NCBI RefSeq assembly: GCF_014652435.1
Contig: NZ_BMYU01000006.1
Coordinates: 1-64,000, forward strand
DNA length: 64,000 bases
Origin: Cognatundibacterium squillarum
GTDB lineage: Bacteria > Pseudomonadota > Gammaproteobacteria > Burkholderiales > Burkholderiaceae_D
Direction of reading: 5' to 3'
The position numbers and the translations under genes were made by a program. Positions within the stretch are counted from its first letter, which is position 1, and each line of letters begins with the position of its first letter. Shown in pieces: positions 1 to 64,000 of this stretch. The notes beneath the pieces were generated by a model. The model was given only the letters and a program-made list of their open reading frames with translations, did no database searches and was not told the origin of the DNA.

Positions 1-5
1 ATAAG

Positions 6-37
6 AAACCCCCGCTCTCGAATGAGGCGGGGGTTTT
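6..37. terminator. Rho-independent terminator at window edge
   Basis: A stem of about 10 bp (6-15 pairing with 27-36) is followed by a short T run on the + strand. On the other strand the flank is also T-rich, so it could work both ways. It probably ends a + strand gene lying before the window. Confidence 0.7.
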
Positions 38-121
38 GCTTTGTGCGCGCCAAAGCGGAAAAAGAACAAGAACAAGAACTAAGCAAAAAGCACAAACAAC
101 ACAAACCCGAAAAGACAAACA

Positions 122-146
122 CAAACCCGGCTGCCGCCGGGTTTGT
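122..146. terminator. GC-rich hairpin, likely terminator
   Basis: An 11-bp near-perfect inverted repeat (arms ACAAACCCGGC and GCCGGGTTTGT) lies downstream of pagL. The T run is weak, so termination is likely but not certain. Confidence 0.45.
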
Positions 147-165
147 GCTTTGCAGATCAGAAAAC

Positions 166-255
166 AGGCCAAATGCGGTGTTTAGCATAGCAACTCCCCG
201 CTCCACGGCAGAAAGTCCGGCTCTCCGCAAAGGGCGCATGCGGATGTCTGCACAG
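166..255 (+). repeat. Dispersed intergenic repeat, copy 1
   Basis: Member of the about 85-bp family described in the findings. The 5' box AAATGCGGTGTTTAGCATAG starts at about 171, the middle box GGCAGAAAGTCCGG at 207, and the 3' box ends in TCTGCACAG. It lies beyond the 3' end of pagL. Small open frames crossing it are not credible genes. Confidence 0.75.
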
Positions 256-274
256 ATCGTATTCTTTTAACACC

Positions 275-814
275 TCAGAACGGGTACGCCACCCGCACAA
301 CAGCAACATTCGCACCCGGATTCGGACGCTTGATTGCGCCATTGGAAAAATGCTGCACCTTCAGACCAACGTCCAGCCCGTTGTTGAACACATAGCCGAC
401 GCCGAGGTGATCGCCGAACTGGAAGGCTGTTGAGAATCGACGGCCGTTGTTGTTATAAACGTGGCTGAATAAATGCACACCGACCGCCGCTTCACCGTAC
501 AAACCTTTACGATTGTTTTGCTGCCAGCGGAAAACCGGTGTGAATCCGATGTCGGTAATGTTTTGCGTATCGCCGTTCACACCGTTGTACGCATTGTTAC
601 GCCATTGCGTCAGCGTTGCATCCCAGTAACCGCCAACAAAACTGCTGTCAGACTTCAGCCATTGCTGATCCCAGTTCCATTGCAAGCCGCCACGAACAAA
701 TTGCGACTTATTACCGGAAGCAAATTCGCCGGAAAAGCTATCCACTGCGTAGCTGCTGAATGACGCTGCAGCCAGCAGGCTGGCCAGCGAAAATTGAAGA
801 AAGCGCTTTTGCAT
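275..814 (-). CDS. pagL: PagL-like lipid A 3-O-deacylase, possibly inactive
   Basis: A 179-residue outer-membrane beta-barrel protein of the PagL family, which removes the 3-O-linked acyl chain from lipid A and so alters lipopolysaccharide. A signal peptide covers about residues 1-23, and the protein ends in Phe as barrel proteins do. The active-site block HFSNGAIKRPNPG (155-167) keeps the catalytic His155 and Ser157. In homologues as I recall them a Glu follows this block as the third catalytic residue; here the positions read Ala168 and Asn169, so the triad looks incomplete. A ribosome site (AGGT) precedes the ATG. It is divergent from the dehydrogenase gene at 940. The family call is good; activity is doubtful. 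Confidence 0.8.
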   Translation of the reverse strand: MQKRFLQFSLASLLAAASFSSYAVDSFSGEFASGNKSQFVRGGLQWNWDQQWLKSDSSFVGGYWDATLTQWRNNAYNGVNGDTQNITDIGFTPVFRWQQNNRKGLYGEAAVGVHLFSHVYNNNGRRFSTAFQFGDHLGVGYVFNNGLDVGLKVQHFSNGAIKRPNPGANVAVVRVAYPF

Positions 815-939
815 TTTCTGACCTGAAAGAGAAAAATCAGTAGACTATCACATTCTGAACACGGGCTTCCGCACGCAGAAAGGCCGCACTTGCGGTGAAA
901 CAGTGCCTGTCCGCTTTGCTGAATTAAATAAGGATTGAT

Positions 940-1863
940 ATGGAGAACGCACACTCATTGCCTGCAGTCGGATTTATCGGAACAGGCTTAATGGGAGCAC
1001 CGATGGCGCAACGGCTGGCTGCACATGGTTATCCTTTGCGGTTGTGGAACAGGACACATGCGAAAGCAGTGGCCATTCAGACGGATACGGTCGTCGCAGT
1101 GAAAGATCTGAGTGAACTGATTACCGGCGATGGCTGGAAGGCAGAAGTGCTGATTACGATGCTGGATGCCGGGCCTGTTGTTCTCGATATTGTGCAAAAG
1201 ATACTGCCATTGCTGCGCCCGGGCATGGTGCTGATCGATATGAGTTCTACGCGTCAGGACGAAGCGAAGGAACTGGCATTGCGTCTGAAGGAAGCTGGTG
1301 TGCAAATGCTGGACTGCCCTGTTTCCGGCGGCGTTATCGGCGCAGAGCAGGGTACGCTTGCACTGATGGCTGGTGGCGAATCCGGTGTATTTGCACGTAT
1401 GGAAAATTTGCTCAGAGTATTTGGTCGCCCAGTGCTGGTGGGTGGACACGGAAGCGGGCAACTGGCAAAGCTGTGTAATCAGCTGATCGTCGGCGGAACG
1501 ATTGAAATTGTGGCGGAAGCATTGCTACTGGCGCAGGCGGGCGGCGCAGATCCTGCCGCAGTGCGCACCGCTTTACGCGGTGGCTTTGCAGAAAGCAGGA
1601 TACTGGAGGTGCATGGTCAGCGTATGCTGGACCGGAGCTTTTTACCGGGTGGCAAAGTCAGAACACAGCACAAGGATATGCAGAATATTCTTGCCGCAGC
1701 AACGAATGCGGGTGTGACCTTGCCTGTGACAGAAATTGTGTCCGGAATTTTCGCGGATTTGCTGCAACATCAGGCGGATGCCGATCACTCTGCGGCGATT
1801 CTCGCGCTGGAGCAACGCAATCCTGCTCACCGCCTCGGTGATTGTAAAAGCCGGCTTCCCTGA
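940..1863 (+). CDS. NAD(P)-dependent beta-hydroxyacid dehydrogenase
   Basis: A 307-residue cytosolic oxidoreductase of the 3-hydroxyisobutyrate dehydrogenase/tartronate semialdehyde reductase family. The N-terminal Rossmann motif GFIGTGLMG (11-19) binds NAD(P). The substrate loop DCPVSGG follows near residue 126. The catalytic Lys177 sits in GQLAKLCNQ together with Asn180. The C-terminal helical domain is complete, so the length is normal. AAGGA precedes the ATG. The true substrate cannot be read from sequence: 3-hydroxyisobutyrate, glycerate/tartronate semialdehyde or succinic semialdehyde reduction are all possible. It stands alone, divergent from pagL and upstream of fadD; no operon is evident. 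Confidence 0.85.
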   Translation: MENAHSLPAVGFIGTGLMGAPMAQRLAAHGYPLRLWNRTHAKAVAIQTDTVVAVKDLSELITGDGWKAEVLITMLDAGPVVLDIVQKILPLLRPGMVLIDMSSTRQDEAKELALRLKEAGVQMLDCPVSGGVIGAEQGTLALMAGGESGVFARMENLLRVFGRPVLVGGHGSGQLAKLCNQLIVGGTIEIVAEALLLAQAGGADPAAVRTALRGGFAESRILEVHGQRMLDRSFLPGGKVRTQHKDMQNILAAATNAGVTLPVTEIVSGIFADLLQHQADADHSAAILALEQRNPAHRLGDCKSRLP

Positions 1864-2059
1864 CAGGCTACCATAGTGCATACATTGCACAAATGACGTG
1901 CATGTTAGAGCCGACCGTCAGTTTTTGGTGATCGTGCTTGCCTTGCATGCATGAAATCGCTAGCATCGCCCCTTGGGGAAGACAAATTTTAAAACGAACG
2001 ATCATGCTTTTTTTGCGTGTCGTTATCACCATCACCAATAATCAGCGACGAGGAGAACA

Positions 2060-3733
2060 ATGGATAAGTTTTGGCTCAAATCCTACCCGAAAGAGGTCCC
2101 TGCCGAAGTGCAGGTGGATCAGTATCAGTCGCTGGTCGCGTTACTGGAAGATTCCTTCCGGCGCTTCGCAACACGCAAAGCCTATGCTTGCATGGGTAAA
2201 ACCATCACGTATCGTGAAGTAGATCAGATATCTCAGCGCATCGCTGGCTGGTTGCAAAGCAAAGGACTGGCTAAAGGCGCACGTGTCGCCATCATGATGC
2301 CAAATGTGTTGCATTATCCGGTGATCATGGCCGCGGTTTTACGTGCGGGTTATACCGTCGTGAACGTCAATCCTTTGTACACACCGCGTGAGCTGGAGCA
2401 TCAGCTAAACGATTCGGGCGCTGAAGCAATTTTCATTTTGGAAAATTTCGCATCGACACTGCAGCAGGTTATGTCCAAAACCGGCCTGCGCCATGTTGTG
2501 GTCGCCAGCATGGGTGATCTGCACGGGTTCCTGAAAGGCAGCCTGATTAACTTTGTTGTGCGCAGTGTGAAAAAAATGGTGCCGGCATTCTCTTTACCGG
2601 GTTCCGTCAGATTCAATGCCATGCTGTCTGAGGCACAACAGGCCAGTTTTAAGCCTGTCAGCATCAGTGCGACAGACGTCGCGTTTTTGCAGTACACGGG
2701 GGGAACCACCGGTGTATCTAAAGGTGCAACGCTGCAGCATCGTAATATTGTTGCCAATGTATTGCAGGTTGATGCCTGGCTGGCACCAGCCTTAAAAGGA
2801 CATGAAAACGATCCGCAGATATTTGTCTGTGCATTGCCGCTGTACCATATCTTCGCGCTGACAGCCTGCAGTCTGCTTGGTACACGTATTGGCGCGATGA
2901 ATTTGCTGATCCCGAATCCGCGTGATATTCCTGGCTTCATCAAGGAATTGCGCCAGACCCGTGTGAATATTTTTCCGGCTGTTAACACCTTATATAACGG
3001 TCTGATGAATCACCCTGATTTTGCGTCGCTGGATTTTTCCGGACTGAAAATCAGTATTGGCGGTGGCATGGCCGTGCAGCGTGCAGTTGCGGAACGCTGG
3101 TTCAAAATGACCGGCTGTGCGATTATTGAAGGCTACGGTTTGTCTGAAACTTCGCCTGTAGCAAGCTGCAATCCACCGGATTCCACAGAATACACCGGTA
3201 CTATCGGCTTGCCATTACCAAATACCGAACTGGCAATTCTGGATGATGACGGTAACCGTCTGCCATTAGGACATGCGGGTGAAATTGCGATCCGTGGCCC
3301 GCAAGTAATGGCGGGATACTGGAACCGTCCAGAAGAAACAGAAAAAGTGATGACACCGGACGGATTCTTTAAAACTGGCGACGTCGGGATTATGGATTTC
3401 CGTGGATATACCCAGATTGTGGATCGTAAAAAAGACATGATTCTGGTGTCCGGCTTTAACGTATATCCGAACGAAATTGAAGAAGTGGTGATGCAGCATC
3501 CGGGCGTACTCGAGTGTGCGTGTATCGGTGTGCCGGACGCAAATTCCGGCGAAGCAGTGAAGTTGTTTGTGGTAAAGAAAGATCCGAATCTGACCGTTGA
3601 TCAGATGATGGATTATTGCAAACAACAGTTCACCGGTTATAAAAAACCGAAGTACATCGAGTTCCGCATGGAGTTACCGAAGACAAATGTCGGAAAAATT
3701 CTGCGTCGCGAATTGCGCGATAAAAAAGCCTGA
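2060..3733 (+). CDS. fadD: Long-chain fatty acid-CoA ligase
   Basis: A 557-residue AMP-forming acyl-CoA synthetase, close in length to E. coli FadD. It activates fatty acids with ATP and CoA at the inner face of the membrane for beta-oxidation or phospholipid synthesis. Family motifs are in order: the P-loop YTGGTTGVSKGA (from Tyr212), GYGLSETSP (adenylate binding), KTGDVG and, near the C-terminus, FNVYPNEIEEVV followed by the catalytic lysine segment NVGKILRRELR. A strong GAGGAG ribosome site precedes the ATG. It is a single gene with its own terminator. No FadR-like site was recognised in the 196-bp upstream spacer. Confidence 0.93.
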   Translation: MDKFWLKSYPKEVPAEVQVDQYQSLVALLEDSFRRFATRKAYACMGKTITYREVDQISQRIAGWLQSKGLAKGARVAIMMPNVLHYPVIMAAVLRAGYTVVNVNPLYTPRELEHQLNDSGAEAIFILENFASTLQQVMSKTGLRHVVVASMGDLHGFLKGSLINFVVRSVKKMVPAFSLPGSVRFNAMLSEAQQASFKPVSISATDVAFLQYTGGTTGVSKGATLQHRNIVANVLQVDAWLAPALKGHENDPQIFVCALPLYHIFALTACSLLGTRIGAMNLLIPNPRDIPGFIKELRQTRVNIFPAVNTLYNGLMNHPDFASLDFSGLKISIGGGMAVQRAVAERWFKMTGCAIIEGYGLSETSPVASCNPPDSTEYTGTIGLPLPNTELAILDDDGNRLPLGHAGEIAIRGPQVMAGYWNRPEETEKVMTPDGFFKTGDVGIMDFRGYTQIVDRKKDMILVSGFNVYPNEIEEVVMQHPGVLECACIGVPDANSGEAVKLFVVKKDPNLTVDQMMDYCKQQFTGYKKPKYIEFRMELPKTNVGKILRRELRDKKA

Positions 3734-3756
3734 CGCAACTTACAGGCACAATGTAG

Positions 3757-3784
3757 AAAAGGAGGCATCTGCCTCCTTTTTTAT
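3757..3784. terminator. Terminator shared by fadD and phoD
   Basis: A stem AAAAGGAGGCA / TGCCTCCTTTT with a 2-nt loop, followed by a T run on the + strand and by TTTT on the - strand. It lies between the convergent genes fadD and phoD. Confidence 0.85.
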
Positions 3785-3804
3785 TGCGCTGATCAAGTAT
3801 TGCC

Positions 3805-5397
3805 TTATACGGTTTGCACGCCGGGACGTCCGTCTTCGGTAATAAAAGTTTTTAATACACTGACGCCACTGTCTGCCTTGCTGACATCCTGCAACGCCAT
3901 CATTTGTATCTGCATGCGGTTTTCACTGATATCAGCAATGATGAAGCCCCGCGTGTCACTGCGGCCGAAATGCAGATGCGGATTATGTTGTACCAGCTGA
4001 TCCGTTTCTTCCTGTGGCATGGAGTTTGATGTCACTGAGCTTACACAGTATTCCGCACCGAGTACCGGATTGTCTGCGCTCACCGGACGCTGAAAATCAG
4101 CACGCAGGCTGGCAGCGTAAAAGGTATGAACATCACCGGACCAGACAACAGGGTTTTGTGCCTTCGCGATTTGCAGGCTTTGCAACAAGCGCTGACGTGC
4201 CATCGGGTAGCCATCCCAGCCATCTGTCCAGATTTTATATTCGGCGGTATTGGTCGCAGAATTGAGGGTATTGTGACGCCTGCATTGTGCCATCAGTGTT
4301 TGCTGAACGATGGTATTCCAGCGCGCAGTTGATTTGCTCAAGCCGCGTGTCAGCCATTGTTCCTGCTCATGCCCAAGCATCGTGCGCGTCGGATCCCGCA
4401 GATCGCTGCAGGCTGCGGGCGTCACCATAGAAGACCCGCCGCGCTGATTCGGTGTGCAAGCCTGATAACTGCGATACTGCCGCGCATCAAGAATATGAAA
4501 GCGTATCAGCCGCCCCCAGTCGCAACGGTCGTATATGCGCAAAGCCGCGAATTCGTTTCCTCTCGGGACAGGCTGATGCAGGCGTACTGGCATATGCTCA
4601 TAAAACGCCTGATATGCAGCTGCGCGTCTGTCGATAAAACGCGGATCCAGTCGCTCATCGCGGTCATTCGCATAGTCATTGGCGATTTCATGATCATCCC
4701 AGGTGACAAGCCAGGGAGCCGCCAGATGGGCTGCCTGTAATTGCTGATCGGATTTGTACTGTGCGTAGCGCGCGCGGTATTCGCTCAGGCTGAAGCTTTC
4801 GATATCGCGCCTGCGTGCTTGTGCAGGATGCTTCAGATCGTAGGGGCCCCATTCGTAAATGTAGTCGCCGTTAAAAACGACCAGATCCGGGTGTGCTGCT
4901 GCAATATGACGGTGTGCAGCAAATTCACCGAACTCCCAGTGCTGGCATGAAGCAAGGGCAACTTTGCAGTTGCTCATACTGTCTGCTTCCGGCGTGGTTC
5001 GGGTACGGCCAATGGGGCTGATGGCATCACCATGCATAAAACGGTACCAGTACCAGCGTCCCGGTTTGAGGCCCGTCGCTTCTGCATGTACGCTGTGTGC
5101 GAGCTCCGGCAACGCGGTGATTTCACCTTTGGCGGCAATCTGGCGGAATTGTTCGTCTTCTGCAATTTCCCAGATTACTTTCAGCGGTATGGGAGCGAGT
5201 GGTACCGGGCTCAACGGATCGGCCAGCAAGCGGGTCCAGAGAATGATGCTGTCTGCTCGCGGTGAACCGGACGCAACACCCAGCGTAAACGGATATGCCT
5301 GGCTGCGTTCAGCTGCGTAACCGGGAAAAGCTTGCGACAATGCGGCGAGCGAACTCAACTGCAGCAGACGCTGCAGAAAAACACGGCGGGACGCCAT
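3805..5397 (-). CDS. phoD: PhoD-family alkaline phosphatase/phosphodiesterase, Tat-exported
   Basis: A secreted metallophosphoesterase of the PhoD family (530 residues from the chosen start) that releases phosphate from phosphomonoesters and diesters outside the cytoplasm, using Fe/Ca in known members. The start was set at the ATG at 5397: it has AGGT upstream and gives a twin-arginine signal, SRRVFLQRLLQL, followed by AALSQAFPGYA. An upstream in-frame start would bury this signal. Metal-ligand motifs are present: NGDYIYEWGPYD, TWDDHEIANDYAND and WSGDVHTFY. It begins 1 nt after the stop of the yciA-like gene, so the two are cotranscribed and probably translationally coupled. No Pho box was identified. 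Confidence 0.88.
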   Translation of the reverse strand: MASRRVFLQRLLQLSSLAALSQAFPGYAAERSQAYPFTLGVASGSPRADSIILWTRLLADPLSPVPLAPIPLKVIWEIAEDEQFRQIAAKGEITALPELAHSVHAEATGLKPGRWYWYRFMHGDAISPIGRTRTTPEADSMSNCKVALASCQHWEFGEFAAHRHIAAAHPDLVVFNGDYIYEWGPYDLKHPAQARRRDIESFSLSEYRARYAQYKSDQQLQAAHLAAPWLVTWDDHEIANDYANDRDERLDPRFIDRRAAAYQAFYEHMPVRLHQPVPRGNEFAALRIYDRCDWGRLIRFHILDARQYRSYQACTPNQRGGSSMVTPAACSDLRDPTRTMLGHEQEQWLTRGLSKSTARWNTIVQQTLMAQCRRHNTLNSATNTAEYKIWTDGWDGYPMARQRLLQSLQIAKAQNPVVWSGDVHTFYAASLRADFQRPVSADNPVLGAEYCVSSVTSNSMPQEETDQLVQHNPHLHFGRSDTRGFIIADISENRMQIQMMALQDVSKADSGVSVLKTFITEDGRPGVQTV

Positions 5398-5398
5398 G

Positions 5399-5818
5399 TC
5401 ATACCTGCGGTGAGATCGCGTCCAGTGCCGGAATCTGACGCGGCTTACGCTGCTCATCAGTGGCAACGTAGGTCAGGGTGGCTTCGGTGACTTTGACAGT
5501 TTCTGCCTGAAGGCGGTTACGCTCCGCGTACACTTCAACCGAGATCGTGATCGACGTTTTTCCGACCCGTACGATATCCGCATAGAATGATAATAAATCG
5601 CCGACAAATACCGGCTGTTTGAACAAAAAGGAGTTCACTGCAATCGTGGCTACGCGGCCATTGGCGCGACGTGCTGCCGGAATAGCGCCAGCGATATCAA
5701 CCTGAGACATAATCCATCCGCCAAACACATCACCGTGGATATTTGCATCTGCTGGCATGGGCATTACCCGCAGGGTAGGCATGCGGTTGGGGAGTGTGGT
5801 TTGTACAGATTCAGACAT
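5399..5818 (-). CDS. yciA: Acyl-CoA thioesterase, YciA type
   Basis: A 139-residue single hotdog-domain thioesterase. The segment MPADANIHGDVFGGWIMSQ (22-40) is the YciA/BACH signature with the catalytic Asp/Gly region. These enzymes hydrolyse short to long acyl-CoA esters in the cytosol. AAGGAAG precedes the ATG. It is first gene of a two-gene operon with phoD and divergent from the Atm1-type exporter. The link between a thioesterase and a secreted phosphatase is not obvious and may be only positional. Confidence 0.88.
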   Translation of the reverse strand: MSESVQTTLPNRMPTLRVMPMPADANIHGDVFGGWIMSQVDIAGAIPAARRANGRVATIAVNSFLFKQPVFVGDLLSFYADIVRVGKTSITISVEVYAERNRLQAETVKVTEATLTYVATDEQRKPRQIPALDAISPQV

Positions 5819-6056
5819 CGGAACTTCCTTAAAACGTTACAATTTCAAACAGACAGCACATCAGACCGCGCGCTTGCCAGGATGGTCAGTGTATTGCGCA
5901 GTGACATACAACAAGCAATGACTGTGCCGGATTCACTTTTCCGGACATCATAGCGCAGAAAGAACACAATCTACAGAAAGGCTGGCATTCCCGCAGGGTT
6001 TTGACTGGCTAATGCATGTTACGCCGGTTTGCCGGCGATTTGAATTCAGGAATTTT

Positions 6057-7922
6057 ATGAGACGCAGAGAATCATCTTCTGCCATGCCGAGTCCGTCCGG
6101 ACAGCGTGGTGGTGACTGGGCAACGGTCAAAACATTGTTGCCGTATTTATGGGCATATAAAGCGCGGGTTATATTCGCTTTGTTGCTGCTGGTCGGTGCA
6201 AAGCTGGCCAATATTGGTGTGCCGGTCGTACTCAAGCATCTGGTTGATGCGATGACTTTGCCTGCCGGGCATCCCGCTGCAGTGATTGTGTTACCAGCCG
6301 GCTTACTGCTTGCATACGGTGCGCTGCGTATTTCCACAACGGTATTTACAGAGCTGCGCGAGTTTGTGTTTGCCCGCGTAACGCAACGCGCTGTCCGCAC
6401 CATTGCACTGAAAGTTTTCCGGCACTTACATGCACTATCACTGCGCTTTCATCTCAGCCGTCAGACTGGTGGTGTCACGCGCGACATTGAGCGTGGCACC
6501 CGTGCGGTTTCGGCACTCGTATCGTATGCGCTGTTCAGTATATTTCCCACTTTACTGGAAATTACGCTGGTACTGCTCTATCTGGTTACGCACTACGATA
6601 TCTGGTTTTCCGCGATTACTTTTGTGGCCTTAGTTTCTTATATCACGTTTACAATTTCAGTGACCGAGTGGCGTACGCGCTTCCGTCGCACCATGAATGA
6701 GCTGGATTCGCGTGCTCAATCGCGGGCGATTGATTCTCTGCTCAATTATGAAACCGTAAAATATTTCAGTAACGAGGAATATGAGGCGAAGCGTTACGAC
6801 GATGGATTGCAGCAATACGAAAACGCTGCATTGCGTTCGCAAAGCTCTTTATCAATGCTGAACAGCGGCCAGTCTGTGATTATTGCGATCGCTGTGACGC
6901 TCATACTCTGGCGTGCCACACTGGGTGTCATGAACGGATCTATGGGTCTCGGTGATCTGGTGCTGGTGAATGCTTTCATGCTGCAGTTATATGTGCCGCT
7001 GAATTTTCTTGGTGTGCTGTACCGGGAAATTAAGCAGAGTCTGGCAGATATGGAGAAATTGTTCTCTTTGCTTGACCAGAATCGTGAGGTTGCGGATGCG
7101 ACGGATGCTAGGCCTTTAGCTGTGACGTCTCAGGAAGGGATGGAGATTCGCTTTGAGCATGTGCATTTTCATTATGATGAAAAACGCAGCATTTTATCGG
7201 ACATCAGTTTTGTAGTTCCCGCCGGAAAAACGACAGCAGTGGTCGGGCACAGCGGCTCCGGTAAATCTACGCTGGCCCGCTTGCTGTTTCGTTTTTACGA
7301 TATTCAGCAGGGCAGTATCAGCTTGCAGCAAACGGATATTCGTCAGCTGACACAGGCAAGTCTGCGTTCAGCGATAGGCATTGTTCCTCAGGATACCGTG
7401 CTGTTCAACGACACCATCGCCTATAACATCGCGTATGGCAGGCCAGATGCCAGTGAGCAGGAAATTATTGCGGCAGCAAAGGCTGCGTACATACATGACT
7501 TTGTTCAGTCTTTACCGGATGGTTATCAGACACAGGTTGGTGAGCGCGGACTGAAATTATCCGGTGGTGAAAAGCAGCGCGTTGCAATCGCCCGGACACT
7601 ACTGAAAAATCCTCCAGTGTTAATTCTGGATGAAGCAACTTCAGCGCTGGACTCTCATTCGGAGCAAATGATACAGGCGCAACTGAAAGAAATTGCGAAA
7701 CACAGAACATCGCTGGTGATTGCTCACCGGCTTTCAACGATTGCGGATGCAGACCAGATTCTGGTAATGGAAAAAGGACGAATTGCGGAGCGCGGCACAC
7801 ATCAGGAATTGCTTGCACTGCGCGGGCTTTATGCGCGCATGTGGGAGCGTCAGCAAAGCGGATTGCCTGAGGAAGACAATGCGGATTCTCAGGATGGCAG
7901 TAACATTCTGCAAACGGCGTAA
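6057..7922 (+). CDS. Atm1-type ABC exporter (fused permease and ATPase)
   Basis: A 621-residue half-transporter of the Atm1/HMT1 group, which exports glutathione-linked compounds or metals across the inner membrane; mitochondrial homologues support cytosolic Fe-S assembly. The N-terminal part has about six membrane helices and the group-typical stretch NYETVKYFSNEEYEAKRYDD. The ATPase has Walker A GHSGSGKST (near 396), Q-loop PQDTVLFND, signature LSGGEKQ (near 501) and Walker B LILDEATSALD. The ATG at 6057 was preferred because CAGGA lies upstream; an earlier in-frame ATG at 6012 has no ribosome site. The downstream LysR gene follows after 12 nt, so cotranscription is likely. Confidence 0.88.
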   Translation: MRRRESSSAMPSPSGQRGGDWATVKTLLPYLWAYKARVIFALLLLVGAKLANIGVPVVLKHLVDAMTLPAGHPAAVIVLPAGLLLAYGALRISTTVFTELREFVFARVTQRAVRTIALKVFRHLHALSLRFHLSRQTGGVTRDIERGTRAVSALVSYALFSIFPTLLEITLVLLYLVTHYDIWFSAITFVALVSYITFTISVTEWRTRFRRTMNELDSRAQSRAIDSLLNYETVKYFSNEEYEAKRYDDGLQQYENAALRSQSSLSMLNSGQSVIIAIAVTLILWRATLGVMNGSMGLGDLVLVNAFMLQLYVPLNFLGVLYREIKQSLADMEKLFSLLDQNREVADATDARPLAVTSQEGMEIRFEHVHFHYDEKRSILSDISFVVPAGKTTAVVGHSGSGKSTLARLLFRFYDIQQGSISLQQTDIRQLTQASLRSAIGIVPQDTVLFNDTIAYNIAYGRPDASEQEIIAAAKAAYIHDFVQSLPDGYQTQVGERGLKLSGGEKQRVAIARTLLKNPPVLILDEATSALDSHSEQMIQAQLKEIAKHRTSLVIAHRLSTIADADQILVMEKGRIAERGTHQELLALRGLYARMWERQQSGLPEEDNADSQDGSNILQTA

Positions 7923-7934
7923 AGGAGACAAATT

Positions 7935-8906
7935 ATGGAAACTAAATGGCTGGAAGACTTTGTCTCACTGGTGGAAACCAAAAGTTTCAGCAGGTCGGCA
8001 GAATTACGGCACGTCACTCAACCGGCTTTTTCACGCCGCATCCAATCGCTCGAGGCCTGGCTGGGCAGTGATCTGATCGACCGGACTTCATATCCGACGC
8101 GTCTGACACACGCCGGCGAAATTTTTTATGAACAGGCGCTGGCGATGCTGGGGCAAATCAATAATGCGCGCGCGCTGTTGCGCGGTAAACGCGCCAGCCC
8201 GCAGACTACGGTGGATTTCGCGGTGCCGCATACTCTATCGCTGACCTATGTGCCGCGCTGGTTAAATGCGCTGGAGGATGCTTTTGGTGATATTAACAGC
8301 CGCCTGCTGGCGCTGAATGTGCATGACGCCGTGATGACGCTGGTAGAGGGCGGGTGTGATTTACTGCTGTGTTATCACCATCCGCGTCAGCCTTTGTTAC
8401 TGGATGCCAGTCAGTACGACATGATCAGCATGGGGACAGAGGCATTAAGGCCTTATACCCGCTGCGACCGTGACGGCCAGCCGGAGTTTTTATTTCCGGG
8501 CACAGAGGATCAGCCGCTGCCATTTCTTGCATATGCGAACAATGCTTATCTCGGACGTATGGTAGACCTGATTATGAACGATGCACGTCAGCCCCTGCAT
8601 CTGAATAAGCGTTATGAAACCGATATGGCCGAAGGTTTGAAAATGATGGCACTGGAAGGGACGGGGGTCGCTTTTCTGCCGGAATCTGCAGTCACCCGCG
8701 AAGTAAAACAAAAGCAACTGGCACGGGCGGACCAGAACGGCGCAGAGTGGGAAGTGACAATGGAGATTCGTTTGTATCGTGAGCGGCCATCCATACAGCG
8801 TCCCGGAAAACCACTTGTTTCCCGGTTATGGGAATATCTTGAACAGGCGGCGGCTGAAAATCGCGGTGCAAGGCAGAATAAAGTACGGCGTAGCAGTCTT
8901 CGGTAA
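7935..8906 (+). CDS. LysR-family regulator, HypT/YjiE-like
   Basis: A 323-residue LysR transcription factor. The N-terminal helix-turn-helix starts METKWLEDFVSL and contains VTQPAFSRRIQSLE, a pattern that resembles E. coli HypT (YjiE), the hypochlorite-responsive regulator. The C-terminal effector domain is full length. It follows the ABC exporter closely and precedes gdhA, whose promoter region holds two inverted repeats that could be its operator. Whether it controls gdhA, the exporter or neither is inference. Its C-terminal tail is rich in Arg. Confidence 0.82.
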   Translation: METKWLEDFVSLVETKSFSRSAELRHVTQPAFSRRIQSLEAWLGSDLIDRTSYPTRLTHAGEIFYEQALAMLGQINNARALLRGKRASPQTTVDFAVPHTLSLTYVPRWLNALEDAFGDINSRLLALNVHDAVMTLVEGGCDLLLCYHHPRQPLLLDASQYDMISMGTEALRPYTRCDRDGQPEFLFPGTEDQPLPFLAYANNAYLGRMVDLIMNDARQPLHLNKRYETDMAEGLKMMALEGTGVAFLPESAVTREVKQKQLARADQNGAEWEVTMEIRLYRERPSIQRPGKPLVSRLWEYLEQAAAENRGARQNKVRRSSLR

Positions 8907-8936
8907 CAGGGGAAATTCGGTTTCGACCAGACCAAT

Positions 8937-8969
8937 CATCTAACTATGCAAAAAACGCATAGTTAGATG
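8937..8969. promoter_or_regulatory. Perfect 13-bp inverted repeat upstream of gdhA
   Basis: Arms CATCTAACTATGC and GCATAGTTAGATG are separated by 7 nt. There is no T run on either side, so an operator or mRNA hairpin is as likely as a terminator for the LysR gene. Confidence 0.55.
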
Positions 8970-9020
8970 CAAACAAAGCATTGGCTGAAATCCTGAGCGT
9001 GGCGCTACCATGCGTCACCT

Positions 9021-9053
9021 TTTTGGTGCGCACAAGAAATTTTTGCACCAAAA
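9021..9053. promoter_or_regulatory. Dyad TTTTGGTGC-N15-GCACCAAAA before gdhA
   Basis: A perfect 9-bp dyad with a 15-nt spacer lies 42 nt before the gdhA start. Spacing and symmetry fit a dimeric regulator such as a LysR protein. Assignment to the adjacent LysR regulator is inferred. Confidence 0.5.
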
Positions 9054-9094
9054 CAAATCAAATCACATTATTTGAATATTCAGGAGGCCGTATC

Positions 9095-10381
9095 ATGTCC
9101 AGTCAGCATCCGATCCCATCTTATCTGCACCCGACCGAAACAGGTCCGTGGGGCGTTTACCTCGAACAAATCGACCGCGTTACGCCTTACCTCGGCAGCC
9201 TGTCGCGCTGGGTGGAAACACTGAAGCGTCCTAAGCGTATTCTGGTGGTGGATGTACCGATCGAACGTGATGACGGCACCATCGCACACTTTGAAGGTTA
9301 CCGCGTACAACACAATACATCCCGTGGTCCTGGTAAAGGCGGCGTGCGTTTCCATCAGGACGTGACACTGTCCGAAGTTATGGCATTGTCTGCATGGATG
9401 ACAATCAAAAACTCTGCAGTGAATGTTCCTTACGGTGGTGCAAAAGGCGGTATCCGTGTTGATCCGAAGACTTTGTCCCGTGGCGAACTGATGCGTATGA
9501 CACGTCGTTATACATCGGAAATCGGTATCATCATTGGCCCGGATAAAGACATTCCTGCACCGGACGTCAACACCAATGAGCAAACCATGGCATGGATGAT
9601 GGATACCTACTCCATGAATGAAGGCCGTACATCGACCGGTGTTGTGACCGGTAAGCCGATTTCTCTGGGTGGTAGTCTGGGGCGTCGTGAAGCGACTGGC
9701 CGTGGTGTATTCGTTGTTGGTTGCGAAGCTGCGAAAAAACGCGGCATGAACATCGAAGGCGCAAAAGTTGCCGTGCAGGGTTTCGGTAATGTTGGCGGTA
9801 TCGCTGGCCGTTTGTTTGCGGAAGCCGGTGCGAAAGTGGTTGCAGTACAGGATCACGGCGGCACAATTTTCCACTCCAACGGTCTGGATGTTCCGAAACT
9901 GCTGGATCACGTTGCCCGTCACGGCAGTGTTGCCGGCTTCGAAGGCATCGAAGCAACGATGGCAACCGAAGATTTCTGGAAGGTGGACTGCGACATCATG
10001 ATCCCTGCTGCGCTGGAACAGCAAATCACTGTACGCAATGCAGATCAGATCCGTGCAAAAATCATTCTGGAAGGCGCGAATGGCCCGACCACACCGGAAG
10101 CAGATGACATTCTGCGCGACAAAGGCGTTCTGGTTGTGCCGGACGTCATTGCGAATGCAGGTGGTGTGACTGTGTCTTACTTTGAATGGGTGCAGGACTT
10201 CTCCAGCTACTTCTGGACAGAAGAAGAAATCAATCAGCGTCTGACCCGTATCATGACCGAAGCATTCAGTTCTGTATGGCAGGTTTCGGAAGAGAAAAAT
10301 ACTTCCCTGCGTACAGCAGCATTCGTGATTGCATGTACCCGTGTACTGCAGGCACGTGAAGTGCGCGGCCTGTATCCGTAA
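9095..10381 (+). CDS. gdhA: Glutamate dehydrogenase
   Basis: A 428-residue Glu/Leu/Phe/Val dehydrogenase that interconverts glutamate with 2-oxoglutarate and ammonia. The catalytic lysine region [13 protein letters not shown] (about 113-125) and the dinucleotide fold VQGFGNVGG (about 227-235) are intact. The start at 9095 follows a strong CAGGAGG; the open frame continues upstream but that part has no homology-like character. Length fits the hexameric small type. NAD versus NADP use is not decided here. It lies just before a glutamate/aspartate-type uptake cluster, suggesting glutamate catabolism as a carbon or nitrogen source. Its own terminator separates it from that cluster. Confidence 0.92.
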
Positions 10382-10421
10382 TCTGTAAAGATCTGCCACT
10401 TTGCTGAGTGGCAAATCAATC

Positions 10422-10469
10422 ACCCATCATCTAAGCTGAGTGTATTCGCAGCGGATGATGGGTTTTTTA
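10422..10469 (+). terminator. Terminator of gdhA
   Basis: A stem ACCCATCATC / GATGATGGGT is followed by a T run. A second small hairpin (TGCCAC/GTGGCA) lies just after the stop codon. Confidence 0.85.
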
Positions 10470-10612
10470 TTGGTGAAGTTAGTGAATTAACCATGAAAAT
10501 TAAGTTTCAGATAACGAATCCGGAACGAAATTTTGTAACCATGCTTAAACGCTATTTCAATTGTTGCCGTATGTCATTACCATCCTGAGCGTTTTTCGAA
10601 TTAGGAGGTGTT

Positions 10613-11515
10613 ATGAAGGTGAGTTTCGGACGTGCCTGCAGCGTGGCACTGTTACTGCTGACAAGCAGTATTTCTGGTCTGGCTGGTGCGGCGGATACCT
10701 TATCGCGAATCAGGGAAACACAAACCCTGACGATTGCGCACCGTGAAAGTTCGGTGCCGTTTTCGTATATTCCTGAAGGCAGTAAACAACCGACAGGCTA
10801 TTCTGTCGATATCTGCCTGAAGATTGCTGATGCAATTAAGAAGGAATTGAAATTACCGAACCTGAAGCTGAATTATTTGCCGGTCAGCTCTAATAACCGT
10901 ATTCAGGCCATCATGGATGGCAAGGCAGATATTGAATGCGGCTCTACCACCAATAATGCAGAGCGTCGCAAGCAAGTGTCGTTCACGATTCCGCATTTCT
11001 TTTCAACGACCCGTATGATTGTGCGCGCTGATTCCGGCATCAAAAACTGGACGGATCTGAAAGATAAAAAAGTCGTTACGACCCGTGGTTCGACGACAGT
11101 GAAACTGCTCACGGAACGTGACCGGGTGCGCAGCCTGAATGTGCGTGTACTGGAAGGGAATGATCACGCTGAATCCTTCGGCATGGTGGAAAAATTTCAG
11201 GCAGATGCATTTGCGATGGATGACGTGCTGCTGTTCGGTTTCCGCGCAACGGCAAAAGACCCTGAGAAATATGTGGTCGTTGGTGAACCTTTGTCGATGG
11301 AGCCGTATAGTATGATGATCCACAAAGACGACAAAGCGTTTAAAGATCTGGTAGACAGAGAGATTTCCCGTTTAATGACCGATGGCGAAATCAGCAAGCT
11401 CTACGACAAATGGTTTAAGAAACCGGTGCCGCCGAAAAATACGGTGCTGAATATGCCGATGAACTATCTGCTGCGCGATACGATTCGCTTCCCAACCGAT
11501 AAAGTTGCTGATTAA
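10613..11515 (+). CDS. Amino-acid ABC transporter binding protein (GltI-like), first copy
   Basis: A 300-residue periplasmic solute-binding protein of the glutamate/aspartate group. A signal peptide ends near SGLAGA (about residue 26). The family blocks SSVPFSYI, GYSVDICLKIADAI, ADIECGSTTNNAERRKQV and the C-terminal YDKWF are present. AGGAGG precedes the ATG. It is a clear paralogue of the next gene but lies in its own transcript-sized spacer, 157 nt before the second copy. It likely delivers a ligand to the shared GltJK permease; ligand identity cannot be read. The two copies could differ in affinity or substrate. Confidence 0.88.
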   Translation: MKVSFGRACSVALLLLTSSISGLAGAADTLSRIRETQTLTIAHRESSVPFSYIPEGSKQPTGYSVDICLKIADAIKKELKLPNLKLNYLPVSSNNRIQAIMDGKADIECGSTTNNAERRKQVSFTIPHFFSTTRMIVRADSGIKNWTDLKDKKVVTTRGSTTVKLLTERDRVRSLNVRVLEGNDHAESFGMVEKFQADAFAMDDVLLFGFRATAKDPEKYVVVGEPLSMEPYSMMIHKDDKAFKDLVDREISRLMTDGEISKLYDKWFKKPVPPKNTVLNMPMNYLLRDTIRFPTDKVAD

Positions 11516-11672
11516 GCGCAAACAAAATGTTGTAAATTTGTGCGATTTACTGAAAAATGCGCTGGTTTTACGTGTTTTTACTTAGGCTTTCGCGCCTGAT
11601 GAAGACACTGTTGAAAACAGCTTTTGTTAAACTGGTGGTTAAGTTTTTCTCGGTTCATTATCAGGAGACAGT

Positions 11673-12623
11673 ATGAAATTGTTGAAAATTCTCGTTGTGA
11701 TGGCAGGTGCAGGTATGATCGCCGGCACAGCATCCGCACAGGAAAGCGGCACACTGAAAAAAATCAAAGAAACCGGCGTGATCACGCTGGGTGTGCGCGA
11801 TTCCTCCGATCCGTTTTCCTATCTGGATGACAAACAATCGTATCAGGGCTATTCGATCGACATCTGTATGAAGGTCGTTGGTCAGGTGCGTAATTCGCTG
11901 GGTATGAGCGAACTGAAAGTCAAAATGAATCCGGTGACATCTGCGACCCGTATTCCGCTGATGGCAAACGGCACGATCGATCTGGAGTGCGGTTCCACCA
12001 CGAATAACATGGAGCGTCAGAAACAGGTGGCGTTTGCACCTACCACTTTCGTAACGGCAAACCGTATCCTGTCCAAAAAATCCGCCAACATCAAAACACT
12101 GGCAGATCTGAAAGGCAAATCTGTCGTATCCACCTCCGGTACAGCGAACCTGAAGCAGCTGACGACGCTGAATGCTGATCAGAACCTGGGCATCAACATC
12201 CTGACCGCAAAAGACCATGCGGAAGCTTTCCTGATGGTGGAAACCGGTCGCGCAGTAGCATGGGTGATGGATGATATTCTGCTGGCTTCGCACGCAGCAA
12301 AATCCAAAAATCCTGCGGACTACGAAGTCAGCAAAGAAGCGCTGTCTGTTGAACCTTACGGCATCATGATGCGTAAAGATGACCCAGCGTTCAAAAAAGC
12401 AGTCGATACAGCAGTGGCGAATCTGATGCGCTCCGGCGATATCAATCAGATTTATAACAAATGGTTCATGCAACCGATTCCGCCAAAAGGCATCACGCTG
12501 AATGTGCCGATGTCTGATCAACTGAAAGCGGTGATCGCCAAACCAACGGATTCCGGTGAACCTTCTGCTTACGCAGCGGTACCGGAAGCACAAAAAGCCG
12601 TACTCAAGAAAAGCAAAAAATAA
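11673..12623 (+). CDS. gltI: Glutamate/aspartate ABC transporter binding protein
   Basis: A 316-residue periplasmic binding protein with signal peptide (about 1-22, ending ASA). It carries the same landmark blocks as its upstream paralogue: SSDPFSYLDD, GYSIDICMKV, DLECGSTTNNMERQKQVAF and YNKWFMQPIPPKG. Compared with the first copy it has an extra Lys/Ala-rich C-terminal tail. A good AGGAGA ribosome site precedes the ATG. It is immediately upstream of gltJKL, with a hairpin between, as in systems that make excess binding protein over permease. The glutamate/aspartate assignment rests on family resemblance. Confidence 0.88.
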   Translation: MKLLKILVVMAGAGMIAGTASAQESGTLKKIKETGVITLGVRDSSDPFSYLDDKQSYQGYSIDICMKVVGQVRNSLGMSELKVKMNPVTSATRIPLMANGTIDLECGSTTNNMERQKQVAFAPTTFVTANRILSKKSANIKTLADLKGKSVVSTSGTANLKQLTTLNADQNLGINILTAKDHAEAFLMVETGRAVAWVMDDILLASHAAKSKNPADYEVSKEALSVEPYGIMMRKDDPAFKKAVDTAVANLMRSGDINQIYNKWFMQPIPPKGITLNVPMSDQLKAVIAKPTDSGEPSAYAAVPEAQKAVLKKSKK

Positions 12624-12655
12624 AGTCTGAGCGCGTCAGCGCACAGGACAATTCA

Positions 12656-12688
12656 AAAAAACGGGGGGTGGACTCGCCTCCCGTTTTA
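12656..12688 (+). terminator. Intra-operon hairpin between gltI and gltJ
   Basis: A stem AAAACGGG.../...CCCGTTTT is followed by TTACT. It probably reduces read-through from gltI into gltJKL, so that more binding protein than permease is made. Confidence 0.7.
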
Positions 12689-12763
12689 CTTAGGATGCTG
12701 CGATGCCGTCCGGGGCTTTGTTCGCCCTGAAAAATGGCAAAGCAGATGTCTGAGGAGGTGATG

Positions 12764-13504
12764 ATGAATTACAACTGGAACTGGAATATCTTTTTCGAAG
12801 ATGCGCCGGATGGTGCCGGAACGTATCTGGACTCTTTATTTGCCGGCCTGAAATGGACGCTGGCGACCGCAGGAACCGGCTGGGTGATTGCCTTACTGAT
12901 CGGTCTGGTGATTGGTACCCTGCGCACCGTACCGAACAAATGGCTGGTACGTCTGGCCAATGCTTATGTGGAATTGTTCCGCAACATTCCGCTGATCGTA
13001 CAAATGTTTATGTGGTACTTCGTGTTTCCTGAAGTGCTGCCAACCGCATGGGGCGACGCACTCAAACAATTGCCGAATGCCCCGTTTATTACCGCCGCAT
13101 TAAGTCTGGGCTTTTTCACATCTGCCCGTGTTGCGGTACAGGTGTCAACCGGTATTCAGGCCTTGCCGCGCGGCCAGCGTATGGCAGGTGTGGCGCTTGG
13201 CCTGACACTGCCGCAAACCTATCGTTATGTGCTGTTGCCGATGGCATTCCGCATCATTATTCCGTCCCTGACTAATGAAGTGGCGGCGATCATCAAAAAC
13301 AGTTCCGTTGCTTTGTCGATTGGTCTGATTGAACTGACTGCCAGCGCACGTTCTATGCAGGAATTCAGTTTTCAGACGTTTGAAGCCTACAGCGCTGCAA
13401 CCCTGATTTATCTGATCGTATCGGTGATTGCGATTCTGTTGTCGAATCTGCTGGAAAAAACGCTGCGTGTGCCGGGCTTTATCGCTGCCGGTAGTGCGAA
13501 ATAA
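12764..13504 (+). CDS. gltJ: Glutamate/aspartate ABC transporter permease GltJ
   Basis: An inner-membrane permease of 246 residues of the polar amino acid (HisMQ) family, forming a heterodimer with GltK. The sequence opens NYNWNWNIFFEDAP, very like E. coli GltJ, and has several membrane helices and the EAA-type loop ALGLTLPQTYRYVLLP. GAGGAGG lies just before tandem ATGs at 12761 and 12764; the second gives better spacing and was chosen. It is followed 11 nt later by gltK. Confidence 0.9.
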   Translation: MNYNWNWNIFFEDAPDGAGTYLDSLFAGLKWTLATAGTGWVIALLIGLVIGTLRTVPNKWLVRLANAYVELFRNIPLIVQMFMWYFVFPEVLPTAWGDALKQLPNAPFITAALSLGFFTSARVAVQVSTGIQALPRGQRMAGVALGLTLPQTYRYVLLPMAFRIIIPSLTNEVAAIIKNSSVALSIGLIELTASARSMQEFSFQTFEAYSAATLIYLIVSVIAILLSNLLEKTLRVPGFIAAGSAK

Positions 13505-13515
13505 GGGAGCGAAGC

Positions 13516-14205
13516 ATGGGAAATTTTGACTTTGATGTAATTCAGCGCTCCTGGGTTTACCTGTTCCAGGTCGGCATGGTGTTCACACTGAAACTGACTT
13601 TGCTGGCCATGACCGGCGGTATCATTTTCGGAACGCTGCTGGCGATGATGCGTTTGTCCGGCAATAAAATCATTTACCTGATTGCCTCCGGCTATGTGAA
13701 CCTGATGCGCTCGGTGCCGCTGGTGCTGGTGATTTTCTGGTTTTACTTCCTCGTACCGTTTATCGGTGCTTGGCTGACCGGCAGTAACGAACCGGTACAG
13801 GTTGGCGCGTTCGCTTCCTGCCTGATTACTTTCGTGATGTTTGAAGCGGCGTATTACTGTGAAATTATGCGTTCCGGTATTCAGTCCATTCCGCGTGGTC
13901 AGATCTGGGCCGGTTACGCGATGGGCATGAATTACTGGCAGACCATGGCGCATATCGTGCTGCCACAAGCTTTCCGTAACATGATTCCGGTATTGCTGAC
14001 GCAAACCATCGTGCTGTTTCAGGACGTTTCGCTGGTGTCGATTTTGTCGATTGCAGACTTCTTCGGCTCTGCCGCCAAAGTGGCGCAGCGTGACGGACGT
14101 CTGGTAGAAATGTACAGCTTTGCTGCCGTCGTGTACTTCATCATGTGTTTCTGTCTGTCGACCATGGTGAAAAAACTGCATGCACGGATTGCGATTATCC
14201 GCTGA
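13516..14205 (+). CDS. gltK: Glutamate/aspartate ABC transporter permease GltK
   Basis: A 229-residue inner-membrane permease, partner of GltJ. Membrane helices alternate through the length, and the EAA loop YAMGMNYWQTMAHIVLPQA, which contacts the ATPase, is present. GGGAG precedes the ATG. It forms an operon with gltJ (11-nt gap) and gltL (57-nt gap). Normal length and no anomalies. Confidence 0.9.
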   Translation: MGNFDFDVIQRSWVYLFQVGMVFTLKLTLLAMTGGIIFGTLLAMMRLSGNKIIYLIASGYVNLMRSVPLVLVIFWFYFLVPFIGAWLTGSNEPVQVGAFASCLITFVMFEAAYYCEIMRSGIQSIPRGQIWAGYAMGMNYWQTMAHIVLPQAFRNMIPVLLTQTIVLFQDVSLVSILSIADFFGSAAKVAQRDGRLVEMYSFAAVVYFIMCFCLSTMVKKLHARIAIIR

Positions 14206-14262
14206 TACCTAATTGCGCTCAGGCTGCCACAGCGCCGGGCAATCATAATGAAGGAGATAAGA

Positions 14263-14991
14263 ATGATCGAAATTAAAAACGTTAGTAAATGGTACGGTCA
14301 GTTTCAGGTACTGACAGATTGCACCACCTCGGTTTCCAAAGGTGAAGTGGTGGTGGTCTGCGGTCCGTCCGGTTCCGGCAAATCGACGCTGATCAAAACC
14401 GTCAATGGTCTGGAACCGGTACAAAAAGGCGAGATCATCGTGAATGGTCAGTCCGTCACCGATCCGAAAACCAATCTGTCCAAACTACGTTCTCATATCG
14501 GTATGGTGTTCCAGAACTTTGAACTGTTCCCGCATTTGTCGATTCGCCAGAATCTGACGCTGGCGCAGGTGAAAGTGCTCGGACGTTCCGAAGAAGAAGC
14601 AACGGAGCGTGGTCTGAAATACCTCGACCGCGTCGGCTTGCTGGCGCATAAAGATAAATTCCCGGGACAATTATCCGGTGGTCAGCAGCAGCGCGTTGCG
14701 ATTGCACGTGCGTTGTCGATGGACCCGGTCGCGATGCTGTTTGATGAGCCGACATCGGCACTCGACCCGGAAATGATTAATGAAGTACTGGACGTAATGG
14801 TCGGGCTGGCGCAGGAAGGTATGACCATGATGGTGGTCACGCATGAAATGGGCTTCGCGAAAAAAGTGGCGAACCGTATCGTGTTTATGGATGCCGGTAA
14901 GATTGTGGAAGATTGCGCCAAAGATGAATTCTTTAACAATGCCCGTTCTGAACGTGCACGTGACTTCCTCGCAAAAATCATCACGCACTGA
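14263..14991 (+). CDS. gltL: Glutamate/aspartate ABC transporter ATPase GltL
   Basis: A 242-residue cytosolic ATPase that powers GltJK. Walker A GPSGSGKST (about 33-41), Q-loop VFQNFELFPH, signature LSGGQQQR, Walker B AMLFDEPTSALD and the H-loop VTHEM are all intact. The ATG at 14263 has AAGGAG six nt upstream; an ATG five codons earlier overlaps that ribosome site and is rejected. Last gene of the operon, with a strong terminator 30 nt downstream. Confidence 0.93.
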   Translation: MIEIKNVSKWYGQFQVLTDCTTSVSKGEVVVVCGPSGSGKSTLIKTVNGLEPVQKGEIIVNGQSVTDPKTNLSKLRSHIGMVFQNFELFPHLSIRQNLTLAQVKVLGRSEEEATERGLKYLDRVGLLAHKDKFPGQLSGGQQQRVAIARALSMDPVAMLFDEPTSALDPEMINEVLDVMVGLAQEGMTMMVVTHEMGFAKKVANRIVFMDAGKIVEDCAKDEFFNNARSERARDFLAKIITH

Positions 14992-15020
14992 TCGCACTGA
15001 ATTTTACTTACAGCAGCATG

Positions 15021-15054
15021 AAAAAGCTGATCCGTCCCGGATCAGCTTTTTTTA
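15021..15054 (+). terminator. Terminator of the glt operon
   Basis: A stem AAAAAGCTGATCCG / CGGATCAGCTTTTT with a 3-nt loop and T run. Confidence 0.92.
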
Positions 15055-15108
15055 TTTGCGATCCGGCAAGATACAGGGCTGTCTGCATTTTGCGATGGCA
15101 GCTTTGCT

Positions 15109-15136
15109 TTGCGCCCACTCTGGCGGCAGGTACAAT
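15109..15136 (+). promoter_or_regulatory. Sigma-70 promoter of pyrC
   Basis: -35 TTGCGC (15109-15114), a 16-nt spacer and -10 TACAAT (15131-15136). The -10 lies inside a 7-bp dyad GGCGGCA/TGCCGCC. The first part of an open frame here is therefore promoter, not coding. Confidence 0.6.
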
Positions 15137-15171
15137 GCCGCCTATTGTCTGACTCAAGAAAGCCGCGCATC

Positions 15172-16221
15172 ATGACCCTCACACCTGATTCCCTGACGAT
15201 TACCCGCCCTGACGACTGGCACTTACATCTGCGCGATGGCGCAGCACTGGCCAGCGTGTTGCCGCATACCGCTGCGCAGTTTGGCCGCGCGATTGTGATG
15301 CCGAATCTGAAACCGCCAGTCACAACGACTGAGCAGGCGCTGGCTTATCGTCAGCGTATTCTGGCGGCACTGCCGGAAGGCATGCAGTTTGAGCCACTGA
15401 TGACGCTGTATCTGACCGATAACACGCCGGGCGATGAAATCCGCCGCGCCAAAGACAGCGGTCTGGTGCATGCGGTAAAACTGTATCCGGCCGGTGCCAC
15501 CACCAATTCCGATGCAGGTGTGACGGATCTGAAAAAGTGCTACAAAACACTGGAAGTCATGCAGGAAGTCGGTATGCCTTTGCTGGTGCACGGTGAAGTC
15601 ACTCACGCTGATATCGATCTGTTTGACCGTGAAGCTGTGTTCATCGAGCAAGTGATGCAGCCGCTGCGTAAAGCGATGCCGGAACTGCGCGTGGTGTTTG
15701 AACATATCACGACCAGCGATGCCGCCAGCTATGTGGCAGAAGCGGAAGGCCCGATTGCCGCGACGATCACCGCCCACCATTTGCTGTATAACCGCAATGA
15801 GATTTTCAAAGGCGGCATTCGTCCGCACTATTACTGCCTGCCGGTACTGAAACGCGAAACCCACCGACTGGCCTTGCTGAAAGCAGCGACATCCGGCAGC
15901 CCGCGTTTCTTCCTCGGTACCGATTCCGCACCGCACGCACGTGGCATGAAAGAACATGCCTGCGGCTGCGCCGGATGCTACACCGCGCTGCATGCGATGG
16001 AACTGTATGCAATGGCGTTTGAACAGGCGGGGGCGCTGGACAAACTGGAAGGCTTCTCCAGCTTCTTCGGCCCGGATTTTTACCGTTTGCCGCGTAACGA
16101 AGGCAAAGTCACACTGCGCCGTGAACAATGGCAGATTCCGGATGCGCTGCCGTTTGCCGAAACCGAAATCGTGCCGCTGAATCAGGGTGAGCAAATCTCC
16201 TGGAAACTGCATCAGGCATAA
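15172..16221 (+). CDS. pyrC: Dihydroorotase
   Basis: A 349-residue zinc amidohydrolase that cyclises carbamoyl-aspartate to dihydroorotate in pyrimidine synthesis; nearly the same length as E. coli PyrC (class II). The metal motif HLHLRDG (about 17-23) and the lysine expected to be carbamylated, in [13 protein letters not shown], are visible, with HGEV and FLGTDSAPH further on. The ATG at 15172 matches the usual [10 protein letters not shown] start; the longer frame runs into the promoter. A weak ribosome site. The DUF3025 gene starts 3 nt after its stop. Confidence 0.94.
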
Positions 16222-16224
16222 GCT

Positions 16225-17034
16225 GTGTCGCAGGACGATTTTTACCATGTGATTGACTGGCAGCGTCCGTGGCTGCACAGCATACAGGACGCTGCTGCGC
16301 TGATTCGTGAGCGCAGCGACTGGCGCGACTGCCTGAATCGGTCGGCGCAGCAGGCTGGTTTGCGTAATCACCGCGATTTGCCACTGCATTTCATCGCACA
16401 GGAAGACTTGCCGGAAGGCACAGCCTACGAAGCGCATATCAGCGCGACGGGCGGCGTGCCGACCCGGTCGAATCTGCATGACTATTTCAATGCACTGGTC
16501 TGGCTCAGTTTTCCGCGTACCAAGCAAATGCTGAATGCCTTGCAGGCGGCACAGATCGCCGCGCTGGGCATAGGCAAATCCCGTGGGCCAGCACGTGATG
16601 CCGCCACCATCTTCGACGAAAATGCCGCCATTCTGGTGGTGGCGGAAGGACAGGCCGGAGATGACTGGATTGCCGCCTGGCGGCAGCATGCGTGGGGTGC
16701 ATGTCTGCTGACGCAGCGCGACTGGTTTTTGCAGCATGCTGAGTTATGGGCATTCGGCCATGCGCTGATGGAAAAGCTGGTTGCACCGTACAAAGCAATC
16801 ACCACCCACACCCGCGTACTGCGCGCACCGGACGCTTACTGGCAGTTGAATCATGCGCAGCGCCGTCAGTGGATAGATCAGGCCATGTGCGAACTGTTGC
16901 AGCAGGAACCGCTGCTGAATCAGGATTACCATCCGCTGCCGGTACTGGGCGTACCCGGCTGGTGGGAAGGGCAGGACAGCGCGTTTTACGCCGATACGCA
17001 GGTATTCCGTCCGCGCAGAGTGACTGCTGCCTGA
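16225..17034 (+). CDS. DUF3025 family protein
   Basis: A 269-residue protein of the DUF3025 family, recognised from the block PTRSNLHDYFNALVWLSFPRTK (about 75-96) and the later PLPVLGVPGWWEGQ. The function is unknown. It begins with GTG 3 nt after pyrC, so the two are almost certainly cotranscribed; this pairing recurs in related bacteria as I recall it. No signal peptide or membrane helix is seen, so it should be cytosolic. It could serve nucleotide metabolism or be only a passenger. Confidence 0.82.
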   Translation: MSQDDFYHVIDWQRPWLHSIQDAAALIRERSDWRDCLNRSAQQAGLRNHRDLPLHFIAQEDLPEGTAYEAHISATGGVPTRSNLHDYFNALVWLSFPRTKQMLNALQAAQIAALGIGKSRGPARDAATIFDENAAILVVAEGQAGDDWIAAWRQHAWGACLLTQRDWFLQHAELWAFGHALMEKLVAPYKAITTHTRVLRAPDAYWQLNHAQRRQWIDQAMCELLQQEPLLNQDYHPLPVLGVPGWWEGQDSAFYADTQVFRPRRVTAA

Positions 17035-17050
17035 GCCGCCAGTGGTACTT

Positions 17051-17156
17051 GTGCAAAAATCCGCATCGGGTAGTAAAACAGGCAGGCCGGAGCGCCACTG
17101 TTTTCGCGGACGTCCGCTAAAAAGCTGGTTTTTTCTGTGCTGAACACCGCATTTGA
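17051..17156 (-). repeat. Dispersed intergenic repeat, copy 2 (long variant)
   Basis: Read on the - strand it opens AAATGCGGTGTTCAGCACAG and ends TTTTTGCACAAG. It is about 20 nt longer than other copies. The centre has the perfect palindrome GCGGACGTCCGC, shared with the copy at 52.96 kb. It lies after DUF3025. Confidence 0.75.
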
Positions 17157-17232
17157 GGCTTGCTGCACCGTTTGAGATGTCTGAAACCCGCGATGGTTAA
17201 GCGGAGCACGTCCGTGCACGACGTCGCAACAT

Positions 17233-17264
17233 AAAAAAAACGATGCCCGGGCATCGTTTTTTTA
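17233..17264. terminator. Bidirectional terminator
   Basis: A palindrome CGATGCCCGGGCATCG flanked by A and T runs, in the convergent spacer between DUF3025 and the chemoreceptor gene. It lies between two repeat copies. Confidence 0.88.
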
Positions 17265-17270
17265 TTCCTG

Positions 17271-17356
17271 TCATGCAGAAATCGTCATCTGTGATTTTGT
17301 GACAGCCAGACTTTCTGCCGACGACCGCCGCATCGCTGTGCTAAACACCGCATTTG
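17271..17356 (-). repeat. Dispersed intergenic repeat, copy 3
   Basis: On the - strand: 5' box AAATGCGGTGTTTAGCACAG, middle GGCAGAAAGTCTGG, 3' box GATGACGATTTCTGCA. Box spacing equals that of the other short copies. With copy 2 and the terminator it fills most of the 457-bp spacer 17035-17491; the rest shows nothing recognisable. Confidence 0.8.
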
Positions 17357-17491
17357 AGGTGTTTTTTGCCGTTTTTGGGGCTTCTGACAGGCTCCGGAAA
17401 GCCTCGCGGGGAAATCTGTGGGAAGTAAGAAAAAAGGCTGGCAGCGTGTTCTGCTGACAGCCCTGATGCCTGTTGACTGATGGCTGAAGCT

Positions 17492-19186
17492 TTATGCGGC
17501 TTCGCGACCGCGGCCATGATTGCGCAGCGCGAGCGGACGTGCGCTGCTGTTGTCCAGATGCTGCTGACGTGCCGCGGCTTTTTTCAGCTGATAGGTTTGC
17601 GCACTGTGACGCGCATGCTGATCAGCCCGCTGTGCATCCAGCCGGAACACCGCCACCATATCGGCCAGCGCCTTGGCCTGATCCTGCATGGAAATCGACG
17701 CTGTCGTCGCTTCTTCCACCAGTGCCGCGTTTTGCTGCGTGGTGTTATCCATTTGCAGAATAGCCTGATTCACTTGCGCAATACCCAGACTCTGTTCTTC
17801 GCTGGCATGGGTGATATCCGCCATGATGCTGGCAACCTGCTGCACGCTGTGCACGATATCCTGCATGGTGGCACCGGCTTCTTCCACCAGCTTGCCGCCG
17901 GCGTGAATCTGATCGACAGAATCGCTGATCAGCGCTTTGATCTCTTTGGCGGCGGCCGCACTGCGCTGCGCCAGATTACGAACTTCGGTGGCGACCACCG
18001 CGAATCCGCGACCCTGTTCACCGGCACGTGCTGCTTCGACTGCAGCATTCAGCGCCAGAATATTGGTCTGGAATGCGATGCCGTCAATCACACTGATGAT
18101 TTCCGTGATTTTGCCAGCGGAGGTGTTGATGCCATGCATGGTCTGCACGACCTGCGTCACCACATCGCCACCGCGCTGCGCGACGCTGGATGCCGAGCCT
18201 GCCAGCGAATTCGCCTGACGTGCATTGTCTGCATTCTGTTTGACGGTGGAATTCAGTTCATCCATCGATGCCGCAGTCTGTTCCAGTGCGCTGGCCTGTG
18301 CTTCGGTGCGGCTGGACAAGTCCATATTACCGGCGGCGATCTGATCGGATGCGGTGGCGATGGTTTCGGTACCGGCGCGTACCTGACTGACGATTTCCGC
18401 CAGACTGTCACGCATCGACTTCATTGCAAACAGTAAGCTGTCGCGGTCACTGTCGTGCAGCACCACCTCGGTTGCCAGATCACCGCTGGCGATACGGCGG
18501 GCGATATCGGCGGCATAAGCAGGTTCACCACCGAGTTCGCCGCGCAGATTACGTGCCAGCAGCCAGGTGAATAAGGCGCCGCACAGTAAGGCTGCCAGCG
18601 ACAGGCTGGCCAGTATCCAGCGGCTGCTTTCATAGTGCTGCTGGATATTCAGTGCCAGATGATTCATGTTACTGCGTTGCAGCTCCAGCAATTCCTGCAC
18701 TTTGGCCTGATAACGGCTGGCTGCAGGCAGAAATACGGTTTCGATCAGCTTTTCGGCTTTCAGGGTATCGCCGGCTTCTTTAGCAGCAACGATGTCATCT
18801 TTCGCTGTTGTATAGGTTTTGCGTTCGCTGGCAATCGCATCAAATACCGCGCGCTCGCTGTCGTTGCTGAGCATTTCCTGCACGGCTTTTTGCATTTCGC
18901 TTGCTTTGCGCGATGTGATCGCTGCATCATCGGCAAAGAAATTCACCAGCGAGGTATCGCTGCTTTTCGCGATGGCAGAAGTACGGCGCACACCGACCTG
19001 AATATAACGGTACCAGTCGGAAATCAGGCGTTCTTTCGCAATCGGTTGTTCCATCATCTGACGGGTTTGTTCAGCCGTTTGCTGCAGACGCCATTGCGCA
19101 ATCGCCGTGGCAAAAAAGGACAGCGCCAGAATGCCGGCAAAACACAATGCCAGTCGTGTACTGATTTTCAAATGCTTAAACTTCAT
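17492..19186 (-). CDS. Methyl-accepting chemotaxis protein
   Basis: A 564-residue inner-membrane chemoreceptor. The order is a first membrane helix (about 11-30), a periplasmic four-helix-bundle-like sensor with a Tyr/Thr/Lys-rich region, a second helix near 190-210, HAMP, and a long coiled-coil signalling domain with the hairpin tip [20 protein letters not shown] (from about 389) that contacts CheA/CheW. The ATG at 19186 was chosen; a TTG 8 codons earlier is possible but less likely. The C-terminal tail (QHARHS...GRGREAA) has no clear CheR pentapeptide. The ligand is unknown. It is monocistronic and convergent with DUF3025. The 283-nt upstream spacer shows only the YdcH terminator. Confidence 0.9.
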
Positions 19187-19427
19187 GGTCAGCCCCGGAT
19201 ACAGAGTCAAAGCTTTACGCAGAGGATGTTCCCGTCATCAGTGCATGCGTAATATGAACCGGTTGCGGTTCTTTCTGCTGGGGTGCGGTGATTTTGCGTG
19301 TAGCGAACGTGTCAGGCTTGATTGCCGTACAGGTGGCGTGCCATCCTTCGGCGGGCAAGTCTTCACAACAAGTACTGCGGTCTGAAACGGAGCGTCAGAA
19401 AGAACCGGGACAGGAACACCGGTAAAA

Positions 19428-19458
19428 GAAAGCGGATACCGTGTTTCCGGTATCCGCT
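19428..19458 (-). terminator. Terminator of the YdcH-like gene
   Basis: A 10-bp stem AGCGGATACC / GGTATCCGCT is followed on the - strand by TTCTTTT. Confidence 0.75.
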
Positions 19459-19469
19459 GGCCTGAAGTA

Positions 19470-19718
19470 TCAGGCTTTTCCTGCAGTTTGCAGAATATGG
19501 AACAGCTGATCTTTCAGGCTGATACGGACTTTTTTCAGGTTTTCCAGATCCGCATCACCAAGGTGCTCAACGCCTGTTTCTGCGCGGACGATGGCTTTGT
19601 CAGTATCGTCATATTCACCGAACAGTTTGGCGAAGTGCGCGTTATTCATTTTCAGATGATGAATCGCATCTTTGTGCTCAGGGAATTCAGTTGCCAGGGG
19701 ATGATGTTCAACTTGCAT
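19470..19718 (-). CDS. YdcH-like small protein (DUF465)
   Basis: An 82-residue cytosolic protein of the YdcH/DUF465 family. The typical pattern EFPEHKDAIHHLKMNNAHFAK (about 11-31) is followed by a second helix rich in charged residues and LKDQLFHIL, giving a helical hairpin. Function in the family is not established. AGGAG precedes the ATG. It has its own terminator and a candidate FNR/Anr-dependent promoter about 110-160 nt upstream, which suggests induction at low oxygen. Confidence 0.88.
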   Translation of the reverse strand: MQVEHHPLATEFPEHKDAIHHLKMNNAHFAKLFGEYDDTDKAIVRAETGVEHLGDADLENLKKVRISLKDQLFHILQTAGKA

Positions 19719-19837
19719 AACGACTCCTATAAAATCAGTCAGGATTGCCAGGTGAAAAAAAGCGGAAACGCGGCGACGTGAATGACGTCCGTAACACGTT
19801 TCTCATTTTTTTCAGTTAAGAAAACTTTGTTACATTC

Positions 19838-19878
19838 ATCGTATTCCTATAGGCGTAATTCATAATGATGTATATCAA
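19838..19878 (-). promoter_or_regulatory. Candidate FNR/Anr-activated promoter of the YdcH-like gene
   Basis: The site ATGATGTATATCAA (19865-19878; read on the - strand TTGATATACATCAT) matches TTGAT-N4-ATCAA in nine of ten defined bases. A -10-like TACGAT lies at 19843-19838 on the - strand. This puts the site centre near -41 from the expected start, the class II activator position. The rest of the 346-bp spacer 19719-20064 holds only the DUF2147 terminator. Confidence 0.6.
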
Positions 19879-19990
19879 GTCAGATGAATTCGGGGTGCTG
19901 ATTTTGTCTGACAATCCGCTGCTTCCGACGTGGTGATGGCTGCAACTGGTATGCTTGCTCCGGCTTATGGCCTGTGCTTGCAAAGCAAAT

Positions 19991-20017
19991 AAAAAAGGGA
20001 GCATTTGCTCCCTTTGT
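19991..20017 (-). terminator. Terminator of DUF2147 gene
   Basis: A stem AAAGGGAGCA / TGCTCCCTTT; on the - strand it is followed by TTTTTATTT. Confidence 0.88.
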
Positions 20018-20064
20018 TTTCATCGCTGATGGCGATCCGGTGCTAATGATCCGGTGCAGCCAGA

Positions 20065-20508
20065 TTACTGCTCACGTACCCAGGTCTGTGAACGACCGAG
20101 GAAAGGCGTGCCGATGTAGCCGCGTACATTCAGTTTTTTATTGTTATCCACCACGGTCAGTTTGCTGCTGTATGTTTTGCCATTGGCAGGGTCAATAATT
20201 TTGCCGCCATTGTATTCATCACCGTCTTTTTTCAGACCAAACAGAATGGTCATGCCGATGATAGGCTGGTCTTTGTTCGCACCGTCACATTCGGTGCATT
20301 TCGGATTCTGGTCCGCGCCGGGTTCAAGGAAGAGTTTTTCGATTTTGCCTTTGTATTCGCCACCGGTTTCGGTGATGCGGATCAGGGCTTTTGGCTTACC
20401 GGTTTTGTCGTCAATGTTTTTCCACAGACCTACCGGCGTATCGTCTGCATGAGCGAAGGGAGCGATCAGAACAGTGCTCAGGATGGCGAGCAGGGTAAAG
20501 CGTTTCAT
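20065..20508 (-). CDS. Secreted DUF2147 protein
   Basis: A 147-residue exported protein of the DUF2147 family. A signal peptide (MKRFTLLAILSTVLIAPFAHA) precedes the conserved start PVGLWKNIDDKTGKPKALI. The rest is predicted as beta-rich with GKIEKLF, a CTEC pair (one possible disulfide) and the family end GRSQTWVR. Such proteins are thought to be periplasmic or outer-membrane associated; the function is unknown. AGGAGA precedes the ATG. It has its own terminator and lies after valS, separated by a strong hairpin. Confidence 0.88.
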   Translation of the reverse strand: MKRFTLLAILSTVLIAPFAHADDTPVGLWKNIDDKTGKPKALIRITETGGEYKGKIEKLFLEPGADQNPKCTECDGANKDQPIIGMTILFGLKKDGDEYNGGKIIDPANGKTYSSKLTVVDNNKKLNVRGYIGTPFLGRSQTWVREQ

Positions 20509-20546
20509 TGTTGTCTCCTGTCAAAAAAGCAGCTTTATTTGACAGG

Positions 20547-20586
20547 ATTGTACGTGGTGAATTTGCTCACCACGTACAATTTTTTA
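20547..20586 (+). terminator. Perfect 14-bp hairpin with T run opposite to its neighbours
   Basis: Arms ATTGTACGTGGTGA and TCACCACGTACAAT, 6-nt loop, then TTTTTT on the + strand. Both flanking genes run on the - strand, where the hairpin lacks a T run. It may still end valS transcripts weakly, or stop antisense transcription entering valS. Confidence 0.6.
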
Positions 20587-20610
20587 GAGCTCAGGCTTTA
20601 ACTGTGCGGT

Positions 20611-23496
20611 TCATGCTGCAGGCAGGCGGGAGAACTGCTCACGCAGTTTATCCAGCGTCGCGGAGAATGCGCTCAGACGCGCTTTTTCCTGCTCCACCAC
20701 AGCCGCCGGTGCACGGGCTACAAAACTTTCATTGCCCAGTTTGGCCTGTGCTTTACCGATTTCGCCTTCCAGACGGGCAATCTCTTTGCTCAGACGTTCA
20801 CGTTCTGCAGCAACATCGATTTCCACTTTCAGCATCAGACGCGAAGTACCGACCACGGATACCGGTGCCGGTGACTCCGGCAGCGCATCGACGACCTGTA
20901 CTTCAGACAGTTTTGCCAGTGCCTGCAGATACGGTGCAAATGACAGCAGACGGGCTTTATCTTCTGCATTCGCCGCTTCCAGCAGCAGCGGTACGCGCTG
21001 AGCAGGAGAAATCTGCATTTCACCACGCAGGTTACGGCAGGCATCGGTCATCGCTTTCAGTGCTGCCATCCAGCTTTCGGCTTCTTCACTGATGTTTTCA
21101 GCGACTGGCAGCGGGAATGGCTGCAGCATGATGGTGTCGCCATCCGCTTTCAGAGTTTTGCCTGCCAGCGGTGCTACGGTTTGCCACAGTTGTTCCGTGA
21201 TGAAAGGAATCACCGGATGCGCCAGACGCAGCACGACTTCCAGTACGCGCAACAGGGTGCGGCGGGTAGCACGTTGCTGTGTTTCGCTGCCGGTCTGAAT
21301 CTGCACTTTGGCGACTTCCAGATACCAGTCACAGTATTCATCCCAGACAAATTTGTAGATCGCTGAAGCGATATTGTCGAAACGGTAGTCGGCGAAACCT
21401 TTTTCCACTTCCATTTCGGCGCGTTGCAGCGTGGAAATGATCCAGCGGTCAGCATCGGAATAAGACAGGTCAGCATCGGTGACGTCTGCACCGAAACCGC
21501 AGTCTTTGCCTTCAGTATTCATCAGCACGAAACGGGTGGCGTTCCACAGCTTATTGCAGAAGTTGCGATAGCCTTCGCAGCGACCCAGATCGAAGTTGAT
21601 ATTGCGGCCCAGCGACGCGTAGCTGGCCATGGTGAAGCGCAGCGCATCGGTACCATAGGCCGGAATGCCGTCCGGGAATTCTTTGCGGGTGGCTTTGTCG
21701 ATGCTGGCAGCCTGTTTCGGATTCATCAGGCCAACGGTACGTTTGCCCACCAGATCTTCCAGCTGAATGCCGTCGATCAGATCAATCGGATCTAAAGTAT
21801 TACCTTTAGATTTAGACATTTTCTGACCCTGCGAATCACGCACCAGTCCGTGTACATACACGGTTTTGAACGGTACCTGACCGGTGAAATGCAGGGTCAT
21901 CATGACCATACGTGCCACCCAGAAGAAAATGATGTCAAAGCCGGTCACCAGTACCGATGATGGCAGGAAGTGACGCATGTCCGGTGTCTGTTCCGGCCAG
22001 CCCAGTGTGGAGAAAGGAACCAGTGCGGACGAAAACCAGGTATCCAGTACGTCGTCGTCACGCTTCAGATTGCCCTGGTAACCGGCTGCATCGGCTTTAG
22101 CGCGTGCTTCGCCTTCATTGCGCGCAACGAAGACTTCGCCGTTATCACCGTACCATGCCGGAATCTGATGTCCCCACCACAGCTGACGGGAAATACACCA
22201 GTCCTGAATATTGTTCAGCCACTGGTTATAAGTATTGGTCCAGTTTTCCGGTACGAATTTGATCTCGCCGTTATTCACTTTTTCGAGTGCGACTTCGGCA
22301 ATGGATTTACCCGGGAAGAATGTGCCTTCCGGTGCCGGTTTGCTCATTGCCATAAACCACTGGTCGGTCAGCATCGGTTCAATCACAACACCGGTACGGT
22401 CGCCGCGCGGCACCATCAGTTTGTGTGGTTTGACTTCTGCCAGCAAGCCTTGTGCATCCAGATCAGCAATCATGCGCTTACGGGCTTCGAAGCGATTCAT
22501 ACCGCGATAAGTTTCCGGCGCGTTGTCACTGATTTTCGCGTCCAGCGTCAGGATGGAAATCATTTCCAGCTGATGACGCTGACCCACAGCGTAATCATTG
22601 AAATCATGTGCCGGTGTGATTTTCACGCAGCCGGTACCGAAGGCTTTATCCACATAGGTGTCAGCAATGACAGGGATTTCGCGGCCGGTCAGCGGCAGTT
22701 TCAGCAGTTTGCCGACCAGTGCGCTGTAACGGGTATCGGTAGGATCGACTGCGACAGCAACGTCACCCAGCAGCGTTTCCGGACGGGTGGTTGCGACTAC
22801 GATGTAATTGCGATCTTCCCATTCGGTCGCGTTACCGGCTTCATCAAATGCGACCGGGAACTGGTAGCTGCTGCCATCCGCAAACGGATAGCGGATATGC
22901 CACATGGAACCATCTTCTTCTTCCGACACTACTTCCAGATCGGATACGGCTGTGCCCAGTACCGGGTCCCAGTTAACCAGACGTTTGCCGCGGTAAATCA
23001 GACCTTGTTCCACCAGACGGACGAATACTTCGGTAACGGATTTGGAGCGCTCTGCATCCATGGTGAAGTATTCACGGTCCCAATCTGCAGAAGCACCAAT
23101 ACGGCGCATCTGGCCGGTAATGGTGGAGCCGGATTTTTCTTTCCATTCCCAGACTTTTTCCAGGAATTTTTCACGGCCCAGATCGTGACGTGAAATCTTT
23201 TGTGCATCCAGCTGACGCTCTACCACGATTTGGGTTGCGATACCGGCATGGTCAGTGCCCGGAATCCACGCGGTGTTATGGCCGCGCATACGGTAGTAGC
23301 GGGTCAGGCCATCCATGATGGTCTGATTGAATGCGTGACCCATGTGCAGCGTACCGGTCACATTCGGTGGTGGCAGCTGAATTGCAAATGAAGGCTTCGC
23401 ATCATCCATGGTTGCGGCAAAGTAGCCGCGGCTTTCCCATTCGGCACGCCAGTGCTTTTCGATATCGGCAGGTTCAAAAGATTTCGCTAATTCCAT
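20611..23496 (-). CDS. valS: Valine-tRNA ligase
   Basis: A 961-residue class I aminoacyl-tRNA synthetase that charges tRNA-Val; full length for the bacterial enzyme. The HIGH-type motif appears as [14 protein letters not shown] (about 44-57), the KMSKS motif as [14 protein letters not shown] (about 560), with the editing domain between. The C-terminal coiled-coil arm (about 890-955, rich in Glu/Lys/Arg) is present. No clear Shine-Dalgarno precedes the ATG. It is divergent from the TPR-GGDEF gene and read toward DUF2147. Confidence 0.95.
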
Positions 23497-23838
23497 GATG
23501 ATCTGTTGTTGTATGCTAAACCGTTGATTATAAATGAGAGCATCGTCGCCTCAGTGCAAATTCCTGGGATCGCTGCAGAAAATTCTGCTATTTTTCGTGT
23601 CCCCGCTGCTGTTGGCATGCCGACAACTGAGAAATCTGTGCGGGATCTGAAATTTTGCAGAATATTGCAAATAAAATATCTTTATGCCTGTTGATTCTTA
23701 ACAACTGTTTTACGCTGGTTTGCAGAAATTAACGTATTGAATCTTCAGTTTTTTCAACAAAAAATGGTTTTTACGATTACAGTGGCAGCATATTCATATC
23801 GCATCGCCGGCGATATTGCATAAATTCAAAGATCTCTT
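23497..23838. other. 342-bp divergent spacer, valS / TPR-GGDEF
   Basis: AT-rich divergent promoter region. The only structure seen is a small hairpin GCAGAA/TTCTGC (23575-23588) followed by TATTTTT, which could act as a weak + strand terminator. No regulator site was recognised. Confidence 0.4.
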
Positions 23839-25929
23839 ATGTCTGTTCACTCTGCTTTTGTCCGTACCGTTTCCATTTGCATGCTGGCTGTCGCTGTGCA
23901 CTGGCCGGTAACAGCACATGCGGACGACACCAGAGAACTGACACGCATCATCGAGATCGTGACACTGGCTGATACGGATAATCAGACGGCTATCCAGCAA
24001 CTGGAGGCCTTGCGTTCTGCACAGAATGATAAGACCAGCAAGCGCGTTAAACTTGAAACGATCAGAGCACTGAGTGGCCTGTATTACGATGCCGGTAAAG
24101 TACAGGTCTCGGATGATATGTTGCGCGAATTGCAGCAGCTGGCCGCAGAAATAGGCGATGAGAATGCGCTGATGATTGCGGACATTATGCGCTCCGGCCA
24201 GATGATGGAAGCCGGGCAAAATGCACAGGCTTTGCAATTACTGAAGAATCTGGAAGGTAAATTGTCTGCCCGCGCTGAACCGGATGTACGGTTCAGGCTG
24301 AGCAGCGCGTTGGGTTTTGCCTATTATCAGACAGGTAATTTTGAGGCAGCACAACGCTATTACCTCGATGCACTGAAGAAAACGGATGATCTGGTTTTCC
24401 GCAGAATTCAGCGCCGAATTTATGCGCTGGATGCACTGGCCAAGTTGTATGCGAATATGCGTGACCCGGAGAAGGCGCTGACAACCATACGCGAAGCCCT
24501 GGAATTGTCACCGCTGGCCCGTGCGCCGAAAATCTATTCCTCATTATCTATGAGTGAAGGTTTCGCTTTGTCGCAACTGGGACGACATGATGAAGCCATG
24601 CAGGCGTATCAGCGTACCCTGAAAATGGCGCGTGAATACGCCATGCCGTTGGTCGAATTGCTGTGTCTGGCGAATATTGGTGATTATTATCTGACCAAAC
24701 AGGACTATAAGCTGGCGGAGCGTTATTCCAGAGATGCATTGCAAATGGCAGAATCACTGGGGGACAAGGCTTCCGCCGCAGTGGCCAGGGTGAATATCGG
24801 TCTGGCACTGGGTGGACAGGGCAAGGTGCAGCAAGGTGGTGAAATGATAGAAACCGTGCTGAAACCGATGATAGAGGCTGAGCAAATTGTCGATGCTGAA
24901 GCCATACTCGGTGAACTGGCCGGCATGTATGAGCGTAATGGCTGGTTTAAGGAAGCGCTGATTACCGTGCGTCAGCAGCAAAAATTAAGCGAGCAACTGT
25001 TTCGCTCTGATCGTGCCAAAGCCGTAGCAGCAATGCAGGAACAGTTTCAGGCGGAACAGCGTCAGAAAAAAATCGAATTACTGGCGCGCGAAAATGATCT
25101 GAAAGATGCCGAGCTGAATAATCGTCGGTTACAGCAAATTGTGATGGCACTGGGCGGGGTGATTGCGGTCATGGCCGGTTTTTTTGTGTATCTGCTGTAT
25201 CGCAGGGTGCAGCGTGTGAACCAGAAATTGGTGGAAGTGAACAGCCAGCTTGAGTTCCATGCGGTGCGGGATCCGCTGACCGGCTTGTTTAACCGTCGCT
25301 CCTTCGTGGATCTGATGAAGAAGCGTACTCAGCAGACTGAAACTGAACGACGCGAAGCGCGAATTGAATATCCGGACGGCCTGATTCTGATGGATATCGA
25401 TCACTTCAAGCAAATCAACGATATTCTCGGCCATGCCGCCGGTGACGCGGTACTGATCGAAGTGGCACGCCGCTTGCGCGAAACCGTGCGTGAATCCGAT
25501 ATGGTATTGCGCTGGGGTGGTGAAGAGTTCCTGATTTTCACACCGCATGCGGCACCGGATCAGATTGCCGTTCTGGTCGAGCGTGTGCTGAATGCGATTG
25601 GCGAAACCCAGATACAGGCGGGTGACCGAAAAATTCAGGTCACGGTGACGGCAGGCTTTATCTCCTTGCCGTTTGCCGGTCTGGATGAATCGGTATGCGG
25701 TTGGGAAAAAGCTTTGCAGATTGCTGATATGGCACTCTATCTTGGGAAAGCAAACGGTCGTAACCGCGCCTATGGTATCGCCGGTCTGAAAACCCGCTCG
25801 GAAGCCATGATACAAGTGCTGGAGCAGGATCTGGCTGCGGCGATAAAAACCGGTATGGTGGATATGGCGGAGGTACACGGACCAGCCCGTTTTGAAGCAA
25901 CCGGCTTCGCCCAGTTTGAACCACACTGA
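23839..25929 (+). CDS. TPR-containing diguanylate cyclase
   Basis: A 696-residue membrane protein likely to make cyclic di-GMP. A signal peptide or first helix (about 1-27) is followed by a long periplasmic helical region with TPR-like repeats (about 120-400, e.g. GFAYYQTGNFEAAQRYYLDA), a membrane helix at about 434-455, a short coiled linker, and a C-terminal GGDEF domain whose active site reads RWGGEEF (near 558-564). MDIDHFKQINDILGHAAGD is the substrate-binding block. No EAL domain. The TPR part probably senses a protein or peptide in the periplasm. It is a single gene, with a terminator hairpin that begins within its stop codon. Confidence 0.88.
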   Translation: MSVHSAFVRTVSICMLAVAVHWPVTAHADDTRELTRIIEIVTLADTDNQTAIQQLEALRSAQNDKTSKRVKLETIRALSGLYYDAGKVQVSDDMLRELQQLAAEIGDENALMIADIMRSGQMMEAGQNAQALQLLKNLEGKLSARAEPDVRFRLSSALGFAYYQTGNFEAAQRYYLDALKKTDDLVFRRIQRRIYALDALAKLYANMRDPEKALTTIREALELSPLARAPKIYSSLSMSEGFALSQLGRHDEAMQAYQRTLKMAREYAMPLVELLCLANIGDYYLTKQDYKLAERYSRDALQMAESLGDKASAAVARVNIGLALGGQGKVQQGGEMIETVLKPMIEAEQIVDAEAILGELAGMYERNGWFKEALITVRQQQKLSEQLFRSDRAKAVAAMQEQFQAEQRQKKIELLARENDLKDAELNNRRLQQIVMALGGVIAVMAGFFVYLLYRRVQRVNQKLVEVNSQLEFHAVRDPLTGLFNRRSFVDLMKKRTQQTETERREARIEYPDGLILMDIDHFKQINDILGHAAGDAVLIEVARRLRETVRESDMVLRWGGEEFLIFTPHAAPDQIAVLVERVLNAIGETQIQAGDRKIQVTVTAGFISLPFAGLDESVCGWEKALQIADMALYLGKANGRNRAYGIAGLKTRSEAMIQVLEQDLAAAIKTGMVDMAEVHGPARFEATGFAQFEPH

Positions 25930-25953
25930 TGCTGCATGGCAGCATCGTTTATT
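25928..25953 (+). terminator. Terminator overlapping stop codon of the TPR-GGDEF gene
   Basis: A stem GATGCTGC / GCAGCATC with a 3-nt loop followed by GTTTATT. The left arm contains part of the TGA stop. Confidence 0.65.
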
Positions 25954-26020
25954 CCGGCTAATCACGCATGAATTGCACATGAATTGTGCATAAGTCTGAC
26001 TCTGTTCTGAAAATTCCCGT

Positions 26021-28328
<2,308 letters not shown>

Positions 28329-28394
28329 TCACTGACACTGCGGGCGGGTATTTGCCTGCCCGCAGTATGCAGACCAATGATAAGGAACAGATGA

Positions 28395-29186
28395 ATGAAT
28401 ACTCAGGCAGACACCGGCTTAACGATTGCCGGCAAAACCTATCAGTCCCGCCTGCTGGTGGGCAGTGGTAAATATAAAGATCTGGAGCAAACCCGCGAAG
28501 CAACCGAAGCCAGCGGTGCAGACATCATCACAGTAGCGATCCGCCGTGTGAATATCGGTCAGGACCCGAATGCACCGAGCCTGCTGGATGTGGTGCCGCC
28601 AAGCCGTTACACCATCCTGCCGAATTCTGCCGGTTGCTATAACGCAAAAGACGCGATTTACACGCTGCAGCTCGGACGTGAATTACTCGGTGGTCACAAG
28701 CTATGCAAACTGGAAGTGCTGGGAGATGAGAAAACCCTGTTTCCGAATATGCCGGAAACCCTGAAAGCAGCTGAAGTACTGGTGAAAGACGGTTTCGATG
28801 TGATGGTGTATTGCAGCGATGATCCGATTCAGGCACGTATGCTGGAAGACATCGGTTGCGTGGCGGTCATGCCACTGGCATCGCTGATCGGTTCCGGCAT
28901 GGGTATTTTAAATCCGTGGAATCTGTCGCTGATTATCGAGCAGTCCAAAGTACCGGTGCTGGTGGATGCCGGTGTCGGTACTGCATCGGATGCTGCGATT
29001 GCGATGGAACTGGGTTGCGACGGCGTGCTGATGAATACCGCGATTGCCGGCGCCAAAGATCCGGTGCGCATGGCGCGTGCGATGAAGCTGGCGGTGGAAA
29101 GTGGCCGCGAAGCTTTCCTCGCCGGTCGTATGCCGCGTAAATTCGCTGCATCGCCATCGTCACCGATGGCAGGCCGCGTGGTCTGA
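28395..29186 (+). CDS. thiG: Thiazole synthase ThiG
   Basis: A 263-residue TIM-barrel enzyme that builds thiazole phosphate from deoxyxylulose phosphate, ThiS thiocarboxylate and dehydroglycine. Characteristic stretches are [33 protein letters not shown] (containing a Lys likely to form the imine) and [15 protein letters not shown]. The stop TGA overlaps the thiD ATG by one base. Dehydroglycine must come from ThiO or ThiH, neither of which is encoded here. Confidence 0.94.
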
Positions 29187-29980
29187 TGCACGGCAGCGAT
29201 AAGCCGCTGGTGCTGGTGCTGGCCGGGCATGATCCCGGCGGCGGTGCCGGCATCATGGCGGATGCGGAAGCGATTGCGGCGCAGGGCGCACATGCACTGA
29301 CTGTGATTACGGCACTGACCGTGCAGGATCATAACCGTGTGTATGCGGTGCATCCGGTGTCGCCGGAGATCGTTGTGCATCAGCTGGATGTGTTCAGCCG
29401 CTGCTATCGTTTTGCGGCGATCAAAATCGGGATTGTCGGCAGTGCAGCGATGGCGACGCTGCTGGCGCAGCGGATTGCCCAGTTACGCACACAGCAACCG
29501 GATTTGCCGGTGGTGCTGGATACCGTGCTCGGCAGCGGGCACGGCGACAGACTGGGTGTGGATGATGCGGTGCAATCGCTGCAGCCTTTGCTGCAACAGG
29601 CAACGCTGCTGACACCGAATCTGCCGGAGCTTGCAAGACTGAGTGCGATGCCGCAGGCAGACTGGCGTACGCAGCTGGCGGCGTGGATGCCATCGCAGTC
29701 TGCGGACGTGCTGGTGAAAGGCGGACACAGCGATGAGCAAGCTGTACGCAATGTCTGGTTCCGTCAGCCGGATTGTCATGCGCAGCAGGAATGGCAGTGG
29801 CCGCGTTTGTCCGGTGAATTTCATGGCAGTGGCTGTACGCTGGCGGCGGCGATTGCCGGACAGCTGGCAGGCGGCGCAGCCATGTCGGAAGCGCTGGCCC
29901 GTGCGCAAGCCTACACGCAGCGCACACTGGAACGGGCATTTGCCGTCGGTGCCGGACAGAAAATTCCGGCCAGATCTTAA
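29186..29980 (+). CDS. thiD: Hydroxymethylpyrimidine (phosphate) kinase ThiD
   Basis: A 264-residue ribokinase-fold kinase that phosphorylates HMP and HMP-phosphate. The opening VLVLAGHDPGGGAGIMAD and the C-terminal anion-hole motif SGEFHGSGCTLAAAI are typical. The start shares a base with the thiG stop (TGATG), a tight coupling. Its place is where many related operons have thiO or thiE. Higher local GC (Ala-rich) than thiC but no sign of transfer. Confidence 0.92.
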   Translation: MHGSDKPLVLVLAGHDPGGGAGIMADAEAIAAQGAHALTVITALTVQDHNRVYAVHPVSPEIVVHQLDVFSRCYRFAAIKIGIVGSAAMATLLAQRIAQLRTQQPDLPVVLDTVLGSGHGDRLGVDDAVQSLQPLLQQATLLTPNLPELARLSAMPQADWRTQLAAWMPSQSADVLVKGGHSDEQAVRNVWFRQPDCHAQQEWQWPRLSGEFHGSGCTLAAAIAGQLAGGAAMSEALARAQAYTQRTLERAFAVGAGQKIPARS

Positions 29981-29995
29981 GTGGATAATTGAATT

Positions 29996-30619
29996 ATGGA
30001 ACAACAACATCAAACCCTGCGTGGTTTGTATATCGTGACACCGGACTGGGACGATACCGCCCGCTTGCTGGCAGTGACTGAACAAGCACTGCTTGGCGGC
30101 GCAGCGATCGTGCAGTACCGGCATAAAACTGCGCAACCGGTGCAGCGTATGGAGCAGGCAGCGGCATTGCTTAGCCTGTGCCGTCAGTATCAGAAACCGC
30201 TGATCATCAATGATCATCTGGATTTGTGTCAGGCGCTGGATGCCGACGGTTTGCATGTCGGCGGTACGGATATTGATGTCGCTGCGGCGCGGGCTGCGCT
30301 TGGTGAGCACAAAATTGTCGGCGCATCCTGCTACGGTGATGTGCAGCGCGCAAAAGATGCCGCTGCTGCCGGTGCCAGTTACATTGCCTTCGGTGGTTTT
30401 TATCCGTCGCGTATCAAAAAATACGATTTCCGCACGGAGTACGATATCGTCAGCGAGGCAGCCGGCATCGGTTTGCCGCGCGTGGTGATTGGCGGGATGA
30501 CGCTGGAAAATTGCAAGCCGCTGGTACAGCGCGGCAGTGAAATGGTGGCAGTGATCAGCAGTGTGTATTTTGAGGAAGATCCGCAAGCGGCAGCACGCGC
30601 ATTTGCGGCATTGTTCTGA
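29996..30619 (+). CDS. thiE: Thiamine-phosphate synthase ThiE
   Basis: A 207-residue TIM-barrel enzyme that joins HMP-diphosphate and thiazole phosphate to give thiamine phosphate. Motifs RGLYIVTPD (9-17), AIVQYRHK (about 37-44), LIINDHLDLCQ and the phosphate loop VVIGGMTLENC are clear. It closes the operon 15 nt after thiD and is followed by a strong terminator. Confidence 0.94.
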   Translation: MEQQHQTLRGLYIVTPDWDDTARLLAVTEQALLGGAAIVQYRHKTAQPVQRMEQAAALLSLCRQYQKPLIINDHLDLCQALDADGLHVGGTDIDVAAARAALGEHKIVGASCYGDVQRAKDAAAAGASYIAFGGFYPSRIKKYDFRTEYDIVSEAAGIGLPRVVIGGMTLENCKPLVQRGSEMVAVISSVYFEEDPQAAARAFAALF

Positions 30620-30658
30620 CGATTTCAGACTTGCGCTGACGGCCTTATTTCTGCCAGC

Positions 30659-30698
30659 AAAAAGCACGGTTCACCGCGCGGTGTTCCGTGCTTTTTTA
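30659..30698 (+). terminator. Terminator of the thi operon
   Basis: A stem AAAAGCACGG / CCGTGCTTTTTT with an inner CACCGCGCGGTG helix and T run. Confidence 0.92.
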
Positions 30699-30745
30699 TT
30701 CTGATCAGCTGCGTTCGCTGACGCCTGCTTTGGCAGCGCAGCTTA

Positions 30746-31018
30746 CTAGAACTCATTTCATAAATAGCCACGAGTGCGAACGCGAGATGCCGGGATGCAG
30801 TGCGCGGCGTCGTTGCGCAGCACAGGCTGGTGCCTGTGCAAGCGACGCAACAAAGCAATGCGCCCGGCACCTCCGTTCCCGGAGGGTTTGCCTCATAGCG
30901 CACGCTGGACAGCGTTGGACGCGTTGTGAATAGCACCGCTATTCACTGCCTTGTCCGCCTTGCCAGCCCGCGCTATGAGACAAACGCATCTCGCGGGTAT
31001 TGATGAAATGAGTTCTAG
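30746..31018. mobile_element. 273-bp MITE-like element with terminal inverted repeats
   Basis: The ends are a perfect 16-bp inverted repeat, CTAGAACTCATTTCAT (30746-30761) and its complement (31003-31018); with mismatches the similarity extends to about 32 bp. The interior has no credible gene. It looks like a non-autonomous element mobilised by a transposase elsewhere. The outer CTAG may be target duplication or part of the repeat. The IS family cannot be fixed from here; the ends recall IS5-type elements. Confidence 0.75.
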
Positions 31019-31050
31019 CGACCCTGTGGCGCGCTGCGAGGGCTGAAAAT

Positions 31051-31139
31051 GCCTGAAATGCGGCTTTCAGCACAGCGATCCGGCGGTCGTCGGCAGAAAG
31101 TCCGGGTCTCAGAAAAGTGCAGATGACGATATTTGCACA
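31051..31139 (+). repeat. Dispersed intergenic repeat, copy 4
   Basis: One of the best-preserved copies: AAATGCGGCTTTCAGCACAG, then GGCAGAAAGTCCGG, then GATGACGATATTTGCACA. It lies 33 bp after the MITE-like element in the convergent thiE / ClpP-like spacer (30620-31164), which these elements and the thi terminator largely fill. Confidence 0.85.
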
Positions 31140-31164
31140 ATCCTAAGCGCTGAAGACGCGCTGA

Positions 31165-31893
31165 TTACTTTTCGCTGGCGCTGTTGACCGGATCTTCCGG
31201 TTCCTTACCTTCTTCGGTTTTCGATGGTTTCGGGTCCAGCGTTGCCACGTTCAGACGATCCAGCGTGGTCAGTACACCGGCGCTCAGCGCATCGCCTTCC
31301 AGTTTTTCACATCCTTTCGGGCGCGGCTTCGCGCCGGCAGGGCAGAACCAGACGCTTTGTTTGCCTTCTTCCGGATAATAGAAAATCAGCATGTCGGATG
31401 CATCGCGGATATTCATCGCCTTATCCAGCAATTCCGGCGGGAATTTGCCGCCGCTGGTTTTCAGGATGTAATCGCGCAGCTTCGGTACGCCGTTGACGCT
31501 GATCTCTTTGGTTTCTTTGTTATGCGGCGCATGGAAACCGAGAATGGTTTTTTTGTAATTCTTTTCTTCGATGATCTGACGTTCAGTACCGGCCATGAAC
31601 ATCACAGCACACGACGAAACGCAATAGCCTTTGACCGACGTATTGATATTGTTTTTGCGGATCAGATCAGCAATGCCGTAAGCCGCCGTTAAATCGCCGC
31701 CACGGCTTTCCGCCAGCACCACGTGTTTGACCGGCGCGCGCGACAATTCCTGACGGAACGGTGCCAGATCTTCACGCACGACCGGGCCGTACAGAATCAG
31801 GTTGGTATCCAGACGCAGTATCGTCATGGCATGGCCGGTGGCGGGAATCAGGGAAATCAGGCTGGCAGCCACGAGGGAAAGAATCTGACGCAT
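31165..31893 (-). CDS. Exported ClpP/crotonase-fold protein, putative periplasmic protease
   Basis: A 242-residue protein with a signal peptide (about 1-22, ending GHA). The core resembles ClpP: AESRGGDLTAAYGIADLI (61-78) matches the oxyanion-loop and following helix, KGYCVSSCAVMFMAGTER (88-105) the nucleophile region with Ser94 (or Ser93), and GFHAPH (119-124) offers the His. Cys91 and Cys95 flank the serine and might form a disulfide. The C-terminus is a charged Lys/Glu/Pro tail. Similar secreted proteins are known as COG3904-type and have no settled function. It is divergent from uvrD and convergent with thiE. Fold call fair; activity unproven. Confidence 0.75.
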   Translation of the reverse strand: MRQILSLVAASLISLIPATGHAMTILRLDTNLILYGPVVREDLAPFRQELSRAPVKHVVLAESRGGDLTAAYGIADLIRKNNINTSVKGYCVSSCAVMFMAGTERQIIEEKNYKKTILGFHAPHNKETKEISVNGVPKLRDYILKTSGGKFPPELLDKAMNIRDASDMLIFYYPEEGKQSVWFCPAGAKPRPKGCEKLEGDALSAGVLTTLDRLNVATLDPKPSKTEEGKEPEDPVNSASEK

Positions 31894-31924
31894 GGAAGTT
31901 CCGGGTGAAAAGATTGAACGGGTA

Positions 31925-32009
31925 TTATGCTGCTTTCTGCATCTGACGCCAATGAAAGCCCGGAGTTCCTGCCGGCGAGCGCGAAATCATGCGGCAAAAA
32001 TCCGCATTT
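31925..32009 (-). repeat. Dispersed intergenic repeat, copy 8 (degenerate)
   Basis: On the - strand it begins AAATGCGGATTTTTGC, keeps GGCAG at the same distance (41 nt) as copy 3 and CAGATG at the same further distance, but the other bases have drifted. It ends four bases from the candidate LexA site of uvrD, in a divergent promoter region, unlike the others. Confidence 0.5.
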
Positions 32010-32012
32010 CAC

Positions 32013-32028
32013 CTGTGTAAATGTCCAG
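32013..32028. promoter_or_regulatory. Candidate LexA (SOS) site of uvrD
   Basis: CTGTGTAAATGTCCAG fits CTGT-N8-ACAG with one mismatch. The same CCAG right half occurs in the E. coli uvrD box as I recall it. It covers the expected -35 region of the TATAAT at 32046. Confidence 0.6.
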
Positions 32029-32045
32029 TAGTCCTCGTCTGAACG

Positions 32046-32051
32046 TATAAT
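32046..32051 (+). promoter_or_regulatory. -10 element of uvrD
   Basis: A consensus TATAAT that ends 7 nt before the uvrD ATG. Transcription would start at or next to the initiation codon, giving a leaderless message. No Shine-Dalgarno is present. Confidence 0.55.
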
Positions 32052-32058
32052 CGGGTTT

Positions 32059-34347
32059 ATGCAAAATTTACTTCACAATCTCAATCAGGAGCAGCTGCAG
32101 GCCGTGACGCTACCGGCCCAGTCTGCGCTCATTCTGGCGGGTGCCGGCTCCGGCAAAACCCGGGTGCTGACCACGCGCATTGCCTGGCTGATCCAGACCG
32201 GACAAATTTCTTCCGGCGGTGTGCTGGCGGTGACTTTTACCAATAAAGCCGCCAAGGAAATGCTGGTGCGTTTATCGGCGATGCTGCCGGTGAATACCCG
32301 TGGCATGTGGATAGGCACTTTCCACGGCCTGTGTAACCGCCTGCTGCGCGCCCATCACCGCGATGCCGGTTTGCCGCAAACCTTCCAGATCATGGATTCT
32401 GCTGATCAGATGGCGTTCATTAAACGTCTGCTGAAAGCGAATCAGATTGATGATGAAAAGTTTCCGCCGAAAACGCTGATGTATTTCATCAACAGCGCCA
32501 AAGAGCAGGGCCTGCGTCCGCGTGAAGTGGATGCCTATGATGAATTCAACCGCAAGCTGGTGCAGATCTACGAAATGTATGAACAGCAATGCCAGCGTGA
32601 AGGCGTGGTGGATTTTGCAGAGTTGCTGCTGCGCACCTACGAAATGCTGGTGCACAATCAGCCGCTGCGCGAGCATTATCAGGCGCGTTTCCGCCATATT
32701 CTGGTCGATGAGTTTCAGGATACCAATGACCTGCAATACCGCTGGCTGAAGCTGCTGGCCGGTGTCGGCACACGCGCACCGGCAGCGGTGTTTGCGGTCG
32801 GTGATGATGATCAGAGTATTTACGCTTTCCGTGGCGCAAACGTCGGCAATATGACGGCGTTTGAGCAGGAATTTGCGGTCGAAAACCTGATCAAGCTGGA
32901 ACAAAACTACCGTTCGCATGGTCATATTCTGGATAGCGCGAATATCCTGATTGCGAATAACAGCAAGCGTCTGGGTAAAAATCTGCGCACCGATGCCGGA
33001 CAAGGCGAACAGGTGCGCGTGATGGAAGCCAGCAGCGATATTCAGGAAGCGAACTGGATTCTGGATGAGGTGCGCAGTCTGGTACGCGAAGGCTCGCCGT
33101 ACAATGAAATCGCGGTGCTGTACCGTTCCAATGCGCAGTCTCGTGTGATCGAACATGCCTTGTTCAGCGCGAATATGCCTTACCGCGTGTATGGCGGTTT
33201 GCGCTTCTTCGAGCGTGCAGAGATCAAGCATGCCATTGCGTATCTGCAACTGATGGATAACCCGCACAATGATGCAGCCTTCCTGCGGGTGGTGAATTTC
33301 CCGGCACGCGGTATCGGTGCGCGTTCGCTGGAGCAATTGCAGGATGCAGCGCGTCAGCATCAGTTATCGCTGTATGCGGCTGTGCCGTATGTGGCCGGTA
33401 AAGCCGGTGCAACCATGGGCCAGTTCGTGCGTCTGATCGAAAGCACGCGCTTTGAAACACAAAGCATGCCGCTGCCGGAAATGGTGGACATGGTGCTGGA
33501 ACGCAGTCAGTTGAAGCAGCATTATCTGACCGAAAAAGAAGGCGCTGACCGCGTAGAAAACTTAGAGCAGCTGGTCAATGCGGCGGTACTGTTTGTGTCT
33601 GAAGAAGGCTTCGGTAAAGATGCGCCGGCATTTGCCGGACCGCGCGCTGAAAACATCACCGTCATCAGCAGCGGCGATGTGCAGATCGTTGATGCGGAAG
33701 CCGCGTTACCGGCGGTGATGTCGCCACTGGCCGCTTTCCTGTCGCATGCTTCGCTGGAAGCCGGTGATAATCAGGCGCAGGCGGGTCAGGATGCGCTGCA
33801 ACTGATGACGGTGCACTCTGCCAAAGGTCTGGAGTTCAATAATGTGTTCATCACCGGTCTGGAAGAAGGTTTGTTCCCGCATGAAAACAGTGCGCAGGAA
33901 GAAGCCGGACTGGAAGAAGAGCGCCGCCTGATGTATGTCGCAATTACGCGCGCACGCCGCCGTTTGTATCTGAGCTTTTCGCAAACCCGTATGCTGCATG
34001 GTCAGACCCGCTACAACCTGCGTTCACGCTTCCTCGATGAATTACCGGAAGAATCGCTGAAATGGTTGTCGCCGCAGACAAAACCGGGCTGGTTCTCGCC
34101 ACCGCGTAAAGCCGCATGGGATGATAATCCGTCCAGCGGCGCGAATCAGATTGCCAGCCAGATGCGCAAGCAGGGCGGGCAGGACAATGGCTGGCGTCCG
34201 GGGCAAAACGTATCACATCCTAAGTTTGGTGAAGGTGTGATCGTGCAGCTGGAAGGCAGCGGCAGTCAGGCACGCGCCCATATCAATTTTGGAAAATTCG
34301 GGATGAAGCTGCTGGATCTCAGCATCGCCAAACTCGAAAAAATCTGA
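32059..34347 (+). CDS. uvrD: DNA helicase II UvrD
   Basis: A 762-residue superfamily 1 helicase that unwinds DNA 3' to 5' in nucleotide excision and mismatch repair. Motifs in order: Walker A AGAGSGKT (27-34), GTFHGLC, LVDEFQDTN (about 215-223), VGDDDQSIYAFRGA, LEQNYRS, TVHSAKGLEF and YVAITRARRRL. The C-terminal part has the linker and a small domain (HPKFGEGVIVQLEG) found in UvrD/PcrA. It is a little longer than E. coli UvrD. It probably has an SOS-controlled promoter and a leaderless start. Confidence 0.94.
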   Translation: MQNLLHNLNQEQLQAVTLPAQSALILAGAGSGKTRVLTTRIAWLIQTGQISSGGVLAVTFTNKAAKEMLVRLSAMLPVNTRGMWIGTFHGLCNRLLRAHHRDAGLPQTFQIMDSADQMAFIKRLLKANQIDDEKFPPKTLMYFINSAKEQGLRPREVDAYDEFNRKLVQIYEMYEQQCQREGVVDFAELLLRTYEMLVHNQPLREHYQARFRHILVDEFQDTNDLQYRWLKLLAGVGTRAPAAVFAVGDDDQSIYAFRGANVGNMTAFEQEFAVENLIKLEQNYRSHGHILDSANILIANNSKRLGKNLRTDAGQGEQVRVMEASSDIQEANWILDEVRSLVREGSPYNEIAVLYRSNAQSRVIEHALFSANMPYRVYGGLRFFERAEIKHAIAYLQLMDNPHNDAAFLRVVNFPARGIGARSLEQLQDAARQHQLSLYAAVPYVAGKAGATMGQFVRLIESTRFETQSMPLPEMVDMVLERSQLKQHYLTEKEGADRVENLEQLVNAAVLFVSEEGFGKDAPAFAGPRAENITVISSGDVQIVDAEAALPAVMSPLAAFLSHASLEAGDNQAQAGQDALQLMTVHSAKGLEFNNVFITGLEEGLFPHENSAQEEAGLEEERRLMYVAITRARRRLYLSFSQTRMLHGQTRYNLRSRFLDELPEESLKWLSPQTKPGWFSPPRKAAWDDNPSSGANQIASQMRKQGGQDNGWRPGQNVSHPKFGEGVIVQLEGSGSQARAHINFGKFGMKLLDLSIAKLEKI

Positions 34348-34428
34348 CAGCACGGCTGAAGCAGGCCGTGTCTGTCTTCACGGCCTGCCGCCTTGCGGCG
34401 CAGCGCCGTACAGGAAAGGAGCCTTGTG

Positions 34429-35691
34429 ATGAGTTTTACCCCTGTCATGCAATATACGGCGGCGGCCATTTTCGGCCTCGCACTGATGCATACCTTCTCG
34501 ACTAAGTACTTTCTGGAACTGGCGCATAAAAGCCGGCACCATGCGGGTTTATTCCATTTGCTCGGGGAAGTGGAAGTCGTATTCGGCTTCTGGGCCTTTA
34601 TTCTGGTCGGCAGCATGGCATTGCTGCAAACACCGGCTGACGCGGTGCATTATCTGGAAGCGCAGAATTTCACCGAACCACTTTTTGTATTTGCGATTCT
34701 GGTGATTGCCGGCACGCGCCCGATTTTGTGGACGGTGGAAAGCATGGTTAACCGGATCAGCACTGTGCTGCCGTTTCACCGCGCTTTGTCTGCATATTTG
34801 TTATGCCTGACCTTTGTACCTTTGCTGGGTTCGCTGATTACCGAACCGGCAGCCATGACGCTGGCAGCACTGATGCTGCGCGACCGTATCTTTAAACAGA
34901 ATGTCAGTCAGCGTATGAAGTATCTGACGCTGGCCACGCTGTTTGTGAATATCTCTATCGGCGGTGTGCTGACTTCATTTGCCGCACCACCGGTGCTGAT
35001 GGTGGCCGAAAAGTGGGGCTGGAGCACGCCGTTTATGGCAACGGTATTCGGCTGGAAAGCAGCCTGCGCAGTTTTTATTAATGGTTTATTGTTAACTGTT
35101 TTCTTTAAAAAAGAATTGTTGTCGCTGCAGGCAGATAAGCCGGAAGAAAATCAGGAAAGCATTCCGCTTTCAGTGGTCTTCATGCATCTGGCTTTTATGG
35201 CGGCAACCGTCGTGTTTGCGCATTATCCGGTCGTGTTCATTGGTTTGTTTCTGTTTTTCCTCGGCTTTACCGAAGCTTATCAGCGATATCAGGACAGACT
35301 GATGCTGCGCGAGGGTTTGCTGGTGGCATTCTTCCTTGCCGGGCTGGTGGTACTGGGTGGCTTGCAGCAATGGTGGCTGCAGCCTTTGCTGGCAGGAATG
35401 AGCGACAAAGTGTTATTTGCCGGTGCAGTATCGCTGACTGCACTGACCGACAATGCGGCGCTGACCTATCTGGGATCGCTGGTGGAAGGTTTGCCTGCCA
35501 GCGCACAATATGCGCTGGTTGCCGGTGCAGTGACCGGCGGTGGTTTAACTGTGGTGGCGAATGCGCCGAATCCGGCGGGCTATGCGATTCTGAAATCCGA
35601 ATTTGAAGATCAGGCTGTCAGTCCATTGTGGCTGTTGTTATCGGCGCTGCTGCCGACTGCGGTTGCCGCATTTTTCTTTCTGATGTTCTGA
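34429..35691 (+). CDS. Putative Na+/H+ antiporter family membrane protein
   Basis: A polytopic inner-membrane protein (420 residues) with roughly ten hydrophobic helices. The N-terminal stretch MHTFSTKYFLELAHKSRHH and the late AVSLTALTDNAALTYLGSLVEGL fit the group annotated as putative Na+/H+ antiporter (PF07399); the TDNAALT segment resembles the ion-binding region of ion transporters. Transport itself is unproven for the family. The ATG at 34429 follows AAAGGA; upstream codons of the frame are not supported. It is after uvrD by 81 nt without an obvious terminator, so partial read-through is possible. Confidence 0.75.
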   Translation: MSFTPVMQYTAAAIFGLALMHTFSTKYFLELAHKSRHHAGLFHLLGEVEVVFGFWAFILVGSMALLQTPADAVHYLEAQNFTEPLFVFAILVIAGTRPILWTVESMVNRISTVLPFHRALSAYLLCLTFVPLLGSLITEPAAMTLAALMLRDRIFKQNVSQRMKYLTLATLFVNISIGGVLTSFAAPPVLMVAEKWGWSTPFMATVFGWKAACAVFINGLLLTVFFKKELLSLQADKPEENQESIPLSVVFMHLAFMAATVVFAHYPVVFIGLFLFFLGFTEAYQRYQDRLMLREGLLVAFFLAGLVVLGGLQQWWLQPLLAGMSDKVLFAGAVSLTALTDNAALTYLGSLVEGLPASAQYALVAGAVTGGGLTVVANAPNPAGYAILKSEFEDQAVSPLWLLLSALLPTAVAAFFFLMF

Positions 35692-35708
35692 GTCAGATTT
35701 TCTGCCGC

Positions 35709-35756
35709 AAAACAAAAAGCGCTGCTATGGGAAACCATCAGCAGCGCTTTTTGTTT
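35709..35756. terminator. Bidirectional terminator, antiporter / Aer-like gene
   Basis: A 16-bp stem AACAAAAAGCGCTGCT with its complement, an inner ATGG-GAAA-CCAT hairpin, and T runs on both strands. It lies between convergent genes. Confidence 0.92.
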
Positions 35757-35772
35757 GTAAATCACGACGGTT

Positions 35773-37422
35773 TCAGCGTAAGCGCGGATGGCGTGCCGCC
35801 GGTGCTCCCGGCAATGCGCTGGCCGGACGTGCTGCACGTATGCCGGCAGGTGCAGTACCGTGCCGTTCCAGTTTGAAAACACTGATGGCCTGTTCCAGTT
35901 GCACGGTTTGTGTCGCGAGATTAGCGGCAGCATTGGCAGCCTGTTCCACCATCGCGGCATTTTGCTGCGTGACTTCATCCATCAGTCCCATCGCACTGTT
36001 CATCTGATCCACACTTTCGCGCTGTTCCAGACTGGCGACAGAAATTTCATGCAGAACCGCATTCACTTGTTTTACGGAGTTGACCAGTTGCTGCATCGTG
36101 GTGACGGCTTCTTCCACAATCTTGTTGCCGCTGTTGACCTTGCTGACGGAAGTATCAATGAGCGTTTTGATATCTTTGGCCGCACCGGCAGAGCGTTGCG
36201 CCAGACTCCGTACTTCATTCGCAACGACGGCAAAGCCGCGCCCTTGCTCACCGGCACGCGCTGCTTCAACGGCCGCATTCAGTGCGAGGATATTGGTCTG
36301 AAACGCGATGCCGTCAATCAGACTGATAATGCTTTCGATCTGACGCGCAGACTGACTGATTTCCTGCATGGTTTCACCGACTTTGCTGACCATCTCTCCG
36401 CCTTTGGCGGCAACTGCCGTGGTGGCATCGGCAAGGCGACTGGCTTCGGCTGCGCTTTCAGAGTTCTGGCGTATGGTGTCGGCAAACTGTTCCATGCTGG
36501 TCGCGGTTTCTTCCAGACTGGATGCCTGCGATTCGGTACGGCCTGATAAATCCATATTCGCAGCTGCAATTTCTTCTGTACCGATACGAATTTCACCCGC
36601 ATTCCGCGACACATCAATCACGATGGAATGCAGATTGATATGCATCTGACGCAATGCCTGTTGCAGTTGTCCCATTTCTGTCTGATCACCCGGCGGGATT
36701 TCATGGGTCAGATCGCCGCCCGCAATCGCACGTGCTGCACGCACTGCAGACTGTACCGGGTTCAGCAAGCGGGTATGGATGACGTACCACTGGTACAGCA
36801 GTACAAAACTCAGGAAAGCCAGTGCGGCAGCGTTGGCTGCAGTGAGTCCGGCCTCCGCGATATACGCAGTGCCGAAGCCGAGCAGGCCAGCGAGACTGAC
36901 ACTCATTCCCAGCGCCAGACGTGGCTTGGCTGCCAGACTGAATTTGCGCCACAGACGTGCTGTCAGCGTGTCCGGCAGTAAATGTCCGTTACGCAGCAAC
37001 AGGCCGGTCGGTTTGCCTTCACGCATCAGCCGGTACAGATTTTCTGCGGCATCAATTTCTGCGCGGGCAGGGCGGGTACGTACTGACATATAGCCGGTTA
37101 CTTGTCCGTCTTCGATGAGTGGTGTCACGTTGGCTTTGACCCAGTAATGATCGCCGTTTTTACAACGGTTCTTGACCAGACCGGTCCAGGGCATTCCGTT
37201 TTTGATGGTGTCCCACAAATCACCGAATGCAGCAGGCGGCATATCGGGATGACGAATCAGATTGTGCGGCTTGCCGATCAGTTCTTCTTCGGTAAATCCG
37301 CTGATTTCGATGAAGTAAGGGTTGCAGTAAGTGATACGACCTTTGAGGTCTGTCTTGGATACGATGGACTGGCCATCCGCCATGACAATTTCTTTGCCTG
37401 TCACTGGCGTGTTGATTCGCAT
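35773..37422 (-). CDS. aer: PAS-type chemoreceptor, Aer-like
   Basis: A 549-residue energy/oxygen taxis receptor. The N-terminal PAS domain (about 15-125) has the Aer signature [17 protein letters not shown] and [14 protein letters not shown], which in Aer binds FAD. Two adjacent hydrophobic segments (about 175-215) anchor it in the membrane with no large periplasmic part. A HAMP-like stretch and a full MCP signalling domain follow, with tip [20 protein letters not shown]. It therefore senses redox from inside the cell. GGAGA precedes the ATG. It lies downstream of coq7 on the same strand, after a 373-bp spacer. Confidence 0.9.
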
Positions 37423-37795
37423 AGGTGTCTCCGCGTCAATGCGTCACTGCCCGCAATATTGGCTGCTTCAGTCACAGCTTAGTACACGTTCTGCCATTCG
37501 TCTTCCTCTGCGCAACACAGAGAAGAGCGACGGTTTGTGTATCCGTGCCTGACGGTCAGCCTATCAGACTGAGGCGGGAGTGAAGATCAGAATTTTTCAA
37601 GGCGCTCATTAAAACACAGAAGTAAAGAGAAAAGTGCTGTACGGCAACTTTTTGTTGCGAGGAATTATTCAAATGTGAAGGGCGGGCATAGCCGTAAGCT
37701 ATGCCGGTGCGGGGAAGGGAATATGCTGACGTGAGATGCGTCGATGCCGCGGACGCTGCAGGTGGTTGTCTGCAGCGAAGGAGCGGGATGTGTTG
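37423..37795. other. 373-bp spacer between coq7 and the Aer-like gene
   Basis: It holds two hairpins without T runs: GGCATAGC/GCTATGCC near 37686-37706 and CGCTGCAG/CTGCAGCG at 37754-37777, just after the coq7 stop. The second may end coq7 transcripts. No repeat copy and no recognised operator. Confidence 0.4.
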
Positions 37796-38428
37796 CTAGA
37801 TGTGATATGCCGTGGTGGTCATCACTTTGGCCATGCCTTTCATCAGCATGCGTACCGGCAGCGGTGTTTCAGATGCGCCCAGCGATTGCGCAGTGGCACC
37901 GTGCGAAATTTCATCAACCCGCATTTGTTCAACGATGGCGCGTGACTTCAGATCCTGTTCCGGCAATTTGGATAAATGTCCGGCCAGATGTGCTTCCACC
38001 TGTTTTTCGGTTTCCACCACAAACCCGAGGCTGGCTGCATCGCCGCATTTTGCTGCGATCACTCCGCAGGTATAAGCACCGGCGTACCAGAGCGGATTCA
38101 GCAGGCTTGGGCGCGAATTCAATTCCTTCAGGCGGCGCGCAGTCCAGGCAAGATGATCTTCTTCTTCCACGCCGCAATGCGCCAGTTCTCTTGCCACTTC
38201 CGGTGTTTGCGAAAACGCACCCTGTGCGTCGTACAGCGCTTGTGCGCAGATTTCGCCGACATGATTTACCCGCATCAGTCCGGCAGCATGGCGTTTTTCT
38301 TCATCGCTCAGTGCGGCTTCGGACATCCCTGCATCCGGATCAGGGCGAGAGCTGCGGTGCTGGGCTGAAATCGTGCGCAGTGCACGGTCAAATCCGATGA
38401 TCAGACGGTCTACGGACAAATTTTGCAT
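37796..38428 (-). CDS. coq7: Demethoxyubiquinone hydroxylase Coq7
   Basis: A 210-residue di-iron monooxygenase that adds the last hydroxyl in ubiquinone synthesis, peripheral to the inner membrane. Iron-ligand motifs are in place: MRVNHVGE, EEEDHLAWT, VETEKQVEAHL and RVDEISHG. The ATG at 38428 gives the usual start MQNLSVDRLI; a TTG eight codons earlier is rejected. Divergent from the first porin. Confidence 0.92.
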   Translation of the reverse strand: MQNLSVDRLIIGFDRALRTISAQHRSSRPDPDAGMSEAALSDEEKRHAAGLMRVNHVGEICAQALYDAQGAFSQTPEVARELAHCGVEEEDHLAWTARRLKELNSRPSLLNPLWYAGAYTCGVIAAKCGDAASLGFVVETEKQVEAHLAGHLSKLPEQDLKSRAIVEQMRVDEISHGATAQSLGASETPLPVRMLMKGMAKVMTTTAYHI

Positions 38429-38617
38429 GTTGGTATCCGGCGAAAATAACAAACCGCTATTTTAAAGCAGCTTACCGGGTTCCTGCCTTTACGCCAGCGC
38501 AACAAGAGGGGAAGTAGTTTTGTGGGCCGGATGCGGTGCGCCTGATTCCGCCTTGTATTTCGGCACATTGTGTTTTAACAATGTAATGATCGGCGTTGAA
38601 CATATTTCGGGGGAATC

Positions 38618-39769
38618 ATGCTCAGGGCGGGAATTTTTTGCATTCTGTTGCTGCTAACGGCAGCAGCCTCGGCACAGTCACAGCTCACTTTGTATGGGGT
38701 GATTGATGCAGGGCTGATTTACAACACGCATCAGGCAGCCGGTGACGGCAGCCGTTTTTCAGTGGAGTCCGGCGCTTTGCAGGTGTCGCGCTGGGGCTTG
38801 CGTGGCAGCGAGCAAATTGATCCGGATATGCGCATACTTTTTTCTCTGGAATCCACGCTGAATCATGATACCGGCAGCGCCGGTGCCGGATTCGGTGGGA
38901 ATCAGTTCAGTCAGAATGGTACATCAACGTCCTTATTTGACCGTGCTGCATGGCTGGGTGTCAGTGGTCGTTACGGAACGCTGACCGCCGGGCGTCAGAA
39001 CATTCTGGGTGTGGAGTCTGTCGGTCGTGCCGATCCTGCTGATCTGGCACATGCGGCAACTAATCCGAATGTTTTGCTCAGCGGGATGTATGCCGGGGCG
39101 TTGTACGGCGGATTCGGCAGCAACCGCGGTGGCGCGGCGTTACGACAGAATAATGCGCTGAAGTATCTCTCGCCCGCCGTTGAAGGCAGTGGCTTTGCGC
39201 TGATGTATGCACCCGGTGAGCAGGCGGCCAGTGTGCGTTCCTCCTCTTACGCGGGTGTGTCGGCGTATTACAGCAACGGACGCGATGGTGTTGCCGCCGC
39301 TTACGGTGTATTTCGTGACCAGACCGGCGCGGCAAGTCTTGAAGCGTGGGCGGCCGGGGTAAAATGGCGACCCTCTGAGCAGTGGACGGTCAGGGCAAGT
39401 TTTGCGGGCGATGTTGTCCGCGGGGACATCACCATTCCCATGCCCGGAAACCCGCAGGCAAATGCCAATGGCCGGCGTATCACGGTTGGTGGTATCGGTG
39501 TGGATTATCAGCATTTTCCGGCACTGGTATCGACTGTCGCTGCATACCAGTCGCGTCGCAGTGGTGATGTGCCGGGGCGCGCAGCACAGTATCTGGTGAT
39601 TACAAAATACAGTCTGAGCGGACGAACCGTGCTGTATGGCTCACTGACACTGGCGGTTGCAGCTTCTCCCGCACCGCAGGATACGATGCTGGCGCTGGGC
39701 ATCATCGGGATCGGCAGCGGCTACCGTTCAGCGTGGCGGGTGGCGAGTGGCATGCAGCACGTTTTCTGA
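38618..39769 (+). CDS. Outer-membrane porin, first copy
   Basis: A 383-residue beta-barrel porin of the Gram-negative (Burkholderia/Neisseria-type) family. A signal peptide ends AAASAQ (about residue 20), followed by SQLTLYGVIDAGL; the final GMQHVF ends in Phe, as required for barrel insertion. GGGGGA precedes the ATG. Codon use is ordinary, in contrast with the second porin, so this one is probably made at lower level or only under certain conditions. Its last strands differ from the other copy. Confidence 0.88.
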   Translation: MLRAGIFCILLLLTAAASAQSQLTLYGVIDAGLIYNTHQAAGDGSRFSVESGALQVSRWGLRGSEQIDPDMRILFSLESTLNHDTGSAGAGFGGNQFSQNGTSTSLFDRAAWLGVSGRYGTLTAGRQNILGVESVGRADPADLAHAATNPNVLLSGMYAGALYGGFGSNRGGAALRQNNALKYLSPAVEGSGFALMYAPGEQAASVRSSSYAGVSAYYSNGRDGVAAAYGVFRDQTGAASLEAWAAGVKWRPSEQWTVRASFAGDVVRGDITIPMPGNPQANANGRRITVGGIGVDYQHFPALVSTVAAYQSRRSGDVPGRAAQYLVITKYSLSGRTVLYGSLTLAVAASPAPQDTMLALGIIGIGSGYRSAWRVASGMQHVF

Positions 39770-40074
39770 CGAATTCTGCAGCGCAGAATCGGATAAATTG
39801 TCCGGAAAAACATCCGGAAAAATGAATTCTGCATAGTGCTAAGGGTTAATACTTATTTTGTTATTTTTTTGAAAATTTTGGTTGTGAATTAACGACATAA
39901 TCCCGCTTATTTCCTGCAACTGGGACGATTTTGCTTGGCTAGGCAGTATGAATTTTGGTCAAATAGCCTATAACTTAAAATCGAATCAGTAGTGATCAGT
40001 AGTGGATGCTTTTTTCTGACTGGGTTTCATCGAAAACGGCATCATCCACTCCCTTTCATCCTTTGGAGAAAACA
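39770..40074. other. 305-bp AT-rich promoter/leader of the major porin
   Basis: A strongly AT-rich block (39840-39900) and TTGGTC...TAAAAT (15-nt spacing, near 39956-39982) could form the promoter. A rather long leader would then precede the ATG, as is usual for regulated porins. No single -35/-10 pair is convincing. Confidence 0.35.
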
Positions 40075-41112
40075 ATGAAAAAATCCCTCATCGCTCTGTC
40101 AGTTCTGGCAGCTGTTGCAGGTTCTGCACAAGCACAATCTTCCGTAACCGTCTACGGTGTTCTGGACATGGCATTCAATGCTGAACACAACGGTACTGGT
40201 GCCCCAGGTAACAAATTTGCAGTAGACAGCGGTATTCAATCCGGTTCCCGTCTGGGTTTCAAAGGTTCTGAAGACCTGGGTAACGGTCTGAAAGCTAACT
40301 TCAAACTGGAAATGGGCGTGAATGCTGACGAAGGCAAATCCGCTCAGGGTGGTCTGGCATTCGGCCGCGCAGCATGGGTAGGTCTGTCTGGTGACTTCGG
40401 TTCCGTACAAATCGGTCGTCAGAACAAACCGATTTTCGACGCAGTTGATGCAGTTGATCCGTTCAGCACCGGTATCATCGGTGGTAACGCAGGTTCTTCC
40501 ACTTCTGCAACTGGTCTGGGTAACTTGGTTTTCGCAACCAACCCACGTATCAACAACTCTATCAACTACTCTACTAACAACCTGTCCGGCTTCCAAGCTT
40601 CCGTTCAGTACGGTGCTGGTGAGCAAGCTGGTGACGCAGGTAAAGGCCGTGGTATGGGTCTGTCTGCTTCTTACACTGCAGGTCCTCTGTTCGTGACTGG
40701 TGCTTACCAGGCTGACAACGACACAGCAGCTGTTGTGAACGCAATCAAACACGCTTTCGTTGGCGGTACTTATGACTTCGGCGTAGCAAAAGGCGCACTG
40801 TCTTTCACTAAAGTACGTTCTGACAACAATGCAACTCAGTACAAACTGTGGAGCGTTGGCGCGACAGTTCCTGTCAGCGCAGCTGGTGCAATCATCGCTT
40901 CTTACTCTTATGTAACAAACGATGCTGTTAAAACAGACAACAACTCCGGTTACTTCGGTATCGGCTACACACACTCTCTGTCCAAGCGTACTAACCTGTA
41001 CACTTCCGCTTCCCGTCTGAAAAACGACAAGAACGTGAACGCAGGTGGCATCGCTTCCGGTAACGGCGCGACTGAGCTGCTGTACAACGTTGGTATCCGC
41101 CACATGTTCTGA
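40075..41112 (+). CDS. Major outer-membrane porin, second copy
   Basis: A 345-residue trimeric-type general porin. The signal peptide MKKSLIALSVLAAVAGSAQA is followed by QSSVTVYGVLDMAF, and the end is VGIRHMF with terminal Phe. The ATG at 40075 has GGAGA upstream. Codons are strikingly biased (CTG, GGT, GTT, TCC, AAC, CGT), the mark of a very highly expressed gene, and the gene ends in a UUCG-loop terminator. It is likely the main diffusion channel of the cell. Confidence 0.92.
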   Translation: MKKSLIALSVLAAVAGSAQAQSSVTVYGVLDMAFNAEHNGTGAPGNKFAVDSGIQSGSRLGFKGSEDLGNGLKANFKLEMGVNADEGKSAQGGLAFGRAAWVGLSGDFGSVQIGRQNKPIFDAVDAVDPFSTGIIGGNAGSSTSATGLGNLVFATNPRINNSINYSTNNLSGFQASVQYGAGEQAGDAGKGRGMGLSASYTAGPLFVTGAYQADNDTAAVVNAIKHAFVGGTYDFGVAKGALSFTKVRSDNNATQYKLWSVGATVPVSAAGAIIASYSYVTNDAVKTDNNSGYFGIGYTHSLSKRTNLYTSASRLKNDKNVNAGGIASGNGATELLYNVGIRHMF

Positions 41113-41137
41113 TTCTGAGTTTCTCAGAACACAGATC

Positions 41138-41169
41138 ACAAAAAGCACCTTCGGGTGCTTTTTGTTTTT
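41138..41169 (+). terminator. UUCG-loop terminator of the major porin
   Basis: A stem ACAAAAAGCACC / GGTGCTTTTTGT around TTCG, then TTTTT. Confidence 0.93.
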
Positions 41170-41222
41170 CCGGCGATGATGCATGTCAGTGGCGGGCTAC
41201 TTTGCCTGTATTTCGAGCCTGC

Positions 41223-41313
41223 TGTGCAAATATCGTCATTTGCGTTTTGCGGAGGCCCGGACTTTCTGCCGACGACCGCCGGATCGCTATGCAGAACACC
41301 GCATTTGCGCTGT
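41223..41313 (-). repeat. Dispersed intergenic repeat, copy 5
   Basis: On the - strand: AAATGCGGTGTTCTGCATAG, GATCCGGCGGTCGTCGGCAG, AAGTCCGGGCCTCCGC, ATGACGATATTTGCACA. It is nearly identical to copy 4 over much of its length. It lies between the convergent terminators of the porin and ruvB. Confidence 0.85.
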
Positions 41314-41333
41314 TTTCAGGCATTCCGGACATG

Positions 41334-41367
41334 AAAAAAGCCCGTTACGCTTGTCGGCGTAACGGGC
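41334..41367 (-). terminator. Terminator of the ruvCAB cluster
   Basis: A stem GCCCGTTACGC / GCGTAACGGGC; on the - strand it is followed by TTTTTT. Confidence 0.92.
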
Positions 41368-41397
41368 CTGAGTCACAGAAAGACAGTGTCTCTGGGT

Positions 41398-42444
41398 TCA
41401 GCGGCTATTATCAGGCATCGCAACGCCGAAATGCTGATACGCCATCGCTGTTGCCATGCGTCCGCGCGGCGTGCGTTGCAGATAGCCTTGCTGAATCAGA
41501 TAAGGCTCCAGCACGTCTTCTATCGTATCCCGTTCTTCACCGATGGCGGCCGCGACGTTATCCAGACCGACCGGCCCACCGCCGAATTTAAACAGAATTG
41601 CTTCCAGCAGTTTTCTGTCCATCAGATCAAAACCGACACCATCGACGTCCAGCATGCTCAGCGCGGCATCCGCCATCGCTTTGGTAATCGTGCCACTGCC
41701 TTTAACTTCTGCATAATCACGCACACGGCGCAGCAGGCGGTTGGCGATACGCGGTGTACCGCGTGAACGTTTAGCGATTTCCATTGCACCTTCCGGATCA
41801 ATCGGTGCATTCAGCAGGGTGGCGGAACGGCTGACGATGCGGCACAGCTCTTCTGCGGTATAAAACTCCAGACGGGCCACAATGCCGAAACGGTCGCGCA
41901 ACGGGTTAGTCAGCATACCAGCACGGGTAGTGGCACCTACCAGCGTGAAAGGTTGCAGATCGAGTTTAACCGAGCGCGCCGCCGGACCTTCACCGATCAT
42001 AATATCAATCTGATAATCTTCCATCGCCGGATACAGAATTTCTTCGACGACCGGTGACAAGCGGTGAATCTCATCGATGAACAGGACATCATGCGCTTCC
42101 AGATTGGTCAGCAGCGCGGCAAGATCACCGGCACGTTCCAGCACCGGCCCGGAAGTCTGGCGCAAATTGACGCCCATTTCCCGTGCGATGATGTGGGCTA
42201 ACGTGGTTTTACCCAGCCCCGGCGGTCCGAACAGCAAAGTGTGGTCGAGTGCTTCGCGGCGTTGTCGGGCGGCCTGAATAAAGATTTCCAGCTGACCACG
42301 GATTTTCTCCTGACCGACGTATTCATCCAGCTGCTTGGGACGTAATGCGCGTTCCAGCGCATCCTCGCCGCCGGGCAGATTCTGCGGCGTGATCAGACGC
42401 GGTTCGGAAAAGTCGATGCTCAGGTTATCGGTCTGGATGCTCAT
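41398..42444 (-). CDS. ruvB: Holliday junction helicase RuvB
   Basis: A 348-residue AAA+ motor that with RuvA drives branch migration. Walker [10 protein letters not shown] (about 68-76), Walker [10 protein letters not shown], the arginine-finger region and the C-terminal winged helix (TPRGR) are intact. It begins 14 nt after ruvA, so they share a transcript. Full length. Confidence 0.96.
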
Positions 42445-42458
42445 GGCGCAATGGGAGT

Positions 42459-43040
42459 TCAGGATTTAGACAAGGCTTTCAGTGCCAGCTTGATGCCTTC
42501 AGAGACACCGACATCCGCCGCCACCGATTTGAGTGCTGCGCTGGCTTCTTTCTCAGAATAACCCAGCGCCAGCAGTGCATGCAGAATATCGCCGTGCGCC
42601 GCATTGCCACCGGCTGCGCTGACCGGCGTGAACAGATCTGCCCCCAGTTTGCCTTTCAGTTCCAGTAATAAGCGTTCGGCAGTTTTTTTGCCGATACCGG
42701 GAACGCGGGTCAGGCGACCGGCTTCCTGCAGACTGACGGCCTGCGCCAGATCTGCCGCCGACATGCCGGACAAAATTGCCAGTGCCGTGCGCGCACCAAC
42801 GCCGCTGATTTTGATCAGCTGGCGGAAAGTGGCACGTTCTTCGGCGGTGGCAAAGCCAAACAACACATGTGCATCTTCACGGATCGCCAGATGCGTCAGC
42901 AGCACCACTTTTTCGCCATTCGGTGGCAGATGGTAAAAGGTCGACATCGGAACATCGACTTCATAGCCCACGCCCTGACAATCGATCAGTAATTGTGGGG
43001 GATTTTTTTCGATGAGTGTTCCTGCAATGCGGCCTATCAT
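42459..43040 (-). CDS. ruvA: Holliday junction binding protein RuvA
   Basis: A 193-residue protein that binds four-way junctions as a tetramer and recruits RuvB. The N-terminal OB fold begins [15 protein letters not shown], a helix-hairpin-helix block reads [22 protein letters not shown], and the C-terminal three-helix domain ([16 protein letters not shown]) contacts RuvB. AAGG precedes the ATG. A consensus LexA box lies 14 nt upstream, so ruvAB can be induced apart from the upstream genes. Confidence 0.95.
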
Positions 43041-43053
43041 GATCTGCCTTGTA

Positions 43054-43069
43054 CTGTATGAATGAACAG
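43054..43069. promoter_or_regulatory. LexA (SOS) box before ruvA
   Basis: CTGTATGAATGAACAG is an exact CTGT-N8-ACAG site, flanked by TA on one side and TG on the other. It lies 14-29 nt before the ruvA ATG in the ruvC-ruvA spacer. Confidence 0.8.
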
Positions 43070-43123
43070 TGATAGTAAACGATTCCGCGCTGCTTGACGA
43101 GAGATTCCGGCCGGCAAAATGTC

Positions 43124-43675
43124 TCAGCCGATCAGGCGGCCACCTTTAACGCGCAAGCCTTTGCGCGCCAGTTCCGGTGCGATCTGGCTCAGTGTTGCTA
43201 AGGTATCGCCGCTGTGTGCATGGCAGATCGCAACGCCAAGTGCGTCAGCGGCATCGCTGCCGGGTTTGCCGCTCAGACTCAGCAGGCGCTGCACCATGTC
43301 CTGCACCTGTGTTTTGTCTGCACGGCCTTTGCCGACCACGCCTTGTTTGACTTGCAGCGCGGTATATTCAGCTACGCTCAGATTAGCCGACACCAGTGCG
43401 CAAATTGCCGCACCGCGTGCCTGACCGAGTAGCAATGTGGATTGCGGATTGACGTTGACGAATACTTTTTCGATGGCGGCACAATCCGGCTGATACGTGC
43501 GAATGACTTCTCCGACACCTTGCAGAATGGTTTTCAGGCGCTCCGGCAGGCTGTCTTCTTTGGTCTGTATCGTACCCGATGCCACATAGCGCAAATGGTG
43601 GCCGGTTTTTTCAATCAGGCCGAAACCGGTGGTACGCAGGCCGGGATCTATGCCCAGTATCCTGATGGTGCTCAT
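43124..43675 (-). CDS. ruvC: Holliday junction resolvase RuvC
   Basis: A 183-residue endonuclease that cuts Holliday junctions as a dimer. The RNase H-like start [15 protein letters not shown] carries the first catalytic Asp; AAIEKVFV and the C-terminal [12 protein letters not shown] add the other acids. The start at 43675 matches family [10 protein letters not shown]; the longer frame is rejected. It follows purH by 103 nt and precedes ruvA with an 83-nt spacer holding the LexA box. Confidence 0.94.
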
Positions 43676-43778
43676 GCAGACATCCTGAAAAGTAAAAGGC
43701 CAGTATAAGCGATTCAACGCAGATACTGGCCTGATAAGGACGGCGCAACGCTGTCAGCAGCGCTGCGCTGTGCCCGGA

Positions 43779-45344
43779 TTAGTGACGGAAATGACGTGTG
43801 CCGGTGAACACCATCACCACACCGCGTTCGTTAGCGGCATCGATTACTTCCTGATCGCGCATAGAACCACCAGGATGAATCACGCAGGTAGCGCCTGCAT
43901 CCACCACCACATCCAGACCGTCACGGAACGGGAAGAATGCGTCGGATGCCACAGCGGAGCCGGACAGCGTCAGGCCGGCATTCTGTGCTTTGATCGAAGC
44001 GATGCGTGCGGAGTCAATACGGCTCATCTGACCTGCGCCGACGCCCAATGTCATACCGTTGCCGCAGAACACGATTGCATTCGATTTCACGAATTTCGCG
44101 ACGCGCCATGCAAACATCATGTCCGCCATTTGTTGCGGAGTTGGCTGCAGGTTGGAAACGACACGCAGTTCTTCCGGCATCACGTTTTTGGAATCGGAAG
44201 ACTGCACCAACAAGCCGCCGCCGACACGTTTTACGTCATATGCGTTGATACCGTTGCCCAGCGGGATTTCCAGCAGGCGCACATTTTGTTTCGCGGCGAA
44301 GATCGCTTTCGCATCAGCGGTGAAGGACGGCGCGATCAGCACTTCCACGAATTGTTTGGCGACGGCTTCTGCCGCTTGTGCATCCAGTTCACAGTTGAAG
44401 GCGATGATGCCGCCGAAGGCGGAGGTCGGATCGGTCTGGAAGGCTTTGCTGTACGCATCCAGTGCGGAAACACCGGTCGCTACGCCGCAAGGATTGGCGT
44501 GTTTGATGATGACGCAGGCTTTGTCTGCGAATGATTTTACGCATTCCCATGCTGCATCTGCATCAGCGATATTGTTGTAAGACAGTTCTTTACCCTGCAG
44601 CTGTGTGTAGCTGGCCAGTGCGCCGGCAGCCGGTGCCAGATCGCGGTAGAACGCTGCGGACTGGTGCGGATTTTCACCGTAACGCATGTCCTGCACTTTA
44701 TCGAAATGCAGATTCAGTGTTTGCGGATAAGCGCTGCGGGTTGTGTGTTGCTTGTCTTCGCCCAGGCTGGTCAGGTAATTGGTGATCGCACCGTCGTATT
44801 GTGCGGTGTGCGCGAACACTTTTTTTGCCAGTGTGAAATTGGTTTCGTAGCTGACCTTGTTGCCATTCGCTTTCATTTCAGTCAGTACGCGGCTGTAATC
44901 GGCCGGATCGACAATCACAGTCACATCTTTGTGATTTTTAGCGGAAGAGCGCAGCATGGTCGGGCCGCCGATGTCGATGTTTTCAATCGCATCTTCCAGC
45001 GAGCATTCTGCTTTCGCCACGGTTTGCTGGAACGGATACAGATTCACCACCACCATGTCGATGGTCGGAATCTGGTGCTGTTCCAGGGCTGCCACGTGTT
45101 CCGGCAGATCACGGCGTGCCAGAATGCCGCCGTGCACTTTCGGATGCAGGGTTTTGACGCGGCCATCCAGCATTTCAGGGAAGCCGGTGTAATCCGCGAC
45201 TTCTGTCACTGGCAGGCCGTTGTCAGCCAGCAATTTTGCCGTACCGCCGGTAGAGAGCAGTTTGACACCGAGTGCAGACAATTCACGTGCAAATTCCAGA
45301 ACACCGGTTTTATCGGAGACGGAGATAAGAGCTTGTTTGATCAT
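43779..45344 (-). CDS. purH: Bifunctional AICAR transformylase / IMP cyclohydrolase
   Basis: A 521-residue enzyme for the last two steps of IMP synthesis. The N-terminal MGS-like cyclohydrolase domain ([36 protein letters not shown]) is followed by the transformylase domain with [15 protein letters not shown] and [10 protein letters not shown]. Full length. It lies after fis by 46 nt, in a cluster typical of this group of bacteria. Cytosolic. Confidence 0.96.
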
Positions 45345-45390
45345 GTTGACTATGAAAGGTTAAGAAAATCGGTGTCAGACTGCATCAGCC

Positions 45391-45624
45391 TTATAACAAA
45401 CCGTGCTGCTGCAGTTTTTTGCGCAGGGTGTTACGGTTAATACCCAACATATCTGCTGCCTGAGACTGGTTGCTGGCAGCGCGGCTCATGACCATTTCGA
45501 GCATGGGTTTTTCCACAGCATGCACCACCATATCGTAGATATTGGATGCAGGTTGCTCTCCCAGGTCGCGGAAATATTTTTCCAGGTTTTTATGGACGGC
45601 CTCTTGGATACTATCTTTGCTCAT
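45391..45624 (-). CDS. fis: DNA-binding protein Fis
   Basis: A 77-residue nucleoid-associated, Fis-family protein, shorter at the N-terminus than E. coli Fis (98). The C-terminal helix-turn-helix NQSQAADMLGINRNTLRKKL (52-71) is conserved. It is co-directional with dusB, as in many proteobacteria where dusB-fis is the growth-rate-regulated operon. The spacer of 90 nt to dusB has no terminator. Confidence 0.93.
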   Translation of the reverse strand: MSKDSIQEAVHKNLEKYFRDLGEQPASNIYDMVVHAVEKPMLEMVMSRAASNQSQAADMLGINRNTLRKKLQQHGLL

Positions 45625-45714
45625 GCTTTTGTTGATATTCAGTTCGTTTATGCCGTACAGCGTGTTGCAAAAAACAGAGAATGGCGTGCGCTTCTTCTGT
45701 CTGCATTGTTTGCA

Positions 45715-46725
45715 TCAGGCTGCCATTTGTTCTTCAAAGGGGCGGTATTGTAACCGCTCCCCGCTCATGCAATCAAAAAAATGACGCACAGCATTCAGTT
45801 GTTCCCCGCAATCGGTCAGCGTATTCATGTGCTGGCGGAAACTTTCACCGCCAACCAGATCCTGCACATACCAGCCTATGTGTTTGCGCGCAGTGCGCAC
45901 ACCCAGATATTCTCCGTAAAACGCATAGTGGGCTTGTAAATGGTGTTCCATTAAAGCTTTGACTTCACGGATTTCCGGCGGCGGCAAATGTTCGCCGGTC
46001 GCCAGAAAGTGCGCGATTTCGCGGAAAATCCACGGACGGCCCTGCGCGGCGCGGCCGATCATAATCGCATCAGCGCCGGTATAAGCGAGGACATCGCGGG
46101 CTTTTTCCGGTGTGGTGATATCGCCGTTAGCAACCACAGGAATACTGACCGCTGCTTTTACGGCGGCAATCGTGTCGTATTCGGCTTCGCCTTTGTAGCC
46201 GTCAGCCCGGGTGCGGCCGTGCAGCGTCAGCATTTGTATGCCGGCAGCTTCAGCCATTTTTGCGATGGTCAGTGCATTTTTATTCGCACGGTCCCAGCCG
46301 GTACGGAACTTCAGCGTGACCGGAATATCGACTGCGCGCACCACCGCATCCAGAATCTGGCCAACCAGCTGTTCATGTTGCAGCAGTGCGGAACCACACC
46401 ATGCGTTGCAGACTTTCTTCACCGGGCAACCCATGTTGATATCAATAATCTGGGCACCTTTGTCGGCGTTATAACGTGCGCAATCTGCCAGCATGACCGG
46501 ATCAGCACCGGCGATCTGTACTGCACGCGGTTCCATCTCGCCGTCATGGTTAAGGCGGCGCGAAGTTTTTTCGGTTTGCCACAAACGCGGATCAGATGCT
46601 GCCATTTCGGATACTGCATAACCGGCACCGAGTTCTTTACAGAGCTGACGGAAAGGACGGTCCGTGACACCTGCCATCGGTGCGACAAACAAATTATTGC
46701 GTAAGACGTGTGGACCGATCTGCAC
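45715..46725 (-). CDS. dusB: tRNA-dihydrouridine synthase B
   Basis: A 336-residue flavoenzyme that reduces uridines in the tRNA D-loop. The FMN barrel opens with NLFVAPMAGVTDRPFR; the catalytic cysteine lies in NMGCPVKKVCNAWCGSALL; NGDITTPEKA and GADAIMIGRAAQGRPW bind FMN phosphate. The start is GTG at 46725, giving MQIGPHVLRNN, which matches family N-termini; no strong ribosome site. First gene of the dusB-fis-purH-ruvCAB run. Confidence 0.93.
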   Translation of the reverse strand: MQIGPHVLRNNLFVAPMAGVTDRPFRQLCKELGAGYAVSEMAASDPRLWQTEKTSRRLNHDGEMEPRAVQIAGADPVMLADCARYNADKGAQIIDINMGCPVKKVCNAWCGSALLQHEQLVGQILDAVVRAVDIPVTLKFRTGWDRANKNALTIAKMAEAAGIQMLTLHGRTRADGYKGEAEYDTIAAVKAAVSIPVVANGDITTPEKARDVLAYTGADAIMIGRAAQGRPWIFREIAHFLATGEHLPPPEIREVKALMEHHLQAHYAFYGEYLGVRTARKHIGWYVQDLVGGESFRQHMNTLTDCGEQLNAVRHFFDCMSGERLQYRPFEEQMAA

Positions 46726-46833
46726 GATGAGTAGATGTAGGAAACAGATTGAAAAGGGACGCCATTGTACACGAGCTCTGCTTAAATAATAAGCAGGCTG
46801 GAAGCGAAAAATGTCAGGATATTTTGGCTGTAT

Positions 46834-46862
46834 GCCCTTGACAGAGTGCGTCTGACAAGGGC
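46834..46862 (-). terminator. Weak hairpin after the histidine phosphatase gene
   Basis: A 7-bp stem GCCCTTG/CAAGGGC just past the stop codon, without a clear T run. Confidence 0.35.
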
Positions 46863-46869
46863 TGCTGGA

Positions 46870-47526
46870 TCAGCGGTCGGGAGCCAGTTCATCCATCGCA
46901 TCGGCATCCAGATGCGCGATATCGCCCCATTGCATCAGTTGCAAGACATCGCCATGCAGCGTGAAGCGGTTGATACTGGCGTTATAAATGGTCACTTCGC
47001 GCGGTGCCGACAACGGCAGTTGCTTTGCTTCGCGGTAGGCACATTCGAGCACGCCGCCGTGCGCTACTACAGCGATTTTCTGACCGGCATGCCGTTTCGC
47101 GTAAAAACGCAGATTGCTGATCACGCGCGCGTGAAACTGACGCACGCTTTCGCCCTGACGTTCGCCGGGCGGGAACACAAAATCCGGGTCGCCGGATTTC
47201 CAGCTGATATAGGCTTCCGGATGTAAATGTGGCAAGTCGCTGTACAACTGGCCTTCAAACGCGCCAAAGCAGCGTTCGCGGAAACCGGCTTCCAGCCTTG
47301 TGCTGACACCCTGCAAGCGGGCGATTTCACCGGCAGTCTGAATCGCACGCTGCAAATCACTGGCGTACACCGCATCCAGTTTTTCATTCGACAAAGCATA
47401 GGCCAGCGCCTTCGCCTGACGGCGGCCTTCCGCATTCAGCGGAATATCGGTATGTCCCTGCAAGCGGCGTAACGCATTCCATGGTGTTTCGCCATGGCGT
47501 ATCAGCAGAATTTCAGTGCTTTCCAT
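46870..47526 (-). CDS. Histidine phosphatase (phosphoglycerate mutase-like)
   Basis: A 218-residue branch 1 histidine phosphatase. The catalytic motif LLIRHGETPWN (7-17) carries the phosphorylated His; the second His lies in VVAHGGVLEC. AcpA-type or GpmB/CobC-like activities are all possible, and the substrate cannot be assigned. It starts 1 nt after the dtd stop (TGAGATGG), so it is translationally coupled and third in the tyrS-dtd operon. Confidence 0.85.
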   Translation of the reverse strand: MESTEILLIRHGETPWNALRRLQGHTDIPLNAEGRRQAKALAYALSNEKLDAVYASDLQRAIQTAGEIARLQGVSTRLEAGFRERCFGAFEGQLYSDLPHLHPEAYISWKSGDPDFVFPPGERQGESVRQFHARVISNLRFYAKRHAGQKIAVVAHGGVLECAYREAKQLPLSAPREVTIYNASINRFTLHGDVLQLMQWGDIAHLDADAMDELAPDR

Positions 47527-47527
47527 C

Positions 47528-47980
47528 TCAGTTGCCGTTCTTACGTGTTTGCAGCCAGAAAGTTACCGGACCGTCATTGGTCAGCGACACTTTCATATCC
47601 GCGCCGAACTGACCACTGGCAACGACAGGATGCAGTTTGCGCGCCTGTTCCAATGCATAGTGGAATAAGCGACGCGCATCATCCGGTGCGGCTGCTGGTG
47701 TGAATGACGGACGGGTGCCGGAGTTTGTATCGGCAGCCAGTGTGAATTGCGGCACCAGCAACAAACCGCCGCCGGTATCTTTCAGGCTGCGGTTCATTTT
47801 GCCGGCCTCATCGCTAAACACGCGGTAACTGAGCAATTTGTTCAGTAACTGATCGGCTTCTTTCTCGGTATCGCCGCGCTCGGCGCACAGCAACACCAGC
47901 AAACCGGCATCAATCGCACCGATAGTCTGACCGTCAACCACGACACTGCCGTGGCTGACACGTTGTAACAGCGCGATCAT
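47528..47980 (-). CDS. dtd: D-aminoacyl-tRNA deacylase
   Basis: A 150-residue proofreading enzyme that removes D-amino acids (and Gly from tRNA-Ala) from tRNA. The N-terminal [17 protein letters not shown], the PQFTLAAD block (in E. coli SQFTLAAD; here Ser is Pro) and the Gly-cisPro motif NDGPVTFWL are seen. It overlaps the tyrS stop by 4 nt. The pairing with tyrS is logical, because D-Tyr-tRNA is a classic substrate. Confidence 0.94.
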
Positions 47981-49233
47981 GCGGTCAGGGTCACGCGGGC
48001 GAACTTACGTCTGCCGACTTGCAGAACGAAAGTACCGGCTTCCAGCTTCAGACCTTTGTCAGAAATCACAGTGCCGTCGATACGTACACCGCCCTGATCA
48101 ATCATGCGGTTTGCCTCGGATGTGGATGCACACAGATTCGCCTGCTTCAGTAAATGACCGATACCGGCCGGTGCGCCGCTCAGTGTGACTTCGGCGATAT
48201 CGTCCGGAATACCGCCTTTGGAACGGGTAACGAAATCCTGCAGTGCAGATTCTGCCGCTGCCTGATCATGGAAGCGCGCAACGATTTCCTGTGCCAGTGC
48301 CACTTTGATATCGCGCGGATTCTGGCCTTCAGCCACTGCCTTGCGGAATGCGGCGATTTGTTCGATCGAGCAGAACGACAACAGGTCATAGTATTTCCAC
48401 ATCATTTCATCGGAAATACTCATGACTTTAGCGAACATGGTGTTTGCAGGTTCGGTGATCGCAATGTAATTGTTTTTCGACTTGGACATTTTTTCCACGC
48501 CGTCCAGACCTTCCAGCAAAGGCATGGTCAGAATACATTGCGGTTCCTGTCCGTAATCTTTCTGCAATTCACGACCGACCAGCAGATTGAATTTCTGGTC
48601 AGTACCGCCGAGTTCCAGATCGGATTTCAGTGCGACGGAATCGTAACCCTGCATCAGCGGATACAGGAATTCATGCACGGAAATCGGGGTGCCGGCTTTG
48701 AAGCGTTTTGTGAAATCATCACGCTCCATCATACGTGCCACGGTGTATTTGGAGGACAACTGAATCATGCCGCGTGCGCCGAGCGGATCGCACCATTCGG
48801 AGTTGTAGCGGATTTCAGTTTTTGCCGCATCCAGTACCAGACTGGCTTGCTTGAAGTAAGTCTGTGCGTTGGCTTCGATTTGTTCGCGTGTCAGTGGCGG
48901 ACGAGTCGCATTACGGCCGGACGGATCACCGATCATAGATGTGAAGTCGCCGATCAGGAAAATGACCGTGTGGCCGAGATCCTGCAACTGACGCATTTTG
49001 TTCAGTACCACGGTGTGGCCCAGATGCAGATCCGGTGCTGTGGGGTCCAGGCCTAATTTAATACGCAGCGGCACGCCGGTTTTTTCGCTGCGTGCCAGTT
49101 TTTGCGCAAATTCGGATTCGATGAGTAATTCGTCAACGCCACGCTTGGTGACGGCCAGCGCATGCTGAACAGCGTCAGACAATGGCAGCAGGGCGGATTC
49201 TTTGGAAGCAGATTGTTGATCAGAAGTTGTCAT
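47977..49233 (-). CDS. tyrS: Tyrosine-tRNA ligase
   Basis: A 418-residue class I synthetase of the TyrZ-like type. The HIGH-type motif reads HLGH (70-73), and KMSKS appears as [11 protein letters not shown] (about 245-255). A C-terminal S4 RNA-binding domain follows ([23 protein letters not shown]). First gene of an operon with dtd and the phosphatase. Divergent from the M23 peptidase gene; the 216-bp spacer shows a + strand TATAAT at 49350. Confidence 0.95.
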
Positions 49234-49449
49234 AGTCTTACATCGTCTTTTTGTAACAGCACTGGTCAGAAAGCTTGATCTGCCTCCATAATCAGCACTT
49301 TGTCAGATTCGGGGTCGTTTTGTGTGGCCGGGAGCACATCAGCTTGCTTTATAATGCCGGTTCTCTGACCGGTGCATGACTGAGTACAGTTCCGTTGCCG
49401 GTATCCTGACCTTGTGTTTTTCGTTAAACAGTCAATTTTAACTTATTGC

Positions 49450-50817
49450 ATGCGTCCTACAGATAAATTACTTCGTTTGATTGCCAGCATCCGACTGTTC
49501 ACCGGTTCTTCCCGTGTTTCCCGTATTGCAACGTTCAGTGCGCTGGGCCTCGCTGTATGCGCTGTTGGCGCAACCGCTGTTGTGCCGCTGGCGCCGGATG
49601 CCGCTGATATCCCTTCCCGTCGTGTGACCGAACAACTGGAACTGCCACCGCTGGAAGACCAGCTGGCAGAAATTGCGAAACAGTCGCACCAGTATGTTCG
49701 TGAAGAAACCATACGCCGCGGCGATACCATGAGTGGCCTATTATTGCGTCTGGGTGTGGAAGACAGTGCAGCCGATAAATTCATGAAAACCGATCCGGTA
49801 GCGCGCGAGCTGATGCAGTTACGTGCCGACAAAACCGTTCGCGTGAAAACCAATGATGACGGCGATCTGGAATGGCTGCAAAGCACACTCAGCAGCGGTG
49901 ATGGCAAAACCGTCCGCAATCTGGAAGTGCGTCGTCAGCCGGATGGCAGCTTTGTCGCAACTGATAACACCGCGAATCTGGAGCGCCGTATCGAAATGGC
50001 AGCGGGCAATATCCGTTCCTCGCTGTTTGCAGCGACCGATGAAGCCCACATTTCCGATGCGATTTCCTCGCAAATCGTCGCCATGTTTGAAACCAATATT
50101 GATTTCCGCCGCCTGCAGCGTGGCGATAAATTCAATGTGGTGTATGAGAGCTTCTGGCAAAACGGGCAGCTGGTGCGCACCGGTCGTGTACTGGCTGGTG
50201 AATTCACCAATGCAGGTAAAACCTTCCAGTCTGTCTGGTTTGATGAGGGCGCAGGGCAGGGCGGTTATTACAGCTTTGACGGTCGTTCCCTGAAAAAAGC
50301 CTTCCTGAAATCGCCGCTGGAATTTACCCGTGTGTCTTCCGGTTTTTCGATGCGCGTGCATCCGATTTCCGGTCAGTGGAAGCAGCATAAAGGTGTGGAT
50401 TTCGCCGCTGCATCTGGCACACCGATTCGCGCTACTGCAGACGGTACGATTGATTCCGTCGGCCCTAGCGGTGGCTACGGTAATCTGGTGGTGGTCAAAC
50501 ATTATTCCGGTTACAGCACTGCCTACGCGCACATGAGCCGTTTCGCCGCAGGTCTGCGTAAGGGTGCACGTGTTTCGCAGGGTGAAGTGATTGGTTATGT
50601 CGGTTCCACCGGCTGGTCCACCGGTCCGCATCTGCACTATGAATTCCGTGTCAACAATGAACCGCGTGATCCGCTGACCGCCGTTGTGCCGGAAGCGCCT
50701 GCGCTGGCTTCATCGGATATGCCGCGCTTTAAGTCTATGGTGGCAGACATGAATCACCGTTTCGTGCTGATGCGCCCTGAGCGTCAGGCCGAAATCATGA
50801 AACTGGCATCGCGCTGA
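49450..50817 (+). CDS. M23 peptidase, MepM/OapA-like cell-wall hydrolase
   Basis: A 455-residue envelope protein with an N-terminal membrane helix (about 31-50), a LysM-like/OapA segment (IRRGDTMSGLLLRLG), and a C-terminal M23 metallopeptidase with the zinc sites HKGVDF (His313, Asp317) and HLHYEF (near 394). It probably cuts peptidoglycan cross-links to allow growth. The ATG at 49450 was preferred to a GTG at 49414; neither has a good ribosome site. It is followed by anmK after a terminator, so wall cutting and muropeptide recycling genes adjoin. Confidence 0.88.
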   Translation: MRPTDKLLRLIASIRLFTGSSRVSRIATFSALGLAVCAVGATAVVPLAPDAADIPSRRVTEQLELPPLEDQLAEIAKQSHQYVREETIRRGDTMSGLLLRLGVEDSAADKFMKTDPVARELMQLRADKTVRVKTNDDGDLEWLQSTLSSGDGKTVRNLEVRRQPDGSFVATDNTANLERRIEMAAGNIRSSLFAATDEAHISDAISSQIVAMFETNIDFRRLQRGDKFNVVYESFWQNGQLVRTGRVLAGEFTNAGKTFQSVWFDEGAGQGGYYSFDGRSLKKAFLKSPLEFTRVSSGFSMRVHPISGQWKQHKGVDFAAASGTPIRATADGTIDSVGPSGGYGNLVVVKHYSGYSTAYAHMSRFAAGLRKGARVSQGEVIGYVGSTGWSTGPHLHYEFRVNNEPRDPLTAVVPEAPALASSDMPRFKSMVADMNHRFVLMRPERQAEIMKLASR

Positions 50818-50838
50818 TCCGACGATGCTGAAAAACAG

Positions 50839-50865
50839 GCCGGACGTTCGCGTCCGGCTTTTTTT
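50839..50865 (+). terminator. Terminator of the M23 gene
   Basis: A stem GCCGGACG / CGTCCGGC around TTCG, then seven Ts. Confidence 0.92.
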
Positions 50866-50910
50866 ATCGCTGAACCTGTCTTTGCACGGTATCAGCAGGA
50901 GATTGAATCT

Positions 50911-52035
50911 GTGAGATCAGTAAAACCGGAAGTGTCCGTCTGTATCGGTCTGATGTCCGGCACCAGTATGGATGGTGTGGATGGTGTGGTCGCCGACTTT
51001 TCTGAAATCAGTGCCGGTAAAGTCCGTATTCTTGGTGCAGCCCATACGCCATTTCCTGAGGATTTGCGGAATGCTGCGGCGGCGTTGCAGCAAAGCGGGC
51101 CGGATGAAATTCACCGTGAAGCCTTGTTGTCACAACGACTGGCGCAAGTGTATGCCGACTGCGTGGCGCAGTTGCGGCCTCTGGCAGACGAGGTGCGTGC
51201 GGTTGGCGTACACGGACAAACGATACGGCACCGGCCGGAACTCGGCTATACCCGTCAGACCAATCATCCGGCCTTGCTGGCGGAATTATGCGGACTGGAT
51301 GTGATTGCGGATTTCCGCAGCCGGGATGTTGCTGCCGGCGGGCAGGGAGCGCCGCTGGTACCGGCGTTTCATATGGCGATGTTCGGATCGGCAACAGAAA
51401 CCCGGGTGCTGGCGAATATCGGCGGTATCAGCAACATCAGCATTCTGCCGCCGGATGGTGCGGTGCGCGGTTTTGATACCGGCCCCGGCAATGTACTGAT
51501 GGATGGCTGGGCGCAATTGCATTGCGGAACGCCCTACGACGAGAACGGACGCTTTGCCGCATCCGGTCAGGTGAATGCGGCCTTGCTGGACAGTCTGATG
51601 CGGGAAGCGTTTTTGCAATTGCCAGCGCCGAAAAGCACAGGCCGCGATTTATTTCATTTGCCTTGGCTGCAGCAGCATCTGCAAAATCTGCCGGCAATTG
51701 CTGCAGCTGATGTGCAGGCAACGCTGTGCGCCTATACGGCACGCACGCTGGCGCAGGCGATTGCCACATCGGCACCGCAGGCAGATGCGGTGTTTGTTTG
51801 CGGTGGCGGCGCGTACAACGCGGAACTGATGCGAAGACTGGCAGCCGAGCTGGCTGCTGCCGGTTGCGCTGCGCGCCTCAGTCAGACAGCGGAACTGGGC
51901 GTGGTGCCGGAGCAGGTCGAGGCGCTGGCTTTTGCCTGGCTGGCTTACCACTTTTGTGAGGGGTTACCGGGCAATCTGCCAGCCGTCACCGGTGCCGCCG
52001 GAACCCGGATTCTGGGTGCGTGGTATCCTGCCTGA
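50911..52035 (+). CDS. anmK: Anhydro-N-acetylmuramic acid kinase
   Basis: A 374-residue ASKHA-fold kinase that turns 1,6-anhydroMurNAc from wall turnover into MurNAc-6-phosphate. The opening CIGLMSGTSMDGVDGV, GHDGQTI-like VHGQTIRH, GGISNIS and DTGPGN motifs are complete. It begins with GTG, ten nt after AGGAG. Located directly after a wall peptidase gene; the DsbA-like gene follows by 34 nt. Confidence 0.94.
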   Translation: MRSVKPEVSVCIGLMSGTSMDGVDGVVADFSEISAGKVRILGAAHTPFPEDLRNAAAALQQSGPDEIHREALLSQRLAQVYADCVAQLRPLADEVRAVGVHGQTIRHRPELGYTRQTNHPALLAELCGLDVIADFRSRDVAAGGQGAPLVPAFHMAMFGSATETRVLANIGGISNISILPPDGAVRGFDTGPGNVLMDGWAQLHCGTPYDENGRFAASGQVNAALLDSLMREAFLQLPAPKSTGRDLFHLPWLQQHLQNLPAIAAADVQATLCAYTARTLAQAIATSAPQADAVFVCGGGAYNAELMRRLAAELAAAGCAARLSQTAELGVVPEQVEALAFAWLAYHFCEGLPGNLPAVTGAAGTRILGAWYPA

Positions 52036-52069
52036 CGTTTGATGAAGCCCGATCTGTAAAGGAAAAAAT

Positions 52070-52726
52070 ATGGCAGTGCAACTTTTGTATATCGCAGACC
52101 CGATGTGTTCATGGTGCTATGGCTTCGGCCCGCAGCTCACGCAATTGCTGGCGGCCATGCCGGACGCAAAACTGGATATTCTGTGCGGCGGTCTGCGTCC
52201 GGATGAAACCGAAGCGGTCAGCGATGAGATGCGCAAGATGATCCTCGGACACTGGGACCGTGTCGCGGAAGTCAGCGGTCTGCCGTTTGACCGCGAAGCG
52301 ATGTCGCGTCCGGGCTGGGTGTACTGCACCGAACCGGCCAGCCGCGCCATGGTCAGCGTCAAGTTGCTGGCTGAGCATCTGCCTGGCGAAAAACGTCTGC
52401 ATGTATTCCACGCCTTGCAATCCGCGTTCTACCGCGACGGGCTGGATGTGACGAATGAACAGGTGCTGGCCGAAGTGCTGACTGCCGCACTGAACGCCGT
52501 CGATGGTGCCGACAGTTACGATGCCGCCAGTCTGCTGGAAACCCTGCAGTCAGCCGATGCGCATCAGTGCACCCGTGAAGAGTTTGCGCTGTGCCAGCAA
52601 TGGGGTGTGCGCTCCTTCCCGGCTTTGCTGATGGTGCATGACAACAACCTGCATATGCTCAGCTCCGGCTACGCCACCACAGAACAGTTGCAAAGCCAGA
52701 TTGCCCGCGTACTGCAGGCAGGCTGA
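52070..52726 (+). CDS. DsbA-family thioredoxin-fold protein (FrnE-like)
   Basis: A 218-residue protein with a CSWC active site (Cys13-Cys16) near the N-terminus and no signal peptide, so a cytosolic DsbA/FrnE-type oxidoreductase or isomerase. The helical insertion and the cis-Pro segment RSFPALLM are present. AAAGGAA precedes the ATG. It probably shares a transcript with anmK. The substrate is unknown. Confidence 0.85.
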   Translation: MAVQLLYIADPMCSWCYGFGPQLTQLLAAMPDAKLDILCGGLRPDETEAVSDEMRKMILGHWDRVAEVSGLPFDREAMSRPGWVYCTEPASRAMVSVKLLAEHLPGEKRLHVFHALQSAFYRDGLDVTNEQVLAEVLTAALNAVDGADSYDAASLLETLQSADAHQCTREEFALCQQWGVRSFPALLMVHDNNLHMLSSGYATTEQLQSQIARVLQAG

Positions 52727-52735
52727 AGGATTTCT

Positions 52736-52762
52736 CAGGGGCAATGACGCTGCCCCTGTTTT
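52736..52762 (+). terminator. Terminator of anmK-DsbA-like operon
   Basis: A stem CAGGGGCA / TGCCCCTG with 7-nt loop, then TTTT. Confidence 0.8.
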
Positions 52763-52788
52763 GCTTCGAAATCCCCTCCGAAACCCTT

Positions 52789-52871
52789 CAAATGCGGCTT
52801 TCGGCACAGCATGTCCCGCTTGCCCGCAGAAACACTGGGCCTCCGCAAAAAGTGATGACGATAGTTGCACA
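52789..52871 (+). repeat. Dispersed intergenic repeat, copy 6
   Basis: AAATGCGGCTTTCGGCACAG, a divergent centre, then GGGCCTCCGCAAAAAG and GATGACGATAGTTGCACA. First of two direct copies about 175 bp apart. Confidence 0.8.
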
Positions 52872-52963
52872 GGAGGATGGTGCAGGCGGGTCTGCTGTCC
52901 TGTGTTTGCCGTCATGTTTGAAGGCATCGGCTACGGAAATATGCCTGAAACCCGCAAAAATGC

Positions 52964-53047
52964 CCTGAAATGCGGTGTTCTGCACAGTCTGCAGCGGACG
53001 TCCGCAGAAACAGTGGTTCTCAGTAACAATGCAAGACGAATCTTGCA
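52964..53047 (+). repeat. Dispersed intergenic repeat, copy 7
   Basis: GAAATGCGGTGTTCTGCACAG, then the palindrome GCGGACGTCCGC as in copy 2, ending TCTTGCA. With copy 6 it occupies the first half of the 660-bp spacer 52727-53386; nothing else was recognised in the remainder except the upstream region of the GGDEF-EAL gene. Confidence 0.8.
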
Positions 53048-53386
53048 TACTCCCGGTCTTTTTCCTATCGTTTGTGAGTCTGGGTTGCTTAACAGTTGGC
53101 CTGTTTTTTTATCTGCTCATCGGTCACTGTGCTCCGGTCTTACCATGTATGCCGAGCGCCGTTTGCTGAATCTTTTTCGCTATGCGGAAAGCAAGGCTGA
53201 GAACTTGCCTCGACTGTTGTGTGTGCAGAAACAGGATGCGGGGTTTCCCGTATTTTTTGCTGACTTCACTGTGAAAATGAAAATGTTGGTATAAGATTCA
53301 TCCAGTGTTTTGCATTTTTCACCACCCGGTAATCCGATTTACTCGCCCGCTGCATCGCCTTGCAGATTTTTTGATCCGGACGGCAA

Positions 53387-55780
53387 ATGCGCTTCTTTCA
53401 GCAATTACGTCAGAAGTACCTGATTTCCCGCACTGCAGATATCGACATGCTGCACTGGCGGGAGCAGATTCTTTCATCCATTTTATTTGTCGCGCTGGGA
53501 CTGGGAACCGCAACAGCGATCCCCAGCATTCTGCTCGCGATCAGGGATGAGCTGTGGTCCATCGTGGTGGTGGATACGCTGGCCGTGATCTGGGTTGCCG
53601 CCATGCTCTGGATGCCGGGCTGGTCTTTCCGTATGCGGGCAAATCAGTTCCTGTTGCTGATTTACAGTCTGGGTGCATGGTTCCTGTTTAAGATCGGTTC
53701 CACCGGACTGATTTACCTGATGGCAGTGCCGGTATTCGCCGCATTTCTGTACAGTCTGCAGGAAGCTGTGCGCGCGCTGCTGCTGTCATCCGCGACCTTG
53801 TTTCTGGTCGGTTATTTTTTCGATGCGCCTTTGCATGTCGACAGTTTTCAGCTGTCGCTGTTTTTGCGCTGGGTCATTATTACCCTGAACTTCACCTTCA
53901 TTGCTGCTGTGCTGTCAGTCAGTTGTAATGTGCTGCTGTACCGGCTCGAACACTCGCTGGAGCGCCAGCAAACGATCGCCAATTCTCTGAAACTCGGTCA
54001 GGAATCACTGAAAGCCGCCAACGAAGAATTGCGTCTGACCGTCGCTGCGGTGTCGCGCCTGAACGATATCGTCCTGATTATCGAAGTCAGTAAAGATGAA
54101 GCCCAGCGCAGTCATTTGCACATCGTGTTTGTGAACGAAGCCTTCGAACGCCTGACCGGTTACAGTCGTGACGAAGTGATCGGCAGAATGCCACATTTCC
54201 TGAGTGGCCCGCGCACCCAGCAGCAGGAGCTGGACAGGATTGCCACAGCACTGCGCAAAATTGAGCCTGTGCATGTGGAACTGATTTCGTACACACGCTC
54301 CGGCAGCGAATTCTGGATGGAAGCTGATGTGATTCCGCTGGCAAACGAAGAGGGCATCTATACGCACTGGGTCGCGACCGGACGGGATATCAGCGAGCGT
54401 AAAAAATCCGAAGAACACATACATCGCCTCGCCTATTTTGACTTGCTGACCGGATTGCCGAACCGGCGCTTGCTGCAGGATCGTTTATCCGTACTCTTGT
54501 CGTCATCACGTATTACCGGTTTGTTCAGTGCTGTGCTGTATCTCGATCTGGATAATTTCAAGCTGGTCAATGATGCCCGCGGACATGCGACCGGCGACGC
54601 ATTGCTGCTGCAAGTCATGCAGCGGTTGCAGGCGCTGCTCGGCGAAGACGATACGCTGGCGCGTGTCGGTGGCGATGAATTTGTGGTTGTGCTGCCCGCT
54701 TTGTCTGATTCCGGTGTGCAGGCGGTACACAGTGCGATGGACACGGCGGAGCGTTTGCGAACAGCAATGACCAAAATGTTTGATGTCGATGGCTTGCTGT
54801 ACAGTGCTACCTGCAGTATCGGTGTCACGATTTTGCCGCGTGCCGATCAGAAACCGGATGACTTGCTGCGCGAAGCCGACACCGCCATGTACCGCGCTAA
54901 GGAAGGTGGTCGCAATCAGGTGATGTTGTACGAGACCGGTATGCAGTCGGAAATTGTGCGCCGCCTTGCGATGGAACGTGATTTGCGCGATGCGATAGAG
55001 CAGGAGCAATTGCAAATGTATATTCAGCCGCAGGTAGACCGCTTCGGTAAACCGGTTGGCGGCGAGTTGCTGATGCGCTGGCAGCATCCGCAGCGCGGCA
55101 TGGTATCACCGGCGATTTTTATTCCGCTGGCGGAAGAGTCCGGCATGATCATCCGGCTTGGTGACTGGGTATTACGTCAGGGTTGTATGGCAGTCTGTGC
55201 TTTGCAGGCAGCCGGTATTCCGATGTCTGTTTCTATCAATGTCAGCCCTAAACAATTCCGTCAGGCGGATTTTGTCGATAAAGTCAAAATCGCACTGGTC
55301 GATACCGGTGCCGATCCCGCCTTGCTGATTCTGGAGGTCACAGAAGGCTTGCTGATCGATAATCTGCACGACACGATTGCACGGATGCTGGAGCTGACTG
55401 CACTCGGTATCCGTTTCTCGATTGATGATTTCGGTACTGGTTATTCGAGCTTCTCGTACCTGAAACGCTTGCCGCTGTATGAATTGAAAATTGATAAAAG
55501 TTTCGTGCAGGATACGCCGCAGGATGCCAATGGTACGGCGATCGTCCAGTCGATTTTATCGATGGCACAGCATCTTGGTTTGCGCGTTGTGGCCGAAGGT
55601 GTGGAAACGCGGGCGCAGGCAGAATTTCTGATCGAAAACGGCTGCCATTCTATGCAGGGCTTTTTATTTGCCCGGCCTTTACCTTTGCAGGACTGGGTGA
55701 CTCAGCAGACAGCGGCCACCCGTGAAGACAGCGTCAGACGATTGCCGGAGAGCGGAACGCTGACAGCATCCACTGAATAA
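53387..55780 (+). CDS. Membrane PAS-GGDEF-EAL cyclic di-GMP enzyme
   Basis: A 797-residue inner-membrane protein. Five to six membrane helices (about 25-195) form the input, followed by a short coiled coil, a PAS/PAC domain (about 225-345), GGDEF with intact RVGGDEF (about 422-428), and EAL. The EAL signature reads ELLMR; the catalytic DDFGTGYSS and IDKSFV segments are intact. Both synthesis and breakdown of cyclic di-GMP are therefore possible. Its last 47 bp overlap the convergent LysR gene. Confidence 0.9.
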   Translation: MRFFQQLRQKYLISRTADIDMLHWREQILSSILFVALGLGTATAIPSILLAIRDELWSIVVVDTLAVIWVAAMLWMPGWSFRMRANQFLLLIYSLGAWFLFKIGSTGLIYLMAVPVFAAFLYSLQEAVRALLLSSATLFLVGYFFDAPLHVDSFQLSLFLRWVIITLNFTFIAAVLSVSCNVLLYRLEHSLERQQTIANSLKLGQESLKAANEELRLTVAAVSRLNDIVLIIEVSKDEAQRSHLHIVFVNEAFERLTGYSRDEVIGRMPHFLSGPRTQQQELDRIATALRKIEPVHVELISYTRSGSEFWMEADVIPLANEEGIYTHWVATGRDISERKKSEEHIHRLAYFDLLTGLPNRRLLQDRLSVLLSSSRITGLFSAVLYLDLDNFKLVNDARGHATGDALLLQVMQRLQALLGEDDTLARVGGDEFVVVLPALSDSGVQAVHSAMDTAERLRTAMTKMFDVDGLLYSATCSIGVTILPRADQKPDDLLREADTAMYRAKEGGRNQVMLYETGMQSEIVRRLAMERDLRDAIEQEQLQMYIQPQVDRFGKPVGGELLMRWQHPQRGMVSPAIFIPLAEESGMIIRLGDWVLRQGCMAVCALQAAGIPMSVSINVSPKQFRQADFVDKVKIALVDTGADPALLILEVTEGLLIDNLHDTIARMLELTALGIRFSIDDFGTGYSSFSYLKRLPLYELKIDKSFVQDTPQDANGTAIVQSILSMAQHLGLRVVAEGVETRAQAEFLIENGCHSMQGFLFARPLPLQDWVTQQTAATREDSVRRLPESGTLTASTE

Positions 55781-56630
55781 AGGTTTCCACTTCCGGACGC
55801 AGACTCGGCATGGCTTCGTGGACCAGATAATACGCATGCGGCGGTGAGGCAACCTGCGCATCAAATAAACGCACCACATCACCGCGTTCTATCATTTCCT
55901 GTGCAAAGTGCTGGCGCGTTAAGCCGACACCATGTCCGTGCTTCACGGCTTCCAGCAACAAACCCAGATCATCGATGCGCAAGCCGCTGACCGGTTCCGC
56001 CCAGTCCAGTCCGGCTACTTCAAACCATGGTTGCCACGGTTCCAGTGCGGAACGCAACAGACGTGCATGGCGCAGGTCTTCCGGTTTTTTCAGAGGCGCA
56101 ATTGCGCGCAGATAATCCGGACTGGCAACTGCGAAACTCGGTTCGACAAATAATTTGCGCGTGACCAGATTCGGATATTCGCCGGCGCCAAAGCGGATTT
56201 CCACATCACTCTCTGACAAGCTCAGGTCGTACAGCGGTACGAACAAATACACTTCGATATCAATTTCCGGATGCCGCGCGTAAAACTCGGCCAGGCGCGG
56301 CATAAACATGTAGCGGGCAAACGTCGGTGGCAAGGTCACTTTGACCCGCATTTGCTGCTGGCTGCTGCGTCCGGGCAAAGGGAAATCCGATAATGTGCGC
56401 AGCGCCGCACGTACCACATCCAGATAACGGCGCCCGAATTCTGTCAGCGCAACGCTGCGGCCTTCGCGCAAAAATACACGCTCGCCCAGATGCTCTTCCA
56501 GCAAGCGTATGCGGTGCGACAATGCGGAGGGGGTAATGCACAGTTCTTCTGCCGCGACAGCAAAAGAACCAAAGCGTGCTGCTGCTTCAAAAGCGGTCAG
56601 TGCATGCACCGGTGGAAGTCGTGTTGCCAT
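55734..56630 (-). CDS. LysR-family regulator, GcvA-like
   Basis: A 298-residue transcription factor. From the ATG at 56630 (AGGAT upstream) the N-terminus reads RLPPVHALTAFEAAARFGSF, then LCITPSALSHRIRLLEEHLG, as in the GcvA/AmpR group. An effector domain fills the rest. A longer frame to 56780 lacks support. It is divergent from the adenosyltransferase gene, which it may control, and overlaps the GGDEF-EAL gene tail-to-tail by 47 bp. Target unknown. Confidence 0.87.
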   Translation of the reverse strand: MATRLPPVHALTAFEAAARFGSFAVAAEELCITPSALSHRIRLLEEHLGERVFLREGRSVALTEFGRRYLDVVRAALRTLSDFPLPGRSSQQQMRVKVTLPPTFARYMFMPRLAEFYARHPEIDIEVYLFVPLYDLSLSESDVEIRFGAGEYPNLVTRKLFVEPSFAVASPDYLRAIAPLKKPEDLRHARLLRSALEPWQPWFEVAGLDWAEPVSGLRIDDLGLLLEAVKHGHGVGLTRQHFAQEMIERGDVVRLFDAQVASPPHAYYLVHEAMPSLRPEVETFIQWMLSAFRSPAIV

Positions 56631-56785
56631 TCTGCATCCTGAATTAAATTGCGTCGTTGCGGCAGGCATCAGCCCGCGGTCAATGCCCGTTCGCTGTGCA
56701 CTGTGAAAATCAAAACATTCTATTATGATGCGTTCCGCACCGTTTTGGCTTATCCTCTGTGGCCTCTGACCAAATTTCATTCGTT

Positions 56786-57337
56786 ATGGGCAACAGACTT
56801 TCAAAAATTGCGACACGTACCGGTGATGCCGGTACCACCGGACTCGGCGATGGCAGCCGGGTAGATAAAGATGCACTGCGCGTACATGCGATGGGTGATG
56901 TCGATGAACTGAACTCCCAGATCGGCGTGTTGTTATGCGAAGACTTACCGCAAGCCATGCGGGAGGAATTGATTTCTATTCAGCATGACTTGTTCGATCT
57001 TGGCGGCGAACTCTGCATTCCGGGATTTCAGCTGATCACCGAGGCACAGGTCAGCCGTCTGGACAGTCTGCTCGAAAAATACAATGCGGATTTGCCACCA
57101 TTGAAAGACTTCATTTTGCCGGGCGGCTCCCGTGCCGCAGCCATCGCCCACGTTTGCCGTACAGTTTGCCGTCGTGCGGAACGTGCAATTGTCAGCGTTG
57201 GTAAAGCAGAAGCACTGAATGATGCGCCGCGTCAGTACATGAATCGTTTATCGGATTTACTGTTCGTGCTGTCACGGGTACTGAACCGCTATGCTGGTGG
57301 ACAGGATGTGTTGTGGCAAAAGGAACGCGTGCGCTGA
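56786..57337 (+). CDS. Cob(I)alamin adenosyltransferase, PduO type
   Basis: A 183-residue trimeric ATP:cob(I)alamin adenosyltransferase that makes adenosylcobalamin. The N-terminal ATP-binding loop IATRTGDAGTTGLGDGSRV (about 7-25) and C-terminal RRAERAIV and NRLSDLLFVLSR motifs are typical. The ATG at 56786 was chosen from family N-termini; no Shine-Dalgarno is visible. No other cobalamin gene is near. Confidence 0.9.
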   Translation: MGNRLSKIATRTGDAGTTGLGDGSRVDKDALRVHAMGDVDELNSQIGVLLCEDLPQAMREELISIQHDLFDLGGELCIPGFQLITEAQVSRLDSLLEKYNADLPPLKDFILPGGSRAAAIAHVCRTVCRRAERAIVSVGKAEALNDAPRQYMNRLSDLLFVLSRVLNRYAGGQDVLWQKERVR

Positions 57338-57362
57338 TCCGGCGGACTGAAGCGTCCGCGTT

Positions 57363-57863
57363 TCAGTCTTTACGGTGACGAGACAACAAGCGCGCCAGTG
57401 CGTCGCGTAAACCCGCATTCTGAGGATGCGGGTCCAGCGTTTGTTCCAGACTGGCAAATGCCCGCAGTGCAGAATCAGACATCGCGATCTGTTTGGGCGG
57501 CGCTTCTTTTTCCACCTTGCTTGTTACTTGTACTTTAATTTTGATTGCGTTAATCTGCCAGCCGCCTTCCAGCAGACCATTCTGCAGAGTCGGCAGGTTT
57601 TGTTTGAGACGTGCAGCCAGCGCAGCATTCGGTACAGCCACCGTGAGCTGACCATCCTGTAACTGCAGGACTTCAGCATACTCAAACATACGCGGCATCA
57701 AGCGCTGGCATTCTCTTTGCAAGTGCAGACGCCGCCGCACTGCAGGCAGCAGTGAAGAGATCTGATCATTCAGACGCAGGAAATCCGAGGCGCCGCTGGT
57801 CTGTGCGACCGGTTTGCCGCGTTTGATATAACTGCGGAAGCTTGGAGCAGGTGGGGTAGACAT
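57363..57863 (-). CDS. dciA: DciA-like protein (DUF721)
   Basis: A 166-residue protein of the DUF721/DciA family, which in bacteria lacking DnaC/DnaI loads the replicative helicase DnaB. The core QISSLLPAVRRRLHLQRECQRLMP and the KH-like beta region LQDGQLTVAVPNAALAARLKQ fit. The C-terminus is a disordered tail. Start at 57863 has AAGG upstream. Divergent from the M23 gene next to secA, a familiar arrangement in this order. Helicase loading here is inferred from family work. Confidence 0.82.
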   Translation of the reverse strand: MSTPPAPSFRSYIKRGKPVAQTSGASDFLRLNDQISSLLPAVRRRLHLQRECQRLMPRMFEYAEVLQLQDGQLTVAVPNAALAARLKQNLPTLQNGLLEGGWQINAIKIKVQVTSKVEKEAPPKQIAMSDSALRAFASLEQTLDPHPQNAGLRDALARLLSRHRKD

Positions 57864-57922
57864 AGCCCGCACCTTACCATAAAGCCTGCCGCAATTCAGC
57901 ATTCCACATCTGGGGAAACTCG

Positions 57923-58864
57923 ATGCAAATTATCATCATGCACTCCCGCTTCACGCAGGCCAGGTCGCTGACGCTGGGGACGCCGCATATCGTTGTTGCC
58001 GTACTTGCTTTTGTACTTCTGACTTTGTTAACGGGTGTACTGATGGCGGCGCTCAGCATGCGGCTCGCCAGCGCAGATGTGCCATTGTTCCGCAGTTTGT
58101 TGCCTTTACCTGCTGCGATGGCCAGTGATGCCGGCGGTAAAGACCGCTACTTACAGGAAAATTTGTCAGCAATGGCCGCCAAACTCGGTGAGATGGAGGC
58201 GCACCTGATTCGTCTGGATGCGCTGGGAGAGCGGGTGCAGGGACTGGCCGGCATCAAGCCGGAAGAGTTTCAGTTCCGTGAAGCGCCGGGGCGTGGCGGA
58301 CCGGAAATCAGTCACGCACCCTCATCTGAGCTGAATATAGAACAGGTGCAGGAATTGCTGAAAAAACTGGGGCAGGATATTGAGCACCGCAGCGACTATA
58401 TGAATGCGGTTGAAACCCAGCTGATGGCATTTAAACTGCAGTCTAAATTGCTGCCGACAACGCCGCCGGTGAATGTCGCGTACAACGCGTCCGGATTCGG
58501 ATGGCGTTCCGACCCGTTCTCCGGCCGCAGTGCTTTCCATGAAGGCATTGATTTTTCTGCGCCTACCGGAACGCCGATTGTTGCTGCCGCAGGCGGTGTG
58601 GTGATTGCTTCTGAATACCATCCGCAATTCGGCAATATGATAGAAATCGATCATGGCGGCGATCTGATTACACGCTATGCACACAGCTCCAAAGTCTATG
58701 TGAAGCTCGGTGATATCGTGCAACGCGGACAACATATTGCCGATATCGGCTCTACCGGGCGCTCCACCGGTGCGCATTTGCATTTTGAAGTCCGGGTGCG
58801 CGATGTTCCGCAAAACCCGCATAAATTCCTTTCTTCCGGCATAAAACCGAATCAGGGACGCTGA
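57923..58864 (+). CDS. M23 family peptidase upstream of secA
   Basis: A 313-residue envelope peptidase. One membrane helix (about 22-45), a coiled coil (about 70-160, heptad-like ELNIEQVQELLKKL) and a C-terminal M23 domain with zinc ligands His206, Asp210 and HLHFE (His285, His287). All metal residues are present, so it should be active on peptidoglycan, unlike activators such as EnvC. GGGGA precedes the ATG. It precedes secA by 185 nt. Confidence 0.88.
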   Translation: MQIIIMHSRFTQARSLTLGTPHIVVAVLAFVLLTLLTGVLMAALSMRLASADVPLFRSLLPLPAAMASDAGGKDRYLQENLSAMAAKLGEMEAHLIRLDALGERVQGLAGIKPEEFQFREAPGRGGPEISHAPSSELNIEQVQELLKKLGQDIEHRSDYMNAVETQLMAFKLQSKLLPTTPPVNVAYNASGFGWRSDPFSGRSAFHEGIDFSAPTGTPIVAAAGGVVIASEYHPQFGNMIEIDHGGDLITRYAHSSKVYVKLGDIVQRGQHIADIGSTGRSTGAHLHFEVRVRDVPQNPHKFLSSGIKPNQGR

Positions 58865-59049
58865 TAACGGATAAACGGGACTTGTGTTTAGGAAAAACGA
58901 CGCCAACTGTCTGCGACAGATCGGCATTTCCCCGGAATTCTCTGGTCAAGTCCCGCCTGCGTGGTAAAATCAAGAGTTAATCTTTTTTGTTGTCGCGAAG
59001 ACAATTTTATGTCGCGGCGTTTTTCAGAATTTCATTTTTCGTATCCAGC

Positions 59050-61809
59050 ATGTCATTCCTGACCAAGATATTCGGCAGCCGTAACCAGCGGCTCTTGAAG
59101 CAGTACCAAAAAACCGTGCGTCAGATCAACGCACTGGAACCACAAATGGAAGCCTTGTCGGATACGGCATTGCAGGCAAAAACGGCGGAATTCAAAGCGC
59201 GTTTTGCCAAAGGTGAAACACTCGACAGTCTGCTGCCGGAAGCCTTTGCCGTTTGCCGCGAAGCCAGTAAGCGCGTGCACAAAATGCGTCACTTCGACGT
59301 TCAGCTGATCGGCGGTATGGTGCTGCATTACGGCAAAATTGCTGAAATGCGTACCGGTGAAGGTAAAACCCTGATGGCAACACTGGCTGCTTACCTGAAT
59401 GCGCTGTCCGGCAAAGGTGTGCACGTTGTTACAGTCAATGATTATCTGGCACAGCGCGATGCGGACTCCATGGGTAAGCTGTATGGCTGGCTGGGTCTGA
59501 CCACCGGTGTGATTCTGTCTCAGCAGGATCACGATGAAAAGCAACGCGCTTATCGTTCGGACATTACCTACGGTACTAACAACGAATTCGGTTTCGACTA
59601 CCTGCGCGACAACATGGTATTCGAAGCGAAAGACCGCGTGCAGCGTGGTCTGAGCTTTGCGGTGGTTGACGAAGTTGACTCGATTCTGATCGATGAAGCG
59701 CGTACGCCGCTGATTATTTCCGGTCAGGCGGAAAATCATACCGAGCTGTACTACAAAATGAATGAAGTGCCGAAACTGCTGACACTGCAGATCGGTGAAG
59801 AAACGCCTGACGGAAAAGGCAAAATCGAAGTTCCGGGCGATTACACCAAAGATGAAAAATCGCATCAGGTTCTGCTGACTGAAGCAGGTCATGAGAAAGC
59901 AGAAAGTATTCTGACGGAAATGGGTCTGCTGCCGGAAGGCGCATCTCTGTATGACCCTGCGCATATCACCCTGATCCATCACCTGTACGCTGCATTGCGC
60001 GCACACGCGCTGTACTTCAAAGACCAGCACTACGTTGTGAACGACGGCGAGATCGTGATCGTTGATGAATTCACCGGTCGTATGATGGTTGGTCGTCGCT
60101 GGTCTGATGGCTTGCATCAGGCAGTGGAAGCGAAAGAAGGCGTCCGCATTCAGAACGAAAACCAGACGCTGGCATCGATCACTTTCCAGAATTATTTCCG
60201 TATGTACAGCAAGCTGTCCGGCATGACCGGTACTGCTGATACAGAAGCCTATGAATTCCAGGAAATTTACGCGCTGGAAACAGTGGTTATCCCACCGAAT
60301 CGTCCTTCTCAGCGCGTCGATCGTCACGATCAGGTATATAAAACTGCGCAGGAAAAATATAACGCGATCGTGCTGGATATCCAGGATTGCCACAAACGCG
60401 GCCAGCCAGTGCTGGTGGGTACCACCTCGATCGAAAACTCGGAGCTGTTGTCTTCGATTCTGAGTAAAGCGAATCTGCCGCATAACGTGCTGAATGCAAA
60501 ACAGCATGCCCGCGAAGCAGAAATTATTGCGCAGGCAGGTCGTCCGGGTGCAGTGACAATTGCCACCAATATGGCAGGTCGCGGTACGGATATCGTGCTC
60601 GGCGGTAATGTTGAAAAACAAATTCAGCTGATTGATGCGAATAACGAGATTTCTGAAGCTGACAAGGCAGCGCAGGCAGATACTTTACGCAACGAATGGC
60701 AATCTCTGCACGATCAGGTTGTTGCCGCAGGCGGCTTGCATATCATCGGTACCGAGCGCCATGAATCCCGTCGTGTAGATAATCAGTTGCGCGGTCGTTC
60801 CGGCCGTCAGGGCGATCCGGGTTCCAGCCGCTTCTACCTGTCGCTGGATGATCCATTGCTCCGTATTTTTGCCGGCGACCGTATCCGTGCGATCATGGAT
60901 CGCCTGAAAATGCCGGAAGGTGAGCCGATTGAAGCCGGTATGGTGACACGCTCGCTGGAAACTGCGCAGCGTAAAGTTGAGGCACGTAACTTCGATATTC
61001 GTAAGCAACTGCTCGAGTACGACGACGTTGCTAACGACCAGCGTAAAGTGATTTACCAGCAGCGTAATGAATTGCTGGAAGCCACGGATGTCACTGAACT
61101 GATGGATTCACTGCGTCATGGTGTATTCCATGATCTGGTACGCACATATGTGCCGGCAGAGTCTGTGGAAGAACAATGGGATATCCCGGCGCTGGAGCGT
61201 GTGCTGGCTGCAGACTGGAATGTCCATCTGCCGCTGACGCAAATGGTGAAAGATGAACCTAACCTCAGCGATGAAGAAATCCTTGAACGCGTGGTTGCGG
61301 AAGTGAACCGTGCGTACGAAGAAAAAGTGGCGCTGGTTGGCAAAGAAGCTTTTGGCGGCTTTGAGCGTAATGTCATGCTGCAGAGCATCGACGTGCACTG
61401 GCGTGAACATCTGGCGGCGCTGGATCATTTGCGTCAGGGTATTCATCTGCGCGGTTACGCTCAAAAGAATCCTAAACAGGAATATAAGCGCGAAGCATTT
61501 GAGCTGTTCTCTATGATGCTGGATCAGATCAAAAATGATGTGACGCGTACCCTGGTGCTGGTCCGTATCCAGACGCCGGAAGAAGCAGTATCTGCAGAAG
61601 CACAAATGCAGCAGCCACAAGTGGAAAATGTTCACTATCGCCATGATGCATTTGATGAAAATGCAACGCCTGAGCAAATGCTGGCGCCGGAGCCAGTCGC
61701 GATGGGTGGTGATGCAGAAATCAGCTGGGGCCTGAAGGTTGGTCGTAATGATCCTTGCCCTTGCGGCAGTGGCATGAAATTCAAGCAGTGTCACGGCAAA
61801 CTGGCGTAA
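59050..61809 (+). CDS. secA: Protein translocase ATPase SecA
   Basis: A 919-residue motor that pushes preproteins through Sec[16 protein letters not shown] (Walker A), [16 protein letters not shown] (Walker B), and the IRA1/HSD and long-helix regions are full length. The C-terminal zinc tail [19 protein letters not shown] binds SecB. The ATG at 59050 matches [12 protein letters not shown] of relatives; an upstream in-frame ATG is unlikely. A -10-like TAAAAT lies at about 58961. It is monocistronic with its own terminator. Confidence 0.96.
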
Positions 61810-61863
61810 GCAATACCAGATGGCGATGGTAAAACCAGCAGCCATCAGTGATATCAGTGATGA

Positions 61864-61895
61864 AAACAGGACAGCAATGCTGTCCTGTTTTTTTA
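61864..61895 (+). terminator. Terminator of secA
   Basis: A stem AAACAGGACAGC / GCTGTCCTGTTT with a 3-nt loop and a T run. Confidence 0.92.
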
Positions 61896-61940
61896 TGAAT
61901 CAGGACATGCGGATTTCTCGTCTGCACTGCACAAATATCC

Positions 61941-61946
61941 TACAAT
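61941..61946 (+). promoter_or_regulatory. -10 element of argJ
   Basis: TACAAT followed by GGCGGC, the same arrangement as the pyrC promoter (TACAAT then GCCGCC). The -35 is weak. Confidence 0.45.
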
Positions 61947-61977
61947 GGCGGCTTAATTTGAACGCAAGGAAACGACC

Positions 61978-63216
61978 ATGGCTGTGAATTCTCCTATCCC
62001 TGTCGCAAGTGATCTGAAACCGGTGGCAGGCATTCGTCTCGGACACGCTGAAGCTGGCATCCGTAAGGCAAATCGTAAAGACGTGTTAGTCATGGAACTG
62101 GCGCCGACAGCCACCGTTGCCGGCGTGTTCACCACTAACCGTTTTTGCGCCGCACCGGTGCAAGTCTGTAAAGCGCATCTGGAAAGCAGCAATATGCAGG
62201 CTGGTCCGATTCGCGCACTGGTTGTGAATACCGGTAATGCGAATGCGGGTACGGGCGATGCCGGTCTGGCGAATGCAAATAAAACCTGTGAAGCACTGGC
62301 TGCGTTACTGGGTTGTGACGCTTCCCAGATTCTGCCGTTTTCTACCGGTGTGATTCTGGAGCCGTTGCCAGTAGATCGTCTGATCGCCGGTTTGCCACAG
62401 GCAATTGCGAATCTGCAGGAAGATAACTGGTTTGCCGCTGCAGAATCGATTATGACAACCGATACGCAGCCGAAAGCGGCATCCGCGAGCATTGTAATCG
62501 GCGGTAAAACCGTGCAAATGACCGGTATCTCTAAAGGTGCCGGCATGATCAAGCCGAATATGGCAACGATGCTGGGTTATCTGGCGATGGATGCGCGCAT
62601 TGCACAACCGGTGCTGGACCATCTGGTAAAACGTACCGCAGACAAGTCGTTTAACTGCATCACGATTGACGGTGATACCTCGACCAATGATTCGTTTATG
62701 CTGATTGCCACCGGTGCCGGTTCACTGGAAATCAATGAAATTGATACACCGGAATACGCGGAACTGGAAACAGCAGTCATCGCGCTGGCGCAAAAGCTGG
62801 CACATATGATTATTCGTGACGGTGAGGGCGCAACCAAATTCATTACGGTCGCCGTCGAAGAGGGCAGCAGCGTCGAAGAATGCCGCAAAATTGCTTACTC
62901 TATCGCGCATTCACCGCTGGTGAAAACAGCCTTCTTTGCCTCCGATCCTAACCTCGGCCGTATTCTGGCAGCGATTGGTTATGCAGGTGTGGATGATCTG
63001 GATGTCAGCAAACTCAATCTGTATCTGGATGATGTCTGGGTTGCCCGTAACGGTGGCCGTCATCCTGATTACAAAGAGGAAGACGGTCAGCGCGTGATGA
63101 AGCAGAGCGAAATCACCATTCGCGTCCGTCTGGCACGCGGCAATGCGGAAGCGACGGTCTGGACTTGTGATCTGTCGCACGACTACGTTTCGATCAACGC
63201 AGACTATCGTTCCTGA
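61978..63216 (+). CDS. argJ: Bifunctional glutamate N-acetyltransferase / ornithine acetyltransferase
   Basis: A 412-residue enzyme of the cyclic arginine pathway that moves acetyl from N-acetylornithine to glutamate. The precursor cleaves itself at Ala196-Thr197 in [14 protein letters not shown], making Thr197 the nucleophile. [12 protein letters not shown] and [10 protein letters not shown] are conserved. A CAAGGAAA site precedes the ATG. The stop TGA shares its last base with the start of the DUF815 gene. Confidence 0.95.
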
Positions 63217-64000
63217 TGATGAGTTCTGCCGCAATGGAACACTTGCTGGCGCGTGCTGAGCGCGTGCTGGCAAGGCTGGAAGCTGTCTTGCCGGCGGCAT
63301 CTGCTGCGCCGGACTGGGATGCAGGTATCGCATTCCGCTGGCGCAAACGCAGTGGTGCCGGTTTTCTGCAGGTGGTGCGCCATACGGCAAATATTGGTTT
63401 GCCGGACCTGCATCACATTGGTCCGCAAAAAGAGCAGATCGAACGGAATACCCGTCAGTTCGTACACGGTGCACCGGCAAACAATGTGTTGCTGACCGGC
63501 GCGCGCGGCACAGGTAAATCTTCACTGATCAAAGCTTGTCTGACCGAATTTGCTGCGCAAGGGTTACGCCTGATCGAAGTAGATAAAGCAGATCTGGCTG
63601 ACTTACCGGATATCGTGGAACTGGTCGCCACACGTCATGAACGTTTCATTATTTTCTGTGATGATTTGTCGTTCGAGGAAGGTGAGGCGGGTTACAAGGC
63701 GCTGAAAGTTGCGCTGGATGGCAGTATTGCTGCCGCCAGTGACAATGTGCTGATTTACGCCACGTCGAACCGTCGGCATCTGTTGCCTGAAAAAATGTCG
63801 GATAACGCCAGTTACCGCCATACCGAAGACGGTGATCTGCATCCTGGCGAAACGGTTGAAGAGAAAATCTCGTTATCTGAACGCTTTGGTTTATGGATTT
63901 CGTTTTATCCGTTCGGGCAGGATGACTACCTCGGCATCGTTGCGCACTGGTTGCGCAGCTTTGGCTGTGATGAGGCGCAGATTGCGGATGCACGACAGGA
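63216..64000 (+). CDS. DUF815 family ATPase (3' end outside window)
   Basis: The first 261 codons of an AAA-type P-loop ATPase of the DUF815 family. Walker A TGARGTGKSSLIKA starts near residue 93 and Walker B reads FIIFCDDLSFEEGE near 147; YATSNRRHLLPEKM follows, the family mark. The start overlaps the argJ stop by one base (TGATG), so they are coupled; ATGs at 63219 and 63234 are alternatives. Function is not settled. The frame is open to the last base of the window, so the gene is cut off here. Confidence 0.85.
   Translation, partial: MMSSAAMEHLLARAERVLARLEAVLPAASAAPDWDAGIAFRWRKRSGAGFLQVVRHTANIGLPDLHHIGPQKEQIERNTRQFVHGAPANNVLLTGARGTGKSSLIKACLTEFAAQGLRLIEVDKADLADLPDIVELVATRHERFIIFCDDLSFEEGEAGYKALKVALDGSIAAASDNVLIYATSNRRHLLPEKMSDNASYRHTEDGDLHPGETVEEKISLSERFGLWISFYPFGQDDYLGIVAHWLRSFGCDEAQIADARQ

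Follow-up and report, generated by a model that had tools for sequence, protein, structure and literature searches.

The window, by which we mean the whole stretch of 64,000 nucleotides that was analysed, carries the genes dusB, fis, purH, ruvC, ruvA and ruvB, and the family models agree with the names which the sequence-only reading of this DNA had given them. The features that matter for the present analysis are listed below, from purH towards ruvB.

43779..45344, minus strand: purH, the housekeeping gene before ruvC (TIGR00355, 752.7 bits)
43697..43732, minus strand: terminator-like hairpin in the purH-ruvC gap (10-bp stem and 16-nt loop, then TTTACTTTT)
43124..43675, minus strand: ruvC, upstream of ruvA (TIGR00228, 191 bits), without a preceding LexA box
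43095..43100, minus strand: proposed -35 hexamer TCGTCA, spaced 17 nt from the -10 (four of six consensus letters; partly conserved)
43072..43077, minus strand: proposed -10 hexamer TACTAT of a ruvAB promoter (four of six consensus letters; conserved columns)
43054..43069, minus strand: predicted LexA operator in the spacer from the ruvC stop to the ruvA ATG, the palindrome CTGTTCATTCATACAG (exact match)
42459..43040, minus strand: ruvA (open reading frame; TIGR00084, 207.4 bits)
41398..42444, minus strand: ruvB, downstream of ruvA (open reading frame; NF000868, 544.1 bits, and TIGR00635, 489.3 bits)

The spacer between the stop codon of ruvC and the ATG of ruvA measures 83 nt. Two tandem porin-like genes on the plus strand (38618-39769 and 40006-41112), judged by eye from their translations, are convergent with ruvB.

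The predicted operator is the sole exact match to CTGT-N8-ACAG in the 64-kb window, found at 43054-43069 just as had been claimed, and it reads CTGTTCATTCATACAG on the gene strand (43069-43054). Its placement after ruvC and before ruvA also stands, with the small correction that 13 nt, and not 14, lie between the box and the ruvA ATG at 43040. By count alone such a match is at the level of chance, as 0.73 are expected in the window and at least one appeared in 52 of 100 shuffles. Significance drawn from the box count in the window was accordingly rejected, and the case for the box depends on its place, its context and its conservation. Over the whole genome the pattern is enriched, with 80 sites where the reversed control has 51, and the TA-flanked motif has 13 matches against two for its control; these 13 represent 12 distinct sites, since one palindromic site was counted on both strands. 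A TA-flanked exact LexA box is also seen in locus L003 (1501-1518), 127 nt upstream of a 254-aa open reading frame for which no family match was found in NCBIfam or Pfam.

The context of the box is promoter-like. The box adjoins a conserved but weak -10 hexamer, and the arrangement of TCGTCA (43100-43095), 17 nt and TACTAT (43077-43072) fits a sigma-70 promoter, albeit a weak one; with eight of twelve letters against a threshold of nine, it was not listed by the promoter scan. Among 38 aligned genomes of the genus, the letter of the window is kept in 29 to 38 at the six columns of the -10, and in 19 to 38 at those of the -35, which is thus partly conserved. The box therefore sits on what is likely to be a private promoter of ruvAB. 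From the position of the -10 hexamer, transcription of ruvAB would be expected to begin at about 43065. This point falls within the box, and a repressor sitting there would prevent initiation. The internal start that had been predicted near 43075 is slightly off in this respect, because 43077-43072 is the likely -10 itself.

An operator of this kind calls for a matching repressor, whose absence would have spoken against the SOS reading, and the genome encodes a LexA fitting the gammaproteobacterial-type box. There is a single match to LexA in the genome, at 231.6 bits and above the curated cut-off. The protein can be aligned over its length to LexA chains in the PDB, the best-matching of which we take to be that of E. 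coli, and it keeps in its DNA-binding domain the motif RS(T/P)NAAEEHL, presumably the LexA recognition helix. The gene itself is preceded by two boxes, the exact CTGTATAAAAATACAG and CTGCTTATACATACAG, the latter with CTGC instead of CTGT. Exact boxes are also located before imuA and dinB, and the recA box, CTGATCTTTTATACAG, has one mismatch; ImuA had no Pfam family, and an NCBIfam family was found for it. Two boxes before lexA appear to be the usual state in the genus, being present in 27 of 29 scorable loci (30 were fetched), and the CTGC form accounts for 15 of the 55 boxes found before lexA genes in the genus. In locus L014 the two boxes just before lexA adjoin each other, the second being of the CTGC form, and it is this pair that recurs in the genus. 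A single letter separates CTGCTTATACATACAG at lexA from CTGCTTATTCATACAG, a form common at ruvA in the genus. Since CTGC is thus also present in the second of the operators before lexA here, CTGC in a predicted operator at ruvA need not be a sign of decay.

The conservation of the ruvA box was followed in the genus, apparently Undibacterium, from which 43 genomes were taken; ruvA was found in 41 of them and readable upstream DNA in 40, one genome (G171) being left out since its upstream region is cut by a contig end. The homologous box is present in 38 of the 40, in 14 as an exact match and in 24 with CTGC, one letter off the consensus. It is absent from G163 and G179 among these 40, which have other box-like sites further upstream, with one and two mismatches, respectively. 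The mean information is 1.84 bits in the columns of the box, 1.63 in the 14 columns before it, and 0.54 in the columns 26-50 nt before it. A 19-mer drawn from the genus boxes occurs at 40 places in 39 of the 43 genomes, and 36 of the 40 places are at ruvA by coordinates; the control had no matches in the same 43 genomes. The box also persists in several genomes of the genus where ruvC and ruvA are separated by more than 800 nt. The predicted box is thus kept in the relatives beyond the DNA around it, and we conclude that the putative LexA box before ruvA is real and not a product of chance. In some genus genomes (L130, L137 and L142) ruvC is split from ruvA by extended DNA that is rich in repeats and has reading frames of low complexity, and in two relatives (L108 and L117) the gap is filled by an opposite-strand open reading frame of 153 aa.

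One could also imagine that the conserved block is a promoter and leader of ruvAB serving basal expression, and that it resembles a LexA box by accident or as a vestige. The inclusion of the -10 region in the conserved block, at a mean of 1.63 bits, would agree with this, as would the chance level of one exact match per window. We nonetheless consider it very unlikely, for the letters that are kept are those of a LexA-type palindrome, ACAGTA included, and the same variant form is found before lexA. The survey of the family described below bears on the same question from both sides.

The absence of a box at ruvC is the other half of the argument. No LexA box was found before ruvC in the window, where the closest candidate between purH and ruvC has three mismatches, and none within one mismatch was found before ruvC in the 28 genus genomes that were scored. 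It had been claimed that ruvC follows the housekeeping transcript. This is now doubtful, as the terminator-like hairpin, a 10-bp stem followed by TTTACTTTT, stands between purH and ruvC; transcription of ruvC in this species probably does not come about simply by extension of the purH message. The fold of 43681-43741 has an energy of -25.6 kcal/mol (z -6.45); the hairpin is absent from the list of the terminator scan, its 16-nt loop being longer than the limit of 8. As a feature of the genus the terminator-like hairpin was rejected: among the 16 genomes of the genus in which purH and ruvC are at most 130 nt apart, 11 have an exact stem of at least six pairs, and the T-rich tail is seen in the window's hairpin only (seven T of ten; 0-3 in the others). 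In relatives with purH-ruvC gaps of about 35-54 nt, ruvC may ride on the purH transcript.

These results also allow one to weigh the possibility that the operator works but that the three genes are not uncoupled, either because ruvC is co-induced or because the ruvAB mRNA comes mainly from read-through out of ruvC. With only 83 nt between ruvC and ruvA, and no terminator-like site listed by the scan in that gap, read-through from ruvC may indeed keep ruvC and ruvAB partly coupled, and the weakness of the proposed ruvAB promoter points the same way. The lack of a box before ruvC, in the window and in the scored genus genomes alike, speaks against its co-induction; the hairpin would limit the supply of ruvC transcripts coming from purH; and the ruvA box is kept even where ruvC is distant. 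Loss of uncoupling by this route is, in our judgment, quite unlikely, if a little less so than a purely basal promoter.

The survey was widened to the family, presumably Oxalobacteraceae judging from its named members (two unclassified named loci, L020 and L060, were counted with it). A draw of 145 genomes together with the genus provided 173 scored ruvA upstream regions. A ruvA box with at most one mismatch and within 100 nt was found in 62 of the 173, and eight other half-site patterns gave 0-12, which argues against an incidental likeness at a basal promoter. The genus contributes 39 of 40 (the 38 homologous boxes and the other site of G163) and the rest of the family 23 of 133. Outside the genus the box is concentrated in g27 (seven of seven, all exact), g29 (six of seven), g41 (three of three) and g13 (two of four), and it appears in one genome each of g5, g15, g21, g24 and g28, as one-mismatch matches that may be due to chance. 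The named loci with a ruvA box are two of Undibacterium, one of Herbaspirillum and one of Collimonas; a second Herbaspirillum (L024) has a version with two mismatches only. Judged from one example each, the box is downstream of a -10-like hexamer in g1 and g41 and upstream of it in g27 and g29. That other genera repeatedly have boxes at different positions around this -10, as in all seven genomes of g27, again speaks against the basal promoter.

The presence of the box was also compared with the spacing between ruvC and ruvA. When genomes were divided at a tight-spacer limit of 57 nt, which was chosen after seeing the data, and those without ruvC in the fetched stretch were counted as open-spacer, the ruvA box was present in none of the 41 tight genomes and in 62 of the 132 open ones. 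The zero is partly mechanical, because between closely spaced genes a box before ruvA would hardly fit outside coding DNA. By the same division, the -10-like TGTAT[GC]AT is found before ruvA, outside the genus, in 58 of 92 open-spacer genomes versus one of 41 tight ones, with letter shuffles giving 0.25. Of these 92, 23 have a ruvA box, and a box-free -10-like element precedes ruvA in many relatives, which favors a promoter for basal expression. The other 69 of the 92 have no ruvA box, which weighs against the reading of the site as an operator.

The upstream regions of ruvC were scored in 160 genomes, 139 from the family draw (80 in stretches already fetched and 59 fetched in addition) and 21 more from the genus. 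An exact ruvC box, mostly CTGTGTTTTTRCACAG, was found in 13 of the 139, all of them in g4 (four of five), g12 (three of seven) and g19 (six of seven), while the eight control patterns gave 0-1. All genomes of g4 and g12 have a tight ruvC-ruvA spacing, as do six of the seven in g19. An exact box at ruvC was also seen in three Massilia loci (L042, L066 and L083) and in the unclassified L060, and L166, L173, L222 and L246 are among the loci with an exact LexA box before ruvC. Controls at one mismatch reach 1-12 of 160 at ruvC, so single one-mismatch matches are not trusted there, and those in single genomes of g7, g15, g31 and g40 may be chance. Of the 159 genomes scored at both places, 49 have the box at ruvA only, 17 at ruvC only, one at both (a weak case) and 92 at neither. 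In g29 the two genes are far apart or on different contigs; in one genome (G028), for instance, ruvA is at about 0.83 Mb and ruvC at about 4.64 Mb.

These distributions suggest, if only tentatively and with confidence that stops a little short of calling it probable, that the LexA operator shifts with the layout of the operon in this family. It would stand at ruvC in the three genera in which ruvCAB is mostly tight, thus inducing all three genes, and at ruvA where there is room for a promoter of its own or where ruvC is unlinked, thus inducing RuvAB only; the induction of RuvAB would be the selected constant, with the dosage of RuvC left free. The reading is limited by the 26 of 41 tight genomes that have a box at neither ruvA nor ruvC.

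In named loci outside the family, a one-mismatch ruvA box was found in one of 65, and a one-mismatch ruvC box in one of 41 readable upstream regions. Across 399 genomes of the order, an exact box lies 5-80 nt before a MIG-type start in ten, against two for the control; five of the ten come from a single genus (g115; L304-L308) in a different family and two from the present family. Laribacter is reported to have no lexA (PMC3135505), which bears on the outgroups only.

Taking the locus as a whole, we are highly confident in reading the site as a LexA (SOS) operator placed on a private sigma-70 promoter of ruvAB, through which ruvAB would be induced without ruvC. LexA dimers would cover the start of the transcribed DNA immediately downstream of the -10 and prevent initiation; bound there, they may also impede transcription that comes in from ruvC. 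Once DNA is damaged, RecA filaments would bring about the self-cleavage of LexA, and ruvA and ruvB would then be induced and ruvC would not. LexA binding, the start site, repression, induction and the ruvC-free ruvAB transcript are all things we infer from the sequence. The earlier claim that ruvAB responds to SOS apart from ruvC thus holds up in its main part: ruvAB is very probably SOS-induced without ruvC, given the gamma/beta-type box, the likely private promoter, the fitting LexA and the empty ruvC upstream regions of the genus, with the qualification that read-through could couple the genes.

The matches listed in the open-licence literature included none that deals with ruv genes under LexA in this presumed Oxalobacteraceae family; queries there for Herbaspirillum seropedicae or Janthinobacterium gave no matches, and a looser one for Herbaspirillum gave none mentioning the genus among the 20 matches listed of 208. 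Of the results described here, the two operator placements in one family are more interesting than the ruvAB operator itself, which is ordinary in kind. If the shift with operon layout is true, the family would amount to a natural experiment on what cells with damaged DNA gain from more RuvAB when RuvC is not raised as well, and it would allow a direct test of whether extra RuvAB (for fork reversal and branch migration) is needed without extra RuvC resolvase in the SOS response.

The closest known parallel is E. coli, in which only ruvAB is under SOS regulation and ruvC is outside the SOS regulon (PMC3323433). The likeness is in the CTGT-N8-ACAG operator at ruvAB, its lack at ruvC and the same family of repressor (PMC3323433). 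There is one difference of layout, since the E. coli ruvC lies away from ruvAB, whereas ruvC in the window has kept its place directly before ruvA, at a distance of 83 nt, and follows purH. The uncoupling of the resolvase from the branch-migration motor, which the sequence-only reading had proposed, is therefore no new uncoupling; the split control, with ruvAB under SOS and ruvC not, is very likely here and is the E. coli arrangement. Some Vibrionaceae have LexA sites at both ruvC and ruvAB, and control of ruvC was apparently lost where genes were inserted (PMC3323433). As in that group, the predicted LexA control of ruvAB persists here while that of ruvC varies with operon layout; in contrast to it, boxes at both places were met in only one of 159 genomes of the family, and that one is weak. 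The 2012 survey in PMC3323433 regarded SOS control of ruvCAB as presumably lost in the beta-proteobacteria, represented there by Burkholderiaceae and Comamonadaceae. The LexA regulon predicted for these two families shares with the present genome the same motif and a core of lexA, recA, dinB and the imuA cassette (PMC3323433), but differs in that control of ruvCAB is proposed to be lost there and is predicted to be present at ruvA here. The conservation of the ruvA box in a lineage outside that beta-proteobacterial sample thus limits the published generalization of loss.
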